Shown here: positions 1 through 39,511 of the stretch, piece by piece
Position numbering within the stretch: position 1 is the stretch's first letter
Layout of the letters: each line of letters opens with the position of its first letter
Assembly: GCA_021442555.1 (NCBI GenBank)
Contig: JABUSV010000046.1
Location: forward strand, 1 to 39,511
Origin: Pseudobutyrivibrio sp.
Lineage (GTDB): Bacteria; Bacillota; Clostridia; Lachnospirales; Lachnospiraceae
Direction: 5' to 3'
DNA: 39,511 bases
Program-made: the position numbers and the translations under genes
Notes under the pieces: generated by a model
The model's input: the letters and a program-made list of their open reading frames with translations, nothing else
Told to the model about the DNA's origin: nothing
The model's database searches: none

Positions 1-1
1 A

Positions 2-23
2 CTGTATATATGTATATATACAG
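2..23. promoter_or_regulatory. Perfect AT-rich palindrome at window edge
   Basis: Two perfect 10-base arms, CTGTATATAT and ATATATACAG, flank a central GT. No T-run follows, so it is not a good Rho-independent terminator. It could be a regulator-binding dyad or the 3' end structure of a transcript from outside the window. It lies about 160 bases upstream of the first gene. Confidence 0.35.
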
Positions 24-88
24 GATATGAACAGGTATGTCAACTCTTTAATAAAACCAGCAAAAAAAGCCATCCTAATAAAGATATA

Positions 89-116
89 TAAACAAATGTG
101 CATTATCCTCCGATAT
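89..116 (+). promoter_or_regulatory. Candidate sigma-28 (SigD/FliA-type) promoter
   Basis: TAAA at 89-92 and CCGATAT at 110-116 resemble the motility sigma factor consensus (TAAA, about 15 bases, GCCGATAW). The spacer is one base longer than ideal and the first G of the -10 is replaced by T. It is placed to transcribe the EF-hand-like gene that starts at 185. If real, that gene belongs to the motility regulon. Confidence 0.4.
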
Positions 117-124
117 AGATAATA

Positions 125-145
125 CCCCAAAACGGATTTTAGGGG
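125..145 (+). other. 5' UTR hairpin
   Basis: CCCCAAAA and TTTTaGGGG form a stem with a 4-base loop (CGGA) and one bulged A, between the candidate promoter and the SD of the first gene. No clean T-run follows. It may stabilise the leader or be a weak pause site. Confidence 0.35.
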
Positions 146-184
146 CGTTTCTGTTGATAATCATTAGGTCAAGGAGGACAAAGC

Positions 185-1333
185 ATGATTATTGAATCAA
201 GTAAAGTGGGCATGTCAAGCTCGCGATCCTATTTTCACTACGAAAATAAGGAGACAGTTTCCTTAGAGGTTTTAGGAGGCAAAGATGCAGTAGAACTCTA
301 TATCTCAGATGCATCCAAGACAAAACTAGAACAGTTGAAAGAAGCCAGTGTAAAAATCAAAGAAGAGGAAAAGGAAGCTGAAAAGCAGCGAAAGGAAGAT
401 GAAGCAAAAAATGCTATTGCAACTCTTCAACAACTGCCAGTACAGGACAAGGGACAGGCACCATTAGCAGCTCCAATCGAGGATGCGAAAATCACCATGC
501 TCAAGCGTATTCTTGCATTACTTAACGGCAAAGAATACAAAGATGTCAAGGACATGGGTAAAACAATAAGAACTGTGAACGGGTCGGTTCAGCCGATTTC
601 AGAGATTAAGTCATTGGGCAAACCTGTCAAGCTTGCAGAAGGTGTAAATCTTAATCTGAGAAGTGGAACTACGTGGACAAGAGCAATCGCTCAATCCAGC
701 TTTGTATCAGAGTCAGAGGTTACAACCTTTAGTTCAACGGGGGTTGCTAAGACCGCTGACGGACGACAGATAAGCTTTAACATCGATGTGGAGATGAGCA
801 GGTCGTTTGAATCCTACATGGAGTCGGTAACGATGGAGAGTATTTTTAAGGATCCATTAACCATCAACGTAGATTCTAATGTGGCATCCATATCTGACAT
901 GAAGTTTAGATTTGATATCGATGCAGACGGAAAAGAAGAATATATCTCCATGGCAAATAATAATAGCCGGTTTCTGGCCCTGGATAAGAATGGCGATGGA
1001 ATTGTAAATGATGGCTCAGAGCTGTTTGGAGCAAGAACAGGTGATGGCTTTAAAGAACTGGCAGAATACGACGAGGACAAAAACGGTTGGATAGACGAAG
1101 CAGACTCAATATTTAACAAGCTGTTTCTTTGGACCAAGGATGAGGATGGCAACGACATTAAGACATATCTGAAAGATGCCGATGTTGGCGCCATTTATTT
1201 AGGAAATGTCAATACTGATTTTTCTATAAAAAATGCAATTAACCAGACTAATGGACAGATTTGTTCTACTGGAATATACCTCAAGGAATCTGGTGGTGTA
1301 GGAACTGTGCAGCACGTAGATCTGGCATTATAA
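185..1333 (+). CDS. Uncharacterised protein with EF-hand-like calcium-binding loops
   Basis: 382 residues, no signal peptide and no membrane segment. Residues about 45-80 are a charged, Lys/Glu-rich probable coiled coil. The C-terminal third carries three Asp-rich loops of the DxDxDG type: about 244 (DIDADG), 267 (DKNGDG) and 296 (DEDKNGWIDEAD). The last fits a 12-residue EF-hand loop. The N-terminus has a short Ser-rich motif (MSSSRSYF). SD AAGGAGG lies 5-10 bases before the ATG. It is monocistronic, since a terminator follows at once. The upstream sigma-28-like promoter suggests a link to motility or surface life. I do not recognise a characterised family. Calcium binding is inferred from the loops only. 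Confidence 0.75.
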   Translation: MIIESSKVGMSSSRSYFHYENKETVSLEVLGGKDAVELYISDASKTKLEQLKEASVKIKEEEKEAEKQRKEDEAKNAIATLQQLPVQDKGQAPLAAPIEDAKITMLKRILALLNGKEYKDVKDMGKTIRTVNGSVQPISEIKSLGKPVKLAEGVNLNLRSGTTWTRAIAQSSFVSESEVTTFSSTGVAKTADGRQISFNIDVEMSRSFESYMESVTMESIFKDPLTINVDSNVASISDMKFRFDIDADGKEEYISMANNNSRFLALDKNGDGIVNDGSELFGARTGDGFKELAEYDEDKNGWIDEADSIFNKLFLWTKDEDGNDIKTYLKDADVGAIYLGNVNTDFSIKNAINQTNGQICSTGIYLKESGGVGTVQHVDLAL

Positions 1334-1345
1334 CCTGGACATATC

Positions 1346-1377
1346 AAGGCGAGTATTTTTACTCGCCTTATATTTTT
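1346..1377 (+). terminator. Rho-independent terminator
   Basis: AAGGCGAGT and ACTCGCCTT pair perfectly around a 6-base loop and are followed by ATATTTTT. It ends the EF-hand-like gene and separates it from the kinase gene. Confidence 0.85.
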
Positions 1378-1434
1378 GCCTCGCATTTAAAATACATGTC
1401 TATTATAATAAGAAAGCATGCGAAGGAGTGTAAT

Positions 1435-2727
1435 GTGATTTATTTTATAGAAAATATCATTAACTATATTATCTATATTTGTATTCTAAGTTACGGATAT
1501 AAACTGACGGTTCGTAAGAATAGTATATGCGTTTTTATGTCAGGTATATCGGTACTGACAGGCGCAGCTGCAAACATATATCTTGGCTATAATAATCCAC
1601 TAGTATATATAGCATGGAGCATGGCTTCTATTTTATTATTATATAATGGTTCTATTATAAGGAATGCATTAATCAGTTTGGGAATAATGTATTTTACGGG
1701 CATGATAGATACCTTCAGCTTGACGTTAATACAAATAATACATATTGGAACAGGTGTAGATGCCACAAAACTTCAATGGTGGATGGAGACGGCTTATATA
1801 TTATCTTTTATCTTATATGTAGCCATATACAGATTGATTTTGAAAAATAGCAACGTATATTTAGGTGAAATCAAGCTTAAGTATAAGATTGCACTGTTGA
1901 TACAACTGAGAATTTTCCAAATGTTTTATAATCTTGTATTTGGCTTTTTTCAGATTAATCATGAGAGATATAGTACGGATGCATATTTGATATTTATAAC
2001 AAGTATTATTGGAGCTTACTATGCAATCTTTCACACATTGCAGCTGGCAGTAAGTAACACAGTGTCAGCTTCGCAAGTTGTCGAACTTGAAAAATATACT
2101 ATAATGCAAAAACAACAGTATGAATATCAGCTTAAAACAGATATTGAGTTAAGAAAATTAAGACATGATTTATCGAATCATCTTGGAGTAATTAGAGAAC
2201 TAATATATGACAATAAGTTAGATGAAAGTAAACGATATATTGATTCACTGTTGGAGGCTAAGGAAGTTTGTAACACTAAATATTATACAGGAGACAGTTT
2301 CTTGGATGTACTTGTAAAATATTATGCCTTCCTGTGCGAGACGGGTGAAATCACATTCGAGATTAAGGGCCATCTAAATGAAGAACTTATGCTTGAAATT
2401 ATAGATATGACGACTCTTATTGGCAATGCTTTGCAAAATGCATTAGAAGCAGCCTTAGAGGCGGATGTCCGTGAGATACACCTAGAGCTTGCTGATCACA
2501 GAAAGGAAGTATTTATTATTATTTCAAATACATGTAAAGATATTGTTGATGTAGATAAGAATTTTTGCCAGTCTAGCAAGACGGATAAAAAACGACATGG
2601 ATTCGGATTAAAGAATATTAATGGCGTTATAGAAAAATATGATGGTGAATATTACATTAATACACTTAATGATAATGGTATTAATTGGTTTAACATGACG
2701 TTGATTATACCTAAAGGGGAAAAATGA
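1435..2727 (+). CDS. AgrC-like sensor histidine kinase (GHKL ATPase)
   Basis: The ORF track starts at 1261 inside the previous gene, which is unlikely. A GTG at 1435 has an ideal SD (AAGGAG, 6 bases away) and lies downstream of the terminator, giving 430 residues. The N-terminal half has about six hydrophobic segments (roughly residues 5-210), as in peptide-sensing kinases. The HisKA-like helix carries RHDLSNH, with the first His as likely phospho-acceptor. The GHKL domain has an N-box (GNALQNALEAAL) and a late G-box (HGFGLKNI). It overlaps the LytTR regulator by ATGA, so the two form a pair. The signal is unknown, and no AgrD-like propeptide is visible nearby. Confidence 0.85.
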   Translation: MIYFIENIINYIIYICILSYGYKLTVRKNSICVFMSGISVLTGAAANIYLGYNNPLVYIAWSMASILLLYNGSIIRNALISLGIMYFTGMIDTFSLTLIQIIHIGTGVDATKLQWWMETAYILSFILYVAIYRLILKNSNVYLGEIKLKYKIALLIQLRIFQMFYNLVFGFFQINHERYSTDAYLIFITSIIGAYYAIFHTLQLAVSNTVSASQVVELEKYTIMQKQQYEYQLKTDIELRKLRHDLSNHLGVIRELIYDNKLDESKRYIDSLLEAKEVCNTKYYTGDSFLDVLVKYYAFLCETGEITFEIKGHLNEELMLEIIDMTTLIGNALQNALEAALEADVREIHLELADHRKEVFIIISNTCKDIVDVDKNFCQSSKTDKKRHGFGLKNINGVIEKYDGEYYINTLNDNGINWFNMTLIIPKGEK

Positions 2728-3428
2728 GAATACTAGTTGTGGATGATGAGTCCATTTGGAGAGACATAATTAAAGGAAATATAATTTCATATCTTGCCAA
2801 TATTGGATTGGAAGCTAGAATAGATTGCTGTAAAGACGCAAGTTTTATTGAAAGAATTAAGTTATATGATCTGATATATTTGGATATTGAACTTGATGAT
2901 GAGGTTGATGGATTTGAGTTAGCAGAGCAAATAAATAATAGTGATTTTGAAGGTAAGGTAGTGTTTATAACTTCACACACAGAATGGGCTAGATATGGGT
3001 ATCGAGTAAATGCCTTTAGATATGTTCAAAAGAATAACAAGGAAGAGCTTGAAGAATCAATAGAGGCCTATCTTGCGACAAAACATACTAAAACATATAT
3101 CACTTGTAAGACCAAACTAGGAGAAACTAAAACCGTTGAGACAGACAAAATAGAGTATGTTGAAAGCATAAATCGCCATATAGAATACAGCCTTATGAAT
3201 AGTATAAAGTTGTATGGTACTGGAACACTGGCAAATGTTCTGGAAGAACTGGAAAACAGAGGTTTCTGCCAGGTGCACAGATCTTATATTGTTAATTTCT
3301 GTAACACCAAACATATAAAACGAAGAGGTATTATGCTTAGCAGCGGTATAATTATTCCAGTAGGACGAACCTACTATAATGAGGTGAAGGAAAAATATGC
3401 TTATTGGAGACTGAAAAATGAAACTTGA
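2724..3428 (+). CDS. LytTR-family response regulator
   Basis: 234 residues. The receiver domain (about 1-120) has the acidic pair VVDDE at 6-9 and phospho-acceptor Asp54 in IYLDIEL. The C-terminal LytTR DNA-binding domain (about 128-230) has the typical EYVESINRHIEY and CQVHRSYIVN blocks. Its start overlaps the kinase stop by 4 bases, implying translational coupling. LytTR proteins bind direct repeats about two helical turns apart. Such a repeat lies right after this gene, upstream of the peptidoglycan-binding gene, which is therefore the best candidate target. Confidence 0.9.
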   Translation: MRILVVDDESIWRDIIKGNIISYLANIGLEARIDCCKDASFIERIKLYDLIYLDIELDDEVDGFELAEQINNSDFEGKVVFITSHTEWARYGYRVNAFRYVQKNNKEELEESIEAYLATKHTKTYITCKTKLGETKTVETDKIEYVESINRHIEYSLMNSIKLYGTGTLANVLEELENRGFCQVHRSYIVNFCNTKHIKRRGIMLSSGIIIPVGRTYYNEVKEKYAYWRLKNET

Positions 3429-3430
3429 CC

Positions 3431-3466
3431 ATGTTGTTTAGACGTATTTTATGTCGTTCAGACATG
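3431..3466 (+). promoter_or_regulatory. Candidate LytTR operator (direct repeat)
   Basis: Two 16-base imperfect copies (12 of 16 identical) start at 3431 and 3451. Their cores GTTTAG (3436) and GTTCAG (3456) match the GTTNRK core of LytTR sites, exactly 20 bases apart. The flanking part of the consensus is poor. The site is about 25 bases upstream of the -35-like TTGTGG of the next gene, a position suited to activation. Confidence 0.4.
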
Positions 3467-3481
3467 AATTATGGGCATTAT

Positions 3482-3518
3482 ATATACGTTGTGGTATAAC
3501 TTCAAGTGATATTGTTAT
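3482..3518 (+). promoter_or_regulatory. Candidate promoter with element shared with the ldh promoter
   Basis: ATATACGTTGT, 6 bases, ACTTCAA occurs here and, with identical spacing, at 6502-6525 upstream of the lactate dehydrogenase gene. TTGTGG (3489-3494) and TGTTAT (3513-3518) can serve as -35 and -10 with an 18-base spacer. It would transcribe the gene starting at 3543 and the two lipoprotein genes behind it. Confidence 0.45.
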
Positions 3519-3542
3519 TACTGTATACAAAGGAGGAGAATA

Positions 3543-4844
3543 ATGTCAGTATCATTTGGGAGTTGGGATTCTATTGGAATGCCCAAAAGACTTAAGAATC
3601 CAACCAGTGGGATTAATACAAATCAGGTAAGCAGTATTTCGAATGCACAACTTGAAAAGAATAATAGCACTGGAGTATCAGACAGAGCAGTAGTTCTTGA
3701 TTTATCAAAGGATTATGTAGCGCCAAAGGCTTCAGCACAGGTTATTGCAAAAGCAGCAGCCGTTACAACGCAAAGAACATTGAAAGTAGGTTCTTCCGGT
3801 GATGATGTTAGGCAACTTCAGTCTAATCTTAGTAAGTTAGGCTATAGTGTAGGAACACCAGATGGAAAGTATGGAAATGGAACCAAAAATGCAGTGATCT
3901 CGTTTCAAAAAACATTTGGGCTATCAGCAGATGGAATAGCAGGAAAAATGACTTTAGATGCAGTAGCTACGGCTTTAAACAGACAAAATAACGGTATATT
4001 GGCCAAAGGACAAATAAGTAATAATGTTAAAACATTACAAGAAAATCTGATTAAGTTAGGGTTTTTGTCTGGTAAAGCGGATGGAGCTTTTGGTACAAAC
4101 ACAGAAAATGCTGTTAAGGCGTTTCAACGAAAATATAATTTGACAGCTGATGGTCTGGCTGGCCAGACAACTTTAAAGAAAATAAATGAACTGATTAAAA
4201 ATCTCGGCAAGCCTTCTATACCAACAAAGCCAATAAACGGGGTATATACTCCTATAAATAACGGAAGTAAGCTTACACTTCCTAATCCTGGAGATAAGAT
4301 TACTGTTTCGCTTGGAACAGATAAAAATGATGTAAAAGCAGAGGTAAAGAAGGATAATTGCTGGACATTGGAGTACTCTATTGCAGGTTGTAGAAAAAAT
4401 TACCCAAATCAACCATGCTTGAAAAGGTTAGAATCAGCTATTAGCAAGTTTTCATATAATGAAGGCAGTCAGGATTTACTAAAGTTACAAGTGCCTGGTA
4501 TAGGTGAATGTTATGCAGGTGCAATGGTTGAAGGCTTTGCTAATATAGGGGATGTTGTGGAAGTGACGCTTGATAATAATACCAGGTTCAATTTTATGAT
4601 ATTAGACACCAAGTCTGTTACACATCCATCATCAGATTTGATTGACAATAATCAGTGTCAGATTAAAGGTATCGGCCACGGATATATGAGTGATAATAAC
4701 AGTAAGGTGCAGTTGAGCATATGTGAGTTTATTACATCACAATCTTTGAGTGGGAAATATAGTGCGAAGGATTATCCTAGTGGATCATTTTTAACTGACA
4801 GACATGTGACTAGTGCCCAGATAATAGGACATGCAAACATATAA
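3543..4844 (+). CDS. Protein with two peptidoglycan-binding (PG_binding_1) domains
   Basis: 433 residues. Two PG_binding_1 repeats are clear at about 79-145 (GDDVRQLQSNLSKLGY ... FGLSADGIAG) and 155-217 (VKTLQENLIKLGF ... YNLTADGLAG). A Pro-rich linker follows, then a C-terminal domain (about 245-400). That domain contains GDVVEVTLDN and a late CEFI strand and resembles, from memory, a small beta-barrel domain found at the end of some Firmicute phage or wall-associated proteins. There is no Sec signal peptide, although the domains imply a wall target. Export by a non-Sec route or after lysis is possible. SD AAAGGAGGAG precedes the ATG. It is first in an operon with two lipoproteins. No catalytic domain is recognised. 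Confidence 0.8.
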   Translation: MSVSFGSWDSIGMPKRLKNPTSGINTNQVSSISNAQLEKNNSTGVSDRAVVLDLSKDYVAPKASAQVIAKAAAVTTQRTLKVGSSGDDVRQLQSNLSKLGYSVGTPDGKYGNGTKNAVISFQKTFGLSADGIAGKMTLDAVATALNRQNNGILAKGQISNNVKTLQENLIKLGFLSGKADGAFGTNTENAVKAFQRKYNLTADGLAGQTTLKKINELIKNLGKPSIPTKPINGVYTPINNGSKLTLPNPGDKITVSLGTDKNDVKAEVKKDNCWTLEYSIAGCRKNYPNQPCLKRLESAISKFSYNEGSQDLLKLQVPGIGECYAGAMVEGFANIGDVVEVTLDNNTRFNFMILDTKSVTHPSSDLIDNNQCQIKGIGHGYMSDNNSKVQLSICEFITSQSLSGKYSAKDYPSGSFLTDRHVTSAQIIGHANI

Positions 4845-5845
4845 TGGAGACAAAGGATTTGAATAGAAGTATTACTAATAGGTTAAAGAAAGCCGCTTTG
4901 TCAGGACTGATATTGATATGTTTTACTGGATGTGGCAAGGAATCAATATCTGATAATCCTGATATAGAGATTACATTTGAGGATAATGCGGAAAAAATCG
5001 ATAATGTTAAAGAAACAGACCCAAGTACTTCATTGATTGATTTTCAATCGCTTGGAGTACAAGAATTTGATTATACAGATAACTTTACGCTAGATGAAGA
5101 CCTAAAATCAGCACTGGAAAATCTAGCCTTGTCTTATGATTCATTTGATGAACAAGAGGTTCAAACATCTCAATGGAAAGAGTGGTTTATTTCAAAGTAC
5201 ATTTGTAATTCAAGGTATTCATTTGAATATCTGAATCAAGTAGCAGAGGAGAATAATGGCCTTATTGATGTAGACAATATCAACTACATGAATTATTCTC
5301 TGACAGGTGTAGAATCTGATTTTTCAGATGTTGTAAATGAACCTGTAGACAGCTATCAGAGCTCAAGTGGTGTAAGCAGAGGATTTATTACTGATTACAG
5401 TTGTACTCAGACAATAGATGGATATGATATTTCAGGTACCATGGAAGTATCTTATGATGGAAGTGATGCTGTATTATATAGGGAGATTAATGCCAAGTTA
5501 AAGAAAAATCCATACAGCTGTTTTGACGGTTACAGTATCATATTTCTAACTACGCAGAATATGGCAACACCAGTGACTGAACCTAAGCTATGCGAGTTTG
5601 TAGGTGGATGCTATTTAGACAGCATCAATGAGGAAACAAGAGTATGCACATTTGAAGTTTTTGGAGCTGATGAAGAACTGCCTATGGCACATTTTGTAGA
5701 GATCGATTTATCCGATTCTGAGGAAATGTACAACTATGTGTGTGAAAATGCAGGGAAGGATATGCGAATACAGTTTGAGTATTCTGGTGGAGTAACAGGA
5801 ATGATTGATGCTTGTCAGGCAAAAACGATTACATTAGTTGAATAA
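4844..5845 (+). CDS. Putative lipoprotein of unknown function
   Basis: 333 residues. A basic N-terminus (RLKKAALS) and hydrophobic stretch end in FTGC, a lipobox with Cys30 as the lipidated residue. The rest is acidic, with no family I recognise. A middle part (about 180-300) looks beta-rich. Its ATG overlaps the preceding TAA by one base (TAATG), so it is translationally coupled to the peptidoglycan-binding gene. Location is predicted to be the outer face of the membrane. Function is unknown. Confidence 0.75.
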   Translation: METKDLNRSITNRLKKAALSGLILICFTGCGKESISDNPDIEITFEDNAEKIDNVKETDPSTSLIDFQSLGVQEFDYTDNFTLDEDLKSALENLALSYDSFDEQEVQTSQWKEWFISKYICNSRYSFEYLNQVAEENNGLIDVDNINYMNYSLTGVESDFSDVVNEPVDSYQSSSGVSRGFITDYSCTQTIDGYDISGTMEVSYDGSDAVLYREINAKLKKNPYSCFDGYSIIFLTTQNMATPVTEPKLCEFVGGCYLDSINEETRVCTFEVFGADEELPMAHFVEIDLSDSEEMYNYVCENAGKDMRIQFEYSGGVTGMIDACQAKTITLVE

Positions 5846-5878
5846 AAACACAGAGGCGGTCGTTGGGGAAAACGGAGT

Positions 5879-6400
5879 ATGAAAGATAGAAAATGTCTAT
5901 TAATGTCTTTAATAATGATATTATTGGTTTTTGTGGGTTGCAAAGACAATAGTGACGTAGCAGATGTAAAACCTGACATAATAATATCTAATGAAATAGC
6001 AGATGTGCCTGCGGCAGATTCAGATAATAATGCGGCTATGAAGTCAAATAAAGATAAGGCTAAAGTCATATATGACGAAGCAAAAAAGGCATATGACAAG
6101 GCTGGAGAACTGGCCAAGTCAGGTATTACCAGTGATATGGTAGAGGCGACGGCAAATCAGTATGAAATTGCGGACAAATGCCTAAATGATATATGGGCTA
6201 TACTAAAGGAAGAACTGTCGGCTGATGACTATTCAGTTGTTTTGGAAGAGCAGCGTGCATGGAATAAAACAAAAGAGGATACAGCAAAGCAGGCTTGTGA
6301 TGAGTATGGAGAATGTTCTTTTGCTACAGTGGCATATAGTGATACGTTAGCTACCATGACAATGGACAGATGCTTAGAGTTGATTTTATACTTAGAATAA
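5879..6400 (+). CDS. Lipoprotein with LprI-like (DUF1311) lysozyme-inhibitor domain
   Basis: 173 residues. The signal peptide ends in FVGC with Cys21 as the lipidated residue. Residues about 90-170 match the DUF1311/LprI pattern: CLNDIWAILKEELSADD, then LEEQRAWNKTKED, then paired cysteines and a final LELI helix. Characterised LprI proteins bind and inhibit lysozyme, so protection of the wall against host or competitor muramidases is possible. An Ala/Lys/Asp-rich helix (about 50-85) precedes the domain. It is last in the operon, 33 bases after the previous stop, and is followed by a strong terminator. Confidence 0.8.
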   Translation: MKDRKCLLMSLIMILLVFVGCKDNSDVADVKPDIIISNEIADVPAADSDNNAAMKSNKDKAKVIYDEAKKAYDKAGELAKSGITSDMVEATANQYEIADKCLNDIWAILKEELSADDYSVVLEEQRAWNKTKEDTAKQACDEYGECSFATVAYSDTLATMTMDRCLELILYLE

Positions 6401-6437
6401 AACACAGAATATAACTTAAGTCGCATAAAGGGTTCTG

Positions 6438-6475
6438 GGCAATCGGATAAGTATTTTTATCTGGTTGCCTTTTTT
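6438..6475 (+). terminator. Rho-independent terminator
   Basis: GGCAATCGGATAA and TTATCTGGTTGCC pair (with one G-T) around a 6-base loop, followed by TTTTTT. It ends the peptidoglycan-binding/lipoprotein operon. Confidence 0.9.
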
Positions 6476-6490
6476 GTTGTAAAAACAACA
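6475..6490 (+). promoter_or_regulatory. Palindrome upstream of ldh, possible operator
   Basis: TGTTGT and ACAACA flank AAAA. It resembles, but does not match, the Rex redox-repressor site (TTGTTAA, 4 bases, TTAACAA). It lies 19 bases before the ldh -35 and abuts the preceding terminator's T-run. Redox control of a lactate dehydrogenase would make sense. The assignment is tentative. Confidence 0.3.
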
Positions 6491-6501
6491 TACAAAAGTA
6501 A

Positions 6502-6537
6502 ATATACGTTGTAAACTTACTTCAAAAGACATGTAAT
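6502..6537 (+). promoter_or_regulatory. Candidate ldh promoter
   Basis: TTGTAA (6509-6514), a 17-base spacer and TGTAAT (6532-6537). It contains the ATATACGTTGT-N6-ACTTCAA element also found at 3482. The leader would be about 90 bases long. Confidence 0.5.
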
Positions 6538-6634
6538 AATATAAGCAGATTTCTTGAGGAAAGATTATGAAAAGGAAGTGGCAGTAACCATTGTTGGAAA
6601 GCTTGTAATGTTTTCGTTCGTAGGAGGTGTGTAA

Positions 6635-7663
6635 ATGATTAGAGTAGCAATGTTTGATACTAAATCGTATGATGAGGATTCATTTAGAAAAAATTGTCCA
6701 GACGAAGTGGAAATTACATATTTCCCAGTAAAATTAAATAAGGATAGCGTAATTCTTGCCAATGGGTTTGATGCTGTATGTACTTTTGTAAATGATACTG
6801 TAGATGAGGAAGTGGCAAATAAGCTTTATGATTACGGGGTTAAAATGATTGCCTTAAGATGTGCAGGTTTTGATAGTATAGATGTGAAAGCTTGCTATGA
6901 AAAGATTTGCGTGGTTAGAGTTCCTGCTTATTCACCAGAAGCAATTGCAGAGCATGCAATTGCCCTTCTTATGACTTCCGTAAGGAGGATTCACAAGGCA
7001 TACAACAGAACCAAAGAATTCAACTTTAGTTTAAATAATCTGGTGGGATTCAATCTTTATGGAAAGACTGTGGGGGTAATAGGAACAGGTAAGATTGGAA
7101 AAGCTTTTATCAACATCTGCAATGGATTTGGAATGAGAGTACTGGCATATGATAAATTCCCTTCTGAGGGAATAAAGGCTGAGTATGTTTCGTTGGATGA
7201 ACTATTAGCCCAAAGTGACATTATCTCACTACATTGTCCGTTGACTGATGAAAATACGCATATGATAAACAATGGTACAATTGCAAAGATGAAAAAGGGT
7301 GTGATTATTCTAAACACGTCGCGTGGTGGACTTATCAATGCAAATGATTTAGTTGATGGAATAAAGTCCAGACAGATTGGCGCTGCTTGTATGGATGTTT
7401 ATGAGGAAGAAGGAGATTTGTTCTTCAATGATAAATCAGGACATATTCTTGACGATGATGTTATGGCAAGGCTTCTTACAATGCCAAATGTAATAGTGAC
7501 ATCCCATCAGGCTTTTTTGACGGAGGAAGCGCTGGATAATATTTCATCTACCACAATAGATAATATTGTAAGATTTTTTAAATATGGTGAAAGGTCAAAC
7601 GAGGTATGTTACCGTTGCGAAAAGTATGACGAATGCAGCAGTAAGAGAGTAAAGGGGTGCTAA
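6635..7663 (+). CDS. D-lactate dehydrogenase (D-2-hydroxyacid dehydrogenase family)
   Basis: 342 residues. It reduces pyruvate to D-lactate with NADH in the cytoplasm. The NAD-binding fold has GTGKIG at 151-156. The catalytic triad fits D-LDH: Arg230 (NTSRGG), Glu259 (YEEEGD) and His291 (TSHQAF), with the same spacing as in lactobacillar enzymes. Normal family length is about 330. Here a short tail contains four cysteines (C-x2-C-x5-C-x7-C, residues 325-342), which is not needed for catalysis and could bind a metal or sense redox. SD GTAGGAGGTG precedes the ATG. Monocistronic. A broader 2-hydroxyacid role cannot be excluded. Confidence 0.88.
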   Translation: MIRVAMFDTKSYDEDSFRKNCPDEVEITYFPVKLNKDSVILANGFDAVCTFVNDTVDEEVANKLYDYGVKMIALRCAGFDSIDVKACYEKICVVRVPAYSPEAIAEHAIALLMTSVRRIHKAYNRTKEFNFSLNNLVGFNLYGKTVGVIGTGKIGKAFINICNGFGMRVLAYDKFPSEGIKAEYVSLDELLAQSDIISLHCPLTDENTHMINNGTIAKMKKGVIILNTSRGGLINANDLVDGIKSRQIGAACMDVYEEEGDLFFNDKSGHILDDDVMARLLTMPNVIVTSHQAFLTEEALDNISSTTIDNIVRFFKYGERSNEVCYRCEKYDECSSKRVKGC

Positions 7664-7692
7664 TAACTCAGCAAGAGTTCATTATAGTGAAG

Positions 7693-7728
7693 ATATAGTC
7701 CCACATTCATCTGGATGTGGGACTATAT
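7693..7728. terminator. Bidirectional hairpin between convergent genes
   Basis: Perfect 14-base arms (ATATAGTCCCACAT / ATGTGGGACTATAT) around an 8-base loop. T-tracts on either side are weak. It lies between ldh and the convergent small minus-strand gene and may end both transcripts. Confidence 0.7.
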
Positions 7729-7741
7729 TAATTGGTTAAAC

Positions 7742-7761
7742 CGGCAGTGTATTCACTGCCG
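7742..7761 (-). terminator. Hairpin overlapping the stop of the small gene
   Basis: CGGCAGTG and CACTGCCG pair around TATT. The hairpin spans the TGA of the minus-strand gene. The following T-run on the minus strand is short (GTTTA), so it may act together with the hairpin at 7693-7728. Confidence 0.45.
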
Positions 7762-7941
7762 CTTATCTGTGCGCCCAGCGTAAATATTAGTGTTATACCT
7801 ATGCCGATATATGCCCCGGCAAACTTCTGCGGCCAGAGATTCATAGGTATAACCTTTTGATTTTTTTGCTGACTCAATAGCTGCTAGTTCTTCTGAAAAT
7901 TTTATTCTCTCCAGATATTCGAAATTGTTCATTGGTGTCAT
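7753..7941 (-). CDS. Small protein of unknown function
   Basis: 62 residues, basic C-terminus, no signal peptide. A strong SD (AGGAGG) lies 10 bases before the ATG. A second Met at residue 4 could also be used. The segment YTYESLAAEVCRGIYRH could form a helix-turn-helix, but this is only a guess. It has its own upstream promoter and a leader with a terminator-like hairpin and possible leader peptide. The regulated leader and SD are the main reasons to call it real. Function unknown. Confidence 0.55.
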   Translation of the reverse strand: MTPMNNFEYLERIKFSEELAAIESAKKSKGYTYESLAAEVCRGIYRHRYNTNIYAGRTDKRQ

Positions 7942-7972
7942 GGATATTATTCCTCCTAAAAAAAGTGATTAT

Positions 7973-8032
7973 TCATATTCGTGCGCGCTGGAATAGATGA
8001 TAAAATAAAACAAAAAAGGTGCTCACTTGCAT
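7973..8032 (-). CDS. Possible 19-residue leader peptide
   Basis: Reads MQVSTFFVLFYHLFQRARI. The start codon lies in the loop of the terminator-like hairpin, and an SD-like AAAGGTG sits in its 5' arm. The stop is about 30 bases before the downstream gene's start. Such an arrangement is used for ribosome-controlled attenuation. The ORF is short enough to occur by chance. Confidence 0.25.
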   Translation of the reverse strand: MQVSTFFVLFYHLFQRARI

Positions 8033-8049
8033 GAACACCTTTGTTTTTT
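8012..8049 (-). terminator. Terminator-like hairpin in the leader of the small gene (possible attenuator)
   Basis: On the minus strand AAAGGTGTTCA and TGAGCACCTTT pair with one mismatch around a 6-base loop, followed by TTTGTTTTATTTT. It begins about 20 bases after the predicted start point of the promoter at 8075-8103, so most transcripts would end as an RNA of about 55-60 bases. The plus strand also has a T-run, so it may work both ways. Confidence 0.6.
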
Positions 8050-8074
8050 GCGAATCGCTGTTTCATTTTTATGA

Positions 8075-8103
8075 AATATATAACATAAAAAAATAAATGT
8101 CAA
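8075..8103 (-). promoter_or_regulatory. Strong sigma-A promoter, minus strand
   Basis: On the minus strand TTGACA (8103-8098), a 17-base spacer, and TATATT (8080-8075): 6/6 and 5/6 matches. It would transcribe the hairpin leader and the small gene at 7753-7941. The stretch 8049-8150 is otherwise AT-rich with no gene. Confidence 0.6.
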
Positions 8104-8150
8104 TCAATTTACAAAAATATTTTAAATTATAAGTTTGTAAGCCGAATATG

Positions 8151-8406
8151 ATTAAGGGTTCTTTTTATTTAGCTTATATCCAAGGATGCCATTACAATAA
8201 ATGCAAAAACTGTGCCACTTGCACCACACAACGCGGTGTTGGGAAGTAATCCCAATGTTCCGATAGTAATTACCTTTGGATCATCGCTGAAGATTGCCAC
8301 AAGAGTAGCGGCAAATTGTATGCCTAATAAGGCGGTGGTTGCCAAAAATACCTCGCCTACATCAAAGGTAAAAAAGGAAGGCCTGTCTTGCAGATATCAA
8401 GAAATA
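8151..8406 (-). pseudogene. Mosaic remnant of a rhomboid-MATE locus
   Basis: This gene-free stretch matches the intact rhomboid and MATE genes in pieces, in the same order and orientation. 8151-8181 equals 11679-11709 (31 of 31 bases), 8182-8247 matches 11858-11925, about 8253-8383 matches about 12527-12659, and 8384-8406 matches about 12873-12895. Internal deletions of about 150, 600 and 210 bases separate the blocks. No reading frame survives. The plus-strand ORF 8212-8454 in the track is a shadow of this remnant. The remainder up to 8497 holds only a short GATA repeat and AT-rich sequence. Confidence 0.85.
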
Positions 8407-8497
8407 CTGCTGGCTTATATTAATAGAAGAACAGTATTTAATACAGATAGATAGATACAAAAAATGGACACAATTATAAAAAAGTCTAAAAAGCAAC

Positions 8498-8525
8498 TTG
8501 ACAAAAAAAGTGAGTAATATATAAT
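8498..8525 (+). promoter_or_regulatory. Consensus sigma-A promoter of the bacteriocin gene
   Basis: TTGACA (8498-8503), a 16-base spacer and TATAAT (8520-8525): both hexamers perfect. The leader to the ATG at 8630 is about 100 bases and has no obvious gene. Confidence 0.75.
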
Positions 8526-8629
8526 TTTAACCAAGGATTACAGTTTTATCGATAAGACTAGGTACAAATGTTTGAAATTGCAGAAATATAGTGTGATATA
8601 GCAAAGCATTAAGGAGTAGAGGTATTCTT

Positions 8630-8935
8630 ATGGGATTTAAAAACAAACTATTAGGTTTTGCAGTTGCTATTATGTTAGTAGGAGTGCCTACAACGGTATT
8701 TGCAATTGATGTAGCTGGTGGTGATTTGTATTATAATGGCGGTCAAACAGATGAAAAAGTATATTCTGAAATCGGTCGTAAAGAGGGCGTAGAGCGCAAT
8801 TATATGGTTAAAGCAACTGTAAAGGTTGGAAATAACACATATACAAGTGGATACAAAAAAAACTATGCAAAAAAAGAGGCCAAAAGAGTTTGGTATGCAA
8901 ATGAAAAATCTTATTATGATTATTACCCATATTAA
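8630..8935 (+). CDS. Lactococcin-972-family bacteriocin precursor
   Basis: 101 residues. A Sec signal peptide (KNKLLGFAVAIMLVGVP) ends at VFA, giving a mature peptide of about 76 residues from Ile26. Features shared with lactococcin 972 (from memory): GG near the mature N-terminus followed by aromatics, a central KATV block, a basic segment, and a C-terminal EKSYYDYY matching the EKASFYYNFW ending. Lactococcin 972 is unmodified, Sec-secreted and acts on lipid II at the septum. The downstream membrane protein and ATPase are the usual companions and support the call. A perfect promoter upstream and a terminator just after it suggest the peptide is made in excess over its partners. Confidence 0.75.
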   Translation: MGFKNKLLGFAVAIMLVGVPTTVFAIDVAGGDLYYNGGQTDEKVYSEIGRKEGVERNYMVKATVKVGNNTYTSGYKKNYAKKEAKRVWYANEKSYYDYYPY

Positions 8936-8963
8936 ATGTGGAAGTATGAGTGTTTAAGAATAG

Positions 8964-8991
8964 GCGGGGCTGATTGCCCCGCTTGTTTTTT
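8964..8991 (+). terminator. Rho-independent terminator after the bacteriocin gene
   Basis: GCGGGGC and GCCCCGC pair around TGATT, followed by TTGTTTTTT. Partial read-through would explain low expression of the membrane protein and ATPase behind it, or these have their own promoter at about 9000-9050. Confidence 0.88.
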
Positions 8992-9063
8992 AAAATAAAG
9001 CATAAAAGATGGAGTAGTTTTATTCATATTATTTATTATTACATTTTGAAAGGGAGTTAAAGT

Positions 9064-11016
9064 TTGAGGAATTTTTTGAAGATATTTATATTCCTGGAAG
9101 TATTGTTGTTTACATATATTTTTAATACATCAATATATAGTATATACGAAAAAAATCACGTAGCTAATGAAGAATTAGCAGGATATGTGATAGTAGGTGC
9201 ATCACCAGAAATACTTGATGATTTTTATACATTGTTTATGGAATATAATTCAGGAAATAAATTGGAGATCGTTAATAATGCTATTTCTTCGACAAATCAA
9301 TCTGAATATGATATATATTGCTATCCAATCAACAAGTTCAAACAAAAGCAACCTATATCTCAATCTATTTTATTTCGATATCATGAACTAGAAAGAGAAG
9401 ACTATTTAGACAGTGTTGGAATATTCTATTCAGATTTAACGGATGATGAAATATCAGAAATGTCTTCACGACTATCTGTCTCGATAAATAATTATGAGGA
9501 TGAATCGATTCCCTACAGTATGATTTTACAACTAAGTTTTATGAACTATGTAATTTTGTTTATCGTGATACAAACAATCTATTGTATTTATACATCCTAT
9601 AGTATGAAAAAAATAGGTATTAAAAAGAGCATGGGATTTTCTACGTTACACATTTTAAAAGAACAGATTATACGTGTAGCAAAGATATTTGTATTAGGTT
9701 ATTTATTTATTTTTATTCTGCTTAACTTATATTATGTATTCACAAATCGATATGATTTTTCATATATAGCATTTAGTCTAATCTATTTTGGTATTGTTTT
9801 GATCATTAACATAATCAGTGTATTAAACACAAGTATTATGTTCAGACTAATTTCCTTAGAGTCGATGATTAAAAATAAGACCTTAAATAATAGTGTTAAT
9901 ATGATAGTTCAGGTCGTGAAAGTGGGATTATCAGTAATAATTGCAGTTACAATTATTATGCTGTTAAAACATGTAGATTCATATAAGCGAAGCCAACAAG
10001 ACGTGTTAGATTTTGAGTATTTGGAGGGATATTATACCGCTAATGGTTTCAATTCTTTGGAATATGATTATGCAATAAATAATCCTGATATTCTACAAGA
10101 GTATTCAGATAATACATTGAAACTATACAACAACAAATCTTTACTATGCGATTCTAGCAATTACAGTGATATTCAGTCATCAGGTAATGATTTTGAAAGC
10201 GCGATTATTGTGGCCAATTCTAATTATTTGAATGAATTTTCAAACATTTTGTTTAATAAGGAGGCATTGGGGAAAGAAATAATCAAAGAACCTACGGTAT
10301 TTATCCCGTATAAGTATAAGAATGATATAAATCAAATAAAAGCATACATAGATGAAGAGTATTATAGATTGATGAATTATAATCAGTTTTATGGATTGCA
10401 GAAAGAAAAGGATTATTTAGATGATTATGACATAGTTTACATGGATGATGATTCAAGTTTAAAGGTCAACATGGAAAATGGTTTTTCAGATGTGACTGAC
10501 CCTATTATTATTGTTGATACTGGAGATTTTGCAGGGCTTTACTATTTGGATTGTTTAAATATGAGATGTTTACTATTTCAAATGAAATCAAGGAATGAAT
10601 TTTCTTCACTGTTATCTAAGTGCTCCATGGATAAATTGGTTATAGCTGGAACATTACTTACTCCATATATGATGGAATTTGAAAATACAACATTTGTTCT
10701 TAAAACAATTGTTCTTTTTACACTGGTATTTATTATATCTTTAATCTTTATTATTTATATAGCAAATTATGTGGATATCATTGTAAATCGAAAAAAATAT
10801 GCAATAAAAGAAATCATGGGATACTCACATTTTTATATATTGAAGAATAGGTATGTTTTCTTTGGCATCAGCCTGATAATAATTACCGCCTTGATACCTA
10901 TCAATAAATTTTTTGTTTGTTTTATGATAATTTTGAGTATTGATTGTATTTTCTGTGAGCTGCTTTATAAAATGTACATCATAAATGCTTTATACGAAAT
11001 TGAAAAGGGGGCATAG
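9064..11016 (+). CDS. Bacteriocin-associated integral membrane protein (lactococcin 972 immunity/export type)
   Basis: 650 residues, start TTG with SD AGGGAG 7 bases away. Topology seen: one N-terminal helix (about 5-25), an outside domain of about 130 residues, four helices between about 155 and 305, a second large outside domain (about 310-535), and two to three C-terminal helices. This FtsX/MacB-like layout matches the bacteriocin-associated membrane proteins that accompany lactococcin 972 genes. Together with the ATPase behind it, it probably forms an ABC exporter or immunity complex that removes the bacteriocin from the membrane. It is very AT-rich compared with the metabolic genes downstream, which hints at transfer. 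Confidence 0.75.
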   Translation: MRNFLKIFIFLEVLLFTYIFNTSIYSIYEKNHVANEELAGYVIVGASPEILDDFYTLFMEYNSGNKLEIVNNAISSTNQSEYDIYCYPINKFKQKQPISQSILFRYHELEREDYLDSVGIFYSDLTDDEISEMSSRLSVSINNYEDESIPYSMILQLSFMNYVILFIVIQTIYCIYTSYSMKKIGIKKSMGFSTLHILKEQIIRVAKIFVLGYLFIFILLNLYYVFTNRYDFSYIAFSLIYFGIVLIINIISVLNTSIMFRLISLESMIKNKTLNNSVNMIVQVVKVGLSVIIAVTIIMLLKHVDSYKRSQQDVLDFEYLEGYYTANGFNSLEYDYAINNPDILQEYSDNTLKLYNNKSLLCDSSNYSDIQSSGNDFESAIIVANSNYLNEFSNILFNKEALGKEIIKEPTVFIPYKYKNDINQIKAYIDEEYYRLMNYNQFYGLQKEKDYLDDYDIVYMDDDSSLKVNMENGFSDVTDPIIIVDTGDFAGLYYLDCLNMRCLLFQMKSRNEFSSLLSKCSMDKLVIAGTLLTPYMMEFENTTFVLKTIVLFTLVFIISLIFIIYIANYVDIIVNRKKYAIKEIMGYSHFYILKNRYVFFGISLIIITALIPINKFFVCFMIILSIDCIFCELLYKMYIINALYEIEKGA

Positions 11017-11018
11017 AT

Positions 11019-11669
11019 ATGTCATTAATTTCATTAAATAATATAAAGAAAGGTTATGATAAGAACCAAGTTATTCTAGATGATTTGTCGTTGGAAATCG
11101 ATAAGGGTGAATTTATTGGGTTTGTCGGAAAAAGTGGTGCGGGAAAGACTACTTTATTAAATGTAATAGGATTGATAACGGATATATCTGAGGGAGAGGT
11201 CGTTATTGACAATTGTATAATTAAATCAATTAATTGTAAAAAAGCAATGCTCTTGAGAAGATATACTTTGGGGTATCTGTTTCAAAATTATGGATTGATA
11301 GAAGATGAAAGTGTGCTTTGGAATTTAAAATTGGCTCTTGAGTATAAAAAGGTTCCCCGAAAAGAAAAAGAAAAAATAATCAAAGATAACCTGGAGCAAT
11401 TTGATTTAATACATTTAGTTGATAGGAAAGTATATCAGCTAAGTGGTGGTGAACAACAAAGAATTGCTATTGTTAAACTGATACTGCAGGGAAGCCAAAT
11501 AATACTGGCTGATGAACCAACCTCAGGACTTGATAAGGATAATGAAACGATAGTAATGGAGCTGCTAAAGGAGTTAAATGAAAAAGGTACCACCATAATA
11601 ATGGTAACGCACAATATGAACTTGTGTAGTTATTTCTCGAGAGTAATCAATGTGGAAGAGTTTAAATAA
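11019..11669 (+). CDS. ABC transporter ATP-binding protein, lactococcin-972 export group
   Basis: 216 residues, a single nucleotide-binding domain of the MacB/LolD type. Walker A GKSGAGKTT (37-45), signature LSGGEQQR (141-148), Walker B IILADEP (161-167) and switch His198 are all intact. The ATG is 2 bases after the preceding stop and its SD (AAAGGGGG) lies in the end of that gene. It should power the 650-residue membrane protein. A bidirectional terminator follows at once. Confidence 0.88.
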   Translation: MSLISLNNIKKGYDKNQVILDDLSLEIDKGEFIGFVGKSGAGKTTLLNVIGLITDISEGEVVIDNCIIKSINCKKAMLLRRYTLGYLFQNYGLIEDESVLWNLKLALEYKKVPRKEKEKIIKDNLEQFDLIHLVDRKVYQLSGGEQQRIAIVKLILQGSQIILADEPTSGLDKDNETIVMELLKELNEKGTTIIMVTHNMNLCSYFSRVINVEEFK

Positions 11670-11695
11670 AAAGAACCCATTAAGGGTTCTTTTTA
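11668..11695. terminator. Bidirectional terminator
   Basis: AAAAAGAACCC and GGGTTCTTTTT pair perfectly (11 bases) around ATTAA. It serves the ATPase gene on the plus strand and the rhomboid gene on the minus strand. The last codons of the rhomboid gene and the ATPase stop lie within it. Half of it is retained in the decayed copy at 8151. Confidence 0.9.
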
Positions 11696-12246
11696 TTTAG
11701 CTTATATCCGATTACACTTCCTATGAGACCACCAACTATGTGTGCGGTGTTGGATATGTTGTCTGTAACAAATATTCCCTGGAAGATTTCCTGTCCCACA
11801 TAGAGTATTACTACAAGAATAAAAGTAAGCGGAATCTCTTTATCGCTAAAGCTTGTGAAGGATGCCATTACAATAAAAGCAAAAACTACGCCGCTGGCAC
11901 CACACAACGCGGTGTCGGGAAATAACAGATTGTTAATTAATCCTGTTACTAAGGCTGTTATAAGAATGATTTCAAGCATTGCTTTGCTTCCATATTTTTC
12001 TTCAAGCAGTGGACCAATCAGTAACAGATACATCATATTTCCGATATAGTGTTGGAAATTAGCGTGACCCAATACGTGGGTAAATAATCTGACATAGGTC
12101 AGGGGACTGGTCCAATACCTGCCATAGGTCATGAACGCTATTTCTGTAATTTTATTTCCAGTCATTAATCCCAGAAGCAGGACCACAAAACTGATGATTG
12201 TAAAGCTTAATACAACAGGTGAGTTAAATTTGATTTTGATTTTCAT
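11680..12246 (-). CDS. Rhomboid-family intramembrane serine protease
   Basis: The track starts at 12279, but the Met at 12246 has a proper SD (GGAGG, 11 bases away), giving 188 residues. Six membrane helices are likely. The catalytic dyad is visible: Ser118 in LCGASG and His169 in NTAHIVGG. His66 and Asn70 (HYIGN) in helix 2 complete the oxyanion region. Rhomboids cleave membrane-protein helices. The substrate is unknown. The start overlaps the MATE gene end by 23 bases, so both are co-translated. A decayed copy of this pair lies at 8151-8406. Confidence 0.88.
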   Translation of the reverse strand: MKIKIKFNSPVVLSFTIISFVVLLLGLMTGNKITEIAFMTYGRYWTSPLTYVRLFTHVLGHANFQHYIGNMMYLLLIGPLLEEKYGSKAMLEIILITALVTGLINNLLFPDTALCGASGVVFAFIVMASFTSFSDKEIPLTFILVVILYVGQEIFQGIFVTDNISNTAHIVGGLIGSVIGYKLNKKNP

Positions 12247-13612
12247 TATTATTATTTGCCTCCATAATTTTAAGTTCATGCAAGAATTTGACAGTATAAG
12301 GAATGGCAGTCAATGTTGTTAGTATATCAGATATTGCCTGAGATATCTGCACACCCAGTAATCCCAATATTGATGAGAGGATTAACAGTGTAGGGATAAA
12401 ATATAAGCCGCTTCTTAACATTGATAAGAGTGTGGCTGTTTTTACCCGTCCAACACTTTGAAACATCATGTTGGAGCATACAGCAACAGGCTGAAATACC
12501 TGGCCAAAAAACTGCACGGTTAGTGCCAATGTTCCGATTGTTATTACCTTAGGGTCATCTCTGAAGATTGCCACAAGAGGGGCAGCAAATTGTATGCCTA
12601 ATAAGGCGGTAGTTGCCAGGAATACTTCGCCTACACCAAAGGTGAATAGAAAGGCCTGACGTACTCTGTTGTATTTTTTGGCTCCATAGTTGAATCCACA
12701 TACGGGCTGGAATCCCTGTCCGATTCCAAGGGTGGTTGCAAAGGTAAAATAGCAGATTCTATTAACAATGGACATGGCAGCAACAGCAGCATCTCCATAT
12801 ACGCTGGCGCATTCGTTCAAAAGCATGGTAGAGATACTAGACAGACCCTGACGCATCATTGCAGGAAGACCCGTCTTGCAGATATCAAGAAATACCGTTG
12901 GTTTAAAGGATACATTTTTGATAGAAAGCTTTGCCAGGGTTTTTCCTCTTAAAAACATGGAAAAAAGTAAACTAAAGCTTAGATACTGGGAAAACGCAGT
13001 TGCTATACCAGCACCCATTACTCCCATGTTAAATTTGCTCATCAAAAGCCAGTCACCAAATATGTTGATGAGACCTCCTGATGTAAGACCTATCATGGCG
13101 AAGGCTGCCTGTCCTTCGTAACGCAATATATTGTTGAGTACACAGCTGCAGCACATGGCAGGAGCTGCCAGCAAAATGAATATTGCATAGGTTCTGGCAT
13201 AAGGAAGTATGGTATCTGTGCTTCCCAAAAGATACATTAGAGGGTCTAAAAATATAAGACCTGCTATTGTGATAAACAAACTGGTGGCAAGGGCTGAAAA
13301 GAATGCAGTGGAGGTGTAGCAGGAAGCTCTGTCAATATCCTTGGCTCCAAGTGCTCTTGAGCATATACTTCCTGAACCCTGCCCATACATAAAGCCAAAG
13401 GCTTGAATTATAGCCATTAAACCAAATACAATTCCGATGGCGCCAGAAGCGCTGGTTCCATATTTTCCAACAAAAAATGTATCAGCTACGTTGTAAATAC
13501 TGGTAACTAACATACTGATTGTTGTTGGAATACCAAGCTTTACTATCAGAGATGGTATTGGGGTTTCTGTCATTTTTTTGTATTGTAAGGTCTGTTGATC
13601 TGCTAAAGACAT
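12224..13612 (-). CDS. MATE-family multidrug efflux transporter
   Basis: 462 residues, twelve hydrophobic segments in two homologous halves. Typical blocks are PTTISMLVTSIYNVADTFFVGKYG in helix 1-2, and GQGFQPVCGFNYGAKKYNR in the second half. It exports cationic drugs or metabolites in exchange for Na+ or H+. SD AGGAG lies 8 bases before the ATG. It is first in an operon with the rhomboid gene. A 9-base palindrome overlaps its candidate promoter, suggesting repressor or MerR-like control. The substrate cannot be deduced. Confidence 0.9.
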   Translation of the reverse strand: MSLADQQTLQYKKMTETPIPSLIVKLGIPTTISMLVTSIYNVADTFFVGKYGTSASGAIGIVFGLMAIIQAFGFMYGQGSGSICSRALGAKDIDRASCYTSTAFFSALATSLFITIAGLIFLDPLMYLLGSTDTILPYARTYAIFILLAAPAMCCSCVLNNILRYEGQAAFAMIGLTSGGLINIFGDWLLMSKFNMGVMGAGIATAFSQYLSFSLLFSMFLRGKTLAKLSIKNVSFKPTVFLDICKTGLPAMMRQGLSSISTMLLNECASVYGDAAVAAMSIVNRICYFTFATTLGIGQGFQPVCGFNYGAKKYNRVRQAFLFTFGVGEVFLATTALLGIQFAAPLVAIFRDDPKVITIGTLALTVQFFGQVFQPVAVCSNMMFQSVGRVKTATLLSMLRSGLYFIPTLLILSSILGLLGVQISQAISDILTTLTAIPYTVKFLHELKIMEANNNNENQNQI

Positions 13613-13703
13613 GTCTTTTCTCCTGATTTATATATAGAAATTCTATTCTGAGGAATATTACATATTATAGAAATAATCCATAAATTCCATCACACATTTT
13701 AAT

Positions 13704-13732
13704 ATTGTATCTACTTATATACAAGATACAAT
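13704..13732. promoter_or_regulatory. Palindromic operator candidate between MATE and pflB
   Basis: ATTGTATCT and AGATACAAT are perfect 9-base arms, 11 bases apart. On the minus strand TTGTAT, 17 bases, TAAAAT (a plausible MATE promoter) overlaps it. It is therefore more likely to control MATE than pflB. Confidence 0.45.
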
Positions 13733-13749
13733 GTATAAATCTTAGTACA

Positions 13750-13778
13750 TTGTTAATTTTTTGTCATTTTTATGTTAT
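13750..13778 (+). promoter_or_regulatory. Candidate pflB promoter
   Basis: TTGTTA (13750-13755), 17 bases, TGTTAT (13773-13778). A small dyad GTTA-TAG-TAAC overlaps the -10. TTGTTAA also equals one half of a Rex site, but the other half is missing. Confidence 0.4.
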
Positions 13779-13796
13779 AGTAACAATGGGTAGAGG

Positions 13797-13814
13797 AGTT
13801 AGGCGTGCCTAACT
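13797..13814 (+). other. Perfect palindrome in the pflB leader
   Basis: AGTTAGGC and GCCTAACT flank a central GT. In RNA the arms form a stem close to the 5' end of the predicted pflB mRNA, which may stabilise this highly expressed message. In DNA it could be an operator. Confidence 0.45.
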
Positions 13815-13857
13815 AATGGCGACCTGACTTTTATTCAACTAAGAAAGGAAAAGATTA

Positions 13858-16116
13858 ATGAGTAGAGCAGAATTCGAACAGTGGAACGGATTTAAGGGAC
13901 GTGAGTGGAAGGAATCAGTAGATGTACGCGATTTCATCCAGAACAACTATGTTCCTTATGATGGAGATGAAACATTCCTTGCTGACCCAACAGAAGCTAC
14001 AAACAAGCTTTGGGGCAGACTTCAGGAGCTTCAGGCAGCAGAGAGAGCTAACAACGGAGTTCTTGATATGGAGACAGAGGTTGTATCTTCTCTTACAGCA
14101 TATCCAGCAGCATATATTGATGATTCAATGAAGGATCTCGAGCAGATCGTTGGTCTTCAGACAGACAAGCCTCTTAAGAGAGCATTTATGCCATACGGTG
14201 GTATCAACATGGCAGAGCAGTCATGCAAGATGTATGGTTATGAGCCATCAGCTGAGCTTCACAGAATCTTTACAGAATATCACAAGACACACAACCAGGG
14301 TGTATTTGATATCTACACACCAGAGATGAAGGCTGCTCGTCACGCTAAGATCCTTACAGGTCTTCCAGATACATATGGACGTGGTCGTATCGTAGGCGAT
14401 TACCGTAGAGTAGCTCTTTATGGTATTGATTACCTCATCGAAAAGAAGCAGAATGACTTCGCTAACACAGAGCGTCAGGGTATGAGACGTTATGACTTCC
14501 AGCTTCGTGAAGAGATTACAGACCAGATCAATGCTCTTAAGGGCATGAAGGAGATGGCAGCTCTTTATGGATTCGATATTTCCAAGCCAGCAGCAAACGC
14601 TAAGGAAGCTGCTCAGTGGTTATATTTTGGTTATCTTTCAGCTATCAAGACTCAGAATGGTGCAGCTATGTCAGTAGGACGTGTTTCAACATTCCTTGAT
14701 ATCTATTTCTCAAGAGATCTTGCTAACGGAACTCTTACAGAGGCACAGGCACAGGAAATCATCGACCACTTTACAATGAAGTGTCGTATGGTTAAGTTCG
14801 CTCGTATCGAGTCTTACAACCAGTTATTCTCAGGTGACCCAGTATGGGCTACTCTTGAGGTTGGTGGTATCGGTATCGATGGACGTCATCAGGTTACAAA
14901 GACCTGCTACAGATTCCTTCACACACTGGAGAACATGGGACCTTCACCAGAGCCAAACCTTACTGTTATGTACTCTTCAAGACTTCCAGAACAGTTCAAG
15001 AAGTACGCAGCTAAGATTTCTATCAACACATCTTCAATCCAGTATGAGAATGATGATGTAATGAGACCAGTATGGGGCGATGATTACTCAATCTGCTGCT
15101 GTGTATCAGCTACAGAGACAGGTAAGGAGCTTCAGTTCTTCGGTGCTCGTGCTAACCTTGCCAAGTGTCTTCTTTACGCTATCAATGGTGGTGTAGATGA
15201 GAGATACATGACTCAGGTTGGTCCTAACTACACACCTATTACTTCTGAGTACCTTGAGTACGATGAAGTTATGGCTAAGTTTGACAAGATGATGGATTGG
15301 TTAGCTCACCTCTATGTAGGTACACTTAACATGATCCACTATATGCATGATAAGTATTACTATGAGGCATGCCAGATGGCACTTATCGATACACACGTAC
15401 GTCGTTCATTCGCTACAGGTATCGCTGGATTCTCACACTGTGTAGATTCACTTTCAGCTATCAAGTATGCAAAGGTTAAGCCTGTAAGAAACGAGCAGGG
15501 CATCACTACAGATTTTGAGATCGAAGGCGACTTCCCACGTTATGGTAACGATGATGACAGAGCAGATGATATCGCTGTATGGCTTCTTAAGACATTTATG
15601 GAGAAGCTTCGTCACATCCATACATACAGAGATTCAGAGCCTACAACTTCAATCCTTACAATTACTTCTAACGTAGTATATGGTAAGGCTACAGGAGCTC
15701 TTCCAAACGGACGTCCAGCAGGCGAGCCACTTTCGCCAGGTGCTAACCCAGCATATGGTGCAGAGGTGTCAGGTCTTCTTGCTTCACTTAACTCTGTTGC
15801 TAAGCTTCCATATGAAGAGGCACTTGATGGTATTTCAAATACACAGACAATCAACCCAGACGCACTTGGACATTCTGAGGCTGAGAGAATCGACAATCTT
15901 GCTAACGTGCTTGACGGATACTTTGACCAGGGTGCACACCACCTCAACGTTAACGTATTTGGTAAGGAAAAGCTTGTTGATGCTATGGAGCACCCAGAGA
16001 AGCCTGAGTATGCTAACTTTACTATTCGTGTATCAGGTTACGCTGTTAAGTTCATCGATCTTACAAGAGAGCAGCAGATGGACGTTATCGCACGTACTTG
16101 CCACGGAACACTTTAA
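13858..16116 (+). CDS. pflB: Formate C-acetyltransferase (pyruvate formate-lyase)
   Basis: 752 residues, full family length. It converts pyruvate and CoA to acetyl-CoA and formate in the anaerobic cytoplasm using a glycyl radical. The active-site cysteine pair is Cys414-Cys415 in ICCCVS, here preceded by an extra Cys413. The glycyl radical residue is Gly727 in RVSGYAV. SD AAAGGA precedes the ATG. Codon use is strongly biased to a small set (CTT, ACA, GCT, CGT), as expected for one of the most abundant proteins of the cell. The activase gene follows after 6 bases. Confidence 0.98.
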
Positions 16117-16122
16117 TCTATT

Positions 16123-16845
16123 ATGCAAGGATACATTCATTCAACTGAATCATTTGGCTCAGTAGATGGCCCGGGAGTAAGATATCTTATCTTCTTTTCG
16201 GGCTGTGCCATGAGATGTGCATTTTGTCACAACCCGGATACCTGGAATATGACAGAAGGCACCCTCATGTCAGCAGATGAGCTCATAGAAAAAGCAATAA
16301 GATACAAGAATTACTGGAAGGATAATGGCGGAATCACCGTATCTGGTGGTGAGCCATTGCTCCAGATAGATTTCTTGACTGAGCTTTTTAGAAAAGCCAA
16401 GGAACAGGGGATTAATACCTGTTTGGATACCAGCGGAAACCCATACAGGGCTGATGGTCAGTGGCACGATAAGTTTTTAGAGCTTATGAAATACACAGAC
16501 CTTGTGATGCTTGATATCAAAGATATAGATGAACAGGATCACTTGACTCTTACAGGTCAGCCCAATTCCAATATTCTTCAGATGGCAACAGAGCTTTCTG
16601 ATATGGGAAAAGCTATGTGGATACGTCATGTATTAGTGCCAGAGCACTCTGATAATGATGACAAGCTTTACAGACTCAGAGCCTTCATTGATACTTTGGC
16701 AACAGTTGAGAGAGTGGAGGTATTGCCATATCATACACTTGGCGTATTTAAGTGGGAGAGCCTTGGCATTCCTTACAGATTAGAGAATATATCAGCTCCT
16801 GCTCCCGACAGAGTAGTCAATGCTGAGCATATTTTAAGAGATTAA
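16123..16845 (+). CDS. pflA: Pyruvate formate-lyase activating enzyme (radical SAM)
   Basis: 240 residues. It uses S-adenosylmethionine and a 4Fe-4S cluster to place the radical on PFL Gly727. The cluster motif C-x3-C-x2-C is Cys28, Cys32, Cys35 (CAMRCAFCHNP). The SAM-binding GGEP motif is in VSGGEPLLQ. It starts 6 bases after the pflB stop and has no clear SD of its own, so its translation probably depends on ribosomes leaving pflB. That would keep activase well below PFL level. A terminator follows. Confidence 0.96.
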   Translation: MQGYIHSTESFGSVDGPGVRYLIFFSGCAMRCAFCHNPDTWNMTEGTLMSADELIEKAIRYKNYWKDNGGITVSGGEPLLQIDFLTELFRKAKEQGINTCLDTSGNPYRADGQWHDKFLELMKYTDLVMLDIKDIDEQDHLTLTGQPNSNILQMATELSDMGKAMWIRHVLVPEHSDNDDKLYRLRAFIDTLATVERVEVLPYHTLGVFKWESLGIPYRLENISAPAPDRVVNAEHILRD

Positions 16846-16849
16846 TATA

Positions 16850-16910
16850 AGAGCATTCGATACAGATTTATGTGATTTTTTTGTAAAATCTGCATCGGAT
16901 GCTCTTTTTT
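16850..16910 (+). terminator. Rho-independent terminator of pflBA
   Basis: AGAGCATTCGATACAGATTT and AAATCTGCATCGGATGCTCT pair over about 20 bases with a few mismatches, followed by TTTTTT. The long stem gives strong termination. Confidence 0.9.
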
Positions 16911-16924
16911 GATATAAAATAATC

Positions 16925-16961
16925 ATCCCAAAGTGGTATTTAAGAAGATATAGTTTGGGAT
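16925..16961 (+). promoter_or_regulatory. Inverted repeat upstream of the esterase-GH115-GH2 operon
   Basis: ATCCCAAA and TTTGGGAT, perfect 8-base arms, two helical turns (29 bases) centre to centre. A weak -10-like TAATAG lies downstream at about 16979. It is a candidate operator for the xylan-side-chain operon, though a hairpin is also possible. Confidence 0.4.
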
Positions 16962-17029
16962 TTTGTTAAACTAATGTAATAGAGAAAGATTAACTTAATT
17001 ACGATACCGTAAAGGAAAGGCATAATACA

Positions 17030-18739
17030 ATGGCACAGGTTGATTTCGCACCACAGGACCCTACTGAAAAGGGCGCGTATTTTTACATAATGAAGGACAA
17101 GGATATCCAGGGCACACAGCAGCCTGATGGAGGCTATGTTCAGTTTATCTATCAGGACGATGGACGACTTATCAATGCATCCAGAATATGCGGTGGAATA
17201 GAAGATGACGCTATTTTGGACATGTTAAGGACCACAGCTGAATTCAGAAAGCTGGTGGCTGCTATTGGTGTGTCCGTACAGACTACCAATTTCAAGGAAA
17301 AAGTCACCTTCAGCTATCAGATGTACGGCAATAAGGACAAGTACTCTACAGGTACAACAATAAGCTCAAGCTTCATTACCAATGGTCTTGAGCAAATCAT
17401 AGACCTTGATAGTGTCGACTGGTCTGATGATGATATGGGGCCAGGTCAGCTTAGATTCACCTTCGAAAAAAAGAATGTCAAGGCACAGGCTACAGTCAGA
17501 TTTTACCTTAGAGAAGGCTATGATGTGCCTGAACCAATAGTCGACACCATGGTGGATGAGAGCTCGCCGGAATACAAGCTTATGATTCTGAGGTCTCTTT
17601 TGTCCATGGGCAACCCAACCAGAATCAAGAGAGCTATTGATAGAGCGAAAAATGGTGAGGATATTACCATTGCCTTCATCGGTGGTTCCATTACCCAGGG
17701 AGCGGGAGCTATTCCAATCAACACCAACTGCTATGCTTACAGATGCTTTGAGAACTTTGCAACCATGTATGGCAGTGGAAAAAATGTTCATCTGGTCAAG
17801 GCTGGTGTAGGTGGTACACCTTCTGAGCTTGGTATCGTCAGATTTGAGAAGGATGTACTAAGCTTTGGAGAAGTTAACCCAGATATAGTAGTTATAGAAT
17901 TTGCAGTAAATGATCACGATGATGAGACTGAAGGTGAGTTTTTCGAATCCCTTGTTCGTAAAGCTTTGAAGCTTCCTAATCATCCAGGTGTGGCGTTGCT
18001 GTTCAGTGTATTTGCCAACGATGAGAACCTTCAGGACAGGTTGATTCCTATAGGCAAAAAATACGACCTTCCAATGGTAAGTCTTAAAAATGCCGTAACG
18101 GACCAGTTCAGACTTCGCGCCGGCTTGGGACGTGTGTTGTCTAAGAATCAGTTTTTCTATGACATTTTCCACCCAACCAATCTAGGCCACAAGATTATGT
18201 CAGACTGTCTGTTGTACATGTTCAAGGAAATAGATCAGAATCAGGTATCAAAGGATGATTGCACAGAGGCACTGCTTAGGGAAGCAGCAGTATATGGCAA
18301 AAGATTTGATGATATCAGATACATGGACAGAAGTAACAGTGACCTCTACGCCAAGATTAGTTGCGGAGATTTTGATGGTACAGATAAGGATCTTCAGTGC
18401 TGTGAGATGAACGACGTGTTGGATAAGGTACCACAGTTTCCTGACAACTGGAACCATAATAAAGGAGCAGGTAATGAGGCCTTTGAGATGGATATTATCG
18501 CCAAATCTCTTGTTATGGTACACAAGGATTCGGGGGAGACCTGTTTTGGCAAAGCGGATGTTTTTGTAGATGAGGTTCTGGTAAAGATAATAGATCCTCT
18601 TGCAGTAGGATGGACACACTGCAATGCAAAGATTGTATTTAGTGAGGAGACAGCGGTAAGACATCACATCAAGGTGGCAATGCACCCAGGTGATGAGGAT
18701 AAGGCATTTACTATATTAGGTTTTGGAGTGGTTGAATAA
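17030..18739 (+). CDS. SGNH/GDSL-family carbohydrate esterase (probable acetyl-xylan-oligosaccharide esterase)
   Basis: 569 residues, no signal peptide, so cytoplasmic. Three parts: an N-terminal beta-rich region (about 1-185), an SGNH hydrolase domain (about 208-400) and a C-terminal beta-rich domain (about 440-569). The catalytic signature is complete: Ser220 (GGSITQG), the Gly261-Gly262 block (GVGGTPS), Asn294 (AVNDHD), Asp378 and His381 (DIFHPTNLGH). Such enzymes remove acetyl groups from sugars. Deacetylation of imported xylo-oligosaccharides is inferred from the GH115, GH2 and GH3 neighbours. Its stop overlaps the GH115 start (TAATG). A CE family number cannot be assigned by eye. Confidence 0.82.
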   Translation: MAQVDFAPQDPTEKGAYFYIMKDKDIQGTQQPDGGYVQFIYQDDGRLINASRICGGIEDDAILDMLRTTAEFRKLVAAIGVSVQTTNFKEKVTFSYQMYGNKDKYSTGTTISSSFITNGLEQIIDLDSVDWSDDDMGPGQLRFTFEKKNVKAQATVRFYLREGYDVPEPIVDTMVDESSPEYKLMILRSLLSMGNPTRIKRAIDRAKNGEDITIAFIGGSITQGAGAIPINTNCYAYRCFENFATMYGSGKNVHLVKAGVGGTPSELGIVRFEKDVLSFGEVNPDIVVIEFAVNDHDDETEGEFFESLVRKALKLPNHPGVALLFSVFANDENLQDRLIPIGKKYDLPMVSLKNAVTDQFRLRAGLGRVLSKNQFFYDIFHPTNLGHKIMSDCLLYMFKEIDQNQVSKDDCTEALLREAAVYGKRFDDIRYMDRSNSDLYAKISCGDFDGTDKDLQCCEMNDVLDKVPQFPDNWNHNKGAGNEAFEMDIIAKSLVMVHKDSGETCFGKADVFVDEVLVKIIDPLAVGWTHCNAKIVFSEETAVRHHIKVAMHPGDEDKAFTILGFGVVE

Positions 18740-21633
18740 TGATGTTTAATCTTGTTACTAACAATTCAAAGGCATGTATTATGGTTGAGCCAGAGGCTTG
18801 GCCGGGAGTAAAGAGAGTTGCAAAAAAGCTTGCAGATGATGTATGTCTTGTAACAGATAAAAGAATAGAAATAGTGGAGAATACTGCGGGTAAAAAATGT
18901 GACAGAATAGTTGCAGCTACCGTAGGTCGCAGTGCATATCTTGACACAGTGTCGGATAAGCTTGATTGCCTGGATAAGATAAAGGGCAAGCGTGAGGTAT
19001 ACGCCATAAGATTTATTGAGGAGGGCGGATACACTACATGTGTTATAGCAGGTAGTGACAAAAGAGGTACTATCTATGGCCTCTTTCATATCTCAGAGCT
19101 TATGGGAGTATCGCCATGGGTTTATTTTGCAGATGTAAAGCCTGCAAAGAAGTTTCAGGTAGTATTTGATTCTTCTATAGAGATGATTTCCAAGGAACCA
19201 TCTGTAAAGTACAGAGGCTTCTTTATAAATGATGAGTGGCCGGCATTTGGTAATTGGACCTTCAAGAATTTTGGAGGATTTACAGCTGAAATGTATGACC
19301 ATGTTTTTGAACTGCTGCTAAGACTAAAGGGTAATTATCTGTGGCCAGCCATGTGGACATCTTCTTTTTCACTGGATGGACCAGGGCTTGAGAATGCCAG
19401 ATTGGCAGATGAATACGGTATTGTAATGTCCAACTCTCACCATGAGCCATGTCTTAGACACTCTGAGGAATGGGATATTGTAAGAGGTGAGGATTCTATC
19501 TATGGCAACGACTGGAATTTCGATAAAAACAGAGAAGGCCTCATAAAATACTGGGCCGATGCTTTGGATAGAAATGGAGCTTTTGAGAACATCATCACTA
19601 TCGGTATGAGAGGTGAAAGAGACAGTGAAATCCTGGGCAGAACAGCCACTTTAAAGGATAACATAGATTATCTAAGATCTGTAATTATAGAGCAGAACAA
19701 GCTGATAAAAGAGCATGTTAACCAGGATATAATGCAGGTTCCACGTATGATTGCTCTGTACAAGGAGGTTGAGGCATATTATTACGGAGACAAAAACACC
19801 AAGGGATTAGAAGGCTGGTCAGAGCTTGACGGTGTAACCCTTATGCTTTGTGATGATAATTTTGCCAATACAAGAACTCTTCCTACTAAAAAGCTCAAGA
19901 ATCGTCCGGGTGGATGGGGATTGTATTACCATTTTGATTATCATGGCGATCCGGTATCCTATGAGTGGGTTAACAGCACTCATCTATCAAAGGTCTGGGA
20001 GCAGCTTACAGGAGCATATGAGTTTGGTATAAGAGATATATGGATAGTAAACGTAGGTGATTTAAAGCCACAGGAACTTCCGCTTACATACTTTATGGAT
20101 TTGGCCTATGACTATGAAAAATATGGTCTAAGTAACTCTAATTCGACTGGAAAATATATGGCAGACTGGGCAAAGAAATGCTTTGGTCCATATTTTAACG
20201 ACAGAGATGTCAAAGAGATAACAAAGCTTTTGGATCAGTACACCTGGTATAATAATATCAGACGTCCTGAATCTATCATGCCTGATACCTATCATCCAAC
20301 TAACTATGGCGAAGCCAACATGATGTTGGATGTTATGGATAAGCTTACAAAATCGGCAAAAAGACTTCTCAAGAAACTTGTAACTGCAGGATTTGGACCA
20401 GATGACGAGGCTTACAGTGCTTTTTATCAATTGGTGTACTATCCAGTTGTAGCTTCAGCTAATGTATATAAGATTGCTCTTTTGGGAGGCAGGAATCATC
20501 TGTATGCCTCACAGGGCAGAGTAACAGCCAATTCTCTTGCAAAAGAGATATCAAAGGCTATTGCTTTTGACAGAAAGCTGTCTGATGAATATCACAGTCT
20601 GATGGGCGGCAAGTGGTATGGTATGACTCTTTCAAAGCATATAGGCTTTAACAACTGGAATGATGAGGAATGTCAGTATCCTGTTATGTGCAGCATCACA
20701 CCTGTGGAAGGACAGCGAATGATTGTATCTGCTACAAATCAGACCAAGTCTTCTCAGGGTGGGGACTGGACCAGACAGACTATCTATATTCCAGATATGT
20801 TAGATCCAAAGGTTAGAAATGCTTCAATAGATATAGCATCTGGTGGAACAGAAGCCTTTGAATATAATATAAGCTGTGACGCGTCATGGCTGATTATTGA
20901 TACTCCTTCTGCAGTGGTAAACACTGAGACTACAGTTCATTTTTCCATAGATGAAGCAAAGCTTATGCTGGATGCAAAGGATAAAAGCTATGCTGTGGCT
21001 TCACTTACAGTCAGCACCAAGTCTGCTCATGTGGATGTCAAGATAGCAACAGTTGTATTTAATGAAGATACTTTAAAACATCATTATATTCCTGTTATTC
21101 CAGAAGAATTGGTAACAACTGCCAATCTGACAGAGGATGAGGTTGGACTAAAAATAGAGGCCAAGGAATATGAAGCCTGTGATAATCTGCAGATTTTGAA
21201 GCATTTTGGAAAATACGATTCAGGTATTAAGGCTTGTGATATTACTGCAACATATAGTTTGCAATCCAAGGCTCCACACGCCATATACGAAGTGGTTGCT
21301 CCTAAGGCTGGAGAGTATGAGCTGACATTTATGTTTACACCAGCCAATCCGGTAGATGCCAAGGGCTTATTGGATTTTGGATTAGCAATCAATGACAGTG
21401 CCCCAAAGAAGCTGTCATCCATTCACAAAGACTTTGTTGGAGGAGACAGAACCAATCCACACTGGGGTCAGGGTGTAATGGACAATATCCATACTTGTAC
21501 AGTGAAGGTGAACTTTGAACAGGGTAATAATACAATAAAATATATTGCACTTAGTCCCAACGTAGTGTTGGAACGTATCTTGATTAAAAATACAATAACT
21601 AAGTTCAAACCAGGTTTTATGGGAATTATGTAA
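18739..21633 (+). CDS. GH115 xylan alpha-1,2-glucuronidase
   Basis: 964 residues, no signal peptide. It is recognised as GH115 from the blocks YRGFFINDEWPAFGNW (about 158), LKGNYLWPAMWTSSF (about 196), SNSHHEPCLRH (about 231) and TIGMRGERD (about 287). The family removes (4-O-methyl)glucuronic acid from xylan and xylo-oligosaccharides, including internal residues. The N-terminal alpha/beta domain (about 1-150), the barrel (about 155-480), a helical part, a BACON-like Ig segment (about 690-780) and the C-terminal GH115 beta domain (about 820-964) are all present. It is coupled at both ends by TAATG overlaps to the esterase and GH2 genes. Confidence 0.93.
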   Translation: MMFNLVTNNSKACIMVEPEAWPGVKRVAKKLADDVCLVTDKRIEIVENTAGKKCDRIVAATVGRSAYLDTVSDKLDCLDKIKGKREVYAIRFIEEGGYTTCVIAGSDKRGTIYGLFHISELMGVSPWVYFADVKPAKKFQVVFDSSIEMISKEPSVKYRGFFINDEWPAFGNWTFKNFGGFTAEMYDHVFELLLRLKGNYLWPAMWTSSFSLDGPGLENARLADEYGIVMSNSHHEPCLRHSEEWDIVRGEDSIYGNDWNFDKNREGLIKYWADALDRNGAFENIITIGMRGERDSEILGRTATLKDNIDYLRSVIIEQNKLIKEHVNQDIMQVPRMIALYKEVEAYYYGDKNTKGLEGWSELDGVTLMLCDDNFANTRTLPTKKLKNRPGGWGLYYHFDYHGDPVSYEWVNSTHLSKVWEQLTGAYEFGIRDIWIVNVGDLKPQELPLTYFMDLAYDYEKYGLSNSNSTGKYMADWAKKCFGPYFNDRDVKEITKLLDQYTWYNNIRRPESIMPDTYHPTNYGEANMMLDVMDKLTKSAKRLLKKLVTAGFGPDDEAYSAFYQLVYYPVVASANVYKIALLGGRNHLYASQGRVTANSLAKEISKAIAFDRKLSDEYHSLMGGKWYGMTLSKHIGFNNWNDEECQYPVMCSITPVEGQRMIVSATNQTKSSQGGDWTRQTIYIPDMLDPKVRNASIDIASGGTEAFEYNISCDASWLIIDTPSAVVNTETTVHFSIDEAKLMLDAKDKSYAVASLTVSTKSAHVDVKIATVVFNEDTLKHHYIPVIPEELVTTANLTEDEVGLKIEAKEYEACDNLQILKHFGKYDSGIKACDITATYSLQSKAPHAIYEVVAPKAGEYELTFMFTPANPVDAKGLLDFGLAINDSAPKKLSSIHKDFVGGDRTNPHWGQGVMDNIHTCTVKVNFEQGNNTIKYIALSPNVVLERILIKNTITKFKPGFMGIM

Positions 21634-24600
21634 TGAAAACATTATTTAATGACGGATGGTCATTTAAAAAGATTCCATTTCAAGAAAACTATGATTATGA
21701 CAAGGCTAGGACCCTGCAGGGTCTTAGCCTTGTTGCGCTTCCACATGATTATCTGATATATGACTGCCACAATCTCTATGAAAACAGTATTGGTGTATAT
21801 AAGAAGAATTTTTTTATAGACCGCATTTTAGACAAGCATTATGAGATATATTTTGAAGGAGTATATATGGATTCTTCAGTGTATCTTAATGGTGTTCATT
21901 TAGGAGACTGGAAATACGGATACAGCAGTTTTCATTATAATATGGATGAAGCAATAGTTGAAGGAGAGAATGAACTAACTGTAATAGTAAGACATCAGTC
22001 TTATAACAGTCGCTGGTATTCAGGGGCGGGAATCTATAGAAATGTATATCTGATATGCTGTGATGCCAATCATTTTGTTACAGATGGCTTTTACATTACC
22101 ACTGTGAAAAACAAAAGACATTACGATTTGGTTGTAGAATTCGACGTAGTGATGGATTTTAACAGCGAAGCATCAATAAGAATACAGCTTTATGATAATC
22201 TGATGCATGAGATAGTCGATGCGAAATATAAGCTGACTGAAGTGACGATAAATAACCATATACTTGTAACTATAGGGGACTTGCAGGTAAAGGAATGGAG
22301 TGCAGATGAGCCAAATCTTTACAGCTTTAAAGCCGGCCTTGTCTATAAGGATAAGATAATTGACGACTATAAAACTAATATTGGTTTTAGATATATAGAA
22401 TTTGATCCATCTAAGGGAATGGTGGTTAATGGGAAGCATACAAAGCTTAGAGGAATGTGCCTTCATCATGATTTGGGGGCCCTTGGTGCAGCAGTAAACA
22501 GGGCTGCTGTAAAAAGGCAGCTTGAAATAATGAAGAACATGGGCTGCAACGCCATAAGAACTGCTCATAATATGCCATCAGCAGAGCTTTTGGATATATG
22601 TGATGAGATGGGATTTTTTGTTGTGGATGAAGCCTTTGATATGTGGCAAAGCCCTAAGAATCCTTATGACTATGCAAGATTTTTTGACGAGTGGCAGGCA
22701 AAGGATGTAGCAAGCTGGATTAGAAGAGACTGCAACCATCCCTCTGTAATCATGTGGTCCATTGGCAATGAAATAGCAGATACACATACAAGTAAAGAAG
22801 GACCAAATCTTACCAGTCTTCTCAAATCCGAAGTGGAGGCTATAGACTATCGTGGACATGCCATGGTTACAATAGGATCAAATTATATGCCTTGGGAAGG
22901 GGCAAGGGCATGCGCTGATGTAGTTAAGCTTAGTGGCTATAACTATGGAGAAAAATATTATGATTCTCATCACGATATGTATCCTGACTGGTGTATCTAT
23001 GGTTCTGAAACTGGCTCGGTAGTTGCAAGCCGTGGCATATATCATTTCCCATACAGCGCATCTAAGTTAGCAGATGAGGATATGCAGTGCTCCGCTCTTG
23101 GAAACAGTTCTACCAGCTGGGGAGCTAAAAGCGTAGAACAGTGTATTTATGATGATGAAACAAGAGAGTATTCTCTAGGACAGTTTGTATGGTCAGGATT
23201 TGACTATATAGGCGAGCCAACGCCTTATCACACAAAAAACAGTTACTTCGGACAAGTAGATACTGCAGGCTTTCCTAAGGATTCTTATTATATATTCAAG
23301 GCAGCATGGACACCTATTGACAAGGAGTGCGTATTGCATATTTTTCCATACTGGTGCTTTAATGAGGGGCAGCTTATTGACGTCAGAGTAGCTACTAACG
23401 CGCCTAAGGTGGAGCTGTTTTTAAATGGTGTATCATTGGGTGTATCCCATGATAATATCTGGCAGTTAAAGTATGTGCCAGGAGAAATAGAAGCAGTAGC
23501 TTATGATGCAGATAATAAGATAATAGCAAGTACTTTGCGGCACAGTTTTGGCGACCCATACAGGTTGGATATCAGAGAGGTAAATGCGCATGAACATGTG
23601 GCTGGAACAAGAGATTTGATATTCTATGAGGTGAACTGTCTGGACAATGAAGGAAATCCTGTGGAAAATGCCAATAATCTGATACAGGTTATGGTATCGG
23701 GAACTGGAAGTATAGCTGGATTAGATAACGGAGACAGCACAGATTATTGCAACTATAAGTCTGATGCAAAGCGTCTTTTTTCAGGTAAGCTTTTAATTAT
23801 GATAGCTGTTCATGATGAAAAGGGGGATGTCGTTGTCGAGATTTCAAGCCCTGGTTTAGTAGGGACAACAATTACAACAGCTGTGACAAAACAGGATGTA
23901 ACAGCGGGTTGGGGGACTTATATACCAGAACCGCTATCACACACGGTGTTGGATTATACAATGGAGCCATACAGGGTAGAGCTAATCTGGCTTAATGAAT
24001 CAAAGCTTTGCGCAAAGCTACATCCTAAGTGCTGTAATAACAAAAAATACTGGGATAGACTACAATTTAAAGCTGTTTCTGAAAAGGGATATGAGCTGGG
24101 TTATGCAAGGCTCACAAAGAAGGATAACTTTGCGTATATTACTGCAATATCTGATGGAGATTACAGAATAAGATGTACCTATAGCAATAAAACTGGTGAA
24201 GTAAAATTGATTTCAGAGCTGGAGCACAGTATAAAAGGACTTAAAAAAGCCTGGGTGAATCCATATGAAATGATAGTTGGCAGCTCATACAGTAGAAGCG
24301 AAGGAGAGATAACAAGTGGCAATGAATATGGCGTTGCAACAGCAAGGGATGGACGAACAGTAGTATCCTATGACGGACTTGACTTTGGGGATTATGGTGC
24401 CAATACCATACATCTTCCAGTTTTTGAACTGGCCGGGGCAAGGTGCCCTATTGAGATATGGCAGGGATATCCTGGTGAGAAAGGTGCAGTATTAATTGAT
24501 ATTTTGATATACGAGAAGCCTAGTATATGGAATACATATCAGGAGCAGGTGTATATATTGCCGAATCGAGTACAGGGTGTTGCTACAATTTCTTTTGTAT

Positions 24601-25013
24601 TAAATCAAAAAATTCACCTCAAAGGCTTTTATTTTGACAGGCTAAAAAAGGCTTATGACAAGCTTACACCTAAGGAGGCTTCAAGTGTATATGGTGATGA
24701 TTTTGTAAGAACCGATGAGGCTATCTTGGGAATAGGCAATAATGTTACCATAGAATATGATGAAATGGATTTTGGATGTGAGGGTGCAACTAAGGTTATT
24801 ATATGTGGCAGAACCCAAAATCTTATTTTACCTATTCATATCGATGTGGAAGGTGATGGTGGAAGCAGTAGACAGATTGTAGAATTTACAGCCAGTGAGG
24901 AGTATAAAAATATGTCTTTTGATATAAAAAAGATAAGCAAAAACGTGAAGGTTTCGCTTATCTTTATGCCTGGTAGTCAATTTGATTTTAAGAGCATACA
25001 GTTTTTCTCTTAA
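21633..25013 (+). CDS. GH2-family glycoside hydrolase with extended C-terminus
   Basis: 1126 residues, no signal peptide. GH2 sugar-binding domain (about 1-150), Ig-like domain (about 150-255) and TIM barrel (about 256-560). Acid/base is Glu380 (SIGNEI) and nucleophile probably Glu459 (YGSETGS). A DUF4982-like domain (about 570-650) and a further beta domain (about 660-760) follow. The last 350 residues hold two similar CBM6-like modules, marked by YDGLDFGDYGAN (about 910) and YDEMDFGCEGAT (about 1040). Most relatives are beta-galactosidases. Here removal of a galactose or other beta-linked cap from xylan side chains is inferred. Exact specificity is unknown. Its 3' end overlaps the convergent AraC gene by 4 bases. 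Confidence 0.88.
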   Translation: MKTLFNDGWSFKKIPFQENYDYDKARTLQGLSLVALPHDYLIYDCHNLYENSIGVYKKNFFIDRILDKHYEIYFEGVYMDSSVYLNGVHLGDWKYGYSSFHYNMDEAIVEGENELTVIVRHQSYNSRWYSGAGIYRNVYLICCDANHFVTDGFYITTVKNKRHYDLVVEFDVVMDFNSEASIRIQLYDNLMHEIVDAKYKLTEVTINNHILVTIGDLQVKEWSADEPNLYSFKAGLVYKDKIIDDYKTNIGFRYIEFDPSKGMVVNGKHTKLRGMCLHHDLGALGAAVNRAAVKRQLEIMKNMGCNAIRTAHNMPSAELLDICDEMGFFVVDEAFDMWQSPKNPYDYARFFDEWQAKDVASWIRRDCNHPSVIMWSIGNEIADTHTSKEGPNLTSLLKSEVEAIDYRGHAMVTIGSNYMPWEGARACADVVKLSGYNYGEKYYDSHHDMYPDWCIYGSETGSVVASRGIYHFPYSASKLADEDMQCSALGNSSTSWGAKSVEQCIYDDETREYSLGQFVWSGFDYIGEPTPYHTKNSYFGQVDTAGFPKDSYYIFKAAWTPIDKECVLHIFPYWCFNEGQLIDVRVATNAPKVELFLNGVSLGVSHDNIWQLKYVPGEIEAVAYDADNKIIASTLRHSFGDPYRLDIREVNAHEHVAGTRDLIFYEVNCLDNEGNPVENANNLIQVMVSGTGSIAGLDNGDSTDYCNYKSDAKRLFSGKLLIMIAVHDEKGDVVVEISSPGLVGTTITTAVTKQDVTAGWGTYIPEPLSHTVLDYTMEPYRVELIWLNESKLCAKLHPKCCNNKKYWDRLQFKAVSEKGYELGYARLTKKDNFAYITAISDGDYRIRCTYSNKTGEVKLISELEHSIKGLKKAWVNPYEMIVGSSYSRSEGEITSGNEYGVATARDGRTVVSYDGLDFGDYGANTIHLPVFELAGARCPIEIWQGYPGEKGAVLIDILIYEKPSIWNTYQEQVYILPNRVQGVATISFVLNQKIHLKGFYFDRLKKAYDKLTPKEASSVYGDDFVRTDEAILGIGNNVTIEYDEMDFGCEGATKVIICGRTQNLILPIHIDVEGDGGSSRQIVEFTASEEYKNMSFDIKKISKNVKVSLIFMPGSQFDFKSIQFFS

Positions 25014-25873
25014 GATACATAGGTATTTCTGTATTCTGAAGGCGTGCAGTTCAGGTTTTGCTTGAAGACTCTGTTAAATGTGGCCAGAGAGTTAAAACCA
25101 GAACGCATGGCAATATCCGATATACTAAGATCAGTGCGGTCCAGAAGTAATACTTCTGCGTAGCTGATCTTTCTTTTTGTCAAATATTCGTAGTAAGTAA
25201 CTCCTGTAAATTTTTTAAATAGTCGAATGAAGTGACTGGTGGAAAAACCTGTCATGGTGGCAAGCTCATCTACTGTCAAATCTTCTGTACAGTGGTCATT
25301 CATATATGAGCATAGATTATAGAATACATCTATGTAATATTGCTGCTTCTCGGCTTTTACATCGTTGAGAGTCTCTATTGAAGAAAACTGTATGCGACCT
25401 GCCTGAACAAAGAAGGCAATTATAAGAGAGTGTATGCTGGCTTCGTATAATGGAAGCTGTCTTGTATTCTCAGATACAATCTGCTTTAGTATGTTTTCTA
25501 AAATAGAATGTTCCTCAATATTATCTTTTTTTCTGAATACGGCACAAGGAAAGAATTTGGAATAAATAGAGTCAAATCCATTAACCTCTCGCAATACAGC
25601 GTGGTCAATGAGCATGATATATCGGTTACCGTTTTCAGGCGCAGACAGTTCGTGAAGCTCTCCTGAAGGAATAATCATTATATCTCCTGGTTCCAATATA
25701 TATGTAGTGTCTCGTAAAACCGCAGTGTAGTTGTTGGTTATTGGCATAATAACCTCAATATCTGTGTGCCAGTGAGGTGGATAGTTTTCTACCTGATCGT
25801 TGTTGTAGATTATGTAGTTGGCTTTACTGTTGTGGTTGACGATTTCCTGTCTTCCATGTAATTCTGCCTGCAT
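25010..25873 (-). CDS. AraC-family transcriptional regulator with cupin domain
   Basis: 287 residues. The N-terminal cupin (about 20-110) contains PPHWHTDIEVIMP and LEPGDIMIIPSGELHEL, the usual sugar-sensing fold. The C-terminal AraC domain (about 185-285) has two helix-turn-helix units: VDELATMTGFSTSHFIRLFKK and SISDIAMRSGFNSLATFNRVFK. SD AGGAGG lies 6 bases before the ATG. Set between the GH115/GH2 operon and the divergent GH3/importer operon, it is the likely local regulator of one or both, responding to an intracellular sugar. Confidence 0.92.
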   Translation of the reverse strand: MQAELHGRQEIVNHNSKANYIIYNNDQVENYPPHWHTDIEVIMPITNNYTAVLRDTTYILEPGDIMIIPSGELHELSAPENGNRYIMLIDHAVLREVNGFDSIYSKFFPCAVFRKKDNIEEHSILENILKQIVSENTRQLPLYEASIHSLIIAFFVQAGRIQFSSIETLNDVKAEKQQYYIDVFYNLCSYMNDHCTEDLTVDELATMTGFSTSHFIRLFKKFTGVTYYEYLTKRKISYAEVLLLDRTDLSISDIAMRSGFNSLATFNRVFKQNLNCTPSEYRNTYVS

Positions 25874-26138
25874 ATTAACCTCCTAATACCTTCTCTTAAA
25901 TATTATCATAGATACTATCCCCTGCAATTGTACATATTGACAAAAAATACAATGCCGGTATGTAACAATGTGCCTAAAAATAGTAATAATGACCAAATCA
26001 GTGATAATATTTGAGGACTAATGATAAAAAATGAGTAATAGATTTGAGAATATTTGATTATTCGAAAGTTGCTAACGAGAAGATTCAGACAACTAATCGT
26101 GTGATAATAATAATGTAAATTGACAAAGGAGAATAAAC
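25874..26138. promoter_or_regulatory. Divergent control region of araC and GH3 operon
   Basis: The 265-base gap contains TTGACA (25937-25942) as a plus-strand -35, inside an inverted repeat with one bulged base (ATTGTACATA at 25927, TATGTAACAAT at 25959). Three ATTTGA boxes lie at 26009, 26042 and 26052. The first and last are part of a 9-base direct repeat AATATTTGA 43 bases apart, about four helical turns. AraC proteins commonly bind such spaced direct repeats. The GH3 SD AAAGGAG lies at the end. Confidence 0.4.
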
Positions 26139-28271
26139 ATGAGCAACATTCATAGCCAAGACAATATAGAAGCTTTGAAAAAACAGGCCATGGCTCTTAT
26201 AAGCCAAATGACTCTGGAAGAAAAAGTATCACAGACTCTGAACTGGGCGAAAGCTATTGATAGATTGGATATCAAAGCATACAACTGGTGGAATGAAGCG
26301 CTGCACGGTGTGGCAAGAGCTGGTGTTGCAACAGTTTTTCCTCAGGCTATTACAATGGCGGCAACCTTTGATGAGGATCTCATAGAAGAGGTGGCAGATA
26401 CTATCTCCACTGAGGGCCGTGCAAAATACAATTATCAGCAGAAATATAATGATACAGATATATATAAAGGTCTTACCTTCTGGTCTCCAAATGTAAACAT
26501 ATTCCGAGATCCAAGATGGGGACGAGGCCATGAGACCTTTGGAGAAGACCCTTATTTGACCTCCAGAATGGGAGTCAGATTCATCAATGGTATCCAGCAG
26601 GAAGATAATGGCGTGCTGAAAGCAGCGGCCTGTGCAAAGCATTTTGCAGTTCACTCTGGTCCAGAGGATATCAGACATGAGTTTAACGCTGAGGTTTCAC
26701 AACAGGATTTGAGAGAGACCTATTTACCAGCCTTTGAGGCCTGTGTTAAGGAGGCTCATGTAGAAGCTGTAATGGGCGCATATAACAGAACCAACGGAGA
26801 ACCTTGCTGTGGTCACAAACAGTTGTTGGGTGACATTCTTAGAAAAGAGTGGGGATTCACAGGACATGTGGTGTCTGACTGTTGGGCAATCAGAGATTTT
26901 CATCAGGGCCACAAGGTGACAAAGGATGCCTTTGAATCGGTATCTCTTGCCATGAACAATGGATGCGATCTCAACTGCGGTAACCTTTTTGAATGTCTGG
27001 TAGAGGCGGTAGAAAAGGGTATGGTAGAAGAGTCAAGACTTGATGAAGCTATCTGCAATCTCTATGTTACAAGAATGAAGCTTGGAATCCTCGGAGAGCA
27101 AAAACCAAGCAAATATGATGCACTTGGTGTGATGGATATAGATACACCACAAGCCAAGGCTCTTAATCTAAAGGCATCAAAGGAAGGTATGGTTCTTCTT
27201 AAAAACGACGGATTACTTCCTTTGGATAAAAAGAAATATAAGACAATCGGTGTTATTGGACCTAATGCAAATAACAGAAGATGTCTGGTGGGTAATTATG
27301 AAGGTACTGCATCAGAATATGTGACTCTGTTAGAAGGAATTAAAGCGGCGGTAGCGGATGATGCCAGAGTGCTTTTCTCGGATGGTTGCCATCTCTTCAA
27401 GGACAAGGTTGAAGAGCTTGGAACCAGTAATGACAGAGAAGCTGAATTGTTAAGTATATGTGATGCATCAGATGTGATTATCCTGTGCATGGGCCTTGAC
27501 TCTGGTCTTGAGGGAGAAGAAGGGGATCAGGGTAATGCATACGCATCGGGTGATAAGCCAAATCTTAATCTTCCTGGAATCCAACAGAAGGTTATAGATA
27601 TGGTAGTAGCTACAGCAAAACCAGTAGTGCTCGTACTGGTAGCAGGAAGTGCTTTGGCACTTACCAAGTCCTCCCAGGAGGTAGGTGCCTTCCTGTATGC
27701 TGGTTATCCTGGAGCTCAGGGTGGTAACGCAGTAGCATCCATACTGTTTGGAGAGCATAGCCCGGAGGGTAAGCTACCTATAACGTTCTATAAGACAACT
27801 GAGGAGCTGCCTGAGTTCACGGACTACTCAATGAAGGGCAGAACCTACAGATATATGACACAGGAAGCACTGTATCCATTTGGATATGGACTAAGCTACA
27901 CAGATTTTGAAATAACAAATGCAAAGATTTCAACAGATACCATATCTTCTGAAGATGTGACAGTAGAACTGGATATTACTAATTCAGGCGACTATGACGG
28001 TGCTCAGACTATACAGGTATATATTAAATTAAACAAAGAGGGTACGCCAAACCCTCAGCTTAAGGCTTTCAAAAAAGTCAGACTTAAGAAGGGTGAAAGT
28101 AATCACGTTAAGCTTACACTCGAGTCAGATGCATTTGCTTTATACAATGAGGAAGGTATTAAAGTAATCAATGAGGGCGATTACACAGTCTATGTTGGCA
28201 TTAGCCAGCCAGACACAAGAAGCATAAGTCTATTGGGCAAAAAACCAGTAGAGTTTAAGCTAAAGGCATAA
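26139..28271 (+). CDS. GH3-family beta-xylosidase-type glycoside hydrolase
   Basis: 710 residues, no signal peptide. The barrel begins with LTLEEK-like MTLEEKVSQ and carries WWNEALHGVA and FWSPNVNIFRDPRWGRGHETFGEDP, both typical of the beta-xylosidase/alpha-arabinofuranosidase branch of GH3. The nucleophile is Asp247 (HVVSDCWAI) and the KH pair is Lys167-His168. The second alpha/beta domain (about 350-560) has the acidic loop LEGEEGDQ, and a fibronectin-III-like domain ends the protein. It should release xylose from imported xylo-oligosaccharides. First gene of an operon with two permeases and a binding protein. SD AAAGGAG. Confidence 0.92.
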   Translation: MSNIHSQDNIEALKKQAMALISQMTLEEKVSQTLNWAKAIDRLDIKAYNWWNEALHGVARAGVATVFPQAITMAATFDEDLIEEVADTISTEGRAKYNYQQKYNDTDIYKGLTFWSPNVNIFRDPRWGRGHETFGEDPYLTSRMGVRFINGIQQEDNGVLKAAACAKHFAVHSGPEDIRHEFNAEVSQQDLRETYLPAFEACVKEAHVEAVMGAYNRTNGEPCCGHKQLLGDILRKEWGFTGHVVSDCWAIRDFHQGHKVTKDAFESVSLAMNNGCDLNCGNLFECLVEAVEKGMVEESRLDEAICNLYVTRMKLGILGEQKPSKYDALGVMDIDTPQAKALNLKASKEGMVLLKNDGLLPLDKKKYKTIGVIGPNANNRRCLVGNYEGTASEYVTLLEGIKAAVADDARVLFSDGCHLFKDKVEELGTSNDREAELLSICDASDVIILCMGLDSGLEGEEGDQGNAYASGDKPNLNLPGIQQKVIDMVVATAKPVVLVLVAGSALALTKSSQEVGAFLYAGYPGAQGGNAVASILFGEHSPEGKLPITFYKTTEELPEFTDYSMKGRTYRYMTQEALYPFGYGLSYTDFEITNAKISTDTISSEDVTVELDITNSGDYDGAQTIQVYIKLNKEGTPNPQLKAFKKVRLKKGESNHVKLTLESDAFALYNEEGIKVINEGDYTVYVGISQPDTRSISLLGKKPVEFKLKA

Positions 28272-28302
28272 AAGCCAAGATAAATAAAGGGAGAATGACA
28301 TT

Positions 28303-29223
28303 GTGAAAAAATCAAATCGTTTGGCCTATATCAAGAGATATTGGCAATTGTACGCGCTATTGTTGTTACCAATTATATATTTGATAGTATTCAAATATGT
28401 ACCTATGGCATACATTCAGATTGCGTTCAAAGACTACAGTATTGTACAGAGCGTTTGGGAGATGCCTGTGACATCTAATCACGGTTTTAAGTATTTCTTA
28501 CAGGCTTTCCAAAACAAAAATTTCCTGTTGGCTTTAAGAAACACAATTTCTTTGAATCTTTTGGATTTGGTAATTGGTTTCCCAGCACCAATTATATTTG
28601 CACTTATTCTTAATGAGCTGTCCTTTAAGTACTTTAAGAAAACAGTACAGACCATAGCTTATATGCCTCACTTTTTATCATGGGTAATAATCTATGGTGT
28701 AGCCCTTCAGTTGTTTGCACCATCTACTGGTTTTATCAACATGCTTATTACAAACATGGGCTTTGAGACAGTGCCATTTCTAAATGAGTCTGCACACTGG
28801 GTTAGAACCTACATCGGTGTGGGTGTATGGCAGAGCTTTGGTTGGAATTCAATCATCTATCTGGCTGCCATTGCTGGTATCAGCCCTGAGCTTTACGAAG
28901 CTGCATCTGTAGACGGCGCAGGTCGTTTCAGAAAAATGTGGCATATTACTTTGCCTGGTATCAAGCCTACAATCGTAGTACTTCTTATCATGGCATTGGG
29001 TAATATATTAGGCTCAAGCTTTGACAGACCATTTGTATTCCAGAACAATCTTGTAATGGATGTAGCTGAGGTTCTTTCGACCTTCGTTTACAAGTATGGT
29101 ATCAAGGGATTGCAATTCTCTCTATCAACAGCAGTTGGTTTATTCCAGTCTGTTGTAGGCGTTATCTTCCTGCTTCTTGCTAACTGGTTATCAAGAAGAC
29201 TCGGAGAACGAGGAATTTGGTAA
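28303..29223 (+). CDS. Sugar ABC transporter permease, LplB type
   Basis: 306 residues starting at GTG (SD AAGGGAG, 9 bases away), with no in-frame ATG nearby. Six membrane helices. The cytoplasmic EAA loop reads YEAASVDGAGRFRKMWHITLPGI. The N-terminal basic segment before the first helix (RLAYIKRYWQLYALLLLP) is typical of LplB permeases for oligosaccharides. It pairs with the next permease. The spacing after GH3 is 31 bases and there is no terminator, so they share a transcript. Confidence 0.93.
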   Translation: MKKSNRLAYIKRYWQLYALLLLPIIYLIVFKYVPMAYIQIAFKDYSIVQSVWEMPVTSNHGFKYFLQAFQNKNFLLALRNTISLNLLDLVIGFPAPIIFALILNELSFKYFKKTVQTIAYMPHFLSWVIIYGVALQLFAPSTGFINMLITNMGFETVPFLNESAHWVRTYIGVGVWQSFGWNSIIYLAAIAGISPELYEAASVDGAGRFRKMWHITLPGIKPTIVVLLIMALGNILGSSFDRPFVFQNNLVMDVAEVLSTFVYKYGIKGLQFSLSTAVGLFQSVVGVIFLLLANWLSRRLGERGIW

Positions 29224-29239
29224 AGAGGAGGCAAGAACT

Positions 29240-30112
29240 ATGAATATAAAGAATAGAAAAACTATAATAGGCGATTGGATTTTCGTATTAATCTGCCTTG
29301 TAGTATGTGTGGTGTGTCTGACACCTATGATCAACCTGTTGGCCAGATCCCTTAGTGGAACTGAGGCACTGGTAAAGCATGAAGTTTATCTTTTACCAAA
29401 GGGATTAAACTTTGATGCATATTCTACAGTACTTTCAGATATGAAGTACATTAGAGCATTTGTTTGGACAGTGTTTTTAACAGTAGTTTGTACATTTGTT
29501 TCATTGACAATGACAGTACTTTGCGCTTATCCATTGATATTTGAAAAGCTCAAGGGAAGAGGAATAATCAATATCTTCATAACAATTACCATGTTTTTTA
29601 ACGCAGGTACCATCCCCAACTACCTGTTAATGAAGAACCTCAATCTTCTTAGCAATCCTCTGGTATTGATTATTCCAAGCTGTCTGTCAGTGTACAATAT
29701 GATTATCATGAGAAGCTTTTTCTATGGTATTCCTGTATCGCTTAGAGAGTCAGCTGAGATTGATGGAGCATCATTTGTACAGATACTTATCAAGATATAT
29801 TTGCCATTGTCAAAGCCTGTAATGGCAACCTTAGCACTGTTTTACGCAGTAGGCAGATGGAATGGTTATACAGATGCATTACTTTATATGAATGATGCTG
29901 ATTATTATCCACTGCAGTTGTTGTTATATAACATTATTAACAATATCAATTCTGTTGAAGTAGCTGCTCAGGAAGGCTTTTCGACACCAGGTCTTTCAGA
30001 GTCTTTGAAGGCTGCAATCGTTATGTTTAGTACAATACCAATCCTTATTGTATATCCATTCCTGCAGAAGTATTTTATCTCAGGTGTTACATTGGGAGCG
30101 GTTAAGGAGTAA
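29240..30112 (+). CDS. Sugar ABC transporter permease, YtcP/LplC type
   Basis: 290 residues. The track start at 29177 lies inside the previous gene. ATG at 29240 has SD AGAGGAGG 8 bases away and is chosen. Six helices and an EAA loop (LRESAEIDGASFVQILIKIYLPL) are seen, and the protein ends in SGVTLGAVKE, the usual ending of this permease family. It forms the membrane channel with the LplB-type partner. No ATPase gene lies in the cluster, so a shared MsmK-like ATPase elsewhere must drive it (inference). Confidence 0.93.
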   Translation: MNIKNRKTIIGDWIFVLICLVVCVVCLTPMINLLARSLSGTEALVKHEVYLLPKGLNFDAYSTVLSDMKYIRAFVWTVFLTVVCTFVSLTMTVLCAYPLIFEKLKGRGIINIFITITMFFNAGTIPNYLLMKNLNLLSNPLVLIIPSCLSVYNMIIMRSFFYGIPVSLRESAEIDGASFVQILIKIYLPLSKPVMATLALFYAVGRWNGYTDALLYMNDADYYPLQLLLYNIINNINSVEVAAQEGFSTPGLSESLKAAIVMFSTIPILIVYPFLQKYFISGVTLGAVKE

Positions 30113-30143
30113 GGTGCATAAACGCGAAAGCGATATGTATACA

Positions 30144-30162
30144 GTTTTGGCTAAGCCAAAAC
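30144..30162 (+). other. Intercistronic hairpin 1
   Basis: GTTTTGGC and GCCAAAAC pair perfectly around TAA, between the permease and binding-protein genes. A small GAAA tetraloop hairpin (CGCGAAAGCG) lies just upstream at 30122. Such structures often protect the mRNA of the binding protein and raise its level over the permeases. Confidence 0.6.
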
Positions 30163-30166
30163 AAAG

Positions 30167-30186
30167 AATCTCACCTAAGTGAGATT
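30167..30186 (+). other. Intercistronic hairpin 2
   Basis: AATCTCAC and GTGAGATT pair perfectly around CTAA, 5 bases after hairpin 1. Only a short T-run follows (TTTC), so it is probably a processing or stability element and not a full terminator. Confidence 0.6.
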
Positions 30187-30220
30187 GATTTCTAACATTC
30201 ATATTATGGAGGGTGAAAAA

Positions 30221-31906
30221 ATGAAAAAGAAGTTTTTATCCCTTGCACTTGCTGGAGCAATGGCTCTTAGCATGGTTGCATGTGGAGGTGCACAGGACAA
30301 TGCTCCTGCTGCAACAACTGACACAGGTGCTACTACAGATACTACAGCACCAGAGGTTGCCAGTGAACTTGTAGATGGAAAGTTTGCTGACACACGCCAC
30401 ATCACAGTAGAGGTATATGACCGTTCTATCGATGGTGGCTCAGATGTAACAAACAACAAGTATACAGATTACATCAAGCAGGGAATGCTTGATAAGTACA
30501 ATGTAGAGGTTGAATTTGTTGCGGTACCAAGATGGACAGAGGTTGAGCAGATTAACAACTTGCTTGCAGCTGGCGATGCGCCTGATATCTGTGTAACATA
30601 CGATTACGCTACAATTCAGACATACGCTAACATGGGTGGTGTATTAAACCTTGCTGACTATGTAGATACATATAAGAGTGATCTTCCAGAACTTTGGGAT
30701 TGGCTCACAGAATACAATATGTACTATGATAAGGATCCTAATACAGGAAACCTCTGGGCTCTTGAGGCTAAGCTTGCTGTCAGCAACCGTATCGTTACAT
30801 TTATCAGACAGGACTGGCTTGATGAGTTAGGACTTCAGGCTCCTACAACAACAGAAGAGTTTGAGAAGACAATGGTTGCATTTAAAGATAATGCAGACAA
30901 GCTTCTTGGCGCTGATGCAAGCAAGATGGTTCCATACTCTGCAAGTTATGATATTGGTTGGAGAACAGCTACTCTTATCGAATCATTTATCGATGAAAAT
31001 GTTACAGACAAGGAATACTACTTAAACGGATATGATGACAGAAAGCTTACAGAGAACGGTACAAAGGAAGCTATTCGTCTTGTAAACAAGTGGTATAACG
31101 ATGGCCTTATGTGGAATGATTTCACACTCTATGGATCGGGTGATTCTACAGAGGATGATATGATGAAGGCTGGTTATGTAGGCGCTTTCACACATAACTG
31201 GGATTATCCTTTCCGTAATGGCGAAGACTCAATCAACCATGTGCTTGAGTCTACAGTAGGACCAGATGCAAAGTTTGTTCCAATCGATCCTTTCAAGAAT
31301 GCTAACGGCAACTATACAAAGTTTGTTTCAGGACCTATAGATCGTAAGATCTTCTTCCCAAGCACAAACGATGAGCCACTTGCGTCTATGCTTTACCTCA
31401 ACTTCATATCTTCTCCAGAAGTTATTGAATATCTTCAGATTGGTGATGAGGGCGTAACACATAATGTACTTGAGTCAGGTGCTATAGAAATCGTTGCTGC
31501 TACAGGCGACGCTATCCAGAATTCTGGTTTCAATATTGATTACACAATCACATGTAACGGACTTAAGCTTCAGGATCAGGCTAAGACAGATCTTTCAAGA
31601 GCATACAGCTATGCATTCAATGATCCAGAGCTTGTACAGAAAGCACATGAGATTGCAAACACAGACCTAAAGGTTATCGCACATGCTTCTGTAGGTGAAA
31701 TCACAGCTGAGAGCGGTATGGGTGATGTTCTTTCTTCACAGAGAGACGTTGTATATGATCAGGCTGTAGTATGTAAGCCAGCTGATTTTGATTCTGTATG
31801 GGATTCAAATATCCAGACATACCTTGGTATGGGTGGACAGGCTATTATGGATGAAAGAGCTTCAGCTTGGGAGGCAACATACGGTTCAACAGAGAATCTT
31901 CAGTAA
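30221..31906 (+). CDS. Extracellular sugar-binding lipoprotein, LplA type
   Basis: 561 residues. The track start at 30179 is replaced by ATG 30221, which has SD GGAGGG and opens a standard signal peptide (MKKKFLSLALAG) ending in VACGG with lipidated Cys21. An Ala/Thr-rich linker leads to a large solute-binding domain of the LplA family, with KYNVEVEFVAVPRWTE near the start. It should deliver xylo-oligosaccharides to the two permeases (inferred from GH3). Strong codon bias like pflB marks it as highly expressed. A terminator follows. Confidence 0.92.
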   Translation: MKKKFLSLALAGAMALSMVACGGAQDNAPAATTDTGATTDTTAPEVASELVDGKFADTRHITVEVYDRSIDGGSDVTNNKYTDYIKQGMLDKYNVEVEFVAVPRWTEVEQINNLLAAGDAPDICVTYDYATIQTYANMGGVLNLADYVDTYKSDLPELWDWLTEYNMYYDKDPNTGNLWALEAKLAVSNRIVTFIRQDWLDELGLQAPTTTEEFEKTMVAFKDNADKLLGADASKMVPYSASYDIGWRTATLIESFIDENVTDKEYYLNGYDDRKLTENGTKEAIRLVNKWYNDGLMWNDFTLYGSGDSTEDDMMKAGYVGAFTHNWDYPFRNGEDSINHVLESTVGPDAKFVPIDPFKNANGNYTKFVSGPIDRKIFFPSTNDEPLASMLYLNFISSPEVIEYLQIGDEGVTHNVLESGAIEIVAATGDAIQNSGFNIDYTITCNGLKLQDQAKTDLSRAYSYAFNDPELVQKAHEIANTDLKVIAHASVGEITAESGMGDVLSSQRDVVYDQAVVCKPADFDSVWDSNIQTYLGMGGQAIMDERASAWEATYGSTENLQ

Positions 31907-31921
31907 TTTTTTCTTCATTCT

Positions 31922-31956
31922 TGGAGGCTGCAATAAAATGCAGTCTCCATTTTTTG
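31922..31956 (+). terminator. Rho-independent terminator of the GH3-importer operon
   Basis: TGGAGGCTGCA and TGCAGTCTCCA pair with one G-T around ATAAAA, followed by TTTTTTG. Confidence 0.9.
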
Positions 31957-32011
31957 TTATTTTGTTATATACTATCTATGTTGGTTTTTATTATTTTATT
32001 AGGAGAGTAAA

Positions 32012-33163
32012 ATGCGTCAATTCTACCTGAACAGATCAGGTCTTAATATATATTGCCAGGAATACCTGCCATGTGATTTTGACAATACAAAAAAGTATCA
32101 AGCCATACTAATTAGTCATGGCTTTGGTGCCACAATTGCAGACTGCAGTGACCACTACATGAGATTTACAGATAATGGGATTGCTGTGTATGGGCTGGAG
32201 TTTTTAGGTGGTGCAAGAAGCGATTCAACCCACAGCCAGGGCAGCTCATTGGATATGAGCATCTATACAGAGGTAAGTGATCTTGAGGCCTTAATCGATT
32301 ACGTCAGGGAGCTTGAATATATTGATTCTGAAAAAATGATGCTTATGGGCTTTAGTCAGGGGGCTTTTGTGTCAGGCATTACTGCAGCAAGGCGAGCTAA
32401 TGACATAGCCAGGCTTATTATGGTATATCCGGCACTGTGTATGTGTGATGATGCCAGAAGAGGTCAGCTGGGAGGTGCCACATATGATATTAATAACATT
32501 CCACAATCCTGGGATTGTCCAAATGGTATGGTTATTTCAAAACAGTTCCATGAGGCTGTTGTTGATATAGATCCTCTAGGAGAGCTTATGGGATATGACA
32601 AGGATGTTTTGATAATACATGGAATGGAGGATGATATAGTGCATTACTCTTATTCCATAAGAGCAAAAAACAAGGCCTACAGTAAGGAAAAAAGCCAGCT
32701 TCTTATTATGGAAAAAATGGGACACTGTGTACCCGACACCGTGTACGATGCAGTTTTTGACTCCATTAACTTTTTTATAGAAGGCAAAAAGGAGCTGCTT
32801 ACCATAAAGGTGATAATTACAGACAACGAAGTTATTGAGGATACACCAGGCAGACATGTAAATAAAATATATTTTACAGGATACTGTGACAGTCCTATGT
32901 TTAAGGGGGCAATCCTTCCTGGTGCCTGTGATACTCAGATAACGGAGGAAGGCGTTACAAGGTTAAGAGCCGTGTATACTCTCTTTGGTAAAGACAGCGA
33001 AGGTAATACATGTACAATCAATATTGTTAACAGCAGACAGGGACAATATTTCAGGCCTGTTATTACCACAGACTCCAAGGCTTTGGCATATCTAAATGAT
33101 GAAGCCTGCTACGGAACATTAGAACATCATGATTATGGCGTAACAATTAGGATTTGGAAATGA
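32012..33163 (+). CDS. Alpha/beta-hydrolase fused to a DUF3237-like domain
   Basis: 383 residues, no signal peptide. Residues 1-258 are a serine hydrolase: oxyanion HGFG (36-39), nucleophile Ser115 in GFSQGA, probable acid Asp207 or Asp208 (HGMEDDIV) and His238 (GHCVPD). Residues about 264-383 match DUF3237, a small beta-barrel: GRHVNKIYFTG, ILPGACD, then LRAVYTLFGKDSEG and a Tyr-rich end. The combination is unusual. Esterase action on acyl or feruloyl groups of xylan fragments is a reasonable guess from the neighbours. The ATG of the next gene overlaps its stop (ATGA). SD AGGAGA. Confidence 0.75.
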   Translation: MRQFYLNRSGLNIYCQEYLPCDFDNTKKYQAILISHGFGATIADCSDHYMRFTDNGIAVYGLEFLGGARSDSTHSQGSSLDMSIYTEVSDLEALIDYVRELEYIDSEKMMLMGFSQGAFVSGITAARRANDIARLIMVYPALCMCDDARRGQLGGATYDINNIPQSWDCPNGMVISKQFHEAVVDIDPLGELMGYDKDVLIIHGMEDDIVHYSYSIRAKNKAYSKEKSQLLIMEKMGHCVPDTVYDAVFDSINFFIEGKKELLTIKVIITDNEVIEDTPGRHVNKIYFTGYCDSPMFKGAILPGACDTQITEEGVTRLRAVYTLFGKDSEGNTCTINIVNSRQGQYFRPVITTDSKALAYLNDEACYGTLEHHDYGVTIRIWK

Positions 33164-34212
33164 TATTTAAGAACAACACAAAAAGACGCAAATATAATAG
33201 AAGCAGTACTCTTATGAAGCTGTCTACTGTTGCTGTATGTTGTATGGTTCTGACAACAATTGTCAGTTTTATTATGCTTACGGGAAGAATGTCTGAAGTG
33301 AAAAAGCTAACAGCTCCTGAAAACTATGATACTTACGACAAGTATGTCTGTATGATTACCAGTGATGATGAGGGTCAGTTTTGGCAGGAGGTGTATCAGG
33401 TAGCCAAGGATGCTGGCAAGGAGATGGGAATCTGTGTAGACATGCTCTCTGATACAATCAATATCCAGCAGAATCCTGCTCAGCTTTTAAACATAGCCAT
33501 TGCATCACATCCAGATGGCATTATTCTTGAGGCAAACAGCTCTGATGAAATGACAATAATGCTGGAAAAAGCCAACGAGGCAGATATTCCCATAGTTACA
33601 GTACTGTCTGATGGTATGGCAAGTGACAGAATAAGCTACATCTCAGTTAATAACTATACCTTAGGACAGATATATGGCTCGCAGGTTATAGGAGTTGCGG
33701 AAAAAAATGCCAATGTTCTTATTCTTACCAGATCAGATACCAATGCAATAGGAGAAAATCTTATTATTACTGGTATTCAGGACACCATAATGGATAGTGA
33801 AGAATACAGAAATATTAATATTACCAGTAATACAATTATCGATGACGATGCTTTTGCCATAGAGGAGTCTGTGCGTAATATTTTTATGCATTCAAGGACT
33901 CTTCCTGATGTAATAATCTGTCTTGATGAGCAGATTACAACCTGTGTATATCAGGCCATGATTGATTACAACAAGGTAGGTCAGGTTCAGCTATTGGGTT
34001 ACTATGATTCAGATACCATATTAGAGGGTGTAAGACAAGGAGTAATTCACTCTACAATCGCTGTGGATACAGCAGCTATGGGGCAGGACTGCGTGGATGC
34101 ATTTGCTGAATACTGGGAGAGCGGATACGTTAGCGAGTATTACGATGTTGATGCCAAGCTCATTACAATCGAGAATATTAATAGTGTTGTGAAGGAGGGT
34201 AATAATGAATAA
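33160..34212 (+). CDS. Membrane-anchored sugar-binding sensor (periplasmic-binding-protein type 1)
   Basis: 350 residues from ATG 33160. The track's TTG at 33154 has no better SD. One N-terminal helix (about 22-44) without a lipobox anchors it. Residues about 55-335 are an RbsB-like binding domain: CMITSDDEGQFWQEV at the start, HPDGIILEANSSDEM, and LLGYYDSDTILEGVRQG near the end. It has an 8-base overlap with the kinase gene behind it. Coupled genes of this kind act as extracellular sugar sensors that talk to a YesM/LytS-type kinase. The ligand is probably xylose or another monosaccharide (inferred). Confidence 0.85.
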   Translation: MIFKNNTKRRKYNRSSTLMKLSTVAVCCMVLTTIVSFIMLTGRMSEVKKLTAPENYDTYDKYVCMITSDDEGQFWQEVYQVAKDAGKEMGICVDMLSDTINIQQNPAQLLNIAIASHPDGIILEANSSDEMTIMLEKANEADIPIVTVLSDGMASDRISYISVNNYTLGQIYGSQVIGVAEKNANVLILTRSDTNAIGENLIITGIQDTIMDSEEYRNINITSNTIIDDDAFAIEESVRNIFMHSRTLPDVIICLDEQITTCVYQAMIDYNKVGQVQLLGYYDSDTILEGVRQGVIHSTIAVDTAAMGQDCVDAFAEYWESGYVSEYYDVDAKLITIENINSVVKEGNNE

Positions 34213-35695
34213 AAGACCCCTTTCTAATCTTACTGTTCGAAACAAGATGCTTTTGGCTTTCTTTTTGCCTACGGCATTACTGATTATCATCAATCTGTTT
34301 TTATATGCTAATACTAACAGAATGATGAAGTCCCTTGATACGGTATTCAAAAGCAATACTACACTAAATGAGATGTCTCAGGCGTTGGGGCTGGTACAGG
34401 CATCCATGACTGACTATTTGAATACAAGAACCTCCGACTCCATGGAGGATTACTATAGATACGAAGAAGATTATGAGGATATGATTGAGCTGCTTAACGA
34501 TGAGATTATTGATTCTGATAATTATTTGTTAGAGCGCAATATCAGAAAAGTATCAGAAGAATATCTCAGACTTACAACTGAGATTATTGAAGCCAAGCGT
34601 GGTGGCAATGTAGAAAAATACAGAGGGCTGTATGATGAGGCCAAGAATCTGTATGTTTCCATCAACAATATGATTTATTCTTTGAACAATGAACAGTTCA
34701 AGAAAAACACAGTAAGCTATAAGGCTTTAACCGACACCATGGGGTCCTTGGAAGGTATAAACCTTATGACTCTTATAATCATTGGCCTTGCAAACATGTC
34801 ATTTATCATTCTTATTGCTGCAACAATTACCAATCCTTTGAGCAAGCTTTCTGAAGCTGCCAACAAGGTTGCTGTGGGAGATTTTGAGGTAGAACCAGTT
34901 CCTGTTGTTAACAACGATGAGATTGGTGTGGTTTCTAAGGCTTTTAACTCCATGGTTGCAAGTATTGATGATTACATCAAGACCATTAAGATTAACATGG
35001 AGACTGAGCGATTGATGAAGGAAAAGGAACTTCTTATGGAAACGCATCTTAAGGATGCAAGGCTTAAGTACCTTCAGGCTCAGATTAATCCTCATTTTTT
35101 GTTTAATACGCTCAATGCCGGAGCACAGATGGCTATGATGGAGGGCGCAGATCGCACCAACGAATACATTCAAAAGGTAGCTGATTTCTTCAGATACAAT
35201 ATTAAGAAAGACCACGATATTGTTACCATTGAGGAGGAACTGGAGTTAGTAGAGACCTATATTTACATAATTAATGTACGTTTTGCAGGAGACATACATT
35301 TTGACATGGAAATTACAGATGAAAATCTGTTAAAGTATTATATGCCTAGTATGATTTTACAGCCTATCGTGGAAAACAGTATCAATTACGGTGTTCGCAA
35401 TATAGACTGGGAGGCACATATTAAGCTTAAGGTATATCGTATGGAGGAGACCATCTGCATCAGTATCGAGGATAATGGTGTTGGTATGTCAGAGGAGCTT
35501 ATTAACAGGATTCTTACTAAGGATTATGTTGCCAGTGAGGACAAGGTTGATTCCAACGGTGTGGGACTAAACAACGTAATTAACAGACTTGAATTATACT
35601 TTAAGGAAGAGGACATAATGTCCATAGAATCTGAAGGAGAGGGCAAAGGTACAAAAACGGTATTCTATTTGCCTATGAAAGAAAAGAATGTATAA
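34205..35695 (+). CDS. YesM/LytS-type sensor histidine kinase
   Basis: 496 residues. Helix 1 at about 15-35, an extracytoplasmic helical domain (about 36-185), helix 2 at about 187-208, HAMP (about 209-262), then the His_kinase domain with His297 in NPHFLFNTL. The ATPase domain has the N-box QPIVENSINYG, G1 EDNGVGM and G2 GVGLNNV. SD GAAGGAGG. It overlaps the sensor before it and the regulator after it by 8 bases each, which fixes the trio as one signalling unit. Confidence 0.94.
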   Translation: MNKRPLSNLTVRNKMLLAFFLPTALLIIINLFLYANTNRMMKSLDTVFKSNTTLNEMSQALGLVQASMTDYLNTRTSDSMEDYYRYEEDYEDMIELLNDEIIDSDNYLLERNIRKVSEEYLRLTTEIIEAKRGGNVEKYRGLYDEAKNLYVSINNMIYSLNNEQFKKNTVSYKALTDTMGSLEGINLMTLIIIGLANMSFIILIAATITNPLSKLSEAANKVAVGDFEVEPVPVVNNDEIGVVSKAFNSMVASIDDYIKTIKINMETERLMKEKELLMETHLKDARLKYLQAQINPHFLFNTLNAGAQMAMMEGADRTNEYIQKVADFFRYNIKKDHDIVTIEEELELVETYIYIINVRFAGDIHFDMEITDENLLKYYMPSMILQPIVENSINYGVRNIDWEAHIKLKVYRMEETICISIEDNGVGMSEELINRILTKDYVASEDKVDSNGVGLNNVINRLELYFKEEDIMSIESEGEGKGTKTVFYLPMKEKNV

Positions 35696-37280
35696 GATTT
35701 TATTAGCTGATGATGAAGGTATCGTTATCGACTCACTAAAATTTATAATAGAAAAGGAATTCCCAGGAGAGTGTGAGTTCGCATCTGCAAAAACTGGCAG
35801 AGGCGTTATAGAGCTTGCCGAGACCTTTCAGCCAGATATCGCCTTTATGGATATCCAGATGCCAGGTATCAATGGTATCGAAGCCATGAGAGAGATAAAG
35901 CAGGTTAATAATCATATTATTTTTGTCGTAATGACTGCCTATGATAAGTTCGACTATGCAAAGGAGGCTATTAACCTGGGAGTGCTGGATTATCTTAACA
36001 AGCCAGTATCCAAGGACAAGATAGTAGCCACAATGAAGAGGGCTTTTGCTCAGTGTGATGCTCATAAGGCCAGAAGGTCTCAGGATCTTATGGTCAAAGA
36101 AAAGCTTGAGACGGTAGTGCCTATTATTGAAAACGGCCTGATTCAGGATCTGCTCTTTAAGGAGTTTTTTCAGGAGGATATTGATAATTATAAGAATCTG
36201 TTGTCCATCACCCAGGACTTTGGATATATGGCAGTTATTGTCATGGGTCGCGAGCTGGTAGGTAATCATATGACCAGTGCCGTGGCAGTTTCTATTGAGG
36301 CACAAAAGGTATACAACCAAATCAGAGCTCTTATTGAGGATTATGTACCCGGAAAAGTTGGAGCTGTAATGTCCAACAAGATTCCGGTGTTTGTACCTTA
36401 TGATTACAGTGAGATGGATTATTCCATTCGTGCTGAACTGGTGGAAAAAGGAAGAGCCCTTTGCAGACGTCTCAAAGAAAAAAACGAGGACATGAGCTTT
36501 AGAATAGGTTTTGGTCCAGTGCTTCCACTTAAACGTATGAATGAATCCTATGAGTTGGCTTTGGGTTCGTTGGTTCAAAGCACAAGCCATGTAGCCCATG
36601 CTGATGATGCTCCGGCTATGTGTTTGTATGAAGAGGATTATCCTGTTGAGCTGGAAAATCAGATTTTTGATGGTGTTCAAAGAGGGGCTGTAGCAGAAGC
36701 TTGTGCTGCTGCTTCGGATTTTTATGACTGGATGACTGGTAACTATCCTGAGAATATCGACAACATCAGACTTAAGGTTTTGGAGTTTGCTCTTTGGGCT
36801 GAACATGTGTCTTATTCTGTAGGTGGTAGAAAATATGAATTTTTGAGCCGAGGAGAATATATACCAGTAGTAAGTGATTTCGATAATTTTGATGATATGA
36901 AAATATGGTTTTTATCCAAGGTTAAAGCCGCCACAGAGGTTGTTGCTAACCGTAAGGAAGACCAGTCAACAAGCGTAATTTCCAAGGCTATTGAATACAT
37001 TGAAGAAAACTACAAAAAAGAATTGTCCTTAGATGAGGTTTCAAGAGCAGTAAATGTCAGTCCATACTACTTTTCTAAATTGTTTAAGGAAGAAAAGGGA
37101 GAGAATTTTGTAGAATACCTTACAAGGGTCAGAATGGAAACGGCCAAGAAGCTTTTGTCTACTACAGATATGTCCATGAAGGAGATATGCAGACAGATTG
37201 GATATTCTGATCCTAATTATTTCTCTCGAAATTTCAAAAAATATACAGGCATGACTCCAACTGAGTATGCCAAGAAATAG
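35688..37280 (+). CDS. YesN-type response regulator (receiver plus AraC DNA-binding domain)
   Basis: 530 residues. Receiver domain about 1-120 with Asp8/Asp9 (LLADDEG) and phospho-acceptor Asp55 (AFMDIQMPG). A long middle region (about 125-420) links to a C-terminal AraC domain with LSLDEVSRAVNVSPYYFSKLFKEE and SMKEICRQIGYSDPNYFSRNFKKY. It is the output of the kinase before it. Likely targets are the promoter of the XylF-like gene at 38611 and possibly the xylan operons. The 356-residue minus-strand ORF inside it is a shadow. Confidence 0.95.
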   Translation: MYKILLADDEGIVIDSLKFIIEKEFPGECEFASAKTGRGVIELAETFQPDIAFMDIQMPGINGIEAMREIKQVNNHIIFVVMTAYDKFDYAKEAINLGVLDYLNKPVSKDKIVATMKRAFAQCDAHKARRSQDLMVKEKLETVVPIIENGLIQDLLFKEFFQEDIDNYKNLLSITQDFGYMAVIVMGRELVGNHMTSAVAVSIEAQKVYNQIRALIEDYVPGKVGAVMSNKIPVFVPYDYSEMDYSIRAELVEKGRALCRRLKEKNEDMSFRIGFGPVLPLKRMNESYELALGSLVQSTSHVAHADDAPAMCLYEEDYPVELENQIFDGVQRGAVAEACAAASDFYDWMTGNYPENIDNIRLKVLEFALWAEHVSYSVGGRKYEFLSRGEYIPVVSDFDNFDDMKIWFLSKVKAATEVVANRKEDQSTSVISKAIEYIEENYKKELSLDEVSRAVNVSPYYFSKLFKEEKGENFVEYLTRVRMETAKKLLSTTDMSMKEICRQIGYSDPNYFSRNFKKYTGMTPTEYAKK

Positions 37281-37297
37281 GGGAATAGATAATAGTT

Positions 37298-38410
37298 ATG
37301 AAGAAGGTTAGAGTATTGCCAGTATTATTATTGGCTTGCATGTTGATATGTACTGGTTGTGGGGCTGAACAAAAAGCAGTTCAGGTTAATGAAAACGTCG
37401 AGGATAACAGCGTAGAAATCGGTATATGCTTTGATTCCTTTGTTATAGAAAGATGGCAAAGAGACAGGGATATTTTTGTATCTTATGCCAAGGATCTGGG
37501 TGCTAATGTCAATGTACAAAATGCCAACGGAGATGTAGAAGAGCAACGAAAGCAGATTTCTTACTTTATCGATAAAGGAGTGGATGCTCTTGTTATTGTA
37601 CCGGTAGACTGTAGTTCTCTTGCAGATCTTGTAGAACAGGCCAAATCCAAGGGTATCAAGGTTATATCCTATGACAGACTTATTTTAAATGCCAACGTAG
37701 ATCTTTATATATCCTTTGACAATGCCATGGTAGGAAACATGATGGGTAACGCCATAGCAAAGCAAAATGCTTTCAGAGTACTTATGCTTAACGGCCCAAC
37801 AGCTGATCATAATGTTACCATGATTGAACATGAATTCAAAAAGGTTATGAGCTTAAAAGGCATAACTATCTTGGATACCTACTATGTAGATGGCTGGACT
37901 CCTGAATATGCTTCAGATTACATGTTTGAACATATGGATATTGTAAGACAGGCTGATGCTATTATGTGCGGAAATGATGATGTAGCGGCCAGCGTTATCA
38001 GAACGCTTGCGGTTAATCAGATGGCAGGTGAAAAAATAGTTGTAGGTCAGGATGCTGACCTTTTGGCTTGTCAGCATATTGTGGAGGGTACTCAGCTTAT
38101 GACTGTATATAAGCCTGTTGAAAAGCTTGCTTCTGAAGCTGCTAAGGCATCTTTTGCAATGGCTAGTGGTCAGGCGCTGGAGAATACTTTGTTAATTAAT
38201 GATGGTATATATGATGTCCCATATATTGCCATAGAACCTATAGCTGTAGATGTTAGCAATATGGACAGCGTAATAATAGAAAGCGGATTCCATTCCAGAG
38301 ATGATGTATACCTTAACGTAAACGTTATAGCTCCTGATGATGATGAATCTATGCTAGATGAGTTACCTGAGGAGGATGCTTCTGAAAGTGAGGATACGAC
38401 AGAAGAATAA
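37298..38410 (+). CDS. XylF/ChvE-like sugar-binding lipoprotein, probable sensor subunit
   Basis: 370 residues. Signal peptide ends in CTGCG with lipidated Cys21. The binding domain is clearly related to the transporter protein at 38611, sharing blocks such as YDRLI and the FDN..MVG segment. Codon use is ordinary and the tail is very acidic (ESEDTTEE), unlike a high-abundance transport protein. Its place behind yesN and before a terminator suggests a sensing role, like XylFII, which partners a LytS/YesN pair in clostridia for D-xylose. The weak SD (GGGGAAT) fits low expression. Confidence 0.85.
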   Translation: MKKVRVLPVLLLACMLICTGCGAEQKAVQVNENVEDNSVEIGICFDSFVIERWQRDRDIFVSYAKDLGANVNVQNANGDVEEQRKQISYFIDKGVDALVIVPVDCSSLADLVEQAKSKGIKVISYDRLILNANVDLYISFDNAMVGNMMGNAIAKQNAFRVLMLNGPTADHNVTMIEHEFKKVMSLKGITILDTYYVDGWTPEYASDYMFEHMDIVRQADAIMCGNDDVAASVIRTLAVNQMAGEKIVVGQDADLLACQHIVEGTQLMTVYKPVEKLASEAAKASFAMASGQALENTLLINDGIYDVPYIAIEPIAVDVSNMDSVIIESGFHSRDDVYLNVNVIAPDDDESMLDELPEEDASESEDTTEE

Positions 38411-38423
38411 CGATAGCATTTTT

Positions 38424-38455
38424 TTGCCACCAGATTTATCTGGTGGCAATTTTTT
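38424..38455 (+). terminator. Rho-independent terminator of the sensor operon
   Basis: TTGCCACCAGA and TCTGGTGGCAA are perfect 11-base arms around TTTA, followed by TTTTTT. Confidence 0.92.
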
Positions 38456-38490
38456 GCTAGCACACAAAATTATGCTAGTATGGTCTAGCA
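38455..38490 (+). promoter_or_regulatory. Repeated GCTAG dyads upstream of the XylF-like gene
   Basis: TTGCTAGCA (38455-38463, self-complementary core) and a dyad TGCTAG, 6 bases, CTAGCA (38473-38490). They lie before a weak promoter region (TATTAT at 38534, no good -35), as expected for an activated promoter. A binding site for the YesN-type or another regulator is possible. An RNA structure following the terminator is the alternative. Confidence 0.4.
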
Positions 38491-38610
38491 ATAATGTGAA
38501 GAAAGTGTGAAGCAAAAACCTAAAAGTCTTTGTTATTATCTATACATGACAGGGAAGGAAATTGGAGAAGAACTTCCCAAATAACTTCGAAAACATAGGA
38601 GGGAAAAATA

Positions 38611-39511
38611 ATGAAGAAGAAGTTAGCAAGCCTTGTACTTGCAGGTACAATGGCAGCAACAATGTTAGTTGGATGTGGAGAAACTGCTGCAACAAATAAC
38701 ACAGCAGCTTCAGCTGATAACACAGCAGCAGCTACAACTACAACAACATCATCATCAGGTGAGACAAAGGTTGGTGTTTCAATGCCAACAAAGGATCTTC
38801 AGAGATGGAACCAGGACGGCGCTAACATGGAAGCAGAGCTCAAGGCAGCAGGTTATGATGTTGACTTACAGTACGCTTCAAACGACGTTCAGACACAGGT
38901 ATCACAGATTGAGAACATGATCTCTTCTGGATGTAACGTACTTGTAGTAGCAGCTATCGAAGGTTCATCACTTGGTGAGGCTATGGATATGGCTAAAGAG
39001 AACGGCATTCCTGTAATCGCTTATGACCGTCTCATCATGAACTCAGATGCAGTTTCTTACTATGCTACATTTGATAACTACATGGTAGGTACAAAGCAGG
39101 GTGAGTACGTAGTACAGGCTCTTGACCTTGAGAATGCAGCTGGTCCTTTCAATTTAGAGATCACAGCTGGTGACCCAGGCGATAACAATGCTGGTTACTT
39201 CTATCAGGGTGCTATCGATGTTCTTCAGCCATACATTGACAACGGCAAATTAAACGTTGTTTCTGGTCAGGTTAAGTTCGAAGATGTTGCAACACCTACA
39301 TGGGCAACTGATGTAGCTCAGAAGAGAGCTGAGAACATTCTTTCATCATACTATGCAGATGGCACACAGCTTGATGTATGGCTTTGCTCAAACGACTCAA
39401 CAGCTCTTGGTGTAGAGAACGCTCTTGCAGCTAACTACACAGGCGAATATCCAGTTATCACAGGTCAGGACTGTGACAAGGCTAACGTAAAGAACATGAT
39501 CGCTGGAAAGC
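38611..39511 (+). CDS. Xylose/multi-sugar ABC transporter binding lipoprotein (XylF/ChvE type), partial
   Basis: The frame is open from ATG 38611 to the window end (300 codons, no stop), so the ORF track omits it. SD AGGAGGG. Signal peptide ends in LVGCGE with lipidated Cys22, followed by an Ala/Thr/Ser-rich linker. The binding domain starts KVGVSMPTKDLQRWNQDG and includes VIAYDRLIMN and GQDCDKANV, typical of ChvE/XylF proteins. Codon bias is as strong as in pflB, so it is probably very abundant. The ATPase and permease genes would be expected just beyond the window. Xylose is the likely substrate by context, but other monosaccharides are possible. Confidence 0.92.
   Translation, partial: MKKKLASLVLAGTMAATMLVGCGETAATNNTAASADNTAAATTTTTSSSGETKVGVSMPTKDLQRWNQDGANMEAELKAAGYDVDLQYASNDVQTQVSQIENMISSGCNVLVVAAIEGSSLGEAMDMAKENGIPVIAYDRLIMNSDAVSYYATFDNYMVGTKQGEYVVQALDLENAAGPFNLEITAGDPGDNNAGYFYQGAIDVLQPYIDNGKLNVVSGQVKFEDVATPTWATDVAQKRAENILSSYYADGTQLDVWLCSNDSTALGVENALAANYTGEYPVITGQDCDKANVKNMIAGK

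Follow-up and report, generated by a model that had tools for sequence, protein, structure and literature searches.

A divergent, probably horizontally acquired lactococcin-972-like bacteriocin locus in Pseudobutyrivibrio sp.

Introduction

Can a peptide that escapes every family model still belong to the lactococcin 972 bacteriocins, and how did its genes come to lie in a Pseudobutyrivibrio contig? The question is raised by an AT-rich three-gene module in the window, by which we mean the whole stretch of DNA analysed (39,511 nucleotides, contig JABUSV010000046.1). An initial annotation, made from the letters alone, had called it a lactococcin-972-type module with a strongly diverged peptide and had suspected transfer. 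Taken as a whole, the module is very probably best explained as a lactococcin-972-like bacteriocin locus that belongs to a divergent subfamily and was acquired horizontally; this reading rests on comparison of sequences, and three other explanations are weighed along with the evidence that bears on them.

Layout of the locus

Three ORFs were read in the module. They are listed here with the DNA elements and the flanking genes.

8151..8417, no strand assigned: decayed direct repeat, shortened by internal deletions, of the rhomboid-MATE genes downstream
8498..8525, plus strand: sigma-70 consensus promoter, TTGACA-16-TATAAT; no other 12/12 site occurs in the window
8630..8935, plus strand: putative bacteriocin precursor, 101 aa, ATG start (ORF, alignment, profile comparison, selection)
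8964..8991, plus strand: intrinsic terminator with 7 GC pairs, 5-nt loop and T-run, between the peptide and membrane-protein genes
9064..11016, plus strand: multi-spanning membrane protein, 650 aa, TTG start, bact_immun_7tm (TIGR01654) superfamily
11019..11669, plus strand: ABC ATPase, 216 aa, nearest family L_ocin_972_ABC (TIGR03608)
11663..11699, no strand assigned: inverted repeat (terminator) common to the module and the convergent rhomboid gene
11680..12279, minus strand: rhomboid protease (PF01694), module flank and source of the upstream repeat
12224..13612, minus strand: MATE transporter (PF01554), module flank and source of the upstream repeat

The promoter, Sec-type precursor, terminator, TTG-start membrane protein and ATPase described earlier were thus all recovered. 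A perfect promoter match is unusual in the window, yet by itself not decisive, as shuffling gave a mean of 0.08 such sites and at least one site in 6 of 100 shuffles. Relatives carry TTGACA with a TATATT or TATGTT box at the equivalent position, the -35 box and its placement being kept in locus L006 and in the Collinsella (L007) and Blautia (L008) loci. The terminator stem reads GCGGGGC-TGATT-GCCCCGC and is followed by the T-run. All 13 loci with readable intergenic sequence (the window, its readable relatives, pBL1 and the other classical lactococcin 972 loci examined) have a hairpin separating gene 1 from gene 2. Because this hairpin is conserved across the family, the terminator may plausibly set an excess of peptide message over transporter message throughout the family. 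No modifying enzyme gene lies within the module, and its GC content is 0.291 as compared to 0.391 in the rest of the window, which places it in the lowest 1.4% among stretches of the same size. It may also be noted that at 1261-3428 of the window, on the module's strand and 5 kb upstream of it, a gene for a membrane-bound sensor kinase that looks AgrC-like by eye precedes one for a LytTR-like response regulator, and this pair may be a candidate regulator.

The peptide and its homology to lactococcin 972

The signal, read by eye, spans residues 1-25 (MGFKNKLLGFAVAIMLVGVPTTVFA) and has a lysine-containing n-region and a hydrophobic core, followed by the cut site VFA/ID, after Ala25. The predicted mature peptide is 76 aa long (8.9 kDa, pI 9.0) and cysteine-free. 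A Sec signal (by eye), a small mature domain and the absence of modification enzymes occur together in the window peptide. None of the PF09683 and NCBIfam lactococcin 972 models matched it even at E 10, a PF09683 genome search fails to recover it, and it lacks the HGSKxH motif typical of lactococcin 972 peptides. The peptides of its relatives likewise had no lactococcin 972 match in Pfam or NCBIfam. Scans of the window peptide with Pfam, NCBIfam, PHROGs and PADLOC returned nothing useful, and the matches from sequence searches against solved structures were judged to be due to chance.

Alignment of six subfamily peptides revealed the common stretches GGxLxYxGGQTxxxVYSxI-like, xVKVGxxTYxSG and RxWYxNExSYYDY, which can be condensed to the pattern GGxLxYxGGQTxxxVYS...VKVGxxTYxSG...WYxNExSYYDY. 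Between the window and Collinsella peptides, dN/dS was 0.14 overall, about 0.10 in the mature part and about 0.31 in the signal. Such purifying selection, along with the conserved elements, indicates that the gene belongs to a functioning gene family and is no chance ORF.

The reference set comprised 11 known lactococcin 972 peptides, encoded on pBL1, on further plasmids or in Lachnospiraceae genomes. The full-length comparison of the subfamily alignment with these members by hhalign gave a probability of 96.5 (E 7e-10). Since the full-length score is raised by the signal peptides, the comparison of the mature parts only was taken as the evidence. Here the score was 31.2, while 300 column-shuffles gave a mean of 10.6 (sd 2.5, maximum 20.5) and reversed profiles scored about 10. 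The landmarks brought together by the profile alignment are GG-W/L-x-Y, YS.Y/VYS.I, an A-T-V strand, SGW and the final YY, and about 19% of the columns are identical. Homology between the mature domains of the subfamily and the true lactococcin 972 peptides is thus statistically supported, and the locus would belong to a diverged, overlooked branch of lactococcin 972 bacteriocins lying below the PF09683 and NCBIfam peptide models. AlphaFold2 predicted beta-strands only, with low confidence (mean pLDDT 43.4 and 39.1 in runs on the peptide alone or with two relatives), and Foldseek with these low-confidence models (pLDDT 39-43) found no significant match, the fold of comparison being the lactococcin 972 beta-sandwich 2LGN.

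The membrane protein and the ABC ATPase

An HMM search of both the peptide and the membrane protein had been proposed as a check. No lactococcin 972 model matched the peptide; the membrane protein matched TIGR01654 significantly (E 3.3e-10), with residues 95-624 aligned to profile positions 106-658, so that homology extends over most of its length. The outcome that was to refute the initial annotation, a lack of significant matches for both proteins, did not occur. The score of 39.1 bits is under the curated cut-off of 189.35. Comparison by hhalign with a profile of five known loci gave a probability of 98.4 (E 7e-15, 431 columns). The protein has about 7 hydrophobic segments, and in the alignment its TTG start falls exactly on the ATG with which five relatives begin. 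In the membrane-protein tree the window copy falls in a clade with the gut relatives, sister to the Clostridia trios, with long branches to the known loci. For the ATPase, which carries Walker A, Q-loop and the LSGGE signature, TIGR03608 (L_ocin_972_ABC) was the best of all NCBIfam models (E 4e-72; 241.9 bits, under the cut-off of 254.85). A Clostridia relative matched TIGR01654 with E 5e-21 and TIGR03608 with 269.9 bits, over the cut-off. The PADLOC matches of the ATPase were of generic AAA type and were set aside. The lactococcin-972-type assignment of the initial annotation is therefore borne out by the locus anatomy, by the TIGR01654 and TIGR03608 matches and by the shuffle-controlled remote match of the peptide.

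Relatives in other genomes

Scanning contigs with the membrane protein located four loci at 63-65% identity, in Collinsella aerofaciens (L007), Blautia hansenii (L008), UBA3920 and Lagierella. Of these, the Collinsella and Blautia loci have intact homologous peptides that are 71-72% identical to that of the window. In UBA3920 the peptide gene is broken (early out-of-frame end, in-frame stops) and the transporter is kept; in Lagierella the peptide gene is lost and the transporter pair kept. On Enterococcus faecium plasmids the membrane protein is 79% identical to that of Collinsella; 5 copies are full and about 100 more retain only the first 33 codons of the gene. On these plasmids (copy L010) the peptide gene is gone and an IS-type sequence occupies its place. 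Class- and family-level searches added trios in a second Clostridia family, with peptides of 92-123 aa, so that the whole trio is conserved in Collinsella, Blautia and three Clostridia genomes. The rest of the 299-genome family sample gave no convincing peptide copy, the weak matches there (E 3e-4 to 9e-3) lying inside long or interrupted unrelated frames, and only four convincing copies of the membrane protein occurred among 391 class genomes. Scans of viral contigs with the membrane-protein and peptide alignments found no relative, and no phage record matched.

Some further loci were observed in passing. Locus L018 (genome G483) has the membrane protein without an upstream peptide and a transposase-like ORF in the expected ATPase slot, and is another degraded relative. 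The Peribacillus simplex plasmid NZ_CP157083.1 (L012, 5963 bp) carries a fragmented membrane protein (30.9% identical) and a split ATPase, part of the coding running over the record start. In the Lagierella MAG (L009) an apparently chimeric gene at 2355-3665, with a phage DNA polymerase-like start (by eye) and a terminase large subunit nuclease end, lies just upstream of the transporter pair and resembles a collapsed prophage.

Proposed mechanism and the role of the permease-ATPase pair

From these comparisons we propose that the sigma-70 promoter would give mainly a short transcript encoding the precursor, which would be exported by the Sec pathway and cleaved after Ala25 to a 76-residue cationic, cysteine-free and probably beta-rich peptide. 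On the model of lactococcin 972, its site of action may be the surface of related Gram-positive cells. Lactococcin 972 acts on the wall precursor lipid II according to the literature cited in PMC4055356 and PMC11796350, and binding of lipid II with a block of wall synthesis would be the most likely action here too. Read-through past the terminator would then yield the bact_immun_7tm permease and the ATPase, a pair that most likely protects the producer.

Protection by the permease-ATPase pair has not been shown experimentally in any lactococcin 972 locus (PMC11796350), and the name of TIGR03608, 'putative bacteriocin export ABC transporter', would suit a pair whose main role is to export the peptide rather than to confer immunity. 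The precursor has its own complete Sec-type signal ending in VFA, which makes export by an ABC pair unnecessary and immunity the likelier role. Also, Lagierella, UBA3920 and the E. faecium plasmids retain the pair after loss of the peptide, which is sensible for protection and not for export. We therefore consider a main exporter improbable, with roughly one chance in ten, and of the two functions that the initial annotation had given to these genes immunity is the likelier.

Slightly less probable still is another role for the peptide, as a small secreted signal, adhesin or envelope-stress effector that has kept lactococcin 972 ancestry and gene order and lost killing. Its divergence from all family models and the loss of the peptide gene in several relatives would fit such a protein. 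Yet selection is stronger on the mature region than on the signal, and relatives that have shed the peptide and kept the transporter follow the bacteriocin-cheater pattern known from the pneumococcal scb locus (PMC11796350). Also, mediterrocin, a remote Lachnospiraceae member that is 18% identical to lactococcin 972, is active (PMC12345188). A bacteriocin thus remains the preferred reading of the window peptide.

Evidence for horizontal transfer and the flanking repeat

The Collinsella and Blautia copies, in two phyla, have in common a block of 3477 bp (3.48 kb) at 99.77% identity with abrupt ends (3309-6785 of L007, 1722-5197 of L008). The Collinsella unit has a GC content of 0.305 against 0.51-0.55 in its flanks and splits an acyltransferase gene. 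The right end ...ATATCAAGTTT is common to the units in Collinsella, Blautia and the E. faecium plasmid, which lie in unrelated sites; the E. faecium unit ends at 8794 of L010, and its match stops at a right-hand position identical to that of Collinsella (6785 of L007). No transposase was found inside the compact Collinsella/Blautia/E. faecium unit. To the right of the Blautia unit lies a sequence related, in inverted orientation, to the Lagierella tail.

In the window, pieces of the repeat at 8151-8417 match 11679-11709 (100%), 11858-11925 (90%), 12521-12658 (87%) and 12863-12905 (88%), and they keep the order and orientation of the rhomboid-MATE source. Single-crossover integration, or tandem duplication followed by decay, would explain this repeat. 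The empty site was sought in the genus through the rhomboid, whose only relative there lies in another neighbourhood, and through the MATE gene, for which the other genus members sampled had no close match (E 1e-100). In Collinsella, the interrupted acyltransferase was absent from the other genomes sampled. Neither search yielded an empty site.

The low GC content of the module, the near-identical block in two phyla and the decayed flanking repeat make its horizontal transfer well supported, as had been suspected from its AT-richness. That it is instead an old resident of the lineage, AT-rich by function and never transferred as a unit, is the least probable of the three alternatives and very unlikely: the single copy per genome and the difference of about 36% in the membrane protein between the window and its nearest relatives would fit it, yet against it stand the near-identical block, the direct-repeat scar at the insertion, the rarity of both proteins in the family and class samples, and the scatter of relatives over Actinomycetota, Peptoniphilaceae, Lachnospiraceae and Enterococcus plasmids at 59-65% membrane-protein identity. 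The same 36% difference indicates that the window copy did not arrive recently from the sources of its nearest relatives. A bolder reading, which we offer tentatively and hold at somewhat less than even odds, is that the subfamily is a compact 3.5-kb bacteriocin-immunity cassette without a transposase of its own and with a fixed right end, seen in UBA3920 too, which some machinery moved across gut phyla and from which hosts repeatedly drop the peptide, keeping the immunity pair. Among the genes often shared by gut genomes from chicken and pig, a published survey includes a COG labelled 'Bacteriocin export ABC transporter, lactococcin 972 group' (PMC10782964).

Implications

The lactococcin 972 kind is known already, including mediterrocin as an active Lachnospiraceae member (PMC12345188). 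What appears new is a coherent subfamily that escapes PF09683, whose members show a pattern of transfer between phyla and have lost the peptide repeatedly; a partial literature search found no paper describing it. Bacteriocin surveys keyed to PF09683 would overlook the subfamily, e.g. that of the Hungate1000 rumen genomes, which names this model for lactococcin 972-like peptides (PMC13289728). As a result, the number of lactococcin-972-like weapons in gut Clostridia and Collinsella is probably underestimated. The six-peptide alignment suffices to build a model that detects the subfamily, and the natural relatives that lack the peptide and keep the transporter open the putative immunity role of the pair to direct testing.

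Comparison with known systems

In pBL1 of Lactococcus lactis (NC_004955.1), as in the window, a peptide gene, a membrane protein of about 650 aa and an ATPase of about 207-216 aa follow each other on one strand, and this order of peptide, 7TM protein and ABC ATPase, which also holds for other plasmid loci, agrees with that claimed by the initial annotation. Both have a Sec-type precursor with a signal of about 25 residues, an aromatic-ended mature peptide and the hairpin between genes 1 and 2. The mature peptide has 76 aa in the window and 66 aa in lactococcin 972, whose HGSKTH motif is missing in the window peptide; the latter has GGQT...VYS, ATVKVG..TYTSG and SYYDY instead. BLASTP matches the two membrane proteins over short stretches only.

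Streptococcin B (scbABC) follows the same three-gene plan as the window (PMC11796350). It is competence-controlled with a ComR-type regulator adjacent, whereas no regulator adjoins the window locus, and the functions of the pneumococcal B and C proteins are stated as unverified (PMC11796350). In some strains scbBC is kept after peptide loss (PMC11796350), in parallel to the E. faecium, Lagierella and UBA3920 relatives.

Mediterrocin of Mediterraneibacter gnavus (WP_005608346.1; mBio 2025), from a gut Lachnospiraceae species, has a precursor of 114 aa with a 25-aa signal and is spread among Clostridia (PMC12345188). Compared by published description, its mature part has 89 aa against 76 aa in the window, and it is annotated as lactococcin 972 family with a DUF1430 permease (PMC12345188), neither of which the window proteins match. 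Like the window locus, it combines a Sec precursor with a seven-segment permease and an ABC gene nearby and is remote from lactococcin 972 (PMC12345188).
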